The notes under the pieces were generated by a model. That model was not told the origin of the DNA. It saw only the letters and a list, made by a program, of their open reading frames with translations, and ran no database searches. A stretch of 64,000 bases of DNA from Desulfovibrio mangrovi (lineage in GTDB: Bacteria > Desulfobacterota > Desulfovibrionia > Desulfovibrionales > Desulfovibrionaceae): positions 1,798,001 through 1,862,000 of the forward strand of contig NZ_CP104208.1 of NCBI RefSeq assembly GCF_026230175.1. The letters are read 5' to 3'. Numbering within the stretch: the first letter of the stretch is position 1; the number at the start of each line of letters is the position of its first letter. This document shows, in pieces, positions 1-64,000 of this stretch. The translations under genes were made by a program, and so were the position numbers.

Positions 1-260
1 ATGCAGGCATGTGTCTCTTCCAGATTCATGGAAGCTGAATCCACCACCTCAGCCCCCGTCCGGGCATTGGCAATGACAGCCTCGGGCACGAGGGAACCGG
101 CATACAGCACAAGGTCAGCCTCTGCGATGAGTCGCTGCCCTTTCACGGTTATGAGTTCGGGATCTCCCGGTCCTGCACCGATGAACCAAACCGAAACATC
201 AAATCCTTCCTTACCCTCACCCTCTTCGCCATTTCCGGCGACACCGTTATGATCCCGCAT
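1..260 (-). CDS. cobM: Precorrin-4 C11-methyltransferase, 5' part only
   Basis: The gene runs off the left edge, so only about 86 N-terminal residues are visible. They read MRDHNGVAG... followed by [17 protein letters not shown], the SAM-binding start of the tetrapyrrole methylase family, then [12 protein letters not shown] and [11 protein letters not shown], which are typical of CobM/CbiF. The enzyme methylates C11 of precorrin-4 or cobalt-precorrin-4 in cobalamin synthesis. The ATG at 260 is preceded by AGGAAG and overlaps the stop of the upstream binding-protein gene by 14 bases, so the two are probably translationally coupled. Gene identity is secure; the C-terminal part cannot be checked. 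Confidence 0.9.
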
Positions 261-1020
261 CAATCTTCCTGAAATACCGTTTAATTATTGAAGCGATAGT
301 GCCATCTTTATGCATTTCCCGCAGAGAACAATCTACCCTGTCCCGTACAGCCGTCAGTTTACGCAGCCGAGAAAAGGCCAGAAACGAAGAAACATTTTCC
401 ACGGGCAAGCCAAGAGGATTCAGCATCTGCGACATCCCGATTTTCTCGGCTTCCGTAAAGGCCACATCATAATCGCTGGGAATGAGCTGCACCTTGCCGG
501 ATATCAAGCCATTCATGAGTTCCTGTACGCTATAGTACTCAACAACTCTCGAAAACAAGCCTCTGCGAAGCGCGTCATCCACAATGGGGCCGTAACTGTA
601 TCCCAGCACCACGCCCACGCTCTTGCCGGCAAGCAGGCGAATATCCCCGTCCCAGCGCAAGGTACGGTCAGTGGCAAAAAAGCTGACCCTGTCGTGAAAC
701 AACTCTTCACTGCAGAAATCAAGAAACTCTGCCCTGTCCGGTTTCCAGTAGACGTTGATGATGCCATCCACACTCCCGTCCTTAACCAGATGCATTCCCC
801 GGGCCCAGGGCAATGGCCTGATCTCAAAGGGCAGTCCGGTACGGCGCATGGCTTCTGCCACGATTTCCACTGCCGCCCCGCGAACCCCGAAAGGCGCAGC
901 CGGATCTGCAACAATCTGCGGCGGGTACTCCGGGGCAACCAAAACAAGAGGTTCTGCCCTGACTGTTCCAAAACAGCAGAGAGACAACACGAGAACGCAT
1001 AGCGTTATGCAACGTTTCAC
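247..1020 (-). CDS. Periplasmic solute-binding protein, SBP_bac_3 family (copy 1)
   Basis: This 257-residue protein has a clear N-terminal signal peptide ([22 protein letters not shown], with cleavage likely after VRA). It is followed by the family pattern [34 protein letters not shown] and the lobe segment [14 protein letters not shown]. It resembles amino-acid-type binding proteins that work in the periplasm, but no permease or ATPase gene is adjacent. The GTG start at 1020 has GGGAGG six bases upstream. It is a paralogue of the next gene upstream (1101-1874), and both sit inside a cobalamin gene series. The ligand is unknown; a sensory or orphan binding role is possible. Confidence 0.85.
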
Positions 1021-1100
1021 CGTATCCCTCCCATGCTGTTCGCCACCGCAGTCATTCCGTAATCACCTCAGATTCTTCCATCACGGCATCATGCTTGTAC

Positions 1101-1874
1101 CTAACGTTCCGTAGCGTAACGCTTGTAAAAATCTGCTATCATCCGGTCAATCTCTCCACGGTCACGCATGGCCTTCAAGGTACTGTCCAGCCTGTCTCGA
1201 ACGTGCTTCAGCTTCCGCATTTTCGAAAAAGCCACATATGAAGGCACACTCTCCACCATAGGGTCAAGTGCCACAAGGCCTTCTGGTGCGCCTGCGGCCT
1301 CCCCCAGAGCGTAGCCAACCTCGTAGGTACTGAGAACGGCATCGACCTTGCCGCTGAGAAGCGCTTCCACGCATTCCATCATCGAATAAAACTCGATGCT
1401 GGCAAGCTCTCCAGCTGCCATGGCAACGCCCACGCGCGGACCATAGCTGAAGCCAAGGGCCACACCGATGCGCTTTCCCTTGAGGCTTGCGAAATCACCA
1501 TTCCACCCAATATTTGTGCCTGCACGGGAAAACAGGAAGATACGCTCGTTGAAGAGAACCTCGGAACAGTAATCAAAAAACTGTTCACGGCGAGGCGTAA
1601 GGTACAGATTGAACACGCCGTCCACAACACCCTGCTCGACCATGTACAACCCTCTGGCCCAAGGAAGCACCTTGAACTCGTAGGTTACCCCCATACTGTC
1701 CAGAGCGGCTTCAACAATTTCCACTGCAAGCCCTGACGCCCCATGGGGACTTGCGGAATCCGCATAAGTGTGGGGCGGGTATTCGGGCAACACAAAGGTC
1801 AACTTCTCCGCAGAGGCTGAAACGGCAACACAAAAACATTGCACAAGAGCTAACAGCAGCAGAAAACGTTTCAT
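1101..1874 (-). CDS. Periplasmic solute-binding protein, SBP_bac_3 family (copy 2)
   Basis: This 257-residue protein starts with a signal peptide (MKRFLLLLALVQCFCVAVSASA) and then LTFVLPEYPPHTY, AVEIVEAALDSMGVTYEFKVLPW and GKRIGVALGFSYGPRVG. These match the copy at 247-1020 segment by segment, so the pair arose by duplication. The ATG at 1874 shares its A with the cobL stop (TGATG) and has GGAGG six bases upstream; the GTG at 1877 is a less well-spaced alternative. The coupling to cobL suggests co-expression with cobalamin synthesis. Whether it binds a corrinoid precursor, an amino acid or something else cannot be read from the sequence. Confidence 0.85.
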   Translation of the reverse strand: MKRFLLLLALVQCFCVAVSASAEKLTFVLPEYPPHTYADSASPHGASGLAVEIVEAALDSMGVTYEFKVLPWARGLYMVEQGVVDGVFNLYLTPRREQFFDYCSEVLFNERIFLFSRAGTNIGWNGDFASLKGKRIGVALGFSYGPRVGVAMAAGELASIEFYSMMECVEALLSGKVDAVLSTYEVGYALGEAAGAPEGLVALDPMVESVPSYVAFSKMRKLKHVRDRLDSTLKAMRDRGEIDRMIADFYKRYATER

Positions 1875-3091
1875 CACACACCTCCGGGCTTCTCTGCCGC
1901 GATGATGAACACGGGATTCAGCCCTTCCAGTCGGATATCACCAGCAAGAGGAGTTGTGACGGAAGACTGCAGCATGGTTATGTCCACAACCCAGCCGAGC
2001 TTTGTCAGATAATGGCGGCAACGTTCAAGAGTTCCCAGCAGAACGCAGTGGATGACCAGCCGCCCCCCGTCCTGCAAACGCGGGCAGACGACATCCAGAA
2101 GTGATTCGTCCTTGCCGAGCCCGCCGCCTATGAACACCCGATGAGGATCCGGCAAATCCTTGAGACAGGCGGGCAGTGTGCCGTGAATCACCTCAAGCGA
2201 CAAGGCCCCGAAGCGCTTCCGGTTCTCGCGGATCATACCCACGCGATTGCCGTTGCGCTCAACGGCATGCACCTCGCCGGAGGGTAGCAACGCACAGGCC
2301 TCTATGCCCAGCGAGCCGCTGCCGGCACCGAGATCCCAAAGCACGTTATCAGACTCAAGGCGCAAGGCCGCAAGACCTGCTGCACGCACAGGCCATTTCG
2401 TGATCAACCCCTTGTCTGCCTCATAGGCCTCGTCCGGGGTTCCCATGACAAGCGGCGCTTCAGGCCCGCCCTTGCGCTCCAGCAGAACAAGGTTGAGGCG
2501 GGAAAAACTCTTGGTGGCCGCCTTGGCAAGCGGATAACGGTCAAAATACTCTTCCTCGCTGCCAAGATTCTCGAACACCCACATGGAGAACCATTCAGCC
2601 CCCCTGTCCAGCAGACGTTGGGCAATGGCGGCGGGAATATTCCTATCGTCGGTGAGCACGGCAACCCAGCTGCCGCCCCGGAGAGCATTGTAGAGGGGAA
2701 CATAGTCGTCACGCCCGTGCAGGGAGACGGAAATCACCTCCTGCCACGGCACTTTTGCCAGTGCAGCAGCCGCCTGCAGCGAAGTAACATTGGGATAGAA
2801 ATGCACGCCGTCCGGCCCGAATTCATCCACAAGGCGAGCCCCGATACCATAAAAGAGGGGGTCGCCGTCCGCGAGCACGACGACGTCACGTCCGGCTTCT
2901 TCGCTGGCGGCTATTTCCGAAAACACGGACTCCAAGGGAGACGTAATGGATACCTTGCTTGCCGGATGATCCTCAAACAGCGACAGCTGCCTTTTTCCCC
3001 CTACCAGCACCTGAGCACCATCAATGATGCCTGCATGCAGTTCCGGCAATGCCTCGGAATCCATTCCCAATCCGACTACCTGAATGGGCAT
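1874..3091 (-). CDS. cobL: Precorrin-6Y C5,15-methyltransferase, decarboxylating (CbiE-CbiT fusion)
   Basis: The 405-residue protein has two parts. The first ~200 residues are a CbiE-type tetrapyrrole methylase (VVGLGMDSEALPELH near the start, VVVLADGDPLFYGIG in the middle, SLHGRDDY). The second part is a CbiT-type Rossmann methyltransferase with the SAM motif LWDLGAGSGSLGIEAC. Together they methylate C5 and C15 of precorrin-6Y and decarboxylate the C12 acetate. The ATG at 3091 follows GGGGAG. It lies between cbiD (46 bases upstream) and the two binding proteins, and its stop overlaps the next start. Confidence 0.95.
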   Translation of the reverse strand: MPIQVVGLGMDSEALPELHAGIIDGAQVLVGGKRQLSLFEDHPASKVSITSPLESVFSEIAASEEAGRDVVVLADGDPLFYGIGARLVDEFGPDGVHFYPNVTSLQAAAALAKVPWQEVISVSLHGRDDYVPLYNALRGGSWVAVLTDDRNIPAAIAQRLLDRGAEWFSMWVFENLGSEEEYFDRYPLAKAATKSFSRLNLVLLERKGGPEAPLVMGTPDEAYEADKGLITKWPVRAAGLAALRLESDNVLWDLGAGSGSLGIEACALLPSGEVHAVERNGNRVGMIRENRKRFGALSLEVIHGTLPACLKDLPDPHRVFIGGGLGKDESLLDVVCPRLQDGGRLVIHCVLLGTLERCRHYLTKLGWVVDITMLQSSVTTPLAGDIRLEGLNPVFIIAAEKPGGV

Positions 3092-3136
3092 ATGCGCTGC
3101 TCCCCTTTTATCCGGCAGTGATAGCCGTCCTGCGAC

Positions 3137-4276
3137 CTAGGCGACAGCGAACTGTCTGCCGTCAAAGTCGAAAACATGCACTGTCACTGCAACAGTTCCC
3201 CCAGTCCAGTGCATGGCTTTTTGCTTAGCACGTCTGGCAATGGCGACTACAATATCCTGCATGTACGTTCCGTTATCAATTATTTCCAGAGCCTGCCGTG
3301 CAGTATTGGCGTTTCTCACCTGCACGGCAATATCATCCGGAGCCCCCGCTTCCCGGCACCAATCGGCAAGCAGGGAAAAGTCCAGGTCCACTGTCTGGGC
3401 ATGCGTGTAGGCGTGTCCCTGAGCCAGTTTGACCAGTTTGCCGAAAAAACAGCCCCACGCAATCTTCGTAAAGCCCTTTGCTGCCGCCTGCTCCAGAGAA
3501 AAAGCCGCAAAATCAGCAGCCTGCACAAAAGCGAGCTGCGGCCATTCCGGATACTGGGCCATAAGCAGACGTTCGCTCCGCCTGCCCGTGGAAAAACCGA
3601 TGCATTCACAGCCTGCGGCCCGCGCAACATCCAGCCCCTGGGCAATGGTCGCCATCCATGCACTATGACTGAATGGGCGCACGGTTCCCCGCGTTCCGAG
3701 AATGGAAATCCCCCCCATGATGCCAAGGCGGGCATTCATGGTGTTCTTTGCCCGTTCAGCGCCATCCGGCACCGAGACAAGCACCTCCACGCCGCCGGTA
3801 TATCCATAACGGACACACAGCTCCCGCACCGCCGCAGCAATCTGCTTGCGCGGTTCCGGATTGATGGCTGCCTCCCCTACAGGCACGGGCAATCCCGGCA
3901 GGGTAACCCGCCCCACCCCTTCGCCGCCGTCCAGCGTCACGGTTCCGTCCGCTCCGGCCAGACGGACACGGGCCTGAATCAGTGCGCCGTGCGTTGCGTC
4001 GGGGTCGTCACCGCCGTCTTTGATCACTTGCCCCGTTGCAGAGGGAATCTCACCCTCATCGGCAACAAAGCAATTCACAATAGGTATATCGAGGCGACTA
4101 TTCTCATTTCCATCATCAGGTGGAAAGGGCGGCAGGGGCACATTCACGACCTCGGGGCCAGTTCCCCCCAGCAAAAGATGCAGTGCGGCTACGGCAGCAG
4201 CCGTGGCGGCCGTGCCCGTGGTGAATCCTTCACGCAAACCGTCAGCGCGGGAAGCTTCGTATTCTGTAGCATTCAT
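3137..4276 (-). CDS. cbiD: Cobalt-precorrin-5B C1-methyltransferase
   Basis: This protein of about 379 residues carries the CbiD signature LREGFTTGTAATAAAVAAL at the N terminus, VKDGGDDPDATHGA-like text (VIKDGGDDPDATHG), GGEGVGRVTLPGLPV and GILGTRGTVRPFS-like text (ILGTRGTVRPFSHSA). It methylates C1 during ring contraction in the anaerobic cobalamin route. The frame stays open to 4336, but the ATG at 4276 gives the usual CbiD start (MNATEYEAS). No strong ribosome-binding site precedes either start. It is the first gene of the visible cob cluster, and three GGTCACAA repeats lie about 80-120 bases upstream of this start. Confidence 0.93.
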   Translation of the reverse strand: MNATEYEASRADGLREGFTTGTAATAAAVAALHLLLGGTGPEVVNVPLPPFPPDDGNENSRLDIPIVNCFVADEGEIPSATGQVIKDGGDDPDATHGALIQARVRLAGADGTVTLDGGEGVGRVTLPGLPVPVGEAAINPEPRKQIAAAVRELCVRYGYTGGVEVLVSVPDGAERAKNTMNARLGIMGGISILGTRGTVRPFSHSAWMATIAQGLDVARAAGCECIGFSTGRRSERLLMAQYPEWPQLAFVQAADFAAFSLEQAAAKGFTKIAWGCFFGKLVKLAQGHAYTHAQTVDLDFSLLADWCREAGAPDDIAVQVRNANTARQALEIIDNGTYMQDIVVAIARRAKQKAMHWTGGTVAVTVHVFDFDGRQFAVA

Positions 4277-4358
4277 GATGTTACACTGAGAACAGACTAT
4301 TATGATTGAATAACACGCTGCCGCGCCTGACCGCATCTGATTGCATCCGGCCTCTATT

Positions 4359-4396
4359 GGTCACAACAGGTCACAAAGGGTCACAACTGGCAACAG
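4359..4396. repeat. Direct repeats of GGTCACAA with an exact 10-bp period, upstream of cbiD
   Basis: GGTCACAA occurs at 4359-4366, 4369-4376 and 4379-4386, and a degenerate copy, GGCAACAG, starts at 4389. The period equals about one helical turn, so a bound protein would contact one face of the DNA. The repeats lie between the cbiD start (4276) and the stop of the upstream EamA gene (4405), where the cob operon promoter should be. On the minus strand each unit reads TTGTGACC, which resembles a CRP-type half site, but no inverted partner is seen. The operator role is inference. Confidence 0.5.
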
Positions 4397-4404
4397 CCGC
4401 AGAT

Positions 4405-5370
4405 CTATTTGTTGATGGTCCGACGCTGCACGGCCTGCTGGCCGGATATGCCCACCCATATGGCGAAAATGGCCATGCAGGCTCCGAGCAGGCCCAGCGG
4501 ACCTGTGGGGCGATCAAAAAGCAGAATGTCCCAGATGAAGGAAAGCGTGGGCTGAATAAGCATAAGCAGCCCAGCCACCGCGGCGGGAAGTTTGGGGAGT
4601 GCGGAAGAAAGCAGTACCCATCCCACCCCCTGACACAACAGTCCGTACGCTATCAGGTAGCCTCCGTCCTGCACGGTGGGAATGACGAAGGACACGTCAT
4701 GAAACTGGCTTGAAATTCCGCTGAACAGAGCCGTGCCCAACGAGACCATGGCCATGTTCATGATGAGGGGAAGCTTGCCAGACACACCTTGGGAACGCCG
4801 CAGCGTGAGAATGTAGCAGGCGTAGAACACGGCGGTGAGCAGACCGAATATGACACCGGGAATGGTGCCCTCCGGCAGGCCGTCCATGTCCACGCCGAGC
4901 AGAAGCCACAGCCCGCCCATGGCCAGCGGCAGCGCCATGACCAGCCTGAGGGAAAGGCGCTCCCTGAAAACAACCGCCCCGATGAAGGCGAGAATGAACA
5001 CCTGAAAATTGCCCAGAATGGTTGCCAGTCCCGGCCCCACATACAGGATGGATCGGTGCCATGCCTCCAGATCGAGGGCGAAGAAAAAGGCAGCAGCCAG
5101 CACGATTCCCCATATGCCTTTGCTGGCTCCCAAACGTTCGCCTCTGGCAAGGGCCAGAAGCAGCAGGGCAACGCCACCGAAAAACACACGGTAAAAGACG
5201 GAGGTGCTGGGACCGACGTTAACCAGCTTCACGAACACGGCCGCGAAACTGATCATGGTGCCACCCGCCAGTACACGCAGCAAGGGCCCCAAGGGCAACT
5301 GTGCCGTCGAGGTCTGAACGGATGGATAGGAACCTGAGCCGGAGTCGGCCCGTGAAAAAAACTTCTTCAT
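4405..5370 (-). CDS. EamA/DMT-family membrane transporter
   Basis: The protein of about 321 residues is highly hydrophobic, with roughly ten transmembrane segments in two EamA repeats (for example SFAAVFVKLVNVGPSTSVFY near the start and LLCQGVGWVLLSSALPKLPA in the second repeat). DMT members export or import small metabolites such as amino acids; the substrate here cannot be predicted. The frame can be extended to a TTG at 5406, but the ATG at 5370 (MKKFFSRADSG) is more likely. Neither has a clear ribosome-binding site. It sits between the cob operon and a GGDEF/TPR gene on the same strand. Confidence 0.85.
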   Translation of the reverse strand: MKKFFSRADSGSGSYPSVQTSTAQLPLGPLLRVLAGGTMISFAAVFVKLVNVGPSTSVFYRVFFGGVALLLLALARGERLGASKGIWGIVLAAAFFFALDLEAWHRSILYVGPGLATILGNFQVFILAFIGAVVFRERLSLRLVMALPLAMGGLWLLLGVDMDGLPEGTIPGVIFGLLTAVFYACYILTLRRSQGVSGKLPLIMNMAMVSLGTALFSGISSQFHDVSFVIPTVQDGGYLIAYGLLCQGVGWVLLSSALPKLPAAVAGLLMLIQPTLSFIWDILLFDRPTGPLGLLGACMAIFAIWVGISGQQAVQRRTINK

Positions 5371-5415
5371 CAAAGCGGTATAGCCTGCCCGACTCGGCGC
5401 TGACAATGGTTAAGA

Positions 5416-7893
5416 TTAAAGCGCACCGGCCTTAAGCAACGCTTCGCGGGCATCCTGATGCTTGCCGCGCGCTTCGAACGCCCGAGCCAGCTCCAGCCAT
5501 GCGGACTTCAGATCGGGACGCAGCGCCGCAGCCTGCCGGGCCAGCACTTCCGCGATTTCCGGATCCTCACCGCCATCAAGGTAGAGTTTGGCCATGAGTT
5601 GCAGGGCAAGAGCGTCCTGCGGGTTATGGATAAGCGCCTGATGCAGACATTCACGGGCTTCGTCCAGACGCCCCTGCCGCATGCACAACCGCGCAAGGTG
5701 ACGCTGCACAAGAGCCTGATTCTCTTCCAGCTTGGCCGCGCGGTTATAGTACTGGCGGGCAATGCTGTACTTCTTTTCAGCCTCGGAAAGCTGACCGAGC
5801 CGTATCAGGGCAAAGAAGTGGGAAGGATCCTGCTTCAGGCATTTGCGATAAAATTCGCGGGCAGCCTTCACTTCGCCCATGGTGTGACAGACGTTACCCA
5901 GATTGTAGAGGGCCATTACGTCCTTTCGGTTGCGCTGCAGCGCCTGTTCGAACTGCTTGCGGGCCTCCTGCGGTCTTCCCAGTCCGGCATAACACACGCC
6001 GAGCGAGTTCCACGCCATGGTGTTGCCGCTATCGGCCAGCAGGGCACGCTTGTATTCCTCGATGGCTTCAAAGGTGTCCCCTTTGGAAAACAGCTTATCC
6101 GCACTAATATTGAGCGCCAGTGAATCCATAATGCCGACCTTGGGCTTGGGGCAGAGCATGGCATACTCCAACGCCTTCAGACAGTTCTCAAGGCTGTCCG
6201 CCCTGCGGTAGCTGAGGAAAGGATGGCAGGCCACGCCGGCCGCAGACTCAATCTGCAACTTCGCATCAAGGGTTTCGCACAAAAAGGTATACTGTTCACG
6301 CATCTGGGCAGGAGTGACGTTGGCATGGAAATAGATGAGCGAATTCAAACCGTAACGCCCGCCAAGCACACCCGCTCCAAGAATGCTGCGACAGACTTCC
6401 GCCGCTTCGGCCACAAGCTGCTCGGCATGAGAAGCCCGATTCCCGTAGCCTCTGTCAGCCCCGGTCAACCGCAGCAGCGCCACGGCAAAGGTCTCACAGG
6501 TCTCGCGCTCCCTGCTGAAACGGGCCAGAAAATCCCTGTGGCGATACAGACCGGTGATGGGGTCAAGATGCGCTTCCTCGGAGTCCGAGGGAGCGGCAAT
6601 GCCCTTCTCTTCCGGCATGAGAGTGATGCGGTCTCCCGGCTCTATGGCCCATGTGGGATCGCCAAGATGCATAATCTCCGCCAGCGCCTGCGTTTCACGA
6701 ATTTCCATGAGCACAATCTCGCCCTTGTACATGGGCGATTTAGCACCGTTCCGGCCATTGCCGCCGTTTTCGGCTGACGCGATCTTGCGGGAATCATATT
6801 CCGTGGACCACACGGAATAGCGCCCGCCTTCACGGGCGCCCATGGATCGTCCGAGGCTGACCATCACGCGGCTCATGGGCATGGTTTCCAGCACCTTGCC
6901 GCCTTCCACAAGGATGCGGTTGTAGCCCATGACATATTCCATGGCCTCTCCCACGCCCTTCTCTCCGGCAATACCCGCCGCAATGCGGGACTTTCTCAAT
7001 AACAGGCGGGCCTGCTCGCTGATTTCGCGTTCAAAGAGATAGCCTTCAAAATCCTGCGGATAGGCGGCATATCCCGCACAGGCATTCACGCCCACATTGT
7101 CGTCGGTGAGTTCATGCACAAGGCGTACGTCGCGCAGGGCACGCACGGCTTCCTTGGCAACCTTGCGGCAGATGCTGACCGTGCCGCCGGGGATGAACAT
7201 GGTAAATTCGTAATCGCCCGTACGGGAAACAAGGGCGGACTCAGGCGCGGAGGCGACAAGGGTGTCTGCGAGCAGCACAATCAGCTCATCGGCAAAGATG
7301 AAACCGTAGTCGCGGATGACGTTTTTCATGGAGTCGAAGGCAAACGTCACCACGCCCATGCAGGCGTGATAACCGCCCTCTGCGGAGGAGGCATTGATGT
7401 CGCAGCAGCCGTCACCGGCCGGACGGAAGCACTCGCGGATAAGCTCCACCTCACGGCAGATGGCCTGCTTGAGATACTGCCGCGAGAACAGGCCCGTGGC
7501 AGGATCGGTAATGCTCATCTTGTAGAGCCGCAGCTTTTCGAGCGCCAACTCTCCCATACCGGTCAGAAGCGGCAGCATACCCCGCCGTCCGCGCATGCTC
7601 ACCCCACGTGCCACGAACACGCCGAGCAACTCACCCTGCAGCATCAGTGGCATCAGGACCTTGCGATCCGGCGCATCCCACACGGCCTCGGCTGACTGCC
7701 TGCCCTTGGGGAAGTAGAGACTGTATGATTTGAAGGGAAGAAAACGGCTGACAGCATCCGCGAGGAGATGGTCGTAAGTGATCAGGTCATGCCGTGTCAG
7801 ACGAGTCCGCGTGCCGGTGAAAATATCCTGTTGCGCCTTCATGCTGGAGGTATACATACTGAGGCCGCAATTGGGAAGTACCTGACAGATCAT
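5416..7893 (-). CDS. Two degenerate GGDEF domains plus C-terminal TPR repeats
   Basis: The 825-residue protein is apparently cytoplasmic. Residues ~35-120 look like a GAF-type domain. Residues ~129-310 form a GGDEF-like domain that starts DPATGLFSRQYL and has RTGDYEF (224-230) where the GGDEF loop belongs. Residues ~444-590 form a second one (DPITGLYRHRDFL) with GGRYGLN in the loop. Residues ~595-825 contain about six TPR repeats (for example NTMAWNSLGVCYAGLGRPQEA). Neither loop has the residues for diguanylate cyclase activity, so a c-di-GMP-sensing or scaffold role is more likely. The start at 7893 has GGGGAGG about 13 bases upstream; ATGs at 7857 and 7842 lack this. Confidence 0.8.
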   Translation of the reverse strand: MICQVLPNCGLSMYTSSMKAQQDIFTGTRTRLTRHDLITYDHLLADAVSRFLPFKSYSLYFPKGRQSAEAVWDAPDRKVLMPLMLQGELLGVFVARGVSMRGRRGMLPLLTGMGELALEKLRLYKMSITDPATGLFSRQYLKQAICREVELIRECFRPAGDGCCDINASSAEGGYHACMGVVTFAFDSMKNVIRDYGFIFADELIVLLADTLVASAPESALVSRTGDYEFTMFIPGGTVSICRKVAKEAVRALRDVRLVHELTDDNVGVNACAGYAAYPQDFEGYLFEREISEQARLLLRKSRIAAGIAGEKGVGEAMEYVMGYNRILVEGGKVLETMPMSRVMVSLGRSMGAREGGRYSVWSTEYDSRKIASAENGGNGRNGAKSPMYKGEIVLMEIRETQALAEIMHLGDPTWAIEPGDRITLMPEEKGIAAPSDSEEAHLDPITGLYRHRDFLARFSRERETCETFAVALLRLTGADRGYGNRASHAEQLVAEAAEVCRSILGAGVLGGRYGLNSLIYFHANVTPAQMREQYTFLCETLDAKLQIESAAGVACHPFLSYRRADSLENCLKALEYAMLCPKPKVGIMDSLALNISADKLFSKGDTFEAIEEYKRALLADSGNTMAWNSLGVCYAGLGRPQEARKQFEQALQRNRKDVMALYNLGNVCHTMGEVKAAREFYRKCLKQDPSHFFALIRLGQLSEAEKKYSIARQYYNRAAKLEENQALVQRHLARLCMRQGRLDEARECLHQALIHNPQDALALQLMAKLYLDGGEDPEIAEVLARQAAALRPDLKSAWLELARAFEARGKHQDAREALLKAGAL

Positions 7894-8068
7894 CCCCTTT
7901 CACACACACCTCCCCAGCCTGCAAACCTTGCATCGCCAGCCCCGATGGGGTAGCTATTTTGCCTGTGTCGCGCGCTTCTCCGAACTCCCGGACATCGCCG
8001 GACATCACAGGACAGCGCCCGACAACGACGACAAAAACTTACTGGAAAGACAGGAAAAAGGAGCCCCC

Positions 8069-8584
8069 ATGAGCGCAGAAGCCGTACTGACAGCTATCAA
8101 GGAGCGGCGCAGCATTCGCAAGTATACTGCTGAGCCGGTAGACGATGAAGCCGTTCGTGCCATTCTGGAGGCCGGACGATGGGCCCCCAGCGGGATGAAC
8201 AACCAGCCTTTCCGCTTTCTCGTGCTGCGCAAGGACGATCCCCGTTTCGAGACCCTTTCCGGCCTGACCAAATACACACACATCGTGAAGAGCTGTCCGG
8301 TAATGATCGGACTGTTCCTCGACAAGAAGGCCACCTATCACGAACACAAGGACCACCAGTCCGCAGGCGCCTGCGTCCAAAACATGATGCTGGCCGCTCA
8401 CGCGCTGGGACTGGGCACCGTATGGCTGGGCCAGATGATGAACAACGCCCCGCAGGTTCTGGAAGCCCTGAGCCTTTCGCCGGACGACTATGAGTTCATT
8501 ACGGTCATTACCATAGGCCACCCTGCGGAAGCGGGCAAAGCGAACCGCCACCCTCTTGATCACTACATGCTGGAGACATTCTGA
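8069..8584 (+). CDS. Nitroreductase-family protein
   Basis: The 171-residue protein has the FMN-binding nitroreductase start IKERRSIRKYTAEPVDDEAV, then GRWAPSGMNNQPFRF and the C-terminal GLGTVWLGQMMNN and ITIGHPAE. Such enzymes use FMN and NAD(P)H to reduce nitro, quinone or related substrates in the cytoplasm. The frame is open from 7928, but the ATG at 8069 has AAGGAG at the right distance and gives the usual N terminus. Its TGA overlaps the ATG of the downstream MBL-fold gene (TGATG), so the two form an operon. The specific substrate is unknown. Confidence 0.9.
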   Translation: MSAEAVLTAIKERRSIRKYTAEPVDDEAVRAILEAGRWAPSGMNNQPFRFLVLRKDDPRFETLSGLTKYTHIVKSCPVMIGLFLDKKATYHEHKDHQSAGACVQNMMLAAHALGLGTVWLGQMMNNAPQVLEALSLSPDDYEFITVITIGHPAEAGKANRHPLDHYMLETF

Positions 8585-9210
8585 TGCAGGTCAAAACCTT
8601 TCCCCTCGGCCCTCTGGACACCAACTGCCACCTCGCATGGCATGACGGCCTTGCAGTTGCTGTCGATCCCGGCGGAGATCCTGCCCGAGTGGTGACCTTT
8701 CTCGAGAAGAACAACCTCAAACTCACCCACATTCTGAACACGCACCTGCACTTTGACCATATTTACGGCAATCAGGCGTTGCAGGAAGCAACCGGCGCTC
8801 CCATCCTTGCCTGCAGCATGGACGCGTACATGCTGGATTCGGAACTGGGCACCGGTGGCATGTGGGGGTTCCCCAAGGTCACTCCCTTTGCCTTTGAAAC
8901 CATAGAAGAAGGCGATCACACGTTCATGGGCCTGCCTTGCAAGGTGCTGCACACCCCCGGTCACTCTCCGGGCAGTCTTTCCTTCTACTTCCCCGATGGG
9001 GGCGTGGTCTTTGTGGGCGACCTGCTGTTCTACCGTTCCATCGGACGCACGGACTTCCCCGGCGGCAGCCTCAACGCACTCAAAGGCTCCGTGACGACCA
9101 AGATTTTCACCCTGCCCAAGGAAACTGTGGTATATTCCGGCCACGGACCGGAAACCGCTGTCGGCGACGAACAGCTGAACAACCCATTTTTCACGGAGTT
9201 TGTAAGGTAA
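8584..9210 (+). CDS. MBL-fold metallo-hydrolase (glyoxalase II-like)
   Basis: The 208-residue protein has the metal-binding motif HTHLHFDH followed by IYGN, then HTPGHSPGS, the bridging aspartate in VFVGDLLFYRSIGRTD and the last histidine in YSGHGPET. All metal ligands of the family are present. It is the short MBL type often annotated as hydroxyacylglutathione hydrolase-like; the real substrate may be another thioester or a persulfide. It is coupled to the nitroreductase upstream and lies six bases before the TusA-like selenoprotein candidate, which fits a sulfur or thiol redox operon. Confidence 0.92.
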   Translation: MQVKTFPLGPLDTNCHLAWHDGLAVAVDPGGDPARVVTFLEKNNLKLTHILNTHLHFDHIYGNQALQEATGAPILACSMDAYMLDSELGTGGMWGFPKVTPFAFETIEEGDHTFMGLPCKVLHTPGHSPGSLSFYFPDGGVVFVGDLLFYRSIGRTDFPGGSLNALKGSVTTKIFTLPKETVVYSGHGPETAVGDEQLNNPFFTEFVR

Positions 9211-9216
9211 TCTGGC

Positions 9217-9477
9217 ATGATACAAACAACTCCTGATCCGATCGGCGTAACGGAACCAATAGACTTGCGGGGCAAATGCTGAGGAGTCAGCCTGGAGATA
9301 AGTTGGTATCTCCGTTTTCACAAAGGAAACTCCATCACCTTTCTGGTCGCGAATGACGCTGCCGGACAAGTTGAGCATGCCCTGCACATAGAAACCGGCT
9401 GGACAGTTTCCATCTCGCCGGAAGCCGACGGATCAGGAGGCCTGCGTGCCGAGGCGACCCGCAAGGTACCGCGCTAG
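9217..9477 (+). CDS. TusA/SirA-like protein with in-frame UGA: probable selenoprotein
   Basis: Read through a TGA at 9280-9282, the frame gives 86 residues. MIQTTPDPIGVTEPIDLRGK leads to Cys21-Sec22, then GVSLEISWYLRFHKGNSITF, LVANDAAGQVEHALHIETGW and TVSISPEADGSGG, ending at TAG (9475-9477). The pattern IDLRGKC(U)...(K)GNSITFLVANDAA matches the TusA fold: D-x-x-G-x-x-C active-site loop, G-E/N-x-(I/L) strand and the A-D-D-P/A turn. The CPxP motif is replaced by CUGV. A perfect hairpin lies directly downstream of the UGA (next entry). AAGGT eight bases before the ATG serves as ribosome-binding site. It lies between an MBL-fold gene and a flavodoxin-like gene. A simple nonsense mutation is the alternative. 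Confidence 0.8.
9283..9314 (+). promoter_or_regulatory. SECIS-like hairpin after the UGA codon
   Basis: GGAGATA (9294-9300) pairs perfectly with TATCTCC (9307-9313), and one further T-G wobble (9293 with 9314) can extend the stem. The loop is AGTTGG. The loop begins 18 bases after the UGA and has a G at its second position. Bacterial SECIS elements are known to need a stem-loop inside the coding region just 3' of the UGA with a G early in the apical loop, so position, size and loop all fit. Confidence 0.75.
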
Positions 9478-9518
9478 GCACAGGGCAAATACAGCAGCAA
9501 CAGACAGGCAGGACAGAC

Positions 9519-10175
9519 ATGACGAAACAAGCTTCCCTATCCTCCACAAACGGCATAGACGCCCCCATTGTTGCCATTTCCTGCAGCCCCAGAGCCGGAG
9601 GCAACAGCGACAACGCCTGCAAGCTGTTCATGGAAGGCGTAACCGCCGCAGGCGGTACGGCCCGGATGGTTCTGCTCCGTCATTACGATGTGCACCACTG
9701 TGTTTCCTGCCACCGTTGCGAACGCGACCCCGCCCAGGGCTGCTACCTGAGCGAGAAGGATCAGAGCAACGACCTTTTCCGCATTCTGCTGACAGCTCCG
9801 GTCATCTTCTTTGCGTCTCCCATATACTTCTATCACGTGCCGTCGCACTTCAAGGCGTTCATAGACCGCTGCCAGTGTTTCTGGATGCGGTATCAGGCCG
9901 GAGAATCAAGCATCACAGGCCTGCCGCCAAGAAAGGCTTTCCTTGCCATGATGGGAGCACGACCGCGCGGCGAGAAGCTCTTTGAAGGCAGTGTGCTGAC
10001 CCTGAAGTGCTTCCTGCAGCCTTTCAACTTCACCCTGCAGCAACCGCTCCTGATGTATGGACTGGACGGCCCGCGGGATCTGGTAAACAACGATGACGAC
10101 TGCGAAAACCTCCGCCGCATGGGCATGGACGCCCAGAAAGCCGTTGAGGAATATCTGGCGCAGAACAAAGGCTGA
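9519..10175 (+). CDS. Flavodoxin-like / NADPH-dependent FMN reductase-family protein
   Basis: The 218-residue protein starts with a short leader and then AIVAISCSPRAGGNSDNAC-like text (IVAISCSPRAGGNSDNACK), the phosphate-binding loop of the flavodoxin fold. It continues with HHCVSCHRCERDPAQGC, a cysteine cluster like that of iron-sulfur flavoproteins, and VIFFASPIYFYHVPSHFKAFIDR. It probably carries FMN and moves electrons in the cytoplasm. The ATG at 9519 is preceded by AGGACAGAC. It directly follows the selenoprotein candidate on the same strand and may be its redox partner, though that is only inferred from position. Confidence 0.85.
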   Translation: MTKQASLSSTNGIDAPIVAISCSPRAGGNSDNACKLFMEGVTAAGGTARMVLLRHYDVHHCVSCHRCERDPAQGCYLSEKDQSNDLFRILLTAPVIFFASPIYFYHVPSHFKAFIDRCQCFWMRYQAGESSITGLPPRKAFLAMMGARPRGEKLFEGSVLTLKCFLQPFNFTLQQPLLMYGLDGPRDLVNNDDDCENLRRMGMDAQKAVEEYLAQNKG

Positions 10176-10184
10176 TATCGCCGC

Positions 10185-10973
10185 ATGCCGCACAGCCTGT
10201 TTTCCCGCCTTGCAGATTCGTTGCGCACCTTCGCATACGTTTCCGGACTGAGCACGAAACGTTGCACGGTCTGCGGAACCCCGTATGCGACACCGCATGC
10301 TGCCACGGAATCCGGTGCCCCGGTCCTCCCGGCTATCTGTCCCGAATGCGCAGACACCTTGAAGCCGAGACGCGGGGGTTACTGCAGCCGTTGCGGCCTG
10401 CTCTTCGCTGACGAGACGCTCCCTCCCGCCCCCTGTGCCGCATGTTTGAAGACACCACCGCCATGGGACTCGCTGACCTTTGTGACAGCCTATGACAAGG
10501 AGTGCCGCCACAGCATCCTGCGTTTCAAATTCCACAATGCACTGGAGCTTGGGGCCGTGCTCGGCGAAGTGCTGGCCAGACGCTGCCTTGAGACCGTGCA
10601 GGTTACAGGCAGGCCGGATGCAGTTGTGCCCATTCCGCTGCATCATGACCGCCTGCATGAACGCGGCTACAATCAGACACTGGAACTGGCACGCCCTGTG
10701 GCACGGGCTCTTGGCGTTCCGCTTCTGCACCTGCTTCACCGCACCGCCGCAACCCCGCACCAGATAGGACTTAGCAGGGAACAGCGTCGCAAAAACCTGA
10801 ACAGTGTTTTTAAGGCAGATGCTGAGGTAACGGGAAAAACTGTCCTTCTGGTCGACGACATCATGACCACGGGCGCTACCATTCAGGCAGCCGCGCAAAG
10901 CCTGATCAATGCAGGCACCAAAGCTGTGCATGTGGCCGTTGTTGCCCGCACCCCGGACAGCATTGCCAAATAG
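10185..10973 (+). CDS. comF: ComF-family phosphoribosyltransferase-like protein
   Basis: The 262-residue protein has four CxxC pairs in its N-terminal third (CTVCG, CPEC, CSRCG, CAAC), which look like zinc ribbons. The C-terminal part is a PRTase domain with DAVVPIPLHHDRLHERGYNQ and the PRPP loop VLLVDDIMTTGATI. This is the ComFC/GntX architecture linked to DNA uptake or nucleotide salvage, but the biochemical role is not settled. The start at 10185 gives MPHSLFSRL and has only a weak ribosome-binding site. It follows the flavodoxin-like gene by nine bases. Confidence 0.88.
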   Translation: MPHSLFSRLADSLRTFAYVSGLSTKRCTVCGTPYATPHAATESGAPVLPAICPECADTLKPRRGGYCSRCGLLFADETLPPAPCAACLKTPPPWDSLTFVTAYDKECRHSILRFKFHNALELGAVLGEVLARRCLETVQVTGRPDAVVPIPLHHDRLHERGYNQTLELARPVARALGVPLLHLLHRTAATPHQIGLSREQRRKNLNSVFKADAEVTGKTVLLVDDIMTTGATIQAAAQSLINAGTKAVHVAVVARTPDSIAK

Positions 10974-10987
10974 CGAGTGGCAAACAG

Positions 10988-11344
10988 ATGAATATCGGAA
11001 CCATCACGTGTCTGGCCATGGCCGCCCCCCTTGCAGTATGCGCCATACTGTTTACCCTTCTGGGGGAAAAAAGCAGCATGCTTATCAGCGGGTTCAACAC
11101 GCTGTCGAAAGAAGAAAGGGCACAGTACGACCGCAAGGCATTATGCAAGGACGTCAGAAACAGGCTTTTTCTCTGGACCGCACTGCTGACAGCAGGCGCT
11201 CTGGCTGCACACCTTCTGCATCTCTATTGCGGTGTTGCCGCCCTCGTTCTCTGGCTTATCCTCTTTCTCAAAGGCGTCCGTGCAACGCCTGAAGCTGCCT
11301 TCAAGCAATACAGAACAATAATGCAGGACAACCATACGTCCTAG
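10988..11344 (+). CDS. Small membrane protein, DUF3784-like
   Basis: The 118-residue protein has an N-terminal membrane helix, the soluble loop SMLISGFNTLSKEERAQYD, and two further helices around WTALLTAGALAAHLLHL and AALVLWLILFLKG. The loop pattern (GFNTLSKEE.A.YD...LC) is the hallmark I associate with DUF3784 proteins. Function is unknown. It starts 14 bases after comF, with a weak ribosome-binding site, and is the last gene of this plus-strand series before a long intergenic region. Confidence 0.75.
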   Translation: MNIGTITCLAMAAPLAVCAILFTLLGEKSSMLISGFNTLSKEERAQYDRKALCKDVRNRLFLWTALLTAGALAAHLLHLYCGVAALVLWLILFLKGVRATPEAAFKQYRTIMQDNHTS

Positions 11345-11810
11345 CCGACGCACCTCGCTTCGACCTGACCTGCACCCCGATACCCCCAAGGCTTTCCCTC
11401 TCCCGTCCTCGTCTGCAGACATCCTCCCGCCTGCCGCCTTCTCTGCCGTTGAACTTTGCACCTTGCGAGACAGATGCAGAATTCATGCAACACAGAGCAC
11501 CATATTGACATTTTCGGCAACAAGTACAGAAAATCTGAGCTCCACAACACAAGCCAGGCATGACACACCATATAAAAGCCATCATTCCAACACAGAGCAG
11601 CACATCAACAGGCGAGAGCGCCACAAAATCAAGAAACAATGCAACTTCTATATTGAAACGCTTTGCAACGCATTAAAACAATACAACCATACCAATCTCC
11701 ATTCACATTTAGATCTACCCTTAAATAAACTGTAAGAAACGTATCTTCAACAAGACAGAATGCCGACAATACTTATGACTGGGCGATCAATCTATCAAAA
11801 CTACATGAAA

Positions 11811-11828
11811 AACTACAAAATTGTAGTT
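11811..11828. promoter_or_regulatory. Perfect inverted repeat AACTACAA-AA-TTGTAGTT
   Basis: The arms at 11811-11818 and 11821-11828 are perfect 8-base complements around AA. A third copy of AACTACA sits at 11799-11805, twelve bases before the one in the left arm. The element lies 71 bases upstream of the ATG at 11899 and overlaps by two bases the next palindrome, so it looks like an operator. The regulator is not identified. Confidence 0.55.
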
Positions 11829-11842
11829 GACAAACATGTCAA
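11827..11842. promoter_or_regulatory. Palindrome TTGACA-AACA-TGTCAA, overlapping a probable -35 box
   Basis: TTGACA (11827-11832) and TGTCAA (11837-11842) are perfect inverted arms. TTGACA also matches the sigma-70 -35 consensus, with GATTTT at 11850-11855 as a weak -10 after a 17-base spacer. As TTGAC-N6-GTCAA it has the spacing of CRP-type sites. A protein bound here would block or position RNA polymerase for the glutamate-synthase-type gene. Confidence 0.5.
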
Positions 11843-11898
11843 TTCCCATGATTTTAGCGCGTCCCCAATAAAATATTTCAAAATTGTCGGAGAAGATA

Positions 11899-13542
11899 AT
11901 GTTTCAATGGTCCAAATCTAATGATGTTCTGGGTACTGTGAACCGCGGCAATGCCATTGAATCCGGCCTGTGCACCCTGTGCCGTGCCGACTGTCAGGGC
12001 AAGTGCGAAACGTGGGTCAGCGCCATGCGCGGCCGCGAAGTGCTGTATCCCCGTGACTTCGGTACCGTAACCGCAGGCAGCGGCAACACCACCCATGTAG
12101 GCGTAAGCTACAACTCCCTGCGCATTCAGGGTAACAGCTATGGCGCCAACGGCATGGGCGATAACGGCAAGGCGCAGAGCGGCGACGTGCTCTTCACCGA
12201 CGTTTCTCTTGAAACCAGCTTTGGCGCGAAGGAAAAGACCAAGGTCAAAGTTCCCTTCATGACCGGCGCGCTCGGCTCCACTTTCATTGCCGCCAAGTAC
12301 TGGGATTCCTTTGCCGCTGGTTGTGCGCTCGTGGGCGCTCCCATCGTCATCGGCGAGAACGTGGTTGGCGTGGACCGTCAGGCTGAACTGAAGAGCGGCC
12401 GCATCACCAAGGCACCCGAACTGGAGCGCCGCATCGACACCTACCTGCGCTACTACGACGGCTACGGCGCGATCATCGTGCAGCTGAACGTGGAAGACAC
12501 CCGTAACGGCGTTGCTGAATACGTTGCCGAAAAGTACGGCGACAAGGTGATCATTGAACTGAAGTGGGGCCAGGGCGCCAAGAACATCGGCGGCGAAATC
12601 GAAGTTACCAGCCTTGACTACGCCACCTTCCTGAAGCAGCGCGGCTACCTCGTGGACCCCGATCCCGAGCTGCCCGAAGTGCAGGAAGGCTTCAAGAAGG
12701 GCGCCATCAAGAGCTTTGCCCGCCACAGCCGCCTCGGCTACACCAACCTTGATTCCGTAGACAAGGTACGCGCCGAGTTCATGAACTCCGTGGCCTACCT
12801 GCGCTCCCTCGGCTTCAAGCGCATCTCGCTGAAGACCGGCTCCTATGGCATGGAAGCACTGGCCATGGCCCTGCGCTTTGCCACCGACGCCGAACTCGAC
12901 CTGCTCACCATCGATGGTTCTGGCGGCGGCACCGGCATGAGCCCCTGGAACATGATGGAAAGCTGGGGCGTTCCCTCCATCCTGCTGCATGCCAAAGCAT
13001 ACGAATACGCAAGCATGCTCGCAGCACAGGGCAAGAAGGTCGTTGACCTGTCCTTCGCCGGCGGCTTTGCCAAGGGTCCCGACATCTTTAAGGCTCTGTC
13101 CATGGGCGCCCCCTACACCAAGCTCATCTGCATGGGCCGCGCAATGATGGTTCCCGGCTTCCTCGGTTCCAACATTGAAGGCGCCCTCTTCCCCGAGCGT
13201 CGCGCCAAGGTAAACGGCAACTGGGACACCCTGCCCGCAGCCGTTGCCAAGTACGGTTCCACCCCCGAAGAAATCTTCGTGGGCTACCAGGATGTGAAGA
13301 AGATGCTGGGTGCCAACGAAATGGAAACCTTGCCCCTCGGCGCTGTGGCCATGTGGTGCATGGTGGACAAGCTCTCCTGCGCTCTGCAGCAGCTTCTTGC
13401 CGGTGTGCGCAAGTTCTCCCTCTCCGAGATCTCCCGCGCCGACATCGCATCCGGCAACCGCGAAACCGCTGCCGAAACCGGCATTCCCTTCATCACCGAC
13501 GTTATGGACGAAAGCGCCCGCCGCATTCTTTCCATGCGTTAA
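11899..13542 (+). CDS. FMN-binding glutamate synthase-family protein
   Basis: The 547-residue protein corresponds to the FMN synthase domain of glutamate synthase. It has the loop DGSGGGTGMSPWNMMESWG, then LSFAGGFAKGPDIFKALSMGA and CMGRAMMVPGFLG. The N terminus has four cysteines (25, 28, 32, 36) that could bind an iron-sulfur cluster. No glutaminase domain is present, so it is not a full GltB; it may work with separate subunits or do a related oxidoreductase reaction. The ATG at 11899 has GGAGAAG just upstream, and the TTG at 11884 is less likely. It is monocistronic, with a terminator after it. Confidence 0.85.
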   Translation: MFQWSKSNDVLGTVNRGNAIESGLCTLCRADCQGKCETWVSAMRGREVLYPRDFGTVTAGSGNTTHVGVSYNSLRIQGNSYGANGMGDNGKAQSGDVLFTDVSLETSFGAKEKTKVKVPFMTGALGSTFIAAKYWDSFAAGCALVGAPIVIGENVVGVDRQAELKSGRITKAPELERRIDTYLRYYDGYGAIIVQLNVEDTRNGVAEYVAEKYGDKVIIELKWGQGAKNIGGEIEVTSLDYATFLKQRGYLVDPDPELPEVQEGFKKGAIKSFARHSRLGYTNLDSVDKVRAEFMNSVAYLRSLGFKRISLKTGSYGMEALAMALRFATDAELDLLTIDGSGGGTGMSPWNMMESWGVPSILLHAKAYEYASMLAAQGKKVVDLSFAGGFAKGPDIFKALSMGAPYTKLICMGRAMMVPGFLGSNIEGALFPERRAKVNGNWDTLPAAVAKYGSTPEEIFVGYQDVKKMLGANEMETLPLGAVAMWCMVDKLSCALQQLLAGVRKFSLSEISRADIASGNRETAAETGIPFITDVMDESARRILSMR

Positions 13543-13566
13543 TCGGCTGCCGACACAAGCAATACA

Positions 13567-13600
13567 AAAGGCCGGAGCAAATGCTCCGGCCTTTACTTTT
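13567..13600 (+). terminator. Rho-independent terminator after the glutamate-synthase-type gene
   Basis: AAAGGCCGGAGCA (13567-13579) pairs with TGCTCCGGCCTTT (13582-13594) around a two-base gap, and a T-rich tract follows. Confidence 0.85.
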
Positions 13601-13632
13601 GGAAAACAACCACGACCCTAGAATTCAATCAA

Positions 13633-13983
13633 CTAGTCATACAGTTTGATCAACATATTCTCATCTTCAAGCTCAAGAGCTTCAGCCAAAGAAATCAGTG
13701 TCGAGAATCGGGGCTTACGGTCCGGTTTTTCAAGGCGTGATATTGCCGCTGCCGTTATGCCGATCCGCTTTGCCAACTCTTCTTGCGTCAAATGCAAATA
13801 CTCCCGCCATGCCCGAATCGGGCTAACTCCACCCAAAACTGCGTGAGACACATCTATCGGAAAAAACACCTCTCCCTCACCTACGGATCGCGCAGCGTCC
13901 TCAAGACGCAGATACTCTTCCACAGGAACAAGCACATGAGTAACCTTGCCCCCTTCCTGAACAGTTGGAAACCTATACTCCAT
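13633..13983 (-). CDS. XRE-family regulator with antitoxin-like N terminus
   Basis: The 116-residue protein starts MEYRFPTVQEGGKVTHVLVP with VEEYLRLEDA, which resembles Phd/antitoxin N termini. It ends with a helix-turn-helix of the XRE/Cro type (LTQEELAKRIGITAAAISRL) and TLISLAEALELEDENML. The ATG at 13983 has AGGAGG at the right distance; the longer frame to 14067 has no such support. No toxin gene is adjacent: the flanks are a terminator and the ArsC-type gene upstream, and the glutamate-synthase-type gene downstream. It may be a solitary regulator derived from a toxin-antitoxin pair. Confidence 0.75.
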   Translation of the reverse strand: MEYRFPTVQEGGKVTHVLVPVEEYLRLEDAARSVGEGEVFFPIDVSHAVLGGVSPIRAWREYLHLTQEELAKRIGITAAAISRLEKPDRKPRFSTLISLAEALELEDENMLIKLYD

Positions 13984-14073
13984 CTCGCCTCCTGGTATTT
14001 TACTTCCGCAAGACTCCAACGAGCATAGCTCAATATTAACATTAAATAAACATACAATTGTAATCAAAACAAC

Positions 14074-14105
14074 AAAAAGGCCGGAGACTTTGCTCCGGCC
14101 TTTTT
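14074..14105 (-). terminator. Terminator downstream of the ArsC-type gene
   Basis: AAAAAGGCCGGAG (14074-14086) pairs with CTCCGGCCTTTTT (14093-14105). The stem is flanked by T-runs on both strands, so it could work in either direction. It lies just after the stop of the minus-strand gene at 14131. Confidence 0.8.
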
Positions 14106-14130
14106 CTTTTTTCTCTACCCAAAACAGTAA

Positions 14131-14559
14131 CTACCCCAGATTCTCCGGCAGCCCTTCCGCCCAACGGCGAATTTCGTCCCGCACGCGGCGGTAATGGCCC
14201 AGCGCCTCTTCCTCTGTGGCGGCGTCCTTGGCCAGCTTTGGCGGATCGTCAAATCCCGCATGAACGCGACGGGCACTGCCGGGAATATACGGACAATTCT
14301 CACTGGCGTGTCCGCACACGGTCACGATGTAGTCATAGTCCTGCTCAGGCAGCTCACTCACCAGCTTTGACCAGTGGGATGAAATATCCACGCCAGCCTC
14401 GGCCATCACCTTCACGGCGTTGGGGTTCATGCCGTGCTTTTCGATCCCTGCGGACCAGACATCAAACATGTCACCTTTGAGGGCACGCACCCAGCCTTCA
14501 GCCATCTGGCTGCGGCACGAATTGCCCGTGCACAGCACAAGCATCTTTTTACGACTCAT
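14131..14559 (-). CDS. arsC: ArsC-type low-molecular-weight phosphatase / arsenate reductase
   Basis: The 142-residue protein begins MSRKKMLVLCTGNSCRSQMA, the P-loop CxGNSCRS of thioredoxin-coupled arsenate reductases and low-molecular-weight tyrosine phosphatases. It goes on with VDISSHWSKLV and IVTVCGHASENCPYIPG, which has the further cysteines used in the ArsC redox relay, and FDDPPKLA. The ATG at 14559 has GGGAGG upstream; the frame extends to 14652 without support. No arsenite pump or ArsR gene is adjacent, so arsenate reductase is the likely but unproven activity. Confidence 0.85.
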   Translation of the reverse strand: MSRKKMLVLCTGNSCRSQMAEGWVRALKGDMFDVWSAGIEKHGMNPNAVKVMAEAGVDISSHWSKLVSELPEQDYDYIVTVCGHASENCPYIPGSARRVHAGFDDPPKLAKDAATEEEALGHYRRVRDEIRRWAEGLPENLG

Positions 14560-14781
14560 GGAGCCTCCCGTTTTCTCAAAAAAACATCCGTTCGCTGCAT
14601 CGTGGCGACGGCCTGCATTCTGTATATCGACATGGTGACGAACAGATGACATTTGCGCAATATCCTTTCAGCAATTAGATTGCCCGCACAAACAATCACA
14701 AAGACCGCTAACCTCTTTTCATGATTCACGTATCGTTGTAGGGTATCGTTATTCCACCTTTGAACGGAAAAGAAGGGTTAC

Positions 14782-15678
14782 ATGGCTCACCTTACCACGC
14801 TGCTTGTTCATCCGGATGCCAACGTGCGCGCAAGACTCCGCGCCCTGCTGGAGCCGGTGCCGTTTGTGCGGGTGCTGGGTGAGGCCACCTCAGCGCAAGA
14901 GGCGCTCCAGTTGCTGGAGGCCATCCCGTACGCCATATTCTTTCTCGGCATCGGCCTGAACGGTCCCATGGGCGGCCTTGAGCTTGCCCGCCTGCTCATG
15001 GGCCGCAAACAACGCCCTGCCCTCGTCTTTCTGGCGGAAGACGAACAGCACGCCTTTGCCGCCTTTGAACTGGAAGCCACGGACTACCTCATCTTCCCCT
15101 GTCAGGAAGACCGCTTCGCCCGCACGGTTGACCGCCTGCGCCAGTTCAAGACCCACTACAACCTTGCGCCCGAACCTTCCTCCCGCTGGAAGGAACCGCA
15201 CGCTCCTGTCGTAGTGGAGCACGAGGGCGATTACGACTCGCTGGAAGAAACCGTGCAGCTTCCCCTTGCGGATGAGGAGCAGGAAACCTTCCTCTCCGCG
15301 CTCAAGCAGGCATGGGATTACAGCAGCAAGTTCCGCCCCGTGGAAATCGAACGCCTTGCCATCACGCTGGAAGGCAAGACCATGCTCCTGCCCTACAACG
15401 AAATCATCTTCGTTGAGGCGTATGAGGATTATTCCTACGTGCACACCGCCACGCAGAAGTACCTTACCTCATACCGCCTGAAAGTGCTGGAAAGCCGTCT
15501 GCGCTCACACCGCTTCTTCCGCGTGCACCGCAAGTACCTTGTCAATCTGGACATGGTTACGGAAATCGCCTCGCTTCCCGGATCAAATTTCATGCTGCGC
15601 ACCGCAGGGCGCACCCGCATAGAGCTACCCATAAGCCGCCGCAGGCTGGCCGAACTCAAACAGGTACTGGGGCTTTAG
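14782..15678 (+). CDS. LytTR transcription regulator with a degenerate receiver domain
   Basis: Residues 1-~125 have the shape of a response-regulator receiver and residues ~195-298 are a LytTR DNA-binding domain ([37 protein letters not shown]). The receiver lacks the key residues. [13 protein letters not shown] has Gly56 where the phospho-accepting Asp belongs, VFLAED has Ala for the conserved Thr/Ser, and DYLIFP has Phe for the conserved Lys. It therefore cannot be phosphorylated in the usual way. AAGGG precedes the ATG. Its stop is two bases before acsA, so it is probably co-transcribed with it. Confidence 0.85.
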
Positions 15679-15680
15679 TC

Positions 15681-17702
15681 ATGACGAAACAGAAAAAACA
15701 CAATGCCCCCGCCTCCAACGTTACGGCTCAGTGCGACGCGCCTGCCACCCGAGCGGCCATGCGGGGAACCATAGACAACCTGCTGGTTGAAGAGCGCGTT
15801 TTCCGCCCGCTGCCCCGCATTGCGGCAGAAGCCACCGTGAATCCGCAGGACGTGCTGGCCGCGCGCCGCCACGCCGACGCCGACTGGAAAGGATTCTGGG
15901 AAGAAGCGGCTGACGAGCTGCAGTGGTTCCGCAAATGGGAAAGCGTGGTGGACGAATCCAACGCCCCCTTCTACCGCTGGTTTACGGGCGCGCGCTGCAA
16001 CATCGTACACAATGCGCTGGACCGCCACATCGAGACCGTGAACAAGAACCGCCTTGCCCTGATCTGGGAAGGCGAACCGGGCGATTCGCGCAAGCTCACC
16101 TATTTTGAACTCTACCGCGAGGTGAACCGCTTCGCCAATGTGCTGCGGGACCTTGGCGTGCAAAAAGGCGAGCGGGTGCTTATCTATATGCCTTCGCTGC
16201 CGGAAACCGTCATTGCCATGCTGGCCACCGCCAAGATCGGGGCAGTACACAGCGTGGTGTTTGCCGGGTTCTCCTCCGGCGCACTGGCCGACCGCATTGA
16301 GGATGCACAGCCCCGCGTCATGGTGACCGTGGACGGATTCTACCGCAACGGCCGGGTCATCGCACTCAAACCGCTGGTGGATGATGCGCTGGCCCACTGC
16401 CATTCCATCGTGCAGAATGTCGTGGTGGTGCACCGTGCGCACCTTGATGTAGCCATGGACGACAAGCGCGACCGCTGGTGGCACGACGTGATGCTCCACC
16501 AGCCCACAGAGGCGCTCACCGAGGTCGTGGACGCCAACGATCCGCTCTTCGTGCTGTACACGTCCGGCACAACGGGCAAGCCCAAGGGTATTGTCCACTC
16601 GCACGGCGGCTACATGGTGGGCGTGCACCGCACGCTCAACTGGGTATTCGACCTGAAGCCCACGGATATTTTCTGGTGCACAGCCGACCCGGGCTGGATA
16701 ACCGGCCACTCCTACGTCATTTACGGCCCGCTCATGGCCGGCACCACCACCCTGCTCTATGAAGGGCACCCGCTCTATCCGGAAGCCGGACGCCTGTGGT
16801 CCATGGTGGAACGCTGGGGCGTGACCATTCTCTACACCGTGCCCACCCTCATCCGCATGCTCATGCGTTTCGGCACCCAGTATCCCGCAGGGCACGACCT
16901 GACCACCCTGCGCCTCCTGGGCACCGTGGGCGAGCCCATTTCCCCCGAGGCATGGGTGTGGTTCCACAAGAACATCGGCCGCGGCCAATGCCCGCTGCTG
17001 GACACATGGTGGCAGACGGAAACCGGCATGATCATGATCTCGCCGCTGCCCGTTTCACTGCTCAAACCCGGTTCGGTCACCAAGCCCATGCCGGGCATCG
17101 AAGTGGACGTGGTGGATGCGCAGGGCAACTCCCTGCCTCCGCGCACCGGCGGCTATCTGGTGGTAAAACGCCCATGGCCCGCCATGATGAGCACCGTATT
17201 CAACGACCATACGGCCTATGTGGACATGTACTGGTCACAGTTCCCCGGCTGGTATTTCGCCGGCGACGTGGCCCGCAAGGACGATGACGGCTACATCTGG
17301 ATTCAGGGCCGTGCCGACGATGTCATCATGATCGCAGGGCACCGTGTGGGCACGGCAGAACTGGAGGCGGCACTGGCATCGCACCCCAGCGTGGCGGAAT
17401 GCGGCGTCATCGGCGTGCCGGACGAAATTCGCGGCGAGGTGGCCAAGGCCTTTGTGGTGCTTCATGACGATGCGCCCCCGCTGGGCACCTTCGTACAGGC
17501 AGACGATATGGAAAGCGAACTCATGGAACATGTGCGCCGCGAGCTTGGCCCCGTAGCCGTGCTGAAGGCAGTTGAATTCCGCAAGGAACTGCCCAAGAAC
17601 CGTAGCGGCAAGATCATGCGGCGCATTCTGCGTGCCGAAGAGTTCGGCGAAGATGTGGGCGACACCAGCACGCTGGAAGAAGGCCCGTTCTGTCTGCGCT
17701 GA
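15681..17702 (+). CDS. acsA: Acetyl-CoA synthetase (AMP-forming)
   Basis: The 673-residue protein has the ANL-family motifs in order: [20 protein letters not shown], the P-loop [53 protein letters not shown], and the C-terminal catalytic lysine in [11 protein letters not shown], the usual site of acetylation control. It converts acetate, ATP and CoA to acetyl-CoA. The length is normal for the family. It starts two bases after the LytTR regulator and is followed by a strong terminator. Confidence 0.95.
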
Positions 17703-17745
17703 TCCTCAACTCCAGAACTGTTTCCTGCCTGCAACAAACAACACG

Positions 17746-17776
17746 GCCCCGCATATGCCAATGCGGGGCTTTCTTT
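17746..17776 (+). terminator. Terminator after acsA
   Basis: GCCCCGCAT (17746-17754) pairs with ATGCGGGGC (17761-17769) around ATGCCA, and TTTCTTTT follows. Confidence 0.85.
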
Positions 17777-17808
17777 TCATGGTGCAGCAAAAGTGGATAC
17801 GGCAAGGC

Positions 17809-18717
17809 TTACGGCAACTTTGTCCCCAGAATCCAGCCTTCCGTCCGACGCATGCGGGGCAGAGTTTGCGTATCCGTATGCAAACCTTCGGCCGCAGCAC
17901 CACCAATCGGCTGAGGCATGCCCCATTCCGGCAAGCGACTGGCGCAGGCGGCCTGCACGGCGCAGAGCAAGGCGTCCAGATAATCACCCCGCCAGTCCTG
18001 CAACATGGTCTCTGCAAAGGATTGCGGCATATCCAGCTCCAGTCCGGCCGTTTCCTGCACATGGGCAGAAAGCCCCTGCAGCAGACGCGCCCTGTTCTCC
18101 GCCCGCAATCCGCGCTGCTGTTTCGACCCTTCCTTGTAGGAATCCCGCCCGATGATAGCACGGGCCACCAGAGCGGGATAGGCTTCCAGCAGAATACGGG
18201 AATCTCCACGCATGCGCAGGGGAAAAACATCGGCCCCGCTCTCCAGAATAACCGGCGCAAGGGCATGGAACATGCGCCCCACAGGTACATAGGCAAGACT
18301 CATGGGACTGACCGACTCAGCGGCAATATCCGTTGCCCGACGTATGAGTTTGCTCCCCTTGGGACGTTTTGCCATGACGGAATAGATGGCCTGTGCATAG
18401 GCTTCGCGCGACAGGTTCCCCGCGTGGCGCACATAGGTTTCCCATTCATCGGGCCATCCGGCTGCCGCAAGAAACTCCACCGCCTGCCCGAATGGAAAAT
18501 CCAGCCCTGCGATCCAGTCATGCTGAGCATCAGACAATGGGCCTTCACCGCCATGTCTCTTCGCTTCCGCAAGAACCTGCCGCAATGCCTCCAACGACTC
18601 CAGCCCCTGCAACGCGAGCAGGGAAAGCCTGTTTCCCTGCAAGGAACAGATGGCATACGTGATAGGCTTCTGCCGCGAAGGCGCGGATGTCATGTCGAAC
18701 CCGCAGATGGTATGCAT
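17809..18717 (-). CDS. DUF429-family protein (predicted nuclease-like)
   Basis: The 302-residue protein starts MHTICGFDMTSAPSRQKPIT, with an RNase-H-like GxDxTSAP start. It continues with GLDFPFGQAVEFLAAAGWPDEW, KRPKGSKLIRRATD, the basic MRGDSRILLEAYPALVARAI and ENRARLLQGL. These are features of DUF429 proteins, which are predicted to have an RNase H fold; the substrate is unknown. The ATG at 18717 has GGAGGAGG upstream and is preferred to 18753. It faces acsA tail to tail and is separated from mqnA upstream by a terminator. Confidence 0.75.
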   Translation of the reverse strand: MHTICGFDMTSAPSRQKPITYAICSLQGNRLSLLALQGLESLEALRQVLAEAKRHGGEGPLSDAQHDWIAGLDFPFGQAVEFLAAAGWPDEWETYVRHAGNLSREAYAQAIYSVMAKRPKGSKLIRRATDIAAESVSPMSLAYVPVGRMFHALAPVILESGADVFPLRMRGDSRILLEAYPALVARAIIGRDSYKEGSKQQRGLRAENRARLLQGLSAHVQETAGLELDMPQSFAETMLQDWRGDYLDALLCAVQAACASRLPEWGMPQPIGGAAAEGLHTDTQTLPRMRRTEGWILGTKLP

Positions 18718-18731
18718 GAAGCCTCCTCCAC

Positions 18732-18760
18732 AAAAAAAGCGGCATGTTGCCATGCCGCTT
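18732..18760 (-). terminator. Terminator after the mqnE-mqnC-mqnA operon
   Basis: On the minus strand AAGCGGCATG pairs with CATGCCGCTT (18737-18760) and is followed by a T-run (A-run 18732-18738 on plus). Confidence 0.85.
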
Positions 18761-18848
18761 CATGTATTTCCACTTTCTTCCCAAACAACAGGCCGCAGAC
18801 CGGAATCACGGAGCATGAATATCTCCCACCCGACGGAGACGTTGCTGC

Positions 18849-19730
18849 CTAATCGTCTTCCGGCTCCTGTCTGCATTCGGGCGGCGTCATGGTCTCATGG
18901 TCGTAGAACACCAATTCAGGCACGGCAGGAATCTCACCTGCTTCGGCAAGGCGCTGGTAGAAGAGCTTCAGCCCTTCCTGCTCCTTCTTACGCAGGTTGT
19001 AGACAAGTCCCTTGGTGAAGTAGGTGCGCATCTCATCCTTGGAAAGGTAGCCGGTATCAGCAGCCATGGCGACCATCTGCTCCATGTTCGCCAGCCCCCA
19101 GTCCTTGGCTCGGATGAACAGCGTCGCCGGGTCGCGGTTGAAGCAGCCATCCTCCACGGCCTTTCGGGAGATGACCCACACGCCGAAGATGAAGGGCAGG
19201 CCCGTCCATTCGCGCCATGCCTCGCCAAGGTCCATACGATAGGGATAGCGCTCATCGGAACGCAGACGCAGGGCATCGTCGCCGATGCACAGGGCTGCAG
19301 TGGGCAGATCGCCCGCATCGATACGCTCCATGACCGATCCGGTCTCATATTCCACGTTGATCTTGAGGTAATCGCGGAAGAGCATGCGCAACAGACAGGC
19401 AGACGTGTGCGACTGCGCCGTGGTGAGCACGGTTTCTCCCTCAAGCTCCCAGATGGGCTTGCGGCTGATGAGCAACACGCTCATCACGGGGCCGCAGCTG
19501 CCGATGGCCATGTCCGGCACCAGATAATACTGGTCGGGATGGCGGGCATACTCCACGGACGAAGCGGAGGCCACGTGCAGTTCGCCGCGCGCCATCATGT
19601 CGTTCAGTTCAGCCGGAGCGCCATACACAAGCTTGAAGTCACGCCCCATGACGCCACTTTCCATGGGGTAATAGATGGGCAGCACGTTCAGATAGCGTAT
19701 GCGCCCGATGCGAAGTTCCTTCTCGGTCAA
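18849..19730 (-). CDS. mqnA: Chorismate dehydratase, menaquinone synthesis
   Basis: The 293-residue protein starts ELRIGRIRYLNVLPIYYPME, then YGAPAELNDMMARGELHVAS, SASSVEYARHPDQYYLVPD and TGLPFIFGVWVISRK. These are features of MqnA, which makes 3-enolpyruvylbenzoate from chorismate in the futalosine pathway. The TTG start at 19730 lies one base after the mqnC stop, with GAGGTG just upstream; no later Met fits the conserved N terminus. It is the last gene of mqnE-mqnC-mqnA. Confidence 0.93.
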   Translation of the reverse strand: MTEKELRIGRIRYLNVLPIYYPMESGVMGRDFKLVYGAPAELNDMMARGELHVASASSVEYARHPDQYYLVPDMAIGSCGPVMSVLLISRKPIWELEGETVLTTAQSHTSACLLRMLFRDYLKINVEYETGSVMERIDAGDLPTAALCIGDDALRLRSDERYPYRMDLGEAWREWTGLPFIFGVWVISRKAVEDGCFNRDPATLFIRAKDWGLANMEQMVAMAADTGYLSKDEMRTYFTKGLVYNLRKKEQEGLKLFYQRLAEAGEIPAVPELVFYDHETMTPPECRQEPEDD

Positions 19731-19731
19731 A

Positions 19732-20847
19732 CTACACCTCTGGCTGGGGATCGATGAATTCGTAGGTCATGTTGCGCTGGCGCGGCTCAAAGCCCGCTGC
19801 ACGGACGATCTTGTGGATTTCCGCGCGCGACAGACGGAAGGAGACGCCTGCGGCAGCCACCACATTCTCCTCGATCATCAGCGAACCGAAGTCGTTTGCG
19901 CCGTAATACAGGGCAAGCTGGGCAATTTCCGGCCCCATGGTCACCCACGACGCCTGAATGTTGTCCACGTTGTCCAGCACGATACGGGACAGGGCCAGCA
20001 CGCGCAGGTAGCCGGGAGCCGGTTCGGGAGACACCTTGATGTTGGTGTTGCCGGGCTGGAAAGTCCACGGAATAAAGGCCGTGAACCCGCCGGTGCGGTC
20101 CTGCACCTCGCGCACGGCAAAGAGATGCTCAAGGCGATGCAGATGCGTTTCCTCATGCCCGAACATCATGGTCGCCGTGGTACGCAAGTCCTGATAATGG
20201 GCCTCTTCCATGACGTCCAGCCAGCGGGATGCGCTGCACTTGTTGGGAGAAACCTTGCTGCGCACCTCGTCCACCAGAATCTCCGCACCACCGCCGGGAA
20301 TGGAATCCAGACCGGCTGCACGCAGACGGGCGATAACCTCTTTCACCATCAGCCCTTCCAGTTCCGCAAAGAACACGATCTCAGGCGGCGAGAACGCATG
20401 CACATGAATGGAGGGATAGGTTTCCTTGATCCAACGGATCATATCCTCATACCACTCCAGACGCAGGTCGGGATGATGTCCCCCCTGCATGAGAATCTGA
20501 GTACCGCCAAGGGCGATGGTCTCCTCGATCTTGCGGGCCAGTTCCTCACGGGTGATCACGTAGCCGCCCTGCTCTTCCGCCTTTTCCGGCGCACAGAAGA
20601 AGGCGCAGAAACGGCAGGCACAGACGCAGATGTTGGAGTAGTTGATATTGCGGTCCGCCACGTAGGTGACGATGTTGTCGGAATGCTTGCGCATGCGCAC
20701 GGCATGGGCAAGCGAGGCCAGGGTGAACAGGCTTGCCTGCTCATAGAGCACCCGCGCCTCGGCAAAATCTATGCGCTCCGCACGCAGCACCTTTTCGGCA
20801 ACGGCGGTGACAGCCGGATTCTCGTTGAATGCGCTGCCGGACATCAT
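19732..20847 (-). CDS. mqnC: Cyclic dehypoxanthinyl futalosine synthase (radical SAM)
   Basis: The 371-residue protein has the radical SAM cluster motif CVCACRFCAFF (CxxxCxxC), then GGTQILMQGGHHPDLRLEWY, PGGGAEILVDEVR and TTATMMFGHEETHLHRLEHL. It cyclises dehypoxanthine futalosine. GGGAGG precedes two adjacent ATGs at 20847 and 20844, which overlap the mqnE stop, so translation is coupled. It is similar in layout to mqnE, its upstream neighbour and paralogue. Confidence 0.94.
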   Translation of the reverse strand: MMSGSAFNENPAVTAVAEKVLRAERIDFAEARVLYEQASLFTLASLAHAVRMRKHSDNIVTYVADRNINYSNICVCACRFCAFFCAPEKAEEQGGYVITREELARKIEETIALGGTQILMQGGHHPDLRLEWYEDMIRWIKETYPSIHVHAFSPPEIVFFAELEGLMVKEVIARLRAAGLDSIPGGGAEILVDEVRSKVSPNKCSASRWLDVMEEAHYQDLRTTATMMFGHEETHLHRLEHLFAVREVQDRTGGFTAFIPWTFQPGNTNIKVSPEPAPGYLRVLALSRIVLDNVDNIQASWVTMGPEIAQLALYYGANDFGSLMIEENVVAAAGVSFRLSRAEIHKIVRAAGFEPRQRNMTYEFIDPQPEV

Positions 20848-21998
20848 GCGGCACCTCCCTTGCAAGCACAGCCGCAGGTGCCGGATTCCGGCGGCACGGG
20901 GTTGTAGAAGGCATCACGACGCACAGGAGTGAAACCGGAACGGCGGATCATCTCGTCAAGCTGCGTCGTGGTCATGGCCTGATCGGACTGTGCACCGGCA
21001 TCGTGGCCGATCTTTTCTTCCACGATGGTGCCGTCCAGATCGTCCGCACCGAAATACAGGGCTGTCTGCGCCATCTTCACGCCCAGCATCACCCAGTACG
21101 CCTTGATATGCGGAATGTTATCCAGCATGAGTCGGCTCAGGGCAATGGTCTTCAACTTGTCCATGCCGTTGTGCTCGCCGTAGCGTTCTTCGGGCAATTT
21201 CAGCAGGCTGTTCTCCGTGAGGAAGGGGAGCGGAATGCAGCAGGTGAACCCGCCGGAAACATCCTGCTGACGGCGCAGGCGGTCCAGATGGTCCAGCCTG
21301 TCCGCAACGGATTCGATATGCCCGAACAGTATGGTGCAGTTGGTCGAAAGGCCAAGGGAATGCGCCTCGCCATGCACGCGCAGCCATTCGTCCGCCGTGG
21401 ACTTGCGGGGGCAGATCTTCTCACGCACCGCCGGTGCGAATATCTCTGCACCGCCTCCGGGCATCATCTCCAGCCCAGCAGCCTTCAGCCGGGTCAGCAC
21501 TTCCAGCGTGGTAATACCTTCCAGCGTGGCGAAATGTGCAATCTCAACGGCAGTGAAAGCCTTGACCACAATGGACGGGAAAGCCGTCTTCACCTTGCGG
21601 ATGGCTTCTTCGAAGAAGGAAAGCGGCAGTTTGGGATGACAGCCGCCCACAATGTGAATCTCGTTGAAGGGCATGCCGCCATGATCGGAAATCTTGGCGA
21701 CGATATCATCGACGGAAAGAAGATACGCGCCGGGCTGGTCGGCCTTTTCCTTCTGGAAGGCGCAGAACAGGCAACCGTTCACACAGATGTTTGTGTAATT
21801 GACGTGTCTGTTCAGAACGTAATAGGCTTTGTCGCCGTTCAGACGGGTACGCACGTGGTGCGCCAGCGCGCCAATGGCGTTCATGTCATTGCAGGCATAA
21901 AGCTGCGCGCCGTCTTCGACGCTCAGGCGTTCACCCGCGAGAACCTTATCATAGATGCGTGCCAGCCCCAGTCGGGCATAATGGTCGGCAGTGAGCAT
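20844..21998 (-). CDS. mqnE: Aminofutalosine synthase (radical SAM)
   Basis: The 384-residue protein has the cluster motif CVNGCLFCAFQ, NEIHIVGGCHPKLPLSFFEE, MMPGGGAEIFAPAVREKICP and STNCTILFGHIES. It joins SAM and 3-enolpyruvylbenzoate to give aminofutalosine. The C terminus has a cysteine tail (ESGTCGCACKGG) not needed for the family. The ATG at 21998 has GGAGGA upstream. It is the first gene of the minus-strand mqn operon and is divergent from mqnD, with about 150 bases between them for shared control. Confidence 0.94.
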   Translation of the reverse strand: MLTADHYARLGLARIYDKVLAGERLSVEDGAQLYACNDMNAIGALAHHVRTRLNGDKAYYVLNRHVNYTNICVNGCLFCAFQKEKADQPGAYLLSVDDIVAKISDHGGMPFNEIHIVGGCHPKLPLSFFEEAIRKVKTAFPSIVVKAFTAVEIAHFATLEGITTLEVLTRLKAAGLEMMPGGGAEIFAPAVREKICPRKSTADEWLRVHGEAHSLGLSTNCTILFGHIESVADRLDHLDRLRRQQDVSGGFTCCIPLPFLTENSLLKLPEERYGEHNGMDKLKTIALSRLMLDNIPHIKAYWVMLGVKMAQTALYFGADDLDGTIVEEKIGHDAGAQSDQAMTTTQLDEMIRRSGFTPVRRDAFYNPVPPESGTCGCACKGGAA

Positions 21999-22146
21999 GG
22001 ATGTCCTCCGCTGTTTGGCGGCGTTGCATTTCCTTCCCGCATAAGGCAGGACATGCTCCGCCGGCTGGAGAGTATCGGCTCAGACCCCCGCCATGTCAAC
22101 CTCAAGCACAGCAAACCGGCCCCATTAGGGCATAAGGATACAACGC

Positions 22147-22980
22147 ATGCAGCGTTTTGAACTCGGCATCTCCCCCTGCCCCAACGATACATACATTTTC
22201 TACGCCCTTGCCAATGGCAAAATCGACATGCCTTTTTCCGTGGACCTGTTCATGGCCGATGTGGAACAGCTCAACGCCCGTGCCCGCAAGGCTGACATAG
22301 CCGCCACCAAGCTTTCCGTCGCGGCCATGGTGGATGCGTTGGACAACTATATCCTCCTGCGCGCAGGCGGCGCCCTTGGCTACGGCTGCGGGCCCATCAT
22401 GGTTGCCAGAGAAAACGCCTGTGTATCCAGTCTTGCCGATGCGCGCATCGCCATCCCCGGCCGCATGACCACTGCCAACATGCTGCTTTCCCTGCACGGC
22501 GTGCACAAAGGAGAGCGTGTGGAAATGGTGTTTGACGAAGTCATGCCCGCCGTGGCACGCGGCGATGTTGCCGCGGGCGTGGTGATTCATGAGGGACGCT
22601 TCACCTACGCCGGATACGGGCTGGAAAAACTCTTCGATCTCGGCAAGTGGTGGGAAGACACAACCACATTGCCCATTCCGCTGGGCGCCATTGCCGTACG
22701 CCGCGATCTGGGCATGGAGACGGCCCTGGCACTTGAAGATGCCATACAGCGTAGCCTCGCCTTTGTGCAGACCCACCCGACAGAAGCCCGTCAGTGGATC
22801 AAGCAGCATGCGCAGGAAATGGACGATACGGTCATCGACCAGCACATCGCCACCTTTGTCAACAATTTCAGTATGGAGCTTGGACAGGCAGGACAGGACG
22901 CCATTCGCATTCTGCTGGAAAAGGCCTTTGAAATCGCAGGCCGCCCCATGCCCGAACTGCCCCTGTTTGTGGAGGGATAG
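22147..22980 (+). CDS. mqnD: 1,4-dihydroxy-6-naphthoate synthase
   Basis: The 277-residue protein starts MQRFELGISPCPNDTYIFYA, the MqnD signature, and has DIAATKLSVAAMVDALDNYI, GYGCGPIMVARE and IPGRMTTANMLL. It makes 1,4-dihydroxy-6-naphthoate from the cyclic futalosine. AAGGA precedes the ATG. It is transcribed away from mqnE. With mqnA, mqnC and mqnE the window holds four of the futalosine genes; mqnB and the later prenylation steps are not here. Confidence 0.93.
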   Translation: MQRFELGISPCPNDTYIFYALANGKIDMPFSVDLFMADVEQLNARARKADIAATKLSVAAMVDALDNYILLRAGGALGYGCGPIMVARENACVSSLADARIAIPGRMTTANMLLSLHGVHKGERVEMVFDEVMPAVARGDVAAGVVIHEGRFTYAGYGLEKLFDLGKWWEDTTTLPIPLGAIAVRRDLGMETALALEDAIQRSLAFVQTHPTEARQWIKQHAQEMDDTVIDQHIATFVNNFSMELGQAGQDAIRILLEKAFEIAGRPMPELPLFVEG

Positions 22981-23124
22981 CTATTAGGTGCAGTTAGCTG
23001 GCGCTCCTCTATTGCCTTTATTCACGACATTAGGCTAACATTGCATAATGGCAGGTCTGATTTGCTTTGCGACCGAACCGTCCGGTGGCAACCGCTGTAA
23101 TCCTTTCATCACGGACTTCTGGCC

Positions 23125-24342
23125 ATGTCGGAACCCACCAATAAAAATGAGGAAATGATCAACAACTTCCTGCGCATCAGCGACGAGCTGAATCAGTTGA
23201 AGGATGTTGACACCATTCTGGACAGGACGCTCCTTGAAGTACGGGCGCTGGTCAATGCCGATGCCGGTTCCATTTTCCTTGTGGAAGACGGCCAACTCCG
23301 TTTCAGCTACGTGCACAACGACACGCTTTTTGCCAAAGATGCCACCAACGCAGCAGTGTATTCCAGCGTTACCGTCCCGATAACCGAACATTCCATTGTG
23401 GGATATTCCGCCCTTTCCGGCGAAATGCTCGTCATTGACGACGCCTACAACCTTTCGCCGGACCTGCCGTTCAAGTTCAACGACTCGTATGACAAGACCA
23501 CGGGGTACCGGACCACTTCCATACTGACCATCCCGCTCAAAATCGCGCAGGGCAAGCTGGTGGGCGTGATGCAGATCATCAACGCCAAGGACAGCGAAGG
23601 GCGCTCAATCCCCTTTGACAATCAGGCCAAGACATACATACCCCTTTTCGCCAACAACACAGCCATTGCCATTGAACGCGGTATTCTGACCCGCGAACTC
23701 ATTCTGCGCATGATGAAGATGGCGGAACTGCGCGACCCCACGGAAACAGCTGCCCACGTACAACGGGTGGGGGCTTATTCCGCAGAAATCTATCACCGAT
23801 ATGCTCTGAACAAAGGTATTCCTGTAAAGGAGCTTAAACGCACCAAGGATCTTCTGCGCCTCGCCGCCATGCTGCATGATGTGGGCAAGGTAGGCATTTC
23901 CGATGCCATTCTCAAAAAACCGGGGAAACTTACGGATGACGAGTTTGACATCATCAAGCTGCACACAGTGTATGGCGGACGGCTATTTGAAAACTCCACC
24001 TCAGACCTTGATGCCATGTGCCGCGACATAGCCCTGAACCACCACGAACGCTGGACAGGCGGAGGCTACCCGGGGCACATGAACGACCTGTTTGATGGCC
24101 CGCCCCATATTGGAACGCATAGCAAGTCAGGCGAAGAAATTCCCCTTGTGGCGCGCGTCTGCGCACTGGCAGACGTTTACGATGCGCTGACCTCGCCCCG
24201 TTCCTACAAGGAGCCGTTCACGGAGGAACGGACACTGGAGATCATCAACAAGGATAGCGGCACCCACTTCGACCCTGAGATCGTTGATGCCTTCCTGCAG
24301 ATATACGACGTCATTCTGGCCATTCGCGCCAAGTACGCATAA
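23125..24342 (+). CDS. GAF-HD-GYP protein (probable c-di-GMP phosphodiesterase)
   Basis: The 405-residue protein has an N-terminal GAF domain (ADAGSIFLVEDGQL ... TTSILTIPLKIAQGKLVGVM, ~30-190) and an HD-GYP domain (~210-400) with the metal motif LHDVGKVGISDAIL, the NHHERWTGGGYPG loop and a late VARVCALADVYDAL. All core HD-GYP residues are present, so phosphodiesterase activity toward cyclic di-nucleotides is likely. No membrane segment is seen. The ribosome-binding site is weak. It is convergent with the PAS-GGDEF-hemerythrin gene downstream. Confidence 0.88.
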   Translation: MSEPTNKNEEMINNFLRISDELNQLKDVDTILDRTLLEVRALVNADAGSIFLVEDGQLRFSYVHNDTLFAKDATNAAVYSSVTVPITEHSIVGYSALSGEMLVIDDAYNLSPDLPFKFNDSYDKTTGYRTTSILTIPLKIAQGKLVGVMQIINAKDSEGRSIPFDNQAKTYIPLFANNTAIAIERGILTRELILRMMKMAELRDPTETAAHVQRVGAYSAEIYHRYALNKGIPVKELKRTKDLLRLAAMLHDVGKVGISDAILKKPGKLTDDEFDIIKLHTVYGGRLFENSTSDLDAMCRDIALNHHERWTGGGYPGHMNDLFDGPPHIGTHSKSGEEIPLVARVCALADVYDALTSPRSYKEPFTEERTLEIINKDSGTHFDPEIVDAFLQIYDVILAIRAKYA

Positions 24343-24344
24343 AA

Positions 24345-24376
24345 ACAAAGGCTGCAACAGCCCAAGCTGTGCAGCC
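24345..24376 (-). terminator. Terminator between the two convergent c-di-GMP-type genes
   Basis: GGCTGCAACAGC (24350-24361) pairs with GCTGTGCAGCC (24366-24376) with one bulged A, and a T-rich tract follows on the minus strand. It serves the gene ending at 24420. Confidence 0.65.
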
Positions 24377-24419
24377 CTCCGCAAAACGATCAAAGCGCCC
24401 TCTGCCCCAGCACATCAGG

Positions 24420-25769
24420 TCACGATATGTACGGGAAGAATTTCCTGTCTTCCTTCAGAAGATGTTCCCCAACTACGTTACGCACAAGAAACGTAAATAA
24501 CTCCGAAGCGGCTAATTCTCCGGCCCGGAACCGCCTTATACTCGTCTCCATCCCCGTAACCAAAGCATCATGAATCTTTCCATGCTGTTCAGCTTCAGGG
24601 TATCCTGCATCTCGGATAATGGCATATTCATTTTGAAAATGCGCTACAACATGCCTGAAAAGCTCATCTGCAATATCCGCAACCTTGGAATCAGCCTCAC
24701 CGGAAACCAGCGCCTTGAGAAGCTCATTCCCCACATAAAACAAATGTTGGTGCTCCCTGTCCACAAGCACATTTCCAGACTCATATCCTTTTGCCCACTG
24801 CAACCGGACAAAGCATTCTGTCTCCTCCCGCCTCGGACGTATATATTGTTCCGTCAAATCGGTAAGAACCGTCCTGTTCCGTCCGGTCCCTTTAGCCTGA
24901 TAGAGCGCAGCATCTGCAATCCTCATCCGGTTCTCTAAAGATTCTCCACCGACAAAGGTTACCCCCCCAATGCTAACGGTAAACCTGACAACGCCTGATT
25001 CCGTAACAACTTCAATACTACCAACATGCTTTCTCAGCCTCTCGGCAAGCGCAGATGCAACTTTGGCGTTCGCCCTCAACAATAATGCACCAAACTCTTC
25101 TCCACCCAATCGTCCGAAAACATCAACTTCTCTGAGACACGCCTTACACGCAGCCGCCATTTTTCGAAGCACTTCATCTCCAACAGCATGACCGTATGTG
25201 TCATTGACATGCTTGAAGTGATCAATATCAATCATTAACAATGTTTGAATCTCAGAAAACCTTTCCCCTCTCCTTATCTCACGAGAAGCAACCTCCACAA
25301 AATGCCTTCTGTTGAATACAGATGTAAGAGAATCTTCTCTCGATATCCTTGCCAACTCTTGCTCAAGCTTCTTTCGCATGGTGATATCCTGAATCTGAGA
25401 AATAAAGAAACGAGGATTTCCACCACCATCAAAAACCAATGAAACTGACAACAAAATATCTATTACGTGTCCATATTTATTAAAATAACGTTTCTCCATC
25501 TGATATGTTTCAATATCACCGGAAATCATCTTATGCACATAAGCCAAATCTTCCTCAAGGTCGTCAGGATGCGTTATGTCCTGAAATGTTTTGCACAGCA
25601 ACTCACTTTCAGAATATCCAAGCATATTACATAACGCATCATTAACCTTCAGCCATTTTCCATCCAAAGCAACAAGAGCCATACCTATTGCTGCATATGT
25701 AAATGCATTCTCAAAAAGATACTGATTATCTTTTGAATCCAAAACAATATTGCCGCTATCCAAACACAT
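24420..25769 (-). CDS. PAS-GGDEF-hemerythrin protein (diguanylate cyclase)
   Basis: The 449-residue protein has a PAS domain (ENAFTYAAIGMALVALDGKW ... SQIQDITMRKKLEQ), a GGDEF domain with an intact active loop (LGGEEFGALL) and DIDHFKHVNDTYGH, and a C-terminal bacteriohemerythrin domain with the usual iron ligands: His in DREHQHLF, HFQNE, EQHGKIH and EHLLKED. It is a likely oxygen- or redox-responsive c-di-GMP synthase. The ATG at 25769 has TGGAG seven bases upstream; ATGs at 25781 and 25793 do not. Much of the PAS and GGDEF coding sequence is far more AT-rich than its neighbours, which suggests transfer. Confidence 0.88.
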   Translation of the reverse strand: MCLDSGNIVLDSKDNQYLFENAFTYAAIGMALVALDGKWLKVNDALCNMLGYSESELLCKTFQDITHPDDLEEDLAYVHKMISGDIETYQMEKRYFNKYGHVIDILLSVSLVFDGGGNPRFFISQIQDITMRKKLEQELARISREDSLTSVFNRRHFVEVASREIRRGERFSEIQTLLMIDIDHFKHVNDTYGHAVGDEVLRKMAAACKACLREVDVFGRLGGEEFGALLLRANAKVASALAERLRKHVGSIEVVTESGVVRFTVSIGGVTFVGGESLENRMRIADAALYQAKGTGRNRTVLTDLTEQYIRPRREETECFVRLQWAKGYESGNVLVDREHQHLFYVGNELLKALVSGEADSKVADIADELFRHVVAHFQNEYAIIRDAGYPEAEQHGKIHDALVTGMETSIRRFRAGELAASELFTFLVRNVVGEHLLKEDRKFFPYIS

Positions 25770-25887
25770 ACACAACTCCATACAACACAACAATTACACA
25801 CTATATTTTCAGCGGGACACCGACATACGTTCAGCCACACCCTTCCAGTCATATCTGTTAACCAAACAGCATCTGCCACACTCACCG

Positions 25888-26865
25888 TTACGCCAGAAGA
25901 ACAGTCGACCCGATGGTGTTACGGGCTTCAAGCGCTCTATGCGCCTCGGCAGCATCCCGCAACGGGAAACTCTGGCCAATGGCAATGTTCACGACCCCTT
26001 TCTCCACCACTGCAAAGAGATCCCTTGCATGGGCAAGCAGATCTTCACGAGCCTCGGTATAGTGCATGAGGCTGGGGCGGGTAAGGAACAACGAGCCCTT
26101 GGCCGACAGAATGCCGGGGTCAAAGGGCGGCACGGAACCGGAGGATTGCCCGAATGAGACCAGCATTCCCATTGGTCTCAGACAATTCAGCGACTTCATG
26201 AAGGTGCTCTTGCCCACGGAATCATACACGACATCCACGCCATGTCCGGCGGTTACCTGCATGACCTTGGCCACAAAGTCCTCATCGCGGTATAGCACTG
26301 GGTGATGACATCCGTTGGCGCGGGCCACTTCTGCCTTCGCTGCGGAACCGACAGTGCCGATGACCGTAGCCCCCAGATGGTTGGCCCACTGACAAACCAA
26401 CGAGCCTACTCCCCCTGCAGCTGCATGAATGAGAATGGTATCCCCCGCCTTGACGGGATAACATCCGAACAGCAGATAGCGGGCCGTCATACCACGCAGC
26501 ATCATACCCGCAGCCTGTTTTCCAGATATGAAATCCGGCAGCGGCACCAGCCTACGTGCGGGAATGAGACGCACCTCCGCATAAGCGCCGGGAGGATTAC
26601 CGGCATAGGCCACGCGATCCCCTTCCTTTAACTCGGTTACGCCGTCGCCCACGGCCTCCACAACCCCCGCTCCTTCCATGCCGATAATGGCAGGCAGCGT
26701 GGGAAGCGGATAGAGTCCCGTACGATGATACACATCAATGAAGTTGACGCCGACGGCCTCATGACGAATACGCACCTCCCCGGATGAAGGCTCACCCGGG
26801 TCAAACGACTCCCATTGAAGCACTTCTGGTCCACCGGTCGCATGCATTCGAATTGCGTGTGTCAT
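25888..26865 (-). CDS. qor: Zinc-free quinone oxidoreductase (MDR family)
   Basis: The 325-residue protein starts MTHAIRMHATGGPEVLQWES and has GVNFIDVYHRTGLYPLPTLP, the nucleotide-binding segment AAAGGVGSLVCQWANHLGA and VDVVYDSVGKSTFMKS. This is the zeta-crystallin/quinone oxidoreductase type of medium-chain dehydrogenase, which uses NADPH. The catalytic zinc ligands are absent, as expected. The ATG at 26865 has AAGGAGAG upstream and is preferred to the frame's earliest start at 26925. Confidence 0.9.
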   Translation of the reverse strand: MTHAIRMHATGGPEVLQWESFDPGEPSSGEVRIRHEAVGVNFIDVYHRTGLYPLPTLPAIIGMEGAGVVEAVGDGVTELKEGDRVAYAGNPPGAYAEVRLIPARRLVPLPDFISGKQAAGMMLRGMTARYLLFGCYPVKAGDTILIHAAAGGVGSLVCQWANHLGATVIGTVGSAAKAEVARANGCHHPVLYRDEDFVAKVMQVTAGHGVDVVYDSVGKSTFMKSLNCLRPMGMLVSFGQSSGSVPPFDPGILSAKGSLFLTRPSLMHYTEAREDLLAHARDLFAVVEKGVVNIAIGQSFPLRDAAEAHRALEARNTIGSTVLLA

Positions 26866-27010
26866 ACATTCTCTCCTTGCAGAATGGCAGGACGCCCTGC
26901 TCCGGGACTCGGGAAATGGAATCACATTGTCTCATTTATACATTATTCCGCCGAAAGGTGTGAAGCGCAAAAGCGAATGCAAGGTTAAAAGACTCCTCCC
27001 CGACAGGACA

Positions 27011-27040
27011 AAAAGCCGGATGCGCAATTGCGCATCCGGC
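27011..27040 (-). terminator. Palindromic terminator after the rhodanese gene
   Basis: The 26-base perfect palindrome at 27015-27040 (GCCGGATGCGCA then ATTGCGCATCCGGC) is followed by TTTTTG on the minus strand. Confidence 0.85.
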
Positions 27041-27080
27041 CTCAGAGTATCCGAATCCAAACAGACGAAGGAAGGGAGAT

Positions 27081-27599
27081 CTACTTTACAGACCCTACTT
27101 CGTACTTTGCTTCAATCCACGCGGTAATGCCACCGGGCTGACGATAGACGTTGGTGTAACCGAGCTTGCGTGCCCATACGGCACCGTTGTGGGAACGGGT
27201 GCACTTCACGAAGCCGCAGTAGAACACGATGGGACGATTCAGGTCGTCGCCCAGCAGTTTCTTGAAATCTTCTTCGCTCTTGCCGTCGGTTTCCTTGCTG
27301 TCCCATTCATTCATATCCGGAATGGGGAACAGGAACTGCACGGCACCGGGGATGTGATTCTTCTTGTAAGAAGCCTCGAAGGGCATGGTGTCCACAATCA
27401 GCAGATTCTTGTCCGCATCCATCATCTGCTTCAGTTCAGCCGTGGAAACAACCTTGTAGTCGCCGCGCTGCACTTCCTTGGCCAGCTTGATGGCCTTGGT
27501 TTCCAGATCTACCTCACTCTCCTTGGAGAGAAAATCCAGACAGCCGGTAAGGGAAAACGCGGTCATGAGACAAACAAGCGCAACCAGAATCTTCTTCAT
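27081..27599 (-). CDS. Rhodanese-domain lipoprotein
   Basis: The 172-residue protein has a lipoprotein signal (MKKILVALVCLMTAFSLTGC) and so is probably membrane-anchored and outside the cytoplasm. A rhodanese domain follows (LLIVDTMPFEASYKKNHIPG, then PIVFYCGFVKCTRSHNGAVW with the active-site Cys loop, and RQPGGITAWIEA). The ATG at 27599 has GAGGAG upstream and overlaps the stop of the MauE-like gene (ATGA). It probably acts in periplasmic sulfur or persulfide transfer with that partner. Confidence 0.87.
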   Translation of the reverse strand: MKKILVALVCLMTAFSLTGCLDFLSKESEVDLETKAIKLAKEVQRGDYKVVSTAELKQMMDADKNLLIVDTMPFEASYKKNHIPGAVQFLFPIPDMNEWDSKETDGKSEEDFKKLLGDDLNRPIVFYCGFVKCTRSHNGAVWARKLGYTNVYRQPGGITAWIEAKYEVGSVK

Positions 27600-28099
27600 A
27601 CAGTCTCCTCGATTTCTTGACAGGGCAACACAGTAGAGTCGGACCTTCCCGACCAGTAAAGATACGCACAGGCAAGCAGCAGTCCCGCGTCTCGCCAAAA
27701 GGCGGCTCTGAGCATGGAACCGTCTTCCACGCCCTCCGGCAGCTCCCCAGGCTCAAAGCAGCCGCAGTCTCCGATGGTCAGTCCCGCAGCCATGGCATAC
27801 CCCAGCACTCCCATGAAGAGCACGGTCATGCCGGTAATGGCAGCCAGGCTGCCCCGCATATTGAAGACAAGAGCCGCTCCGGCAACCACTTCCAGAACAG
27901 GCAGCAACAGGGCCACCAGTGCGGAGAGGGGATGCGGCAGAATGCGGTATTCATCCACCACACGGGCAAAGGCCTCAATATCCATCAGCTTGCCCGCACC
28001 GGCATAGATATAGACGGCCGCAAGCGCCAGACGCACCATGACGGGGAGCCATATCTTCACATTGCCAAGCAGGCGATTTTGATGGGGGATTGCAGTCAT
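27596..28099 (-). CDS. MauE/DoxX-like membrane protein
   Basis: The 167-residue protein has four membrane segments (VRLALAAVYIYAGAGKL, LSALVALLLPVLEVVAGAAL, GMTVLFMGVLGYAMAAGLT, AGLLLACAYLYW) and a CGC motif in IGDCGCFEPGELPEG. MauE-like proteins are linked to thiol-disulfide exchange in the periplasm. A GTG at 28153 with AAAGGA upstream is a good alternative start that would add 18 residues. It overlaps the rhodanese lipoprotein by four bases, and the pair looks like a two-gene redox module. Confidence 0.8.
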   Translation of the reverse strand: MTAIPHQNRLLGNVKIWLPVMVRLALAAVYIYAGAGKLMDIEAFARVVDEYRILPHPLSALVALLLPVLEVVAGAALVFNMRGSLAAITGMTVLFMGVLGYAMAAGLTIGDCGCFEPGELPEGVEDGSMLRAAFWRDAGLLLACAYLYWSGRSDSTVLPCQEIEETV

Positions 28100-28221
28100 T
28101 TCCGTTGGATAGCAGGCATGAAGAAAAAGCGGAAATTGAAAGTCAGGATACACTCACATCCTTTGTATAGATAATTTCGATAGATGAATGTCCAACTCAT
28201 TTCCGGTCCTGCTAAAACAAA

Positions 28222-28248
28222 ATCCCCCGGGCACGGAGCCCGGGGGAT
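28222..28248 (-). terminator. Terminator after pgk
   Basis: ATCCCCCGGGC pairs with GCCCGGGGGAT around ACGGA, followed by TTTTGTTTT on the minus strand. Confidence 0.88.
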
Positions 28249-28290
28249 GACTTGCAGATACAGCCGCCTCTCATGGCGGACAGGGCACGA

Positions 28291-29469
28291 TTAGCCCTTG
28301 GCGCGCTCTTCAAGAACGGCCACTGCGGGGAGTACCTTGCCTTCAAGGAACTCAAGGAAGGCACCGCCACCGGTGGATATGTAGGAGATACGGTCGGCAA
28401 CCTTGTACTTGCCCACGGCAGAAACGGTGTCGCCGCCACCGGCTATGGAGAAGGCAGGGCTGTTAGCAACGGATTCACACAGCGCCTTGGTGCCTGCTCC
28501 GAACTGATCGATCTCGAACACGCCCACAGGGCCGTTCCATACGATGGTACCGGCCTTGGAAAGAATAGCGTCGTACATCTTTGAGGTTTCGGGGCCGATA
28601 TCCAGAATCATCTCGTCATCAGCCACGGCATCCACGGGCTTGAGAACGGCTGCTGCGGATTCGGAAAACTCCTTGCCCACAACCACGTCCACGGGCACGG
28701 GAATCTCGCCGCCCGCAGCTTTGGCCGCAGCCATCAGGCGCTTGGCTTCCTCCACCAGCTCTTCTTCATACAACGACTTGCCCACGTTGAAGCCGGCAGC
28801 GCGGATGAAGGTGTTGGCAATGCCGCCGCCCACGATAAGACGGTCCACCTTGGAAGAAAGATTATCCAGCAGGGTCAGCTTGCCGGAAACCTTGGAACCG
28901 CCGATGATGCCCACAACTGGTCGGGCCGGTGTGCCAAGGGCCTTGCCCAGCGCATCCAGTTCCTGCACCATCAGGGGGCCTGCGCAGGCAACGGGGGCGA
29001 AACGGGCAACGGCGCTGGTGGTGGCCTGCGCTCTGTGCGCGGTGCCGAAAGCGTCCATGACGAAGATGTCGCACAGAGCAGCCATCTTCTTGCCGAGCGC
29101 CTCGTCATCCTTCTTCTCGCCCTTGTTGAAGCGGACGTTCTCGCAGAGCACAACCTGACCGGGGCGCACATCCACGCCTTCCAGCCAGTTCTGCACACAG
29201 GGAACTTCCACGCCCAGCGCGCTGCTCAGCGCCTTGGCTACGGGCTTAAGGGAAAATTCTTCAGCGTATTCGCCTTCGGTGGGACGTCCGAGGTGGGACA
29301 TGACAATAACTGCAGCGCCCTTTTCCAGCGCCAGACGCAAGGTCGGTACGGAGGCGTTGATGCGCTTCATGGAGGTGATCTCGCCCTCCTTGATGGGCAC
29401 ATTCAGGTCCTGACGGATAAGCACTCGCTTGCCGGAAAGATCGAGGTCAGCCATTTTCAGCACTGCCAT
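28291..29469 (-). CDS. pgk: Phosphoglycerate kinase
   Basis: The 392-residue protein has the PGK motifs [61 protein letters not shown] and the C-terminal [13 protein letters not shown]. It interconverts 1,3-bisphosphoglycerate and 3-phosphoglycerate with ATP formation. The ATG at 29469 has AGGAGA upstream; the longer frame to 29562 has no support. It lies downstream of tkt on the same strand but tkt has its own terminator, so it probably has its own promoter in the 265-base gap. Confidence 0.95.
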
Positions 29470-29664
29470 CGCGGTTCTCCTGTTCTTATGGGCGGTTGTT
29501 CTATGCCAGCCGCCACAGCCAGCTGTATGTGAAAGCGGCCCTGTGGCGGATGAAGATGCCAAGCAACACGGCGCGCAGCAGTTCTCTTTTCATTCGTCGG
29601 CAAAAGCCGAAAGACTGATGCGCCAGCCGGAACGTCCTACAATAAAAAACTATTTCATGCAAAA

Positions 29665-29698
29665 GGCCCGAACGTGCGCATCATAGCACGTTCGGGCC
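29665..29698 (-). terminator. Terminator after tkt
   Basis: GGCCCGAACGTGC pairs perfectly over 13 bases with GCACGTTCGGGCC, and TTTTG follows on the minus strand. Confidence 0.88.
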
Positions 29699-29734
29699 CC
29701 AAGTCCATAGTATATCCGGCTGCAGGCGTTGCAG

Positions 29735-31732
29735 CTACTTCAGCAGCTTTTCCGCCGTGGTCACAACATTGTCCACGGTAAAGCCGAAGTGTGCAAAGAG
29801 CTGTGCGCCGGGAGCGGACTCACCGAAGGAGGTCATGCCTACCACGGCACCGTTCAGGCCCACGTACTTCCACCAGAAATCTGCGGATGCAGCTTCCAGT
29901 GCCACGCGTGCGGTAACGGCGGCAGGCAGAACGCTTTCCTTGTAGGCGGCGTCCTGCGCATCGAACAGGTTGGTGCAGGGCATGGAAACCACGCGCACCT
30001 TGCGGCCTGCGGCGGTCATCTTTTCAGCAGCCTCGGCGGCAAGGCCCACCTCGGAACCGGAAGCGATGAAGATCAGGTCCGGGGTACCTTCGCAGTCACG
30101 CAGCACGTAACCACCACGCTTGATGTTCGCCAGAGCCTCTTCGCTGCGCTGCATGAAGGGAATATTCTGGCGGGTCAGGGAGAAGCAGGAAGGACCGGTC
30201 TTGAATTCCACGGCACTGCGCCATGCTTCGGTGCACTCCACGGTGTCGCAGGGACGCCATACGTGGCAGTTGGGAATGAAGCGCAGACCGGCCAGCTGTT
30301 CCACAGGCTGGTGAGTCGGACCGTCTTCGCCCACGCCGATGGAGTCGTGGGTCAGCACCCAGATGGTGCGGATGCCCATGAGTGCGGACAGACGGATAGC
30401 GTTCTTGGCGTAATCGGAGAAAATGAGGAAGGTACCGGCGTAAGGCAGAATGCCGCCGTGCAGGGCCATGCCGTTCATGATGGCGCCCATGGCGAATTCG
30501 CGCACGCCGTAGGAAACGTAGTTGGCGTTCCAGTTACCGGGCTTGAGCACAACGGAGTTGGCCCACTTGGTGCCTACGGAACCGGTCAGGTCGGCGGAAC
30601 CGCCTACCATTTCGGGCAGCTTCACACCCAGAGCAGCCAGAGCCTTCTGGGAAGCGATGCGGGTTGCCAGCGTTTCACCGGCAGCGTTGAAGTCTGCAAG
30701 GGTCTTGGCTACGTGCGCATCCCAGTCGGCGGGCAGGTCGCCCTGCATACGGCGCTCGAATTCGGCAGCCAGTTCGGGATGAGCGGCCTTGTAAGCGGCA
30801 AAAAGATCGTTCCAGGCGGTTTCGCGGGCAAGACCAGCTTCACGGGCGTCCCACGCCTTGTAGACGTCTGCGGGAATCTCGAAGGGAGCGGAGTCCCAGC
30901 CGATATTCTTGCGGGTAAGTGCAATTTCCTCGTCGCCGAGGGGGGAACCGTGGGTGGAAGAGGAACCGCCCTTGTTGGGGGAACCGCAACCGATCACGGT
31001 CTTGCAGCAGATGAGGCTCGGCTTGTCAGCAACGGCCTGTGCTTCGAGCACAGCCTTGCGGATGGCTTCGCCGTCATGACCGTCCACGCCACGCACAACG
31101 TGCCAGCCGTATGCTTCGAAACGTGCGGGGGTATCATCGCCAAACCAGTCTTCCACCTTGCCGTCGATGGAGATGCCGTTGTCATCCCAGAAAGCGGTCA
31201 GCTTGCCGAGACCGAGGGTACCGGCAAGGGAACAAGCTTCGTGGGAAATGCCTTCCATCATGCAGCCGTCGCCGAGGAATACCCAGGTATTGTGGTCAAC
31301 AACGTCGAAACCGTCGCGGTTGAACTGGGCAGCCATCATGCACTCGGCCATAGCCATGCCCACTGCGGTGGCAATGCCCTGACCCAGCGGGCCGGTGGTG
31401 GTTTCAACACCGGGGCAGATACCGTATTCGGGGTGCCCGGGAGTCTTGGAGCCCATCTGGCGGAAGTTTCTGATTTCGTCCATGCTCAGGTCGTAGCCGC
31501 TGAGGTGCAGCAGAGAGTAGATAAGCATGGAGCCGTGCCCGTTGGAGAGCACGAAGCGGTCCCTGTCGTGCCACTGGGGGTTGGCGGGGTTGTGCTTCAG
31601 GAAATCGTTCCACAGAACTTCGGCGATATCGGCCATGCCCATGGGCGCACCGGGGTGACCGGATTTGGCTTTCTGGACTGCGTCCATGCTCAGGGCACGG
31701 ACGGCATTGGCGAGATGCTTACGAGAGGGCAT
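29735..31732 (-). CDS. tkt: Transketolase
   Basis: The 665-residue protein has the transketolase pattern: [20 protein letters not shown], the thiamine-diphosphate loop [20 protein letters not shown] with [11 protein letters not shown], and in the middle domain [20 protein letters not shown]. It moves two-carbon units in the pentose phosphate pathway. The ATG at 31732 has AGGAGG upstream. Rpe lies just upstream on the same strand, so two non-oxidative pentose phosphate enzymes are neighbours. Confidence 0.95.
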
Positions 31733-31897
31733 TGTTTCCTCCTGGGAGAGATACGAAAAATTCGTCTTCCGCCCCCCTTGCAAGGGATTTGGAGAGCGGA
31801 CCGGTTTGTTGCGATAATTGCATGATCACTATCAAACCATGCGGCACCGGCTGGCAGTCCACTAGACTGTTACGGCGCATATGACAAGCATGAATTT

Positions 31898-31918
31898 GCC
31901 CCGTGCAGAACACGGGGC
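31898..31918 (-). terminator. Hairpin after rpe, weak terminator candidate
   Basis: GCCCCGTG pairs with CACGGGGC around CAGAA, ten bases past the rpe stop. No T-run follows, so termination is uncertain. Confidence 0.4.
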
Positions 31919-31927
31919 TTATGGTCG

Positions 31928-32584
31928 TTACGCCTTGGCTGCTGCGGCCTCAAAGGTCTTGAGCCGCTCTGCGTAGGGGGGGAATCCGAAGAAGGCTGAG
32001 CCGGAAACCAGCACGTCCGCACCGCGTCGAACCAGTTCGGCCGTATTGTCGGGGTCCACGCCTCCGTCAATCTGGATCAGGGTCTTCAGCCCGCGCGCCT
32101 TGATCATGGCGGAAAGCTCTTCAATCTTGCGCATGGTGAAGGGCAGGAACTTCTGACCGCCGAAACCGGGGTTCACGCTCATGAGCAGCACCATATCCAG
32201 CTGGTCGAGCACGTAGTCGAGCACAGTGAGGGGGGTGTGCGGGTTGAGCGCCACACCACACTGCACGCCCTGACGCTTGATCTCGGCAAGAGCGCGTTCC
32301 ACATGTACGGTGGACTCTGCATGCACGACGATCATGTCGGAACCGGCGTCAACGAAATCGCCGATGTAGCGTTCCGGACGTTCAACCATCAGATGCACGT
32401 CGAAGAACAACTTGCTGGCTTTGCGCAGACGCTTGATGATGGGCGCGCCAAGAGTGATGTTCGGTACGAAGGAGCCGTCCATGACGTCCCAGTGCACCCA
32501 CTTGCATCCGGCAGCTTCCAGAGCCGCCAGTTCATCAGCCAGCCTGCCGTAATCGGACGACAGCAAGGAAGGGGAAAGAATCAT
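31928..32584 (-). CDS. rpe: Ribulose-phosphate 3-epimerase
   Basis: The 218-residue protein has LSPSLLSSDYGRLADELAAL, the metal-site segment WVHWDVMDGSFVPNITLGAP, FDVHLMVERPERYIGDF, LLMSVNPGFGGQKFLP and the end motif IQIDGGVDPDNTAELV. These are all the usual RPE motifs of the TIM barrel. It interconverts ribulose- and xylulose-5-phosphate. The start at 32584 has a GAGAG-type ribosome-binding site. It sits between a MerR regulator and tkt. Confidence 0.95.
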   Translation of the reverse strand: MILSPSLLSSDYGRLADELAALEAAGCKWVHWDVMDGSFVPNITLGAPIIKRLRKASKLFFDVHLMVERPERYIGDFVDAGSDMIVVHAESTVHVERALAEIKRQGVQCGVALNPHTPLTVLDYVLDQLDMVLLMSVNPGFGGQKFLPFTMRKIEELSAMIKARGLKTLIQIDGGVDPDNTAELVRRGADVLVSGSAFFGFPPYAERLKTFEAAAAKA

Positions 32585-32690
32585 GATACTCTCTCATTTC
32601 TCACCCCGTCGGCCCAAAAGGCAGACAGGGCTGTATTCCGTAAGGACGGTGCGCCCCCGCAGCCACAACGCGGGGCCGAAACCAAAAATT

Positions 32691-33416
32691 TTATCTGAAG
32701 CGACGCGGGGAAAGCATCTCGCGCAAGGATTCTAACTCGTCGATCACTTCCCGTACCAACGCCGTCTGAACTGCGGGCTCAACAGCATTGCCAGTGTCCT
32801 CTGCCCTGCCAGTCATCACGGCATCCGCCCCCGCTCCAGCGGCATACTGCAACAGGGAACCTTGCGCATCCGGCTGCGACGGGGGTGCAACAGGCTTGGC
32901 CACAAGTCCGCGCGGCATGGATGCCGGGGATGCATCGCCATCCGTATCCGGCGGTACGCCTTCGCCGGAAGCAATGACACGGGCAACTATGGCTTCTATG
33001 GACTGGGTATCCGGGGCGACTTCCTCTTCTTCTTCATGGGAAGCCATATAGCCGCTCTGCCCTGTACGCTGCAAGGCGCTGAGAACGGCCTCGGTCAGGG
33101 CTTCGCTGTAGAGGGGCTGGGATATTTCAGGAACCACCGCCTCGGGAGGGAGGGTATCTCCCTCCCCGAGGGGCAGCATTGAATCCTTTTGTTCGGCGAG
33201 AATCTTGCGGGCGCCTTCAATGGTCAGTCCACGCTCATGGAGCAGGTGCCGGATGGTACGCAGCATGGCGACATCCTGTTCGGAATACAGGCGTTGTCCC
33301 TTCTCCGTACGATGCGGATTGAGCTGGGGAAACTCAGTTTCCCAGAATCTGAGCACATAGGTCTTCAGATTCAACAGCTTGGCCGCTTCTCCTATCCGGT
33401 ATGTCCTCTCCTGCAT
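32691..33416 (-). CDS. MerR-family transcription regulator
   Basis: The 241-residue protein has an N-terminal MerR helix-turn-helix (YRIGEAAKLLNLKTYVLRFW, RLYSEQDVAMLRTIRHLLHE, GLTIEGARKILAE). The rest is a long low-complexity tail rich in Gly, Ala and acidic residues, with a final helical stretch (VREVIDELESLREML). No cysteine ligand motif for a metal sensor is seen. GGAGG precedes the ATG at 33416. It follows pheT, an arrangement common in proteobacteria. The target genes are unknown. Confidence 0.88.
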   Translation of the reverse strand: MQERTYRIGEAAKLLNLKTYVLRFWETEFPQLNPHRTEKGQRLYSEQDVAMLRTIRHLLHERGLTIEGARKILAEQKDSMLPLGEGDTLPPEAVVPEISQPLYSEALTEAVLSALQRTGQSGYMASHEEEEEVAPDTQSIEAIVARVIASGEGVPPDTDGDASPASMPRGLVAKPVAPPSQPDAQGSLLQYAAGAGADAVMTGRAEDTGNAVEPAVQTALVREVIDELESLREMLSPRRFR

Positions 33417-33505
33417 GAATCCTCCATCCGGGGGCGTGCCGTCTTCCAGCCATGCCCGTCACAATAACGTTCCGGGCTATGCCATGTCGGGAGTGACACA
33501 GCAGA

Positions 33506-35914
33506 CTAAATGCGGACAGCCAGCGCCTTTTGCAGCGACTCTGCCACCTTTCCGCGCTCCTTGTCCACTTCCTTGTCCGTCAGGGTCTTGTTCGCATGAC
33601 GGAAGGTCAGGCGGTAGGTCAGGTTGCGTTCCGCAGCCTTGCCCTCTTCCGCCTTGGGCACGAACACGTCGATAAGAACGATGCTTTCCAGCAGGGGCAG
33701 CTTCATGCCTTCCACGTGATCAACCACGGCCTGCACGTTCAGGGTGGCAGGAGCCATGACGGTGATGTCGCGGCGAGAAGGCGGATACACGGCCAGAGAC
33801 TTGAACGCGATAGCGTTTCTGGCATGCAGGTCGCACAGCAGATCGGTATCGAGATCAGCCATCCACACGTCCTTCTTGGCGTGGTAGGCATCCGCAAGCT
33901 CGGGCTTCACGCGGCCGATAACGCCCACACAGGCATCACCCACGGTTACGGAAACACAGGGAGACATCCAGCTGTGGTCCATTTCCAGGGCAAAAGCGGC
34001 ACGGCCGAGATGCAGGTGGGCCAGCAGGTGCTCCACATAGCCCTTCAGATCCTGATAATCGGCTTCTGCCTGTACCTGAGGCCATTCGGCATCAAAACGG
34101 TCGCCGTACACCAGCAGGTTCAGGCGGCCGGATTCACGCGCCGTGGTATCGGAGGTGCTGTCGGCTTCAAAGATATGCGCCAGTTCAAAAAGACGCAGAC
34201 CGGTATTGCCTTGCGCAAGGTTGTGACGCAGGTTCTGCAGCAGGCCGGGGGCCAGCGCGGTGCGCAGCACATCCTGCTCCGCGGTGAGCGGATTCATGAT
34301 GGGGATGCGCGGTTCCTTGGGCAGGCCGAGATGGTCAAGATCCTTCTGGCCCACAAAGGAGTAGTTGATAACTTCGTTCAGGCCGAGCCCGCTGGCCCAG
34401 CGCTTGATCTTGGCCCAGAAAAGGTATTCGTTGCGGGCGTCGTCACGGGCTTCCAGGGGACGGCTCACCTTGGGCAGCACGGGGGCAATGTTGTCCATGC
34501 CGTAGACGCGTGCAACTTCTTCGATCAGGTCGGCCTCGCGCTCGTAGTCCAGACGATGGCTGGGAGGAATGGCCTTCCAGTCGGCAGCGTCGGAAACGTC
34601 CACGGTGCAGCCCAGCTTCTCCAGCGTCTTGCGGCAGAAGGCATCGGCAATATCCACGCCCAGCAGGTCACGGGCACGCTCGGGGCGGAAACGCAGTTCA
34701 GGCGCCTTCCAAGGACGGGGCTCGGACTTGCAGATGCCGGGACGCAGGCTCGCACCGGAAACCTCCGCCATCATGGCGGCGGCACGGTTCATGGCGAACA
34801 GGCAGTTCACCTGATCCACGCCGCGCTCGAAGCGGTAGGAAGCATCGGATGAAAGGCCCAGACGACGAGCGGTTTTGCGCACGGAACCGGGACGGAACAC
34901 GGCGGATTCGAGGAACACGCGGGTGGACTCGTCGTTCATCTCGGTGTTCAGCCCCCCCATAACGCCGGCAATGCCCACGCTGCGTACGCCGTCCTTGATC
35001 ATCAGGTCGGTCTCCTTCATGGAGCGTTCCTGACCATCAAGGGTGACGAAGGTTTCGCCTTCATCAGCGAAATCAACCACGATGCGGTTGCCTTCCAGCA
35101 GATCAAGGTCGTAAGCGTGCATGGGCTGGCCCAGTTCCATCATCACATAGTTGGTGATGTCCACGATGTTGGAGATGGGACGCAGGCCGATGGCAACAAG
35201 ACGGTAGCGCAGCCATGCGGGGCTCTTGGCAACCTTGAAGCCTTCCAGAATGCGACCGTGGAACACGGCGCACTGATCGGCATCGGCTATCTCGATGTCC
35301 ACGTCGCGGGAGCAGTCCTCGCCGGATTCCTTCAGTTCGAAGGAAGGCATGGTCAACGGCAGATCAAAGGCCAGCGCCACTTCACGGGCAAGGCCGAGAA
35401 CGGAAAGGCCGTCTGCACGGTTGGGGGTGATGGAGATATCCAGCACCACTTCATCAAGGTCCAGCGCTTCCACAAAGTTGGCACCGGGAACAAAGTCCTC
35501 GGGCAGAACCATGATGCCGTCGTGGTCTTCGGAAAGCCCCAGCTCGCGCTCGGAGCAGATCATGCCGTGCGAGGGCTGGCCCCGCAGCTTGGCCTTCTTG
35601 ATCTGCATGCCGTCGGGCATGGTGGTGCCCACCTTGGCCACAGGCACCTTCTGGCCCTTGGCCACGTTGGGTGCGCCGCACACGATGGTCAACGGTTCGG
35701 CCTCGCCCACATCCACGGTGCAGATGGAGAGCTTTTCGGCTTCAGGGTGCTTGACGCATTCCAGAACATGGCCGACGACCATGTCCTTGATGGCGGCAAA
35801 GGGATGGATGATCTCTTCCAGCTCCAGCCCCAGCATGGTGAGCTTGTCGCCAAGCTCCTGAGGGGTGCCTTCGAAGGGAACGAATTCACGCAGCCATTTG
35901 AGACTCAACAGCAT
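33506..35914 (-). CDS. pheT: Phenylalanyl-tRNA synthetase beta subunit
   Basis: The 802-residue protein begins MLLSLKWLREFVPFEGTPQE, has the tRNA-binding OB fold (VGHVLECVKHPEAEKLSICT), the B3/B4 domain and B5 (RFERGVDQVNCLFAMNRAAA), and ends with the ferredoxin-like anticodon-binding domain (YPPSRRDITVMAPATLNVQA). With PheS it charges tRNA-Phe. The ATG at 35914 has GGGAG upstream and matches the family start; the frame extends to 35989 without support. Confidence 0.96.
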   Translation of the reverse strand: MLLSLKWLREFVPFEGTPQELGDKLTMLGLELEEIIHPFAAIKDMVVGHVLECVKHPEAEKLSICTVDVGEAEPLTIVCGAPNVAKGQKVPVAKVGTTMPDGMQIKKAKLRGQPSHGMICSERELGLSEDHDGIMVLPEDFVPGANFVEALDLDEVVLDISITPNRADGLSVLGLAREVALAFDLPLTMPSFELKESGEDCSRDVDIEIADADQCAVFHGRILEGFKVAKSPAWLRYRLVAIGLRPISNIVDITNYVMMELGQPMHAYDLDLLEGNRIVVDFADEGETFVTLDGQERSMKETDLMIKDGVRSVGIAGVMGGLNTEMNDESTRVFLESAVFRPGSVRKTARRLGLSSDASYRFERGVDQVNCLFAMNRAAAMMAEVSGASLRPGICKSEPRPWKAPELRFRPERARDLLGVDIADAFCRKTLEKLGCTVDVSDAADWKAIPPSHRLDYEREADLIEEVARVYGMDNIAPVLPKVSRPLEARDDARNEYLFWAKIKRWASGLGLNEVINYSFVGQKDLDHLGLPKEPRIPIMNPLTAEQDVLRTALAPGLLQNLRHNLAQGNTGLRLFELAHIFEADSTSDTTARESGRLNLLVYGDRFDAEWPQVQAEADYQDLKGYVEHLLAHLHLGRAAFALEMDHSWMSPCVSVTVGDACVGVIGRVKPELADAYHAKKDVWMADLDTDLLCDLHARNAIAFKSLAVYPPSRRDITVMAPATLNVQAVVDHVEGMKLPLLESIVLIDVFVPKAEEGKAAERNLTYRLTFRHANKTLTDKEVDKERGKVAESLQKALAVRI

Positions 35915-36020
35915 GTCAGACTCCCATGCACTGCACGGATACCGTGCGGCATGCCTGCCCGCCGCGGATGCGGCGGAAGATATGATCATTGCCGGACAAA
36001 AATGTCCGGCAAGCCCTGTA

Positions 36021-37058
36021 TTACACGAACTGGTTCAGGAACCGCACGTCGTTCTCGAAGAACATGCGCAGGTCGCCGATGCCATACTTGAGCATGGTCA
36101 CGCGCTCCACGCCGAGACCGAAGGCGAAACCGGAGTACAATTCCGAATCGTAGCCCACGGACTTGAAGACTTCGGGATCGATCATGCCGCAGCCCAGAAT
36201 CTCCACCCAGCCGGTCTGCTTGCAGACGCGGCAGGGAGCCCCTTTCACGGTACCCTTTCCGCCGCAGATGCAGCAGGAAATGTCCACTTCGGCACTGGGT
36301 TCGGTGAAGGGGAAGAAGCTGGGACGGAAGCGCACCTTCGTTTTACCGCCGAACACTGCCTGCAGGAAGGCGGTAAGGGTGCCGCGCAGTTCCGCCATGC
36401 TCACCTTGTGGTCCACCATGAATCCTTCGATCTGGTGGAACATGGGGGTGTGGGTCAGGTCGGAGTCGCGACGGTACACCTTGCCGGGGGCAATGGCGGC
36501 CACGGGGGGCTTGCGCTCTTTCATGGTACGGATCTGCAGGGGCGACGTATGCGTACGCATCAGGATTTCCTCGGTTACATAGAGGGTATCCTGCATGTCG
36601 CGTGCGGGGTGATCCGACGGCATGTTCAGGGCTTCAAAGTTGTAGAAGTCGTTCTCCACTTCCGGCCCTGTCACGATGTCGTAGCCGAGACCTCTGAAAA
36701 TATCGCAGATCTCGGTCATGACGAGGGTTACGGGATGCAGAGAGCCCTGCCACGGCTGACGACCGGGAATGGTGGGGTCGAAAAGGGCGAGCCGTGCGTC
36801 TTCCGCAGCCTTGGAAAGCGCATTGGTGCGACCTTCCAGAAGCTCGGTAAGCTGCTGCTTGACGATGTTGGCGGTTTTGCCGACAGCGGGGCGTTCCTCA
36901 GGCGACAACTCGGGAAGACGCTGCATGATCTGTGCGAGACGGCCTTTGCGACCGAGAAACGCAACGCGCAGCTCTTCCAGAGCTTCCAATGAAGAGGCCT
37001 GGTCCAGGCCGCTTTGGAGCTCCTGGACCAGGCCTTCAAGTTCATGGGTCAGGTTCAT
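36021..37058 (-). CDS. pheS: Phenylalanyl-tRNA synthetase alpha subunit
   Basis: The 345-residue protein has an N-terminal coiled coil ([35 protein letters not shown]) and a class II synthetase core with [57 protein letters not shown] and the motif 3 region [19 protein letters not shown]. It forms an alpha2-beta2 enzyme with PheT, whose gene begins 106 bases downstream. It follows rplT by 14 bases in the usual infC-rpmI-rplT-pheST order. Confidence 0.96.
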
Positions 37059-37072
37059 ACCTGAGATCCCTT

Positions 37073-37426
37073 CTAATTGAGTTTGGATTTGGCAAGTTCC
37101 GCCAGCTTGGCGAAATCTTCCTTTTCCCGAACTGCGAGGTCAGCGAGGACCTTGCGGTTCAGTTCAATGCCGGCCAGGTTCAGGCCGTGGATGAACTTGC
37201 TGTAGGAGATACCGTGCAGACGTGCGCCTGCGTTGATACGAAGAATCCAGAGCTTGCGGAATTCACGCTTTTTGACCTTACGGTCGCGGTAGGAGTATAC
37301 TAATGCGTTCTCAACTGCTTCACGCGCAGTGCGGTACAGCTTGGAACGGGCTCCGCGGTAGCCCTTGGCCAACTTCAGATATCTTTTATGGCGGCGATGT
37401 GCAGCCATGCCTCTCTTGACGCGCAT
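37073..37426 (-). CDS. rplT: 50S ribosomal protein L20
   Basis: The 117-residue basic protein reads [20 protein letters not shown], then [20 protein letters not shown] and [20 protein letters not shown]. This is full-length L20, needed for early 50S assembly. GGAGGG precedes the ATG. It is in the conserved infC-rpmI-rplT order. Confidence 0.97.
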
Positions 37427-37527
37427 GGAAACCCTCCAGGGTCTTTGTCACTCCGTGAGGCGAGAGATTGAAGCCAACGGAGTGCGTGTAAAATTGTATG
37501 AGCCAATAAACGGACGCCATCTACGCC

Positions 37528-37725
37528 TTAGGCGTAGGGCATCATGCGGCGTACTGCCTTCTCGTTGGTTGCGTCCACGATAGCGGACTGACCGAGATTC
37601 ATCTTACGCTTCGCACTCTTCTTCGTCAGGATGTGACGCAGGTTCTGCTTGCGACGGCGGAACTTGCCGCTGCCGGTCACAGAGAAACGCTTTGCAGCGC
37701 AACGCTTGGTTTTAATCTTGGGCAT
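37528..37725 (-). CDS. rpmI: 50S ribosomal protein L35
   Basis: The 65-residue protein MPKIKTKRCAAKRFSVTGSG... with RHILTKKSAKRKMNLG is full-length L35. The frame is open to 37809, but the ATG at 37725 has AGGAGA upstream and gives the canonical start. A hairpin lies about 70-100 bases upstream, between it and infC. Confidence 0.97.
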   Translation of the reverse strand: MPKIKTKRCAAKRFSVTGSGKFRRRKQNLRHILTKKSAKRKMNLGQSAIVDATNEKAVRRMMPYA

Positions 37726-37794
37726 GGTATTCTCCTTACCGTATTGTGCCTGTGCCGCCACGCCATACTGGCGTTTCGGCGACAAAACGCGACA

Positions 37795-37824
37795 GAAAAC
37801 CCCCTGCATTTGCAGGGAGTTTTC
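37795..37824 (-). promoter_or_regulatory. Hairpin between infC and rpmI (attenuator or terminator-like)
   Basis: On the minus strand GAAAACTCCCTGCA pairs with TGCAGGGGGTTTTC with one mismatch, and the 3' arm ends in TTTTC. In other bacteria this intergenic region carries control of L35/L20 synthesis by L20 or by attenuation. A partial terminator would lower rpmI-rplT relative to infC. The exact mechanism here is inference. Confidence 0.55.
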
Positions 37825-37922
37825 ATGAAATTCCTCGTGAGCAAACGCTACTCGCGCCCATTAGAGCACGCAGAGCGGGGATATTGCGATAATTTCCCGC
37901 GCAAAGCAAGCCCCAAATGCAC

Positions 37923-38429
<507 letters not shown>

Positions 38430-38454
38430 ATCCTGCGGCTCCGGACGCCGGTTC

Positions 38455-40389
38455 TTAGGAAAAGCGATAGCTCATCCCTCCGTTGTTGAACGGTTCCTCA
38501 CAATCAGCCTTAATCAGCTCTACCACTTCCTCGAGAGTCTTGAAACCGAGGTCCTCACCCTTGCGAGGGCGAACGCTCACGCCTCCGGACTCCACCTCCT
38601 TATCCCCGATGACAAGCATGTAGGGGATCTTTGCAACCTGCGCCTCACGGACCTTGAAGCCCAGCTTTTCATTGCGGATATCGGCCTCGACACGAATGCC
38701 CTGTCTGGCCAGAATATCTTTCGCTTTCAGGGCGAAATCGGCATGTGCATCGGTAATGGAAAGCAGGCGAGCCTGAACAGGCGCAATCCACGTGGGGAAT
38801 GCACCCGCAAAATGTTCGGTCAGGATGCCGATAAAGCGTTCCACAGACCCGAGTATGACGCGATGGACCATAACCGGCCTATGCCGTTCACCATCTTCGC
38901 CGATGTACACCAAGTCAAAACGATCAGGCAAGGTAAAATCGCACTGCACGGTTGCGCACTGCCACTCGCGACCAAGACAGTCGCGCAGCTTGATGTCGAT
39001 CTTGGGGCCGTAGAACGCGCCGTCGCCCTCGTTGATGGCGTAAGGCAGGCCCACGCGCACCAGTGCTTCGGTCAGGGCGTTGGTGGCGAGATCCCAGTCG
39101 GCATCGGAGCCGATGGACTTCTCGGGACGGGTGGAAAGTTCAAGGGTGTACTCAAACCCGAATACCGCCATCACGTCACGCACAAAGTCGAGAACGCCGA
39201 TGATTTCTTCCTGCAGCTGGTCGGGGCGGCAGATGATGTGCGCATCGTCCTGCGTAAACTGGCGCACGCGCATAAGGCCGTGCAGCACACCGGACTTTTC
39301 GTGGCGATGCACGACGCCCAGTTCGAAGAAACGCTTGGGCAGCTCACGATAGCTGCGCAGCTGAGACTTGTAGATCAGCATGTGCGCAAGGCAGTTCATG
39401 GGCTTTACGCCATAGGGGGTTTCGTCGATCTCCGTGAAATACATGTTTTCACGGTAGTTGGCGTAGTGGCCGGAACGCTCCCACAGTTCGCGCTTGAGAA
39501 TCTGGGGCCCCTGCACGATATCGTAACCGCGCTTCAGGTGCTCCTTGCGCTCGAAATCTTCAATAATGGTACGGATCAACGCGCCTCTGGGGTGCCAGTA
39601 GGCCATGCCTGCGCCGCCTTCTTCCTGGAAGCTGAACAGGTCCAGCTGGGCACCGAGCTTGCGGTGATCGCGCTTCTTGGCTTCTTCCAGCATGGTGAGG
39701 TACTTTTTCAGCTCCTTGGGATCGCTGAAGGCGGTACCGTAAATGCGGGAAAGCATGCGGTTCTTTTCGTTGCCGCGCCAGTAGGCCCCGGCCACGCTCA
39801 TCAGCTTGAACGCCTTGATGAAGCTGGTATCGGGAATGTGGGGACCACGGCACAGGTCAACAAAATCACCGTGGCGGTAGAGAGAAACCACGTCATCAGG
39901 CACGGCGTCGATCAACTCGAGCTTGTAGCTTTCGCCCATGTCGCCGAACAGCTTCTTCGCCTCTTCCTTGGAGCATACGGAACGCTCGAAAGGCTGGGCT
40001 GCTTCGATAATCTTCGCCATTTCCGCTTCGATCGCCTCGAGGTCTTCGGGGGTGAAGGAGCGGTTGAAGTCGAAGTCGTAGTAGAAGCCGTTATCGATGG
40101 AAGGACCGATGGTCACCTTCACGTCGGGGAACAGTCGCTTTACCGCATCTGCCATGATGTGGGCCGTGGAGTGCCGAAGCAGTTCCAGGCCCTCGCGAGT
40201 GTCTACGTAAACGGGGGTGAGGGTTTCGCAACCTGCGGGAATGGTGGCAGTGAGATCAAGCATGGTTTCGCCACACTTGACCGCCAACACTTGCTTGAGC
40301 TTCTTGCCGCTCAAAGCTCCCTTCAGGGCGTCGCGACAGACGGCGTCCGCGGCGACCTCAACAACCTGTCCTTCGATAGACACGTTCAC
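38455..40389 (-). CDS. thrS: Threonyl-tRNA synthetase
   Basis: The 644-residue protein has TGS ([16 protein letters not shown]) and editing domains ([20 protein letters not shown], with the HxxxH metal site), a class II core ([40 protein letters not shown]) and the anticodon domain ([20 protein letters not shown]). The start is a GTG at 40389, with AGGAGT eight bases upstream, matching the usual N terminus; the frame to 40443 is less likely. It is the first protein gene of the infC-rpmI-rplT-pheST series. Confidence 0.95.
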
Positions 40390-40430
40390 GATGGTAACTC
40401 CTGAAAAAATTTGTTGATACAAAAAACAAA

Positions 40431-40456
40431 AAGAGGGAGGCATTCCGCCTCCCTCT
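40431..40456 (-). terminator. Terminator after tRNA-Val, before thrS
   Basis: AGAGGGAGGC pairs with GCCTCCCTCT around a five-base loop and is followed on the minus strand by TTTTTGTTTTTTG. It separates the tRNA transcript from thrS, or could act as an attenuator for the thrS operon. Confidence 0.85.
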
Positions 40457-40470
40457 GCTCCGAATCAGTG

Positions 40471-40545
<75 letters not shown>

Positions 40546-40882
40546 ACACCGTTACGGCGGAGTCGGTATCTACGCACTTGGGTCGGGTTCGTCAAGCAGA
40601 AAAACATTTTTTTTGTTTTTTTCTTTCAAAACACATTCTGGCAACAACCGCCCACGGCCCGACCAGAGAAAACTTCTCCCCCGCCGCACAGCTCTGACCA
40701 TCTTTTTCCATCATATAATATACGCAAACGTTCCGCTCTGAAAAAAAATAGAAGATTCCGCTCTTTTTGACGCGGGTCACATACGGGATAAGCCAGATGC
40801 TCTAGTTTGCACTCAACGACGCACAAAAAGGGCGTGTCCGCCGCAGCGGCAAGACACAGTACCGCCCGACAGGAGCAAATCA
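40546..40882. other. Intergenic region upstream of hcp
   Basis: This stretch of about 340 bases has no gene I can support. It holds T- and A-rich tracts (around 40600-40625 and 40740), the palindrome listed next, and the hcp leader. The tRNA promoter on the minus strand must also lie here. Confidence 0.6.
40767..40781 (+). promoter_or_regulatory. Probable HcpR/FNR-type operator upstream of hcp
   Basis: TTGACGCGGGTCACA contains the inverted repeat TGAC-GCGG-GTCA, which has the 5-4-5 spacing of FNR/HcpR sites. It lies about 100 bases before the first hcp start. An HcpR-like gene is 3 kb away in the same module. HcpR is known to activate hcp and ferredoxin genes in Desulfovibrio, so this assignment is likely. 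Confidence 0.65.
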
Positions 40883-42568
40883 ATGCTGAAGAAGTTTCTC
40901 TCGTTTTTCACCGGCGGCACCGCCCAGACCAATAACGAAACAACATCCAAAAAGGAGTTTGCCATGTTCTGTAACCAGTGTGAACAAACTGCCAAGGGTA
41001 CCGGCTGCACCAAAGTAGGCGTTTGCGGCAAGCTGCCCGAAGTCTCCGATATTCAGGACCTCGTTGTCTACGCCCTGCGCGGCCTTGCTCTGGCTGCTCA
41101 GAAAACCGGCAACAAGGATGCGGCTCTCGGCCACTTTACCTCCAAGATGCTGTTCACCACCCTGACCAACGTGAACTTCGACCCCGCCCGTTTCCAGACC
41201 TTCATCAACGAGATCGTCGCCAAGCGTGACGAGATTCTGGCCAAGGGCGGCGCTTCCTTTGCTTCCGGCCCCGCAACCTTCAAGCCCGCCGCCACCATCG
41301 ACGGCCTTGTTGCCCAGGCCGAAGGCCATGGCGTAGCCGAATTCGACACCAACGAAGACATCCGTTCCGTCAAGCAGCTTCTGGTATACGGCCTGAAGGG
41401 TCTTGCCGCCTACACCGACCATGCCGCCGTACTCGGCCAGCAGGATCAGGTAGTATACGACTTCCTCTACAAGGGCCTCGCCGCCGGTTACGACGGCGTT
41501 GAACGTGATCTGAATGCATGGGTCGGCCTGCTGCTCGAATGCGGCAACGTGAACCTGCGCGCCATGGAACTGCTGGATGCCGGCAACACCGGCACCTACG
41601 GCCACCCCGTGCCCACCGAAGTTCCGCTGGGTCAGAAGAAGGGCAAGGCCATCCTCGTTTCCGGCCACGATCTGAAGGATCTGTTCGAACTGCTCAAGCA
41701 GACCGAAGGCAAAGGCATCAACATCTACACCCACGGTGAAATGCTGCCTTGCCACGGCTACCCTGAACTGAAGAAGTTCCCCCACTTCTACGGACACTAC
41801 GGTACCGCATGGCAGAACCAGCAGAAGGAATTCCCCGCATTCCCGGGCGCAATTCTCTTCACCACCAACTGCATCCAGAAGCCCGCAGACAACTACTCTG
41901 CCAACGTGTTCACCACCGGCCTTGTGGGCTGGCCCGGCCTCGTACACTGCGAGAATCAAGATTTCAGCCCTGTCATCAAGCGTGCTCTGGAGCTGCCCGG
42001 CTTTGCTGAAGACACCCCCGGCAAGACCGTCCTGACCGGCTTTGGCCGCAACGCGGTTCTCGGCGTGGCCGACAAGGTCATCGACGCCGTAAAGGCTGGC
42101 GCCATCCGCCACTTCTTCCTCGTAGGCGGCTGCGACGGTGCAAAGCCCGGCCGTAACTACTACACCGAATTCGTGGAAAAGACCCCCAAGGACACGGTTG
42201 TTCTCACTCTCGCCTGCGGCAAGTTCCGGTTCTTTGACAAGCAGATCGGCGACATCGGCGGCATTCCCCGTCTGCTCGACGTGGGCCAGTGCAACGACGC
42301 CTACTCCGCGGTACAGATCGCCGTAGCCCTTGCCGGCGCATTCAACTGCGGCGTGAACGACCTGCCCCTGTCCCTGGTGCTGAGCTGGTACGAGCAGAAG
42401 GCAGTGGTCATCCTGCTCAGCCTGCTGGCACTGGGCATCAAGGACATCCGCCTCGGACCCAGCCTGCCCGCCTTCGTGAGCCCCAATGTGCTGAACTTCC
42501 TTGTAGAAAACTACAACATCAAGCCCATTACCACGGCTGATGAAGACCTGAAGGCAATCCTCGGCTAA
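40883..42568 (+). CDS. hcp: Hydroxylamine reductase / hybrid-cluster protein, class 1
   Basis: The core starts MFCNQCEQTAKGTGCTKVGV and has the N-terminal cluster spacing C-x2-C-x8-C-x5-C. Hybrid-cluster ligands follow in FTTNCIQKP, GLVHCENQDF, FLVGGCDGAK and VLTLACGKFRFF, and the end reads LRLGPSLPAFVSPNVL-like text (IRLGPSLPAFVSPNVL). Hcp reduces NO or hydroxylamine in the cytoplasm. There are two good starts: the ATG at 40883 (AGGAG upstream) adds 27 residues, MLKKFLSFFTGGTAQTNNET..., and the ATG at 40964 (AAGGAG upstream) gives the standard N terminus. A ferredoxin gene follows. Confidence 0.95.
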   Translation: MLKKFLSFFTGGTAQTNNETTSKKEFAMFCNQCEQTAKGTGCTKVGVCGKLPEVSDIQDLVVYALRGLALAAQKTGNKDAALGHFTSKMLFTTLTNVNFDPARFQTFINEIVAKRDEILAKGGASFASGPATFKPAATIDGLVAQAEGHGVAEFDTNEDIRSVKQLLVYGLKGLAAYTDHAAVLGQQDQVVYDFLYKGLAAGYDGVERDLNAWVGLLLECGNVNLRAMELLDAGNTGTYGHPVPTEVPLGQKKGKAILVSGHDLKDLFELLKQTEGKGINIYTHGEMLPCHGYPELKKFPHFYGHYGTAWQNQQKEFPAFPGAILFTTNCIQKPADNYSANVFTTGLVGWPGLVHCENQDFSPVIKRALELPGFAEDTPGKTVLTGFGRNAVLGVADKVIDAVKAGAIRHFFLVGGCDGAKPGRNYYTEFVEKTPKDTVVLTLACGKFRFFDKQIGDIGGIPRLLDVGQCNDAYSAVQIAVALAGAFNCGVNDLPLSLVLSWYEQKAVVILLSLLALGIKDIRLGPSLPAFVSPNVLNFLVENYNIKPITTADEDLKAILG

Positions 42569-42587
42569 CCTGAAGTCTTATAGAATA

Positions 42588-42619
42588 AATCGGGAGGGGA
42601 ACCTCCTCCCCTCCCGATT
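42588..42619 (+). terminator. Strong hairpin after hcp
   Basis: AATCGGGAGGGGA pairs over 13 bases with TCCCCTCCCGATT around ACCTCC. No T-run follows, so it may act as an mRNA-stabilising or partial terminator between hcp and the ferredoxin gene. Confidence 0.55.
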
Positions 42620-42805
42620 ATCCCTCTGCCCCCTCGCCAAGGCAGCAGGAATGATTAGCATAGTCAAAGGCGCTCGCCCCTTCCGGCGATGGCCGGTCGA
42701 AGCTACCGGCTACCGCCCGAACGGGTGAAACCGACAGAATCAACACTACCGCCGCCCGCAATGCGGCATGAAAACAAACAGACAATCTCTACGGGGGAAA
42801 TTCAT

Positions 42806-43633
42806 ATGTCCAAGCAAGTACGCAAGATCATCGAAATCGACGAAGAAAAGTGCACCGGCTGCGGCCTGTGCATCATAGACTGCGCAGAAGGCGCGCTGGC
42901 CATTGTGGACGGCAAGGCCAAGATCGTGAAGGACTCCTTTTGTGACGGCCTTGGTGCATGCCTCGGCGCATGCCCCGAAGACGCCCTGAAGATCATTGAG
43001 CGTGAAGCAGACGACTTTGACGAAGAAGCCGCCATGGAATGGGTGGCCCAGCGTGACGGCAAGGCTCCCGCGGCTCACCACGGCACGCCCGCACATGCCC
43101 CCATCGCCCCGCACGGCCACGGCCATGCCCATGCACATGGTCAGGCTCAGAATCACGGCGGCGGCTGCGCATGCGCCGGCTCCATGGCCAAACAGGTAAA
43201 GCCCATTCAGGCAGCCGTTGTTTCCGGCGGCCCCGTATCCGGCCCCGGCCACTGGCCGCTGAAGATTCGTCTCGTGCCGCCCACGGCTGACTACCTGAAG
43301 GGAGCCGATGTGCTGGTGGCCGCAGACTGTGCTTCTGCCGCATCCCCCATCTTCCACAGCGAATTCGCCCGCGGCAAGGTCGTGCTGATCGGCTGCCCCA
43401 AGTTCGACGACACCGACGCCTACGTGCAGAAGATCACCGACATCCTCAGCACCAGCGGCATCAAGTCCATCAGCGTGCTGCGCATGGAAGTACCCTGCTG
43501 CCGCGGCCTCTCAGCATCCGTATTCGAGGCTGCCAAGCGCGCCTTCGCCAATACGGGCAACAGCACCCCCGTGCAGGAAATCATCATGACCTGCGGCGGC
43601 GCCCGCGCCGAACAGACCCTGTTCGGTCAATAA
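42806..43633 (+). CDS. Iron-sulfur (4Fe-4S) ferredoxin-type protein with a His-rich linker
   Basis: The 275-residue protein has an N-terminal two-cluster ferredoxin domain (CTGCGLCIIDCAEGAL and CDGLGACLGACPEDAL), an acidic stretch, a His/Ala-rich linker at about 90-125 (APHGHGHAHAHGQAQNHGGG, then CACAG), and a C-terminal domain with VLVAADCASAASPIF, VVLIGCPKFDD and VPCCRGLS. It probably carries electrons to Hcp; the His-rich stretch could bind metal. The ATG at 42806 has GGGGGAAA upstream, and the frame to 42689 is rejected. Desulfovibrio hcp loci commonly have such a partner. Confidence 0.88.
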   Translation: MSKQVRKIIEIDEEKCTGCGLCIIDCAEGALAIVDGKAKIVKDSFCDGLGACLGACPEDALKIIEREADDFDEEAAMEWVAQRDGKAPAAHHGTPAHAPIAPHGHGHAHAHGQAQNHGGGCACAGSMAKQVKPIQAAVVSGGPVSGPGHWPLKIRLVPPTADYLKGADVLVAADCASAASPIFHSEFARGKVVLIGCPKFDDTDAYVQKITDILSTSGIKSISVLRMEVPCCRGLSASVFEAAKRAFANTGNSTPVQEIIMTCGGARAEQTLFGQ

Positions 43634-43660
43634 CAGGCCCCAACCTCCTTGCCATATACG

Positions 43661-43690
43661 AAAAAGGCCACCCGATCGGGTGGCCTTTTT
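43661..43690. terminator. Bidirectional terminator between the ferredoxin and DUF1737 genes
   Basis: The 30-base perfect palindrome is A5-GGCCACCCGATCGGGTGGCC-T5. It can end both the plus-strand ferredoxin and the minus-strand gene at 43711. Confidence 0.9.
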
Positions 43691-43710
43691 CAGTTCAGCA
43701 GCAAAAATCG

Positions 43711-43941
43711 TTACTTGCCGCAGCCGCAAACCTTGCTTTCGAGCGGACCGACGGGCCGCACCTGCACGGGCTGATCTTCTGGCCACACTAAGGCCTGCGC
43801 CACGTAGGCAACACCCTTTTCAGGATGAAAGGTGATAGCGGGGGAACCGTGCAACACGTAGCCCTCTTCCAGCGCATCGGAAACACGCTTGCAGAAGGCG
43901 GAATCATCGGGACCGGTAAACAATCTGTATTTCTGTTTCAT
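43711..43941 (-). CDS. Small DUF1737-like protein
   Basis: The 76-residue protein MKQKYRLFTGPDDSAFCKRV... has YRLFTGPDDSAFCKRVSDAL, GYVLHGSPAITF and YVAQALVWP, which match the short DUF1737 pattern, and a Cys-rich end (KVCGCGK). Function is unknown. AGG-type bases precede the ATG. It lies between the ferredoxin and hcpR genes. Confidence 0.78.
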   Translation of the reverse strand: MKQKYRLFTGPDDSAFCKRVSDALEEGYVLHGSPAITFHPEKGVAYVAQALVWPEDQPVQVRPVGPLESKVCGCGK

Positions 43942-43987
43942 GGCAGTACCTGTCTTGGGGTTATCCGTCTTTCCAGCTCAAAACAAA

Positions 43988-44671
43988 TTACAAACTCTCC
44001 AGACCGGATGCCAATGCTTCCAGCGCATTGCGATCCAGAATGGTGATCTGCCTGCCTTCCACACGCACCATGCCTTCTTCAGCCATCTTGGTCAGCGCAC
44101 GGGAAAGGGTCTCACGGGCCGTGCCGAGCATGCCTGCCAGCAGCCCCTTGGCAATATCAAGGGTGAAGGAATCCGCACCGTCCTTCAGTTCGCTGGCTGT
44201 GACAAGATATGCCGCCAGACGCTGCGGAGTCTCTTTGAGCGTAAGGGCTTCAATCTTGTTGGCGAACTGACGCAGGCGGCTTGAAAGCGCCGCCATCATG
44301 TTCAAGGCAAGAGCGGGGTCTGAAGAAATGCGGGAAACAAGCCCTTCGCGCGGCAGAAACAGCAGGCGCGATTTTTCCACGGTAACGGCGTGGGCAGGAT
44401 AGGTGCCGCCCTGAAATACAGCCACTTCACCGAAGGGCTCACCGGGGCCAAACACATGCAGAATGGCCTCGCGACCATCGGGGGCGCTTTTGTAAATCTT
44501 CACATGCCCCTGCGCCACAACATAAAACCCCTTTGCCGGGGTTCCTTCAAAAAAGACCATCTCACCCTTCTCATAGGGCTTGTCCACAATGATGGAGGCA
44601 AGGCCTTCCAGCTGAGCTTGGGTAAGCCCGTTGAACAGGGGCAGATTGGCAATGACGTTTTGTACGAACAT
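43988..44671 (-). CDS. hcpR: CRP/FNR-family regulator, HcpR type
   Basis: The 227-residue protein has a cyclic-nucleotide-binding-type sensor domain (PYEKGEMVFFEGTPAKGFYV, FGPGEPFGEVAVFQGGTYPA), a dimer helix and a C-terminal winged helix (AGMLGTARETLSRALTKMAE, VRVEGRQITILDR). No FNR-type cysteine cluster is present in the N-terminal region. Its position beside hcp and the ferredoxin, and the TTGAC-N4-GTCA site upstream of hcp, point to HcpR, the nitrosative-stress regulator of Desulfovibrio. The name rests on context, not on unique motifs. Confidence 0.82.
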   Translation of the reverse strand: MFVQNVIANLPLFNGLTQAQLEGLASIIVDKPYEKGEMVFFEGTPAKGFYVVAQGHVKIYKSAPDGREAILHVFGPGEPFGEVAVFQGGTYPAHAVTVEKSRLLFLPREGLVSRISSDPALALNMMAALSSRLRQFANKIEALTLKETPQRLAAYLVTASELKDGADSFTLDIAKGLLAGMLGTARETLSRALTKMAEEGMVRVEGRQITILDRNALEALASGLESL

Positions 44672-44740
44672 CCGTTGTATCCTGCGCCCTGCAATTCCGT
44701 CCGGCCCGCCTTAGCGGCAGGCCGGACAACATTCGGGCGA

Positions 44741-45370
44741 TTAGAAGGTCCTGGCGATCTCCGCCGCCTTTTCCATGGCGGCCTTGCGCCGCTCCGCGGC
44801 CACTTCAGGACCGCCGCCGAGAGTGGGTTCCACCACTACGGAGGAGATGTCCGTGAAGCCGACAAAACCGAGAAAGGTTTCAAAATACCGCTTCTGGAAA
44901 TCATAGTTCTCATACGGCGTACCCGCAGGATACTCTCCGCCGCGGGAATAGGCAACAAAGGCGGGCTTGCCTGTCACAAGGCCAAAGTAGCCGTTTTCAT
45001 TGTACCCGAAGGTATGAGTGGGATGCGCCACCAGATCGACATACTGCTTCAGGCGGTACGGAATCCCGAAGTTCCACATGGGCACGGCAAACACATACTT
45101 GTCCGCAGCCTTGAACTGCTCGATAACGCGGAGCACCTTTTCCCACGCAGCCTTTTCTTCCGGCGTCGCCTCAATGCCCTGCCCCAACTTGTACCGGCCG
45201 GATACGGCATCGGCACCGAAGTCCGGCAACTGTTCGTCAAACACGTTCAGCACGGTCACTTCCACAGCGGGGTCCTTTTCCCTGTACGCAGCCACAAAAG
45301 CGTCGGCAGCGGCTATGGCGTGAGAACGTTCCTTACGGGGAGATGCCTGTATATACAGAAGCTTGGTCAT
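44741..45370 (-). CDS. azoR: FMN-dependent NADH-azoreductase
   Basis: The 209-residue protein starts MTKLLYIQASPRKERSHAIA and has KYVFAVPMWNFGIPYRLKQY, with the active loop, and FVAYSRGGEYPAGTPYENYD. It is a flavodoxin-fold azo- or quinone reductase with FMN. AGGAGG precedes the ATG. The upstream region is AT-rich with a long hairpin (45440-45490). It follows hcpR on the same strand, with a gap of about 70 bases. Confidence 0.93.
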   Translation of the reverse strand: MTKLLYIQASPRKERSHAIAAADAFVAAYREKDPAVEVTVLNVFDEQLPDFGADAVSGRYKLGQGIEATPEEKAAWEKVLRVIEQFKAADKYVFAVPMWNFGIPYRLKQYVDLVAHPTHTFGYNENGYFGLVTGKPAFVAYSRGGEYPAGTPYENYDFQKRYFETFLGFVGFTDISSVVVEPTLGGGPEVAAERRKAAMEKAAEIARTF

Positions 45371-45439
45371 GACAGCCTCCTATGGTTCAATATTAAATCA
45401 ATCAAATTTAAATCAAATATAATTCCTTGTTTCACCAAG

Positions 45440-45490
45440 GCAAGAGGCGTCTCCCCCACAAAACAATCTTACCGGGAGAGAGCCTCTTGC
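45440..45490. repeat. Long imperfect hairpin in the azoR upstream region
   Basis: GCAAGAGGC (45440-45448) pairs with GCCTCTTGC (45482-45490), and TCTCCC (45450-45455) pairs inside with GGGAGA (45474-45479). There is no T-run. It lies between the divergent azoR and the small gene at 45558. Its role is unknown. Confidence 0.5.
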
Positions 45491-45557
45491 AGGAAAGCGG
45501 TTTGCCAGATAGACCACCCTGCCTTATACTCCCCACATATTTCGAGGAGAATGCCAA

Positions 45558-45821
45558 ATGAACAAGATGTCACAAAAGGTGGCTGCCCGCGTTGAGGAAC
45601 TGCTCCGCGAGCAGCTTGAAGAAATGGGCGTAGATATTTCAAAGCTTGAGCCGCATGTCATTTCCGAAAGCATGCGTTGCGACGTGTATCCCGATGAAAG
45701 CATGGTTTACAGCTGGAAGGAAACCCAGCTCCTGCGCGTGGTGCCGGAAAAGGACGAGGAAGGCCTTGTCATCCGGTGGCGCATGTTCACCAAGGACGAC
45801 ACCGAGCCCATGGTCCACTAG
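45558..45821 (+). CDS. Small conserved-looking protein of unknown function
   Basis: The 87-residue protein MNKMSQKVAARVEELLREQL... is charged, with an N-terminal helix (ARVEELLREQLEEMGVDISK) and a beta-rich remainder (VYPDESMVYSWKETQLLRVV, VIRWRMFTKDDTEPMVH). I recognise no domain. A good ribosome-binding site (GAGGAG) and a strong terminator frame it, so it is a real single-gene unit. It is probably soluble. Confidence 0.7.
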   Translation: MNKMSQKVAARVEELLREQLEEMGVDISKLEPHVISESMRCDVYPDESMVYSWKETQLLRVVPEKDEEGLVIRWRMFTKDDTEPMVH

Positions 45822-45840
45822 TCTCACCGGAAAGACACAA

Positions 45841-45883
45841 AAAGCCGCCGGAGTATCCTGACTAGCGATACTCCGGCGGCTTT
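45841..45883 (+). terminator. Terminator after the 87-residue gene
   Basis: AAAGCCGCCGGAGTATC pairs perfectly with GATACTCCGGCGGCTTT around a nine-base loop. Confidence 0.88.
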
Positions 45884-45939
45884 GTCGTATGATTCAATCA
45901 ACCGCCCCGTCTGACCAAGGCAAGGGGGACAGTCTGCCG

Positions 45940-46569
45940 TTATGCGTTCACCTTCTCCCAGAAAGCGGGCCACTTTTCCAGCAACGCCTTCAAGGCGTTA
46001 CCACGGTGCGAACGACGGTTCTTCTCGTCCTTGGGCAACTCGGCAGAATGCTTGCCGTCCACAGGGTCGATGAACAGAGGATCGTAGCCGAAGCCGTTAT
46101 CGCCCTTGTACGCATGGCCGATACGGCCTTCCCATGCACCGTAGGCGGTGATGTAGTCACCATTGGGGGCGTAGGCGGACATGACGCAGCGGAAACGGGC
46201 AGTACGCTTCTCATCCGGCACATCGGCCAATGCTTCCAGCAGCTTCTGGTTATTGCGATCATCGGTGCCCGGCCCGGGCAGGTCAGGACGGTCGTCGCTG
46301 TAGCGGGCGGAGTATACGCCGGGGGCACCGTTCAGGGCATCCACTTCCAGACCGGAGTCGTCTGCCACGGCTATATGGCCAGTTGCCTGCGCCACGGTGC
46401 GCGCCTTGATAAGGGAGTTGTCCTCAAAGGTCACGCCGTCTTCCACTATCTCGCCAATCTCGGGAAAGGCATCCAGACCGATAACGGTCAGGCCGAAATC
46501 GCAAAGAGTGCGCTCCAGTTCAGCTATCTTTCCCTTGTTTCTGGTCGCCAGTACTATCGTCGTTGTCAT
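45940..46569 (-). CDS. rdgB: XTP/dITP pyrophosphatase
   Basis: The 209-residue protein starts TTIVLATRNKGKIAELERTL, the HAM1/RdgB signature, then AVADDSGLEVDALNGAPGVY, ARYSDDRPDLPGPGTDDRN and GFGYDPLFIDPVDGKHSAEL. It removes non-canonical purine nucleotides. Its start lies inside the preceding histidine-kinase gene: the two share 50 bases in different frames, and no clear ribosome-binding site is seen, so translation is likely coupled. Confidence 0.94.
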   Translation of the reverse strand: MTTTIVLATRNKGKIAELERTLCDFGLTVIGLDAFPEIGEIVEDGVTFEDNSLIKARTVAQATGHIAVADDSGLEVDALNGAPGVYSARYSDDRPDLPGPGTDDRNNQKLLEALADVPDEKRTARFRCVMSAYAPNGDYITAYGAWEGRIGHAYKGDNGFGYDPLFIDPVDGKHSAELPKDEKNRRSHRGNALKALLEKWPAFWEKVNA

Positions 46570-48259
46570 CAGGCTTCTTGAGTTCCTTGCATGCGTTTAA
46601 GAGAATCTGGTCATCGGACGACATGTCACGCGGGACGGCAGACGCAATAGTGACACTCGCCCCCGTTGTTACCGTCTTGGAACGGGTGTGCGGGGAGTCC
46701 CCTCCTGCGCCGAGTCCGGATGCCCCAGCCCCGTCGTACGGGGGAATGGCAGAAATACCCTTGCCGGAGCGATCGTCGCCACCTTCAACCGCCAGAGAAG
46801 GCAGCAGGTAGAGAGTGACAGTTGTGCCCTCCCCTTCCTTGCTGACCAACTCCACGTAGCCGCCCATTTCTTCCACAATCTTCTTGGTCATGGCAAGCCC
46901 GAGTCCGGCCCCCTTGTCCTTGGTTGAGAAGAATGGCGAAAAAACCTTTTCGCGCAGGGTGTCGGGAATACCGTGACCGGTATCTTCCACGGTCACGAAC
47001 ACATGAGTCTGGGTCATTCCCGTAATAACGGTGAGCTTGCCGCCTGCGGTCATGGCCTCCAGCGAGTTCTTCACGAGGTTGATCAGACACTGCTTGATCA
47101 TGCCCGCGTTCCCCTTGGCAAGGGCGATAGCAGGAGCCAGCCGCACGGAGAAGGTCAACCCGCGCTCGTCACAACCGATGCGCATGAGCTGCAGGGTTTC
47201 CGCAGTGACAAGATTGAGGTCCACTTCGCCTTCGTCGGAATCCGTAGGGCGGGCAAAATTCAGGGTAGTTTTGAGAATAGCATCCAGTCTCTTGGATTCC
47301 TTGAGAATAATCTCAACCTTCTCACGTGCTGCTTCGTCCAGAGATGGGGACCGCAGCAGCGAGTTGGCGAATCCGCCGATGGCGAAAAGAGGGTTGCGTA
47401 TTTCGTGCGCAATGTAGGTGGAAAGCTCCCCTATGGCGGCCATCTTCTCGGCCTGCTGCAGACGTTGCTCCATGTGGGTGCGGTGCGTTATATCGCGCCG
47501 CATTTCGATAATGCGGGAAATGAGTCCGTCCTGCCCGAACACAGGGTACGTATAGATACGGTAAAATTGCACTTTGCCGTCTTCCGTAACCCTGGAGTGA
47601 ATACGTTCCGCCTTGCGGCCGGTTTGCAGGGTTTCACGGAAGGTGCACCCGCCCTTTTCAGGCGGACAGCAAAAACTGCCCCCGTCCAGTTCCCAGCAGT
47701 TGCGACCTATATAATCCTGTTTAGCGCCCCCGCGCACGGCCATGATCGAGCGGTTCACATCCACGATCCGGCCGTCGGCATCGAGCAGCAAAATATCTTC
47801 ATCCACCTGATCAATCAGGGTGGCGAATAGATCCTGAGCCCGTCTCAAATCACGCATACAGGTATGGCACAGTTTCTCCGAAATCAGCAGTTCCCAGATA
47901 AGGCTGGCGGCATCGCCATGCAGCACGGAACAACCAGAGGGGGCATCCTTGCGTAGCACGTCAATAAACACACCATCGTCGGAAAGGTCGATGACCATGT
48001 TGACTTCCGGCAAAGCCTGGAATAGGGCCGTGTGGGTTTCAAACATCGGCAGTGAGTCAAAACAGGGCAAGGCTCGCAAGGACACTTTGGGAATGTGGGC
48101 CAGCGCTGCCACGGTCATCCCGGGAAATGCCTCCTGAAAATCCGGCCTGCACACGATCTTTGCGAATGCCTTGAATGGCTTTCCATCTCCCACAAGGGCT
48201 ATCGCAAAACGCGTTTTCGCTGTAATGTCATTATGATACTTTTGCATGGTGTTCGCCAT
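46520..48259 (-). CDS. PAS sensor histidine kinase
   Basis: The 579-residue protein has an N-terminal domain of unknown type (residues 1-~130, FAIALVGDGKPFKAFAKIVC), a PAS domain (ATLIDQVDEDILLLDADGRI, with a Cys-rich loop CWELDGGSFCCPPEKGGC) and a full kinase core: H box YIAHEIRNPLFAIGGFANSL, N box CLINLVKNSLEAM and G boxes VEDTGHGIPD and KGAGLGLAMTKKIVEEMGG. No membrane segment is seen, so it is a soluble kinase. The Cys-rich PAS loop may bind a metal or sense redox. GGAGG precedes the ATG at 48259. No response regulator is adjacent. Confidence 0.9.
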   Translation of the reverse strand: MANTMQKYHNDITAKTRFAIALVGDGKPFKAFAKIVCRPDFQEAFPGMTVAALAHIPKVSLRALPCFDSLPMFETHTALFQALPEVNMVIDLSDDGVFIDVLRKDAPSGCSVLHGDAASLIWELLISEKLCHTCMRDLRRAQDLFATLIDQVDEDILLLDADGRIVDVNRSIMAVRGGAKQDYIGRNCWELDGGSFCCPPEKGGCTFRETLQTGRKAERIHSRVTEDGKVQFYRIYTYPVFGQDGLISRIIEMRRDITHRTHMEQRLQQAEKMAAIGELSTYIAHEIRNPLFAIGGFANSLLRSPSLDEAAREKVEIILKESKRLDAILKTTLNFARPTDSDEGEVDLNLVTAETLQLMRIGCDERGLTFSVRLAPAIALAKGNAGMIKQCLINLVKNSLEAMTAGGKLTVITGMTQTHVFVTVEDTGHGIPDTLREKVFSPFFSTKDKGAGLGLAMTKKIVEEMGGYVELVSKEGEGTTVTLYLLPSLAVEGGDDRSGKGISAIPPYDGAGASGLGAGGDSPHTRSKTVTTGASVTIASAVPRDMSSDDQILLNACKELKKPDDNDDSTGDQKQGKDS

Positions 48260-48414
48260 TCCCGCCTCCGGCAGCCGACACGCGTTTGAAGAGACTATTC
48301 CGACGCAAAAACCGGATCCGTACCAAGGCCAACCGCAATGCCCCGCGGCACGCTTGCATGCCTATCCAGCGAGCCAATATACAGTTTATGACACAATAAC
48401 CGGAATATCGACAT

Positions 48415-49707
48415 ATGATAAGCATTTATTCCATCAGCCTGGGCTGCCCCAAAAACAGAGTGGATACTGAATGGCTCCTCGGCGCCGTTCCCGGTGACGT
48501 ACAGCCTGTTGACGACCCCGCGCAGGCGGACCTTGTGGTCATTAACACCTGCGGCTTCATCCAGCCCGCTGTGGAAGAATCCGTACGCACCATTCTGCAG
48601 GCCATCAATGATGTGGAGGACGCGAAAAAACGTCCGTTACTCGCGGTAACCGGTTGTCTTGTGGGCCGCTACGGCCAGAAGGAACTGGCTGCCGAACTGC
48701 CGGAAGTGGACCTGTGGCTGACCAACCTCGACATGGTCTGCTGGCCGGATATGGTTGCCAAGGCTCTCGGTCTTCCTCCCAAGGAAAACCCCATGCGCCT
48801 GCTTTCCACCGGTCCCTCGTACGCCTATCTCAAAATCAGCGACGGTTGCGACCACAACTGCGCCTTCTGCACCATTCCGTCCATCAGGGGCAAGCTGGCG
48901 AGCGCATCCGTGGACAGCATAGTGCGTGACGCCCGCCACATTCTTGATCAGGGCGTGAAGGAACTGATCTTTGTGGCGCAGGACGTAACCGGCTACGGCA
49001 AGGATCTTGGCATGAAGCACGGCCTGCGCGACCTGCTGGACCGCATTCTGCCGCTGGACGGTCTTGCCCGGCTGCGCCTCATGTACCTGTACCCTGCAGG
49101 GCTGACGAAGGAATTTCTGCACTACCTGCGAGATGCGGGTGCTCCGTTCGTACCTTACTTCGACGTGCCGTTGCAGCATGCCCATCCCGATGTGCTTTCC
49201 CGCATGGGCAGACCCTTCGCCCGTAACCCCCGCGAAGTCGTGGACCGCATTCGCGACGTGTTCCCCGAAGCAGCTCTGCGCACCAGCTTCATTGTGGGCT
49301 ACCCCGGCGAAACCGAAGAGCACTGGGAACACCTGCGCGATTTCATTCTTGAAACCCGTTTCCACCATATGGGCGTTTTTGCCTACAAGGCGGAAGAAGG
49401 CACCCCCGCAGCGGAAATGCCGGAGCAGATTGACGATGCCGTCAAGGAATGGCGTCGTGACTCGCTCATGGAGCTTCAGGCCGAAATCAGCGAAGAGATT
49501 CTCGCCACCTATGAGGGAGAGCGCATGTCCGTGCTCGTAGATGCCGAACATGAGGAATGGCCAGGTCTGCACGTGGGCCGCACATGGTTCCAGGCACCCG
49601 AGGTGGATGGCGTGACCTACATCAGCGGTCCCGGCGTGGAACCGGGGGCTCTTGTCGAGGCGGACATCGTGGAAACCCGCGAATACGATCTTGTGGCTCT
49701 GAGTTAA
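48415..49707 (+). CDS. rimO: Ribosomal protein S12 methylthiotransferase
   Basis: The 430-residue protein has an N-terminal UPF0004 domain (YSISLGCPKNRVDTEWLLG, VINTCGFIQPAVEESV), the radical SAM motif GCDHNCAFCTIPSIRG and LRTSFIVGYPGETEEHWEHL, and a C-terminal TRAM domain (GERMSVLVDAEHEEWPGLHV). It adds a methylthio group to an aspartate of ribosomal protein S12. The ISLGCPKN start favours RimO over MiaB. It is divergent from the kinase gene. Confidence 0.93.
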   Translation: MISIYSISLGCPKNRVDTEWLLGAVPGDVQPVDDPAQADLVVINTCGFIQPAVEESVRTILQAINDVEDAKKRPLLAVTGCLVGRYGQKELAAELPEVDLWLTNLDMVCWPDMVAKALGLPPKENPMRLLSTGPSYAYLKISDGCDHNCAFCTIPSIRGKLASASVDSIVRDARHILDQGVKELIFVAQDVTGYGKDLGMKHGLRDLLDRILPLDGLARLRLMYLYPAGLTKEFLHYLRDAGAPFVPYFDVPLQHAHPDVLSRMGRPFARNPREVVDRIRDVFPEAALRTSFIVGYPGETEEHWEHLRDFILETRFHHMGVFAYKAEEGTPAAEMPEQIDDAVKEWRRDSLMELQAEISEEILATYEGERMSVLVDAEHEEWPGLHVGRTWFQAPEVDGVTYISGPGVEPGALVEADIVETREYDLVALS

Positions 49708-49881
49708 CTTTTTTTAAAAAAAATTGTCGGCGAACCGCCCCGCATTCAGTGCATGACGGTTCCGCTTCTGTCAGTGCGTGCCACATCAGGTCGCGATTGC
49801 AGGTCTTTTCCGGCAGTCGCGGCCTTTTTTCTCTACAAAGAGTCCGAGCCTTACGCCGCAAAGCTTTTCGGGCTTTTGCGG

Positions 49882-49910
49882 TTGAGTTTCCTTGCGCAAT
49901 CTGATAATAG
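49882..49910 (+). promoter_or_regulatory. Possible rpsA promoter
   Basis: TTGAGT (49882-49887) and TAATAG (49905-49910), 17 bases apart, lie upstream of the rpsA start at 49964. GATAAT (49903-49908) is a better -10 match but gives a 15-base spacer. This is a weak assignment. Confidence 0.35.
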
Positions 49911-49963
49911 ACCCAATCCCGCCGTAAAGGATGGGAAAATATTCGTTGGTTGGAGGATTTCGT

Positions 49964-51679
49964 ATGGAAACCATGGAAAACAACAATTTCGACGCTGACA
50001 TCAGTTTCGAAGCTGCCCTTGAGGACTACCTTAGCTCGGATTTCGGTGATCTGGACGAAGGTTCCATTGTCAAGGGCGAAGTCGTTCGCGTAAGCGGCGA
50101 CTATGTCCTCGTGGACGTAAATTTCAAATCCGAAGGGCAGATTCCTGCTGCCGAATTCATCGGCGCTGACGGCAACATGGCCGTTCAGGTTGGTGACAAG
50201 GTGGACGTCTTCGTTGTTCGCAAGAACGAAATGGAAGGCACCATCACCCTCTCCTTCGAAAAGGCGAAGCGCATGCAGCTCTTCGACCAGCTCGAAGAAG
50301 TTCAGGAAAAAGAAAGCACCATCAAGGGCCGCATCATGCGCCGCATCAAGGGTGGTTACACCGTTGATCTGGGCGGCGTTGAAGCCTTCCTGCCCGGCTC
50401 CCACGTGGACCTGCGCCCCGTGCCGGACATGGACGCCCTTGTTAATGAAGAATTCGAATTCCGCGTTCTCAAGATCAACCGCCGTCGCAGCAACGTTATC
50501 GTTTCCCGCCGCGTGCTGCTCGAAGAAGAACGCGATTCCAAGCGCTCGGAACTGCTGGTGAACCTGGAAGAAGGCCAGATCGTGAAGGGCAAGGCCAAGA
50601 ACATCACCGAGTACGGCGTATTCGTCGACCTCGGCGGTCTGGACGGTCTGCTCCACATCACCGACATGTCCTGGAAGCGCATCCGTCATCCCAAGGAACT
50701 CGTTTCCCTGGGTCAGGAACTCGAACTGAAGATTCTGAGCTTCGACAAGGAAAACCAGAAGGTTTCCCTGGGCATGAAGCAGCTCATCACCGATCCGTGG
50801 CAGGACATCACCACCAAGTTCCCCGAAGGCGCACGCCTCTCCGGCAAGGTTACCAACCTTGTTGATTACGGTGCGTTCGTCGAACTGGAGCCCGGCGTGG
50901 AAGGCCTTGTGCACATTTCCGAAATGTCCTGGACCCGTAAGCTGCGTCATCCCTCCCAGATGGTCCGCGTGGGCGACGAAGTTGAAGTCGTCATCCTCGG
51001 CGTGGACGAAGACAAGAAGCGCATCTCCCTCGGCATGAAGCAGGTTAAGCCGAATCCGTGGGAAGTTGTGGCCGAGAAGTACCCCGAAGGCACCATCCTT
51101 GAAGGTGTCATCAAGAACATCACCGAATTCGGTATGTTCATCGGTATCGAAGACGGCATCGACGGTCTTATCCATGTTTCCGACATCAGCTGGACCAAGA
51201 AGATCCGCCATCCCAACGAAATGTACAATGTAGGCGACACCGTTCAGGCCAAGGTTCTGACTGTGGACCAGGAAAACGAAAAGTTCACCCTGGGCGTGAA
51301 GCAGCTGACCGAAGATCCCTGGACCAAGGTGCCCACCAACTACCCCGTTGGTGCCATCATTGAAGGCCTGGTAACCAACATCACCGACTTCGGTCTGTTC
51401 GTGGAAGTGGAAGAAGGCATTGAAGGCCTCGTTCACGTTTCCGAAATCAGCCAGAAGAAGGTGAAGTCTCCCAACGAAATGTTCAAGGAAGGCGTTACCA
51501 TTCAGGCCAAGGTCATTCACGTGAGCGCAGAAGAGCGTCGTCTCGGCCTCTCCATCAAGCAGCTCAAGGATGACGAAGACCGCAAGAAGCCCCGTGAGTT
51601 CCGCGCCGGCACCGCAGAAGCCGGTCAGAACCTCGGCGACCTTCTGAAGCAGAAGTTTGAAGAGGATGCAGCAGAATAA
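49964..51679 (+). CDS. rpsA: 30S ribosomal protein S1
   Basis: The 571-residue protein has six S1 repeats (the clearest are GLVHISEMSWTRKLRHPSQM, GLIHVSDISWTKKIRHPNEM and GLVHVSEISQKKVKSPNEMF), the standard length of proteobacterial S1. It binds mRNA at the 30S platform. The ATG at 49964 has GGAGG upstream; an earlier ATG at 49931 is not supported. The 256-base leader has several hairpins and may allow S1 autocontrol. The stop overlaps the sppA start region. Confidence 0.95.
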   Translation: METMENNNFDADISFEAALEDYLSSDFGDLDEGSIVKGEVVRVSGDYVLVDVNFKSEGQIPAAEFIGADGNMAVQVGDKVDVFVVRKNEMEGTITLSFEKAKRMQLFDQLEEVQEKESTIKGRIMRRIKGGYTVDLGGVEAFLPGSHVDLRPVPDMDALVNEEFEFRVLKINRRRSNVIVSRRVLLEEERDSKRSELLVNLEEGQIVKGKAKNITEYGVFVDLGGLDGLLHITDMSWKRIRHPKELVSLGQELELKILSFDKENQKVSLGMKQLITDPWQDITTKFPEGARLSGKVTNLVDYGAFVELEPGVEGLVHISEMSWTRKLRHPSQMVRVGDEVEVVILGVDEDKKRISLGMKQVKPNPWEVVAEKYPEGTILEGVIKNITEFGMFIGIEDGIDGLIHVSDISWTKKIRHPNEMYNVGDTVQAKVLTVDQENEKFTLGVKQLTEDPWTKVPTNYPVGAIIEGLVTNITDFGLFVEVEEGIEGLVHVSEISQKKVKSPNEMFKEGVTIQAKVIHVSAEERRLGLSIKQLKDDEDRKKPREFRAGTAEAGQNLGDLLKQKFEEDAAE

Positions 51680-52589
51680 GCTGCCCTTTTACCAGAAGCA
51701 TCCGCTTCTGTTCTGCCTCGCGCTAATACTGGCGGCCGTGGCCCTGTTCGCAGGTGCCATGGCCGCCTTGCGGCTTTCCGGCTCCCACGCTACCGGCGGT
51801 ATCTTCAAGGAAAAGCGTGTGGGGGTCTGCCATATCGAAGGCTTTATCGCCGACTCTTCCAAGGTCAATGCATGGCTGCGCGAACTGCGGGACGACCACT
51901 CCATTGTGGGAGTTCTTCTGCGCATTGATACTCCCGGCGGGGCCGTTGCGCCCTCGCAGGAAATGTACAATGCCGTGCGCCGTCTTTCCGCCGAGAAGCC
52001 CGTGGTTGTTTCCATGGGCTCGGTGGCTGCCAGCGGCGGATATTACATCGCTGCCGCAGCCGACCACATTGTCGCCAACCCTTCCACCATTACCGGCTCC
52101 ATCGGCGTAAAGATGGAACTGGCCAACATGCAGGGCCTCATGGACAAGATAGGCATCTCGCACGACGCCCTGACCAGCGGCGACATGAAGAATGCGGGAA
52201 GCCCCTTCAAGACCATGACCGATGAAGAACGGACCTACCTGCAGGGGCTGGTGGGCGACATGTACGAGCAGTTCCTTGAAGCCATTGTCAACGGCCGCCA
52301 CATGCAGATCGAAGATGTGCGCAAGGCAGCTGACGGCAGGGCCTATACGGGACGTCAGGCGCATGCGCTCGGCCTTGTGGATACCCTCGGAGACATGGAA
52401 ACCGCCTACGACAAGCTCATGGAGCTGTGCAACGCCACCGATCAGGCTCCCCTGCCCTTTGTGGAAGGCCCTGTGGAGGAATCCAGCTTCCTGCGCGACA
52501 TGCTCCATTCCTATCTGGGACTCGATCCCGCCAATTCCCTCTCAGACTCTCTGCGACGACGATCGGACATCCGTTTCCTGTACTATTAG
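51666..52589 (+). CDS. sppA: Signal peptide peptidase
   Basis: The 307-residue protein has one N-terminal membrane helix (LLFCLALILAAVALFAGAMA) and a peptidase S49 domain with the serine nucleophile in GSVAASGGYYIAA and the dyad lysine region TITGSIGVKMELANMQGLMD. It degrades signal peptides left in the membrane. The ATG at 51666 lies inside the end of rpsA (overlap of 14 bases), and a TTG at 51657 is an alternative, so the two are coupled. Confidence 0.92.
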   Translation: MQQNKLPFYQKHPLLFCLALILAAVALFAGAMAALRLSGSHATGGIFKEKRVGVCHIEGFIADSSKVNAWLRELRDDHSIVGVLLRIDTPGGAVAPSQEMYNAVRRLSAEKPVVVSMGSVAASGGYYIAAAADHIVANPSTITGSIGVKMELANMQGLMDKIGISHDALTSGDMKNAGSPFKTMTDEERTYLQGLVGDMYEQFLEAIVNGRHMQIEDVRKAADGRAYTGRQAHALGLVDTLGDMETAYDKLMELCNATDQAPLPFVEGPVEESSFLRDMLHSYLGLDPANSLSDSLRRRSDIRFLYY

Positions 52590-52823
52590 GAACGCCGGTC
52601 GCATAAGCCTCCAGAATTCATCGCCGCATTAGTTCGGCGCATTCACCTCCAGCCATCCGCATTCCTGACAGTACACACTGTCGGCCTTCTGCCGTGACGT
52701 TTAGCCATCCGTCACCCATTTCCTCATTCCGGGAACACAACCGTAACCATCCGGTGACAACATCCCACAAACCGCACAGCACAGAAAAACCTCTCTGTCG
52801 CAGGCGGCAAGCAGGAATCGACA

Positions 52824-53645
52824 ATGCGGCACAGCAATGCAGTCTTCCCCCCACACGCATCCACCACCATGACGTCGGAATCCGTAGTGCCGACGCCACT
52901 CCCCCCCGCATCCCATCCTTCGCCTTCCGTGCTGGAGGCAGCATCCATGAAGGCGTGGCCCGCCTATGAAGAAAGCCCGATGGGCCCCTTGATGCTCCGC
53001 TATGCCGGAGGCTTCACCAAACGCGCCAACAGCGCAGTACTCGTCCGGCAGTCCAAGGTAACGCTGACGCAAATCTCCGCCGTAGAAGCATGGTATGGTG
53101 CACACGGGCAACAGCCCGTCTTCCGCCTGACGGAACACCAGAACAGCAACCTCGACACCACGCTTGCCAAGCGCGGCTATCAACTTGCAGATCCTTCGCT
53201 TGTCATGGCGAACGACCTGTCGCGCATTCCTGAAAACAACCACGCGAACGACGTGCGGATCATACAGGGAGAAGAATGGCTTGAGCATGAGCGCATTCTC
53301 AGCAACCGTCACCATGGCGACCAGCAGATGATGAAATACATTCTTGCCTGCAATGCCCCGAGCAACGAGTACGTTGTGCTTGAACATGAAGGGCTGGTTG
53401 TGGCCTGCGGTCTTGGTGTCCGGCAGAAAGACCTGTACGCCATCTTCTGCATCCGTACGGGCGAAGCCTACCGCAGGCAGGGTTTCGGCACGGGACTCAT
53501 CTGCGCCATGCTTCAACGGGCACGGCAATCAGGCGCAAGCTGTGCATGGCTGCAGGTACTGGAATCCAACATTCCGGCCATCAGCCTGTACCGCTCCCTG
53601 CACTTTACCTCCCGATACCGCTACTGGTACCGTATGCATCCGTAA
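52824..53645 (+). CDS. GNAT-family N-acetyltransferase
   Basis: The 273-residue protein has a Pro/Ser-rich N terminus and a GNAT fold at the C terminus: VVACGLGVRQKDLYAIFCIR, the acetyl-CoA loop RRQGFGTGLICAMLQRARQS and ESNIPAISLYRSLHFTSRYR. The N-terminal ~130 residues may be a second, degenerate GNAT half. The substrate is unknown. AGGAA precedes the ATG. It is a single gene between sppA and malQ. Confidence 0.82.
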   Translation: MRHSNAVFPPHASTTMTSESVVPTPLPPASHPSPSVLEAASMKAWPAYEESPMGPLMLRYAGGFTKRANSAVLVRQSKVTLTQISAVEAWYGAHGQQPVFRLTEHQNSNLDTTLAKRGYQLADPSLVMANDLSRIPENNHANDVRIIQGEEWLEHERILSNRHHGDQQMMKYILACNAPSNEYVVLEHEGLVVACGLGVRQKDLYAIFCIRTGEAYRRQGFGTGLICAMLQRARQSGASCAWLQVLESNIPAISLYRSLHFTSRYRYWYRMHP

Positions 53646-53761
53646 CGGACTTTTCGCGCTGGCGGCACGCATCTGCCTGTGATATATTGCAGGATGCTTC
53701 GCCGCCCGCCTGCAGAGATGCGAGGCATGACACCGCTACAAGCACTACGGAGGGTTACCGC

Positions 53762-55267
53762 ATGTTTACGCGTGCCAGCGGCCTGCTGCTGCATATAACC
53801 TCGTTGCCATCCCGATACGGCATTGGCGATATGGGCCCTGCAGCCTACAACTTTGTCCGACTGCTCAGGGATATCGGCCAGCTCTACTGGCAGATTCTCC
53901 CGCTGGGGCCTACGTCCACTGCCATCGGCAACTCCCCGTATTCAAGCTGCTCCGCCTTTGCGGGCAATCCCCTGCTCATCAGCCCGGAAAAGCTGGTCGA
54001 AGACGGCCTGCTTTCATGGGCCGACATTGAATACCCACCCGGGACGGATCCCTCCCGCGTAGACTTTCACACCGTGGAAAGACACCGCCATCGCATCCTG
54101 CGCGCAGCTTTTGAACGTAACCGGCACTGGCTGGAAAAGGACCATACCTTCTCGGCATTCCGGAAAAAACACGATCACTGGCTGCTGGATTATGTGCGCT
54201 TTGTCAGCATCAAAAACCACCATGGAGGGGCCATCTGGTCGGAGTGGCCGGAACCGTTCCGCTTCCGGCATGACAACGCCCTTGCCCATTGGGACGAGAA
54301 GTACCGCGAAGAACTGCTCTTTGAAATATTCGTGCAGTATGTCTTCTTCCGCCAGTGGCATGACCTCAAGGACTACTGCTCGGAAATGGGGGTCCGTCTC
54401 GTGGGCGACGTCCCCATTTATGTCACCTACGACAGCGCCGATGTATGGGAGCACCCCGGATTCTTCAAACTGGACGAGCAGCGCAAGCCAGTCATGGTAG
54501 CGGGCGTGCCGCCGGACTATTTCAGCAAGACAGGCCAACGCTGGGGCAACCCCGTGTACAACTGGGACGCCCTCTCGCTCAACGGCTTTGCATGGTGGGT
54601 ACGGCGCATGGCCCACAACTTTGCCCTTACAGACCTCGTACGTATTGACCATTTCCGCGGATTTGCAGGCTACTGGGAAATTCCGGCCGAAGAGGATACC
54701 GCCATCAACGGCGAGTGGGTAGACGCCCCGGGCCAGCAGCTCTTTGCCACGCTCAGCCGCCACTTCACCGTGCTGCCTCTCATTGCCGAGGATCTGGGCA
54801 TCATCACGCCAGACGTGCGGGAACTGAAGGCGGCCTTCAACCTGCCGGGGATGAAGGTACTACAGTTCGGCTTTGGCGGCGACAAGCTGATCAACAATCC
54901 CGACGCCCCGATGAATCATGAACGGCACAACGTGCTCTACACCGGCACCCATGACAACTCCCCCATGCGACACTGGTTCACGCACGAGGCAGGCGATCAG
55001 GGGCGCGCCAATTTCAGCACGTATGCAGGGCATGACGTCGTGGAAAGCGGCGCAGCAGAGACGGCCATCCGCATCGCCATGAGCAGCGTTGCCAACACTG
55101 CCATTTTTCCCGTACAGGACGTGCTGGGGCTGGATGGTACAACCCGCATGAACACACCGTCCGTTCCCGAGGGCAACTGGGAATGGCGACTGCGGCCGGA
55201 AGAACTGGAGTTGCCGTTCTACAAGAGCTTTGCCCGCATGACCGAATTTTACGGAAGATGGACCTGA
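53762..55267 (+). CDS. malQ: 4-alpha-glucanotransferase (amylomaltase)
   Basis: The 501-residue protein begins RASGLLLHITSLPSRYGIGD and has the GH77 pattern: QILPLGPTSTAIGNSPYSSC, VRIDHFRGFAGYWEIPAEED (catalytic Asp), IAEDLGIITPDVRELK (catalytic Glu) and YTGTHDNSPMRHWF. It rearranges alpha-1,4-glucans. The ATG at 53762 has GGAGGG upstream; the frame to 53546 runs into the upstream gene and is rejected. It lies before the PFK-2/FBPase-2-like gene, which points to glycogen or polyglucose use. Confidence 0.95.
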   Translation: MFTRASGLLLHITSLPSRYGIGDMGPAAYNFVRLLRDIGQLYWQILPLGPTSTAIGNSPYSSCSAFAGNPLLISPEKLVEDGLLSWADIEYPPGTDPSRVDFHTVERHRHRILRAAFERNRHWLEKDHTFSAFRKKHDHWLLDYVRFVSIKNHHGGAIWSEWPEPFRFRHDNALAHWDEKYREELLFEIFVQYVFFRQWHDLKDYCSEMGVRLVGDVPIYVTYDSADVWEHPGFFKLDEQRKPVMVAGVPPDYFSKTGQRWGNPVYNWDALSLNGFAWWVRRMAHNFALTDLVRIDHFRGFAGYWEIPAEEDTAINGEWVDAPGQQLFATLSRHFTVLPLIAEDLGIITPDVRELKAAFNLPGMKVLQFGFGGDKLINNPDAPMNHERHNVLYTGTHDNSPMRHWFTHEAGDQGRANFSTYAGHDVVESGAAETAIRIAMSSVANTAIFPVQDVLGLDGTTRMNTPSVPEGNWEWRLRPEELELPFYKSFARMTEFYGRWT

Positions 55268-55313
55268 TCCCCGATTCCAGACCGCAGCCGCTCAAACACA
55301 CACGGAACACGAT

Positions 55314-56546
55314 ATGCGCAAACTCTACATAGCCATGGTGGGCCTCCCTGCGCGAGGCAAGACAACCGTTTGCTCCAAGCTCAAGGAAGGACTGGAACAG
55401 GAAGACCTCAACGTCCGCATCTTCAATAACGGCGACCTGCGCAGACAGATTCTGGGCGAGGCGTCATCCCGCGCGGAGTTCTACAACCCCGAGAACAGGG
55501 ACGGCCTTGAAGCCCGTGAAGAGCTGGCGCGCATGAACATGGAGCGTGCACAACAGTTTCTGGCAGAAGACGGTGACGTTGCCATTCTGGATGCTACCAA
55601 CGTCAGCGCCGAGCGCCGGAAGGTTGTGCAACAAACACTTACAGACCATCCCCTGCTCTGGGTGGAGTGCGTAAACGACGATCAGGATCTGCTGGAGGCA
55701 AGCATTCTGCGCAAGACAAAGCTGCCGGAATTCGCCAACCTGAGTGAAGCGGACGCCGTGGCCAGCTTCAAACGTCGCATTGCCTACTACGAGCACATAT
55801 ATTCGCCTTTCGGGCCGGAACCCTGCTGGATCCGCGTGGATTCTCTGCGCAACCGCATCATCGACGAACAGATCAGCCACACCATTCCCTATTACGTAAA
55901 CATCCGTGACATTCTGGTTTCCGACTGGATACGCAACCTCTACCTCGTACGCCACGGCCAGACCCGCTACAATCTGGAAGGCCGCATCGGCGGCGATTCG
56001 GAACTCACGCAGCAAGGACTGGAACAGGCTGATGCGCTGGGGCGCCACTTCAGAGGCTTCAGCATTCCCTACATATTCACCAGCACCCGACAACGCTCTC
56101 ACCAGACCGCCACGCCCATCTATCAGGGGCAGACCCACTGCACGGTCAAGGCCCTGCCGGAGTTTGACGAAATCAACGCGGGTATCTGCGAGCATATGCG
56201 CTATGAGGAGATCAAGCGCACATGGCCCAACGAATACCGTCGACGCCAGAAGGACAAGTACAATTACATCTATCCGGAAGGTGAAGGCTACATCACCATG
56301 AAGGAACGGGTGGACAAGGGACTGCGCAAGGCCCTGTACCTTTCCGGCAACGCGGAAGCCCTGATGATTGTCGGGCATCAGGCCATCAACCGCATGATCC
56401 TTTCCTACTTCCTGTTCCGCAGGACCGAAGACGTGCCTTTCATCTACATACCGCAGGATCAGTACTTCCACATCGTCTCAACGCAGAAGAAGAAACTGTT
56501 TGAGCAGGTACGATTCACAGGCCGGCGGGAACGCCAAGGTATTTGA
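55314..56546 (+). CDS. Bifunctional 6-phosphofructo-2-kinase / fructose-2,6-bisphosphatase-like protein
   Basis: The 410-residue protein has an N-terminal kinase domain with the P-loop VGLPARGKTTVC, FNNGDLRRQ and DATNVSAERRKV. The C-terminal histidine-phosphatase domain has LYLVRHGQTRYNLEGRIGGD (phosphohistidine), STRQRSHQTATPIY, FDEINAGICEHMRYEEIK, YNYIYPEGEGY and MIVGHQAINRM. This order is that of the eukaryotic PFK-2/FBPase-2, which makes and breaks fructose-2,6-bisphosphate. No regulatory N-terminal tail is present. It begins 46 bases after malQ. The true substrate remains to be shown. Confidence 0.88.
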   Translation: MRKLYIAMVGLPARGKTTVCSKLKEGLEQEDLNVRIFNNGDLRRQILGEASSRAEFYNPENRDGLEAREELARMNMERAQQFLAEDGDVAILDATNVSAERRKVVQQTLTDHPLLWVECVNDDQDLLEASILRKTKLPEFANLSEADAVASFKRRIAYYEHIYSPFGPEPCWIRVDSLRNRIIDEQISHTIPYYVNIRDILVSDWIRNLYLVRHGQTRYNLEGRIGGDSELTQQGLEQADALGRHFRGFSIPYIFTSTRQRSHQTATPIYQGQTHCTVKALPEFDEINAGICEHMRYEEIKRTWPNEYRRRQKDKYNYIYPEGEGYITMKERVDKGLRKALYLSGNAEALMIVGHQAINRMILSYFLFRRTEDVPFIYIPQDQYFHIVSTQKKKLFEQVRFTGRRERQGI

Positions 56547-56565
56547 GCGGTACAGGACGGCAGGA

Positions 56566-59500
56566 CTAGAAAATAATCTCGCGTTCCAAGTCGAAGGAAA
56601 AACGCTTGGGCAGGAAAATCGTAAGCCGCGCGCCCTCTCCCGCAGGGCAATGTGCCAGCGCGCGCACAGCCTGCACGGGGCGGTCGCTCAAAGCAGCGGC
56701 CCCGGGCATGTCCGGCAGGCAGAAGAGTTCCCCCCAGCTCGTCAGATAAACCAGTGATGCGGTTTCCGGCTTGCGTACATCCTTTGGTGTGCCGTAGTTC
56801 ACCAGCGCCACCGCCCGCACAAGCGTCTCGCCCATGAGATAGTCCCCCCACGGACGTTCAAAGCTCGCAGGTGTACACAACTCGTACAGAGCTTCCAAGG
56901 CTCCCTGCACATCGCCGATGCTCACGTTGGGAGCAAGATTGCTGCCCGTCACAAGCACCCCGGGCTGCCAGTATTCGTTGGCGATGAGCCAGCAGAACAA
57001 TTTGGCGGGACTCTTCTCGCTCCGCAGCATCTCCCGCGCGGCCTTGCGTCCGGCCAATTTCGGCAATCTGGCCTGCACCGACCACACCGGGGGGAGAGCC
57101 GGGCTCATCTCACACTGAAATTCCAGACTCTCGATAAAGCCGTAAGGCGGCTCAATGAAGGGCAGACGCATAATCTTGTACGGGCGCGGTTCGAGCCAGG
57201 CAAAAATCTTGCGGCCTGCCATGGTCAGGTCTCTGGCGGAGAGTCCTGATTCTGCCGGAATCTCCATGGATGCAAAATCCGGAGCCCGTCCTTCGGATGC
57301 GTGATCTGCCTTCAGCCCGAGCAGTCCACTCACGCGCACATAGGTAGCGAGCAGATAACCATTCAGCCGCTCCCCCAGCTCGCTCATCTCCAGCAGAGTA
57401 GGCAGTGAATCATCCCCCTGCATGACAGGGTCGGCCAGCTTGCGCCCCACGGCATCTTCCGAGAAGGGGAGGAAAAATTCCAGAAACTCCGCGCCAAGAT
57501 GCAGCGTATCTGCAGACCGGATGGTTGCCGTGGACACGCCCGTGGCATAGCCGCACTTGCGCAAAAAGGCCTGCCGGATGAGATCCAGCACATCCAGCCG
57601 CCCTTCCTTCTGATAAAAGGCGTACAGGTCGCGCAATGGCACGGCCAGCGGGTCTGCATGCCAGACACCGCAGAACCCGTTATGCAGATTCCGCTTGATG
57701 CGGTTGCATATGAGATCAACCATGCTCGCCTGCTCCCCTGCCGCACCGCCCTCTCCCGCAAGAGAAGTCTGACCGGCCACGGCCGCTTCCAGCTGCCCGA
57801 AGGCAAGCAGGGAAAGAAACGGGACGGAAAGCGCACGGGCAATGTGCCAGAACAAGGTACCCAGCAACGCCTCTTTTGGTATGTTCTCCAGCGGGCCCAG
57901 ATCTACCGGAGGCGTCGGAAGCAGCCCCTGCCCCAGATAGGGCAGCCTGCGCACATACTCGGCATCGTCAATGCCCGCAGGGGTGCACCACCACGCGGGC
58001 ATGCGGCCCGCAAGCAAGACCATGAAGCGGTACAACTCGGCCTTCAGCAACATGGACTGCGAAACACCCGCCTCGGCATCGCCTTCAGATCCATTGAATC
58101 CGAAGGTATTGGTACGGATGCTTTCTGCGGACACCACATGGAATCTGATGCTCAGACGCAAATCAACACGCGCCCAACGGGCAATGGCATCCAGCTTCTC
58201 ACGGAAGCTTTCAAGCAAGCCCTCAGCCCCGTCTTCAGCTGTGTGGATAACCCAGATATCCAGCGGAGCCTCCGCCGTCTGGGCAATGGAACCTGCCGCG
58301 CCGGAAAAATACACGGCTTCCACGATCAGATTCATATCTTCCGCAGGAAGGAAGGGAGCACCGATCCGCCGCTCCATGGCATCCAGAGCCCCTCTGTGAG
58401 GAACGTACCCCGCGATGCGGCATGGCACCCCGGTCCTCGTGGCAGAAGCCGCTGCGCCTCGTCCCGATGGGGCAGGAATCACGGCACTCTGCAGCAGCAG
58501 CGGCAATATGGAAACGATATCGCCATGACGTCCCAGCTTTGCGCGGCACCAATCCAGCCTGCGGCGGTTCTGCACCAGCATCCGCACGGCGCGGCGTTCC
58601 CCATCCGCCATCTGCAGCCACCGCTGCAACAAAAGATACAACGCAGCACTGGCAGGAGGCATAGCCCTGTCTGCCGTATCCTCAGCAATGGCTAAAAAGG
58701 CGTCTGTCCGCCAAAGCTCCGCCATATCCAGCAGGAAGGGGGAATCCGTCACAAGGCCCTGAGCCCTGCTCATGGGGGCCGCACAGCCGGAAAAGACCGT
58801 GCCGTGCGCCGTCAGGGAACGCAGGTCGGCCCGAACAAACATGCAGTCCCCGAACAGGCTGCCATCAAGCACCACATCCCGCATGGCCACGCAGCCGAAG
58901 TCGGTGTACTCCGCGATGGAGTTGCGAAACCGGCTTCTGCGCCACCAGCTTCCCCACAGACGAACGCTGCGCAAGGTGGCGTTCCGGAAATCACACCCCG
59001 TCAGGCGACTCTCACCAAAATCCACAGTTTCAAGCAAACTGCCGTCAAAAGTTACATCCTGCAGAAGGCAGGTATCCGCAGGCATGAGCGCCAGTTCACA
59101 ATCCTTGAACGTCACTGCGTTAAAGCGCGATTCCGTGAACCGTACGCCATGCAGGCGGCATTTCTCGAAACGGACCCCGTTCATGGCGCAATAGGAAATA
59201 TCTACCCCGCTAAATGTGCATTCCTTGAATGTCACATTCTTCAGCTGCAATCGCGCGATGCTCCCCGGGCCGAACTGCTGCCCAGAAACCTGCTCTCCGT
59301 CACCGATGGCCGACAAGGGGTGCGGCCCCTCTTCCTGCTTTTTTTCGCGGGAGAAGAACGAACGTACGTTGGCCAGCAACCCTCCGGCATCCGCCTCGTC
59401 ACCATCGGCCGGCGGTTCCGTGCGGGGCATGGAGGGGGTATGGAAAGGGGTGAACTCCACATTGGCATTAACGGACACAAATCCACGCACGTGGGCTGCG

Positions 59501-60624
59501 GCCTCTTCCGCCGTGGCAGTGCGCGTGGCGGGAATATCCAACCCTTTGAGCACTTCCAGCAGTCGCTGCTGATCGAACGAAGCCAGCACCACGGCAAGGC
59601 GGGACACAAGAGCGGGACGGACAGAGGAATCCAGCCTCTTGAACACATTCTTGAAGGTGTCCGAATCAAGCCTGAGCAACAGGGCGCACAGGGCCGGAGA
59701 CACTCCGCCCTCTGCAGAACCTGCCAGATTCGCTGCCAACGGCTCATCCGCCTCGGGCAGGCCCAAAGCCACCTGCGCCTCAATGGCGGCATCGCGAACT
59801 TCCTGCAGACGGTGGCCAGTAGCCGCAATCAGCAGCTCCCGTATTTTCGCATCCTGCGGTTCGGCGCAGGCAGCAAAACAACGAATGAGCGGAACCAGTT
59901 CCTCTTTGCGCATGCGGGGCCAATGACGCACCAAAAGCACGGCCAGCCCATGCGCCCGCAATACGCGTACGGCATTTGCCATGTAGCCGATCTGTTCGGC
60001 ACTCAGTTCCATGCGGAGCAGCTCTTCCAACCACAGGCCGAAGCGGCTGCCCAGCATGGCATGCTGCACGGCGCAGGCTGGTTCCAGCCCGCGCTTGCCC
60101 AGCGCATCCAACAGGACGAGCCCCTCTTCAGGCTCTTCATTGATGGTCTCCGCCAGATTCCGGCGCAGGGAGGGAATAAGGGCCTCACCGCTGCCGCCAC
60201 GCGGTCGCCGCAACAATGCATTGAGCAGCAGGAGACGGCTTTCCGCCGGTATGGACTGCACCATGCCCACAAGCACTTCAGGGCGCGTCTGCCCCGACAG
60301 AAGGTAGCCAACGGCATACGCCTCACCCGCGTCACCGAGTGAACAGAGAAGGCTCAGGCAACGGCGGTGCAAGCCCTCTTCAGCGGAAGAAGCCAGCAAC
60401 ACGGAAAGAATATGGGAAAAGTCCGCCATGTCCCGTTCATGCAGAATGGGATCCGGCGCTTCAGCGGAGTCCGCCTTGAGCAAAGCCGTCTGCGATTTGA
60501 GCAGGGATTCCGCCTGATTCAGCAAGCCGGAAAGGCTCTGGGAATCCACATGCTTTCCCGCACGCACAGCCTCGCGCAAAGCCTTCAGGAAGGTTCGGGC
60601 GGCATAGGCAGGAACATCGCTCAT
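56566..60624 (-). CDS. Giant class I adenylate cyclase homologue with HEAT-like and pentapeptide regions
   Basis: The 1352-residue protein has three parts. Residues ~1-370 are all-helical and HEAT-like. Residues ~455-615 are pentapeptide-type repeats (LQLKNVTFKECTFSGVDISY, VRFEKCRLHGVRFTESRFNA). Residues ~680-1352 align segment by segment with CyaA: ILPLLLQSAV, FSGAAGSIAQTAEAPLDIWV (773-792), SIRFHVVSAESIRTNTFG, LLKAELYRFMVLLAGR, FWHIARALSVPFLSLLAFG and LDLIRQAFLRKCGY. The catalytic signature SDLDIW reads APLDIW: Asp becomes Pro787, while Asp789 and Trp791 remain. Activity is doubtful. It ends 19 bases after the convergent PFK-2-like gene. Confidence 0.8.
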   Translation of the reverse strand: MSDVPAYAARTFLKALREAVRAGKHVDSQSLSGLLNQAESLLKSQTALLKADSAEAPDPILHERDMADFSHILSVLLASSAEEGLHRRCLSLLCSLGDAGEAYAVGYLLSGQTRPEVLVGMVQSIPAESRLLLLNALLRRPRGGSGEALIPSLRRNLAETINEEPEEGLVLLDALGKRGLEPACAVQHAMLGSRFGLWLEELLRMELSAEQIGYMANAVRVLRAHGLAVLLVRHWPRMRKEELVPLIRCFAACAEPQDAKIRELLIAATGHRLQEVRDAAIEAQVALGLPEADEPLAANLAGSAEGGVSPALCALLLRLDSDTFKNVFKRLDSSVRPALVSRLAVVLASFDQQRLLEVLKGLDIPATRTATAEEAAAHVRGFVSVNANVEFTPFHTPSMPRTEPPADGDEADAGGLLANVRSFFSREKKQEEGPHPLSAIGDGEQVSGQQFGPGSIARLQLKNVTFKECTFSGVDISYCAMNGVRFEKCRLHGVRFTESRFNAVTFKDCELALMPADTCLLQDVTFDGSLLETVDFGESRLTGCDFRNATLRSVRLWGSWWRRSRFRNSIAEYTDFGCVAMRDVVLDGSLFGDCMFVRADLRSLTAHGTVFSGCAAPMSRAQGLVTDSPFLLDMAELWRTDAFLAIAEDTADRAMPPASAALYLLLQRWLQMADGERRAVRMLVQNRRRLDWCRAKLGRHGDIVSILPLLLQSAVIPAPSGRGAAASATRTGVPCRIAGYVPHRGALDAMERRIGAPFLPAEDMNLIVEAVYFSGAAGSIAQTAEAPLDIWVIHTAEDGAEGLLESFREKLDAIARWARVDLRLSIRFHVVSAESIRTNTFGFNGSEGDAEAGVSQSMLLKAELYRFMVLLAGRMPAWWCTPAGIDDAEYVRRLPYLGQGLLPTPPVDLGPLENIPKEALLGTLFWHIARALSVPFLSLLAFGQLEAAVAGQTSLAGEGGAAGEQASMVDLICNRIKRNLHNGFCGVWHADPLAVPLRDLYAFYQKEGRLDVLDLIRQAFLRKCGYATGVSTATIRSADTLHLGAEFLEFFLPFSEDAVGRKLADPVMQGDDSLPTLLEMSELGERLNGYLLATYVRVSGLLGLKADHASEGRAPDFASMEIPAESGLSARDLTMAGRKIFAWLEPRPYKIMRLPFIEPPYGFIESLEFQCEMSPALPPVWSVQARLPKLAGRKAAREMLRSEKSPAKLFCWLIANEYWQPGVLVTGSNLAPNVSIGDVQGALEALYELCTPASFERPWGDYLMGETLVRAVALVNYGTPKDVRKPETASLVYLTSWGELFCLPDMPGAAALSDRPVQAVRALAHCPAGEGARLTIFLPKRFSFDLEREIIF

Positions 60625-60630
60625 ACGCTA

Positions 60631-61911
60631 TCAGCTCCCCTTGGGCATGGACTCGGCGTAGTAATTGTATTGGGAAACAGGCGACAGGTAGGCATAAACC
60701 TCGCGGGGCAGTTCCTCAGCCTTGACCGTTGAGGTCACCTCCAGCTCATCTTCCACGGCCAGATCAACCACCAACGCCTCCTTGCGAGGCACTTCCGCGT
60801 GATAGATAAGCACGGTGGGCCGCGCCGCCTTGGCCGGATTGGTGGCGAGCACCATGCCCGTAGCTCCGTTGGACAGCTGCACCAACGTGCCGGGAGGATA
60901 GACCCCAAGACAACGGATGAAAATGGATACGATGCGCGCATCCAGCGTGCCCGCCTTCTTGGCCATGGCAAAGAGCTGCTTGAGCGCCTCGTGCGGGGTT
61001 ACTCCGCCGTCCTCGCCATTCAGCAGGTTCTCGTAGGTATCCACGGCGTGAACGATTCGGGCATACGGCATGATGGCTTCACCGGACAGTCCCTTGGGAA
61101 ACCCCGAACCGTCCATGGCTTCATGGTGCTCCAGAATGATGCGCACCGAATGGCGGGGGAACCCCGGCATTTCAAGCGCCAGCCGCGCCCCCTGTTCGGA
61201 ATGCGCCTTGTAGTGGGACTTGAGCACGGAACTCATGGCCGTAGCCTTGCCGCCCTTGAGTTGCTGTATGGGCACCCTGCCCTTGCCAATGTCATGAAAC
61301 AAGCCACCCATGCCCAGAATATGCATGGTTTCGGCATCAAGGCCCAGTTCCTTGCCGATCATCATGGACAACACTGTGATATTCAGCGCGTGGTAGTGCT
61401 TCTTCTCATCCGTGGGCTTGTTGGTCATAAGCCCCACCACCACGTCGGCATCGCCGAGAAAAGTATCCACCATGGATTTGACCAGCTCCGATGCCTCGTC
61501 CACCGCTTCACCGGATTTTGCCGAGATGCGGCGCATCACCTTGTTCACGCTGATCATGGTCTGATCATACTTCTTCTCGAAACGGGCGAATCTGGCCTTG
61601 CGCTCCTTGTTGCGCTCTATGGTTTCACGCTTAAGGCCCAACAGTTCCTTGGAGACGGGGGTGCGGGGGCCTGCTTCGGCCTCCTTGGAACCTGACTGCG
61701 TTTCATCAAAAGGAATGGGGAGTTTGTCGCACTTGTCCAGCACGCAGATGACATGCTTGAGACCAGACGCACGGATGACGTCTATCTGCTCCTGCTTTTC
61801 TATCTTGAAACTGCGGGAGGGGAAGGGAAGCGAAATCTCAACCGTATCCAGACGCACAAACACGCCCACACACAGTTGATCCACATGTATCGGATATTCA
61901 GTGAAGCCCAT
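60631..61911 (-). CDS. HD-GYP phosphodiesterase-like protein with DUF3391
   Basis: The 426-residue protein has an N-terminal DUF3391 domain (YPIHVDQLCVGVFVRLDTVE), a coiled-coil stretch rich in Lys/Arg/Glu (ERNKERKARFARFEKKYDQT) and an HD-GYP domain with LFHDIGKGRVPIQQL and EHHEAMDGSGFPKGLSG. The loop reads GFP instead of GYP, a common variant. Its stop lies seven bases before the start of the adenylate-cyclase homologue, so the two may be one operon of nucleotide-signalling genes. The ATG at 61911 has AAGG upstream; the TTG at 61917 is less likely. Confidence 0.87.
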   Translation of the reverse strand: MGFTEYPIHVDQLCVGVFVRLDTVEISLPFPSRSFKIEKQEQIDVIRASGLKHVICVLDKCDKLPIPFDETQSGSKEAEAGPRTPVSKELLGLKRETIERNKERKARFARFEKKYDQTMISVNKVMRRISAKSGEAVDEASELVKSMVDTFLGDADVVVGLMTNKPTDEKKHYHALNITVLSMMIGKELGLDAETMHILGMGGLFHDIGKGRVPIQQLKGGKATAMSSVLKSHYKAHSEQGARLALEMPGFPRHSVRIILEHHEAMDGSGFPKGLSGEAIMPYARIVHAVDTYENLLNGEDGGVTPHEALKQLFAMAKKAGTLDARIVSIFIRCLGVYPPGTLVQLSNGATGMVLATNPAKAARPTVLIYHAEVPRKEALVVDLAVEDELEVTSTVKAEELPREVYAYLSPVSQYNYYAESMPKGS

Positions 61912-62098
61912 CCGCAATACACCTTGAAACGGTTGCAGCCGGACCGGATTGTCCGCGAGGAACCATTTTCCGCGGACAGGTATGGTGATGCATCACCTTG
62001 ACCAGCATATTGTCTTTCACCCCAACTATATACCACATTACCCCCGGTGGCATGAGGGGTCAACAGGACTTTGTTTTTTGAAAGGTTGTAAACAAACA

Positions 62099-62128
62099 AA
62101 AGCCCCCGATCCGAAGACCGGGGGCTTT
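62099..62128 (-). terminator. Terminator after gltX
   Basis: AAAGCCCCCG pairs with CGGGGGCTTT around a ten-base loop, followed on the minus strand by a T-rich tract. Confidence 0.85.
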
Positions 62129-62168
62129 GAACTTGTTCCAGCTTTCGTGCTGAGACTGCGCGTAAACT

Positions 62169-63581
62169 CTACAGAGCCACGGCGCGGTCCATACGGGCGA
62201 GGGTGCGTTCCTTGCCGAGCAGTTCCATCACGTCGGGCAGGTTGGGGCCACCCATGGCACCGACAAGGGCCACTCGCAGGGGCGGGCCAACAGCCTTGAA
62301 CTTCAGGCCGTTGTCTTCCACGTACTTGGCCATCACATCATGCGTGGTCTCCTTGGTGAAGGATTCCAGCGCTGCGAAGAGTTCACGCAGTCCGGCCACG
62401 TGCTTTCTGCCTTCTTCGGTCAGGGCCTTGCCCACGGCGGCTTCGTCATAGGCGAGCTCAGCATCGGCAACCAGCATGAAGCGCATGGCTTGTGCAAGCT
62501 CCGGCAGATCCTTGGCGCGCTCCTTGAACAGCGGTACCAGCGCGGCGATGAACGCCTTGTCTGCACCGGCGAATCCTGCGGCTTCCACAAAGGGATACAC
62601 CAGCTCCGCCAGTTCCACATCGGGAGTTGCCTTCATGTAATGGGCGTTCAGCCACTGCAGCTTGTCGGGATCGAAACCGGCAGGGGAACAGCTCAGTCCG
62701 TCGGTCGAGAACTTTTCAATAAGCTCCTGCAGTTCGAAGATTTCCTGATCGCCGAAAGACCAGCCCAGACGCACCAGATAGTTCACCAGCGCCTGCGGCA
62801 AAAAGCCCATCTTCTCGTATTCCATGACGGAAAGCGCCCCATGACGCTTGGAAAGCTTCTTGCGGTCGGAACCCAGAATCATGGGCACATGGCCGAACTT
62901 GGGCACGGGGAAGCCCAGCGCCTCATACAGCATGATCTGCTTGGGCGTGTTGCTCACATGGTCGTCACCGCGCAGCACGTGGGTGATGTTGAGTTCGTAG
63001 TCATCCACCACAACTGCGAGGTTGTAGGTGGGCGAACCGTCACTGCGGCGAATGATCATGTCGTCCAGTTCGGCGTTGTCAAAGCCCAGAGGGCCCTTCA
63101 CAAGGTCAACCCACGAGGTCTTGCCGCTGACAGGGGCCTTGAAGCGTACCACGCGGCCTTCACCGGGGCCGAGGTTCCGCGCACGGCACTTGCCGTTGTA
63201 CTTGGGCTTGTCGCCAGCTTCGCGGGCAGCCTCGCGCATGGCCTCCACCTCTTCGGGCGAGCATTCGCACCAGTAGGCCTTGCCCTCATCGATGAGCTGG
63301 TCGATGTACTTGTTGTAAATATCGTCACGCTGGCTCTGATAGATGGGGTCCGCATCCCAGTCCAGCCCCAGCCAGCGCATGGATTCCAGAATGGCGTCCG
63401 TATACTCCTGTCTGGAGCGTTCACGGTCGGTATCTTCAATGCGCAGCACGAACTTGCCGCCCATCTTGCGGGCCAACAGCCAGCTGAAAATGGCGGTACG
63501 CGCACCGCCGATATGCAGATGCCCCGTGGGAGAGGGAGCGAAACGGGTGACAACCTGACGGGAATCTTCGGGATTCGTCAT
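62169..63581 (-). CDS. gltX: Glutamyl-tRNA synthetase
   Basis: The 470-residue protein has the class I HIGH motif in RFAPSPTGHLHIGGARTAIF, the zinc-site region CECSPEEVEAMREAAREAG and the KMSKS-type loop LSKRHGALSVMEYEK. It charges tRNA-Glu. The ATG at 63581 (MTNPEDSRQ) has GGAGA upstream; a GTG at 63605 is less likely. No glutamine-specific synthetase is in the window. Confidence 0.96.
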   Translation of the reverse strand: MTNPEDSRQVVTRFAPSPTGHLHIGGARTAIFSWLLARKMGGKFVLRIEDTDRERSRQEYTDAILESMRWLGLDWDADPIYQSQRDDIYNKYIDQLIDEGKAYWCECSPEEVEAMREAAREAGDKPKYNGKCRARNLGPGEGRVVRFKAPVSGKTSWVDLVKGPLGFDNAELDDMIIRRSDGSPTYNLAVVVDDYELNITHVLRGDDHVSNTPKQIMLYEALGFPVPKFGHVPMILGSDRKKLSKRHGALSVMEYEKMGFLPQALVNYLVRLGWSFGDQEIFELQELIEKFSTDGLSCSPAGFDPDKLQWLNAHYMKATPDVELAELVYPFVEAAGFAGADKAFIAALVPLFKERAKDLPELAQAMRFMLVADAELAYDEAAVGKALTEEGRKHVAGLRELFAALESFTKETTHDVMAKYVEDNGLKFKAVGPPLRVALVGAMGGPNLPDVMELLGKERTLARMDRAVAL

Positions 63582-63714
63582 GGATATATTCTCCGGAAAC
63601 CGCACATCACGCCGTCAGCAAGAGACGCATGGCGGATTGAATTCTCATTGGTACTGAACAATCTGAGCGGGCATGAGGGCAGCACTCCGCTGCACTGCTC
63701 ATGGCTCGGGGCGA

Positions 63715-63942
63715 CTACTCGTCGATGTTCTCCACGCCCTTTACCTCGCGCACTTCCTTGAGCACGAAACGCTCAACAGTGTTGCGCAGGGTAACCTTGG
63801 ACATGGGGCATCCCTTGCAGCGGCCGGTCAGACGAACCATCACAATGCCCTTGTCGGTGATGTCCACCAGCTCAACGTCGCCGCCGTCGTTCTGCAGATA
63901 AGGACGAACCTTGGCCAATGCGGCTTCAACTTTATCTCTCAT
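63715..63942 (-). CDS. nfu: NifU-like C-terminal domain protein (iron-sulfur scaffold)
   Basis: The 75-residue protein MRDKVEAALAKVRPYLQNDG... has LQNDGGDVELVDITDKGIVM and the CxxC motif in RLTGRCKGCPMSKVTLRNTV. This is a stand-alone Nfu domain that holds and passes on an iron-sulfur cluster. The length is right for the single domain. It lies upstream of gltX on the same strand, with about 130 bases between them. Confidence 0.93.
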   Translation of the reverse strand: MRDKVEAALAKVRPYLQNDGGDVELVDITDKGIVMVRLTGRCKGCPMSKVTLRNTVERFVLKEVREVKGVENIDE

Positions 63943-64000
63943 AAGCCTGCTCCTGAAAGGATGTTCGGGGTATCGCCCCGGGCGCAGTCGTTCTAGCGCC

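Follow-up and report, generated by a model that had tools for sequence, protein, structure and literature searches.

A highly probable selenoprotein family with a predicted TusA/SirA-like fold and a vicinal Cys-Sec pair in the Desulfovibrionales

An 86-codon frame in the genome of Desulfovibrio mangrovi (3.95 Mb, one contig) is interrupted by a single in-frame TGA, which raises the question of whether this codon ends a short peptide or encodes selenocysteine (Sec) within a longer protein. The window, the whole stretch of 64,000 nucleotides that was analysed, holds this frame at positions 9217-9477 of the plus strand. Reading of the window sequence confirmed what a preliminary description had stated, namely that TGA 9280-9282 is the only internal stop. 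The frame begins with ATG at 9217, 6 bases 3' of the stop codon of a gene for an MBL-fold protein, and ends with TAG at 9475-9477; its read-through product is MIQTTPDPIGVTEPIDLRGKC-U-GVSLEISWYLRFHKGNSITFLVANDAAGQVEHALHIETGWTVSISPEADGSGGLRAEATRKVPR*. The locus comprises the following features.

8069..8584, plus strand: nitroreductase (PF00881), which usually opens the series (scan start 8066; the longest open reading frame starts at 7928).
8584..9210, plus strand: GloB-like MBL-fold hydrolase (PF00753), directly upstream of the selenoprotein gene (domain match, conserved neighbour).
9217..9477, plus strand: putative selenoprotein gene, 86 residues, Sec at position 22 (frame, UGA conservation in homologues).
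9277..9279, plus strand: codon of Cys21, the vicinal partner of Sec22 (Cys in 160/161 distinct sequences).
9280..9282, plus strand: probable Sec-encoding UGA codon in a KCUG motif (UGA in 161/161 distinct homologous sequences).
9294..9313, plus strand: putative SECIS apical hairpin with a 7-bp stem and the 6-base loop AGUUGG (stem-length control, paired-site covariation).
9519..10175, plus strand: NADPH-dependent FMN reductase or flavodoxin-like protein with a Cys cluster, HCVSCHRCERDPAQGC (domain match, conserved neighbour).
10185..10973, plus strand: ComF-like phosphoribosyltransferase (PF00156), the usual next gene (domain match, conserved neighbour), which we presume to be ComF and call by that name below.

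The hairpin of a single sequence is not enough to answer this question; what settles the observation is that the UGA is retained throughout the homologues compared. When 288 genomes of the window's GTDB family were searched at the protein level, 126 gave a match, and all 126 carry the in-frame TGA. An order-wide profile search matched 166 of 348 genomes, spread over four GTDB families. In-frame TGA was reported within the match in 164 of these, the UGA site itself being checked separately in 212 loci, and the remaining two hold a Cys ortholog (G688) and only a Cys paralog (G162). In a phylum-wide sample of 395 genomes, our 30-row family alignment matched six, all within the window's GTDB family. 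Two peptide patterns were also run across the genome collection, an approach that detects only sequences bearing one of them. Of the 47 stretches obtained, 27 were confirmed as relatives; these include records named Pseudodesulfovibrio, Nitratidesulfovibrio, Humidesulfovibrio, Salidesulfovibrio, Desulfonatronovibrio and Halodesulfovibrio.

To count residues at the site, 226 loci were scanned, several representing the same genome twice. Duplicates (L050, L057-L059) and one paralog (L056) were left out, and dropping the 12 Cys-paralog loci and two copies of the G688 Cys ortholog gave 212 loci with 161 distinct 90-base stretches. Position 22 is UGA, in the same place, in all 161. Asp at -6 and Leu at +10 are likewise invariant (161/161 each), while the residue at +1 is Gly in 143, His in 13, Arg in 4 and Ala in 1. 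Cys stands at -1 in 160; L115 (G148) is the sole distinct copy without Cys21 and has Gly there with the UGA kept. Position 22 is thus occupied by Sec, or by Cys in one genome and one paralog group, and the unrelated residues that the preliminary description had named as evidence against Sec do not occur.

The region downstream of the UGA, previously described as clearly coding, has the properties expected of such a region. The frame remains open for at least 57 codons in 160 of the 161 distinct sequences and for 36 in one, and differences behind the hairpin are in excess at third codon positions (2104, 1934 and 5061 at positions 1, 2 and 3 across 511 pairs). Codon differences there amount to 3701 synonymous versus 3126 nonsynonymous in the pairs compared, and on this comparison the region is coding but fast-evolving. 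A true stop, with a 21-residue peptide as product or leader and a relic or second gene downstream, is ruled out by these open frames and this codon-position pattern to the point of being extremely improbable, even though UGA also ends ordinary genes here (the nitroreductase at 8582-8584) and the window hairpin taken alone reaches only z -1.73. Also against a true stop, the sole non-UGA ortholog found, that of G688, is sense-coded in a genome without SelB and tRNA-Sec matches.

The G688 ortholog has CPC in place of CU, with a one-residue insertion and no stop. Its surroundings match those in the window, with the MBL gene on one side, the flavoprotein gene on the other and ComF beyond the latter. 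In this genome we found no match to tRNA-Sec and no SelB over the cut-off, an outcome that could reflect a gap, as the assembly is only 85% complete. Its congeners G686 and G687 have the UGA, tRNA-Sec and SelB. A switch from Sec to Cys in a genome without matches to the Sec machinery amounts to a natural experiment.

Decoding of the UGA as Sec would depend on the cell's Sec machinery, and the preliminary description had proposed a search for selA, selB, selC and selD. All four are present in the D. mangrovi genome over their curated cut-offs: tRNA-Sec (selC) with 78.6 bits against a cut-off of 47, SelB with 364 bits, SelA with 616 bits, and SelD. The selD gene (L018, G000:C1:1381215-1382147) has one in-frame TGA of its own, and SelD itself is probably a selenoprotein here, as is known from other organisms. 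Across the order, a tRNA-Sec match was obtained in 158 of the 164 UGA-bearing genomes, and the six without one (G024, G154, G164, G242, G684 and G714) are all 75-84% complete. As 293 of the 348 genomes of the order give a tRNA-Sec match in any case, the association of tRNA-Sec with the UGA is weak evidence by itself.

The second element of decoding would be a SECIS hairpin. The 7-bp stem, AGTTGG loop and early loop G reported earlier are all present: GGAGATA-AGTTGG-TATCTCC spans 9294-9313, 11 bases from the UGA, and G is the second base of the six-base loop. Folded alone, the hairpin reaches -12.3 kcal/mol, and 7 of 200 shuffles are equally good; comparative tests were used instead, as this single-sequence result (z -1.73) is only modest. 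The rules for bacterial elements given in a 2026 review (PMC13188914) specify a loop of 3-9 nt, a stem of 4-16 bp, G as the first or second loop base, a distance of 16-37 nt from the UGA and an MFE of at most -7.5. With its loop AGUUGG at 18 nt from the UGA the window conforms, as do all 161 distinct sequences in our own implementation of the rules, but the same holds for 114 of 161 stretches taken sixty bases downstream and for 143 of 161 shuffled stretches. The SECIS prediction that had been suggested therefore comes out positive while saying little by itself: the rules are permissive, and support comes instead from the length of the stem, the choice of codons and the covariation of paired sites.

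A stem of at least six pairs directly 3' of the UGA occurs in 149 of 161 sequences versus 43 of 161 in the control shifted by sixty bases. In the window's own register, at least 6 of 7 pairs form in 143 distinct sequences; the other 18, of which 13 have His at +1, fold otherwise by RNAfold, with four-base loops whose place varies. Codon choice at the hairpin departs from that elsewhere in the same genes, with ATA used for Ile at +6 in 40 of 47 cases versus 55 of 275, and GTA used for Val in 62 of 97 versus 52 of 765. Tyr codons are unbiased as such (TAT in 65/110 versus 74/134), and their choice follows the pairing partner: where stem site 19 is A, site 30 is T in 47 sequences and C in none, and where site 19 is G, site 30 is T in 38 and C in 69. 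At the outer stem pair 150 sequences have G-C; six, in which Gly has taken the place of Arg, have C-G or U-G and may go back to one event. The Fisher tests on paired sites and codons count kin as independent, which related sequences are not, so that their p-values overstate the significance. Judged from these alignments, the hairpin behind the UGA is conserved and constrains synonymous codons. Members of GTDB family f109 (L229-L236, L238-L243) have CUH for CUG and a four-base-loop hairpin with pairing unlike that of the window.

We conclude that the gene at 9217-9477 almost certainly encodes a selenoprotein, with UGA 9280-9282 decoded as Sec by SelB and tRNA-Sec under the direction of the hairpin at 9294-9313, as the proposed mechanism would have it. 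The preliminary description's reading of the frame is thereby supported, and none of the tests run that could have counted against it did so.

What kind of protein the gene encodes is best approached through a second group of sequences. Some of the same genomes hold a Cys paralog, a clear homologue of the family (hhalign probability 98.5) with Cys at the Sec column, for example in DLRxVCCGLVP. It differs in having no UGA, in its CGLVP-type motif, in residue 21, which is C, V, M, T or K, and in its location elsewhere in the genome. In the sample of 395 genomes of the phylum, the paralog profile matched five, which are two true paralogs and three UGA genes. Four members scanned gave no credible Pfam match. 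This Cys-only group (L056, L114, L143-L152) occurs in several genera of the order, often ends near NPLNL or LDTLDY, and could represent a separate TusA-like family so far undescribed.

The preliminary description had assigned the selenoprotein a TusA-like fold. An AlphaFold run with the 30-row alignment (A1), in which Cys stood for Sec at position 22, gave a beta-alpha-beta-alpha-beta-beta model with a mean pLDDT of 87.5, and residue 22 is placed between a predicted strand (15-17) and a predicted helix (24-34). In a Foldseek search of the PDB, the best match was the SirA-like 3hz7 (probability 1.00, E 0.015), with E. coli TusA (3lvj_C, 0.97) at rank 3 and 8k1r_A, from a YeeE-YeeD complex, at rank 8 (0.99); every E-value exceeded 0.001, and Alba-type folds score too. 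A single-domain protein with a TusA/SirA-like fold is thus predicted. At the sequence level, the PF01206 profile matched 0 of 30 family members at E up to 5, which rules out membership in PF01206 by sequence, and a sequence search of the PDB gave a chance-level match only (E 0.37). Alignment of 160 family sequences with 18 TusA domains by hhalign gave a probability of 18 and a score of 20.0, where 30 column shuffles reached at most 14.6, and covers only the part behind the loop, missing the loop itself. The paralog aligned with TusA at a probability of 55 and a score of 26.0 versus 15.7 for shuffles, with its Cys at the CP motif of TusA. The TusA-like assignment is therefore upheld by AlphaFold, by Foldseek and weakly by sequence, but not by the PF01206 profile, and we regard homology of the family to TusA as probable.

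These alignments also bear on the active-site loop, in which the UGA had been placed directly after a Cys. Its location in the loop before the first helix is retained in the model, and Sec itself, not the preceding Cys, appears to take the catalytic Cys site. As the paralog Cys falls on both the Sec column and the CP motif of TusA, Sec22 most likely replaces the TusA catalytic Cys, and Cys21 would be an addition. The CPxP motif is defining for TusA/SirA; in the window the corresponding stretch is KCUGVS, with Sec at the Cys site and the prolines gone, in agreement with the earlier remark that this motif is lost. TusA/SirA proteins (PF01206, including YeeD/TsuB and the N-domain of YedF) thus share with the family the predicted fold and a reactive chalcogen residue before the first helix, whereas they have Cys in place of Sec, lack a vicinal Cys and carry CPxP where the family has (U/C)Gxx. 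The sole PF01206 match in the D. mangrovi genome is one domain in a 224-codon frame, which we presume may be YedF-like.

Further information on function may come from the neighbouring genes, which were counted among the 161 distinct loci wherever the flank sufficed. The flavoprotein gene is next in 135 of 159 loci and ComF follows in 128 of 152; of 156 loci, 116 have the MBL gene no more than 1 kb upstream and 89 have the nitroreductase no more than 1.7 kb upstream, both being slightly farther off in several further loci. The series of nitroreductase, MBL, selenoprotein and flavodoxin genes pointed out in the preliminary description is hence real and widely kept, but not universal. By the same test the flavoprotein is absent as a neighbour in 24 of 159 loci, so the operon does not fix the function. 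Additionally, six loci read in other genera (g17, g23, g39 and others) have different neighbours, which argues that the protein is independent of the nitroreductase-MBL-flavoprotein operon. At L055 (g17), the gene adjoins a predicted membrane protein, presumably UPF0016/GDT1-like, and at L178 (g39) another gene is nearby, which we take to be MoeA-like. The nearest PDB entries to the MBL protein of the window are 7ev5, 2zwr and 7l0b (named hydroxyacylglutathione hydrolase), with the persulfide dioxygenase ETHE1 (4chl) lower among the matches.

We propose the following mechanism. Sec22, in the loop before the first helix at the place of the TusA catalytic Cys, would attack an oxidised chalcogen as selenolate, either persulfide or polysulfide sulfur or a disulfide. 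Cys21, the likely resolving partner, would then displace sulfide or thiol from the adduct and form a Cys-Sec selenenylsulfide. Regeneration of the pair would fall to a reductant of the cell, for which the flavoprotein of the adjacent gene is a possible candidate. We infer Sec incorporation itself, the substrate, the redox partner and any connection with the MBL hydrolase. That the Cys-Sec pair serves redox chemistry on sulfur or selenium species has, in our judgement, an even chance of being correct. More tentatively, and somewhat short of that, this could be the first case of the TusA sulfur-carrier fold in a selenoprotein. The adjacent Cys would resolve a persulfide (Se-S) formed on Sec, and the protein, together with the MBL hydrolase and the flavoprotein, would serve the Desulfovibrionales as a dedicated selenium-based reductase or relay of sulfane sulfur. 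Taken as a whole, a selenoprotein family of sulfate reducers, predicted to be TusA/SirA-like and recorded from four or more GTDB families within a single order, is highly likely; the mechanism by itself stands at the even chance just given. A vicinal Cys-Sec pair followed by Gly is shared with the GCUG tail of mammalian thioredoxin reductase, which is the C-terminal tail of a flavoprotein and not an internal TusA-like loop.

The protein could instead be a Sec-based carrier of sulfur or selenium, with a persulfide-type group on Sec passed to a partner and Cys21 tuning or releasing it, hence a transfer protein and not a reductase. The TusA-like predicted fold and the position of Sec at the TusA Cys, as deduced through the paralog, are consistent with such a role, as is the finding that the only PF01206 match of the genome is the single domain in the 224-codon frame. 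Against it stand the loss of the CPxP prolines and the retention of Cys21, which a pure carrier would not obviously need, in 160 of 161 sequences; nor is any acceptor or desulfurase found among the four usual neighbours. On balance we consider this role unlikely, though it deserves to be kept in mind beside the redox mechanism.

That the vicinal Cys-Sec pair is a metal or metalloid ligand, binding for example Hg or As, appears more doubtful still; some Sao/Hgc selenoproteins with a CU motif may bind soft metals in this way. The CPC of the G688 Cys ortholog would fit such a ligand, but the four usual neighbours include no gene for metal resistance or transport, and TusA-type folds are not known to act as metal carriers. 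CU-motif families listed in the available part of PMC13188914 include SaoL and HgcA, which are organomercury-related by name. These and the other CU-motif selenoproteins there (SaoC, MbdU, KCU-star and others) share the Cys-Sec dipeptide with our family and differ, judged by name, in having other domains (PMC13188914). We retain the redox mechanism for the Cys-Sec pair as the preferred reading.

The family itself appears to be new. It has no match in the Pfam or NCBIfam models searched: with NCBIfam 20.0, 30 members gave no selenoprotein model at E up to 5, only two chance-level matches to other models, which rules out a known NCBIfam selenoprotein family. The KCU-star selenoprotein (NF033934, DUF466), whose C-terminal K-C-U we take from the family's name, was rejected on the same absence of a model match and on the at least 57 residues that follow Sec in 160 of 161 sequences (36 in one). 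In the portions of the literature available, a 2026 table of 119 selenoprotein families lists none such, and SirA and TusA are absent from the accompanying text (PMC13188914); eight selenoproteins are listed for Desulfovibrio vulgaris, none of them this family by name (PMC1794560), and SirA and TusA are unmentioned in PMC2398784, PMC9312934 and PMC1088965. A SirA-like protein linked to SelD, as described in the accessible part of PMC2432076, shares the SirA-type domain and a link to selenium, but stands beside selD in organisms without a Sec pathway and has two domains, one of them DsrE-like. Given this partial literature search, the family is only apparently new, and an earlier mention in print is possible.

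Prediction methods may have passed over the family as well. In the available text on deep-Sep, no new selenoprotein is given for Desulfomicrobium orale and Salidesulfovibrio onnuriiensis, and the authors note that selenoproteins without Cys homologues may escape detection (PMC12013277). G671 and G228, which we take as those two species, both hold the family, and deep-Sep probably missed it in each unless it was counted there among the known ones. Cys orthologs of the family are nearly absent, and it can therefore escape methods relying on Cys homologues, which points to a blind spot of selenoprotein detection of this kind. Although roughly one in two of the 348 genomes searched in the order carries it, the family has no match in Pfam or NCBIfam and is missing from the 2026 inventory table, and Sec at the apparent TusA Cys position makes selenium chemistry in a sulfur-carrier fold testable in sulfate reducers. 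The copy in G228 (L222) has an in-frame TAA beyond the UGA and may be decaying.
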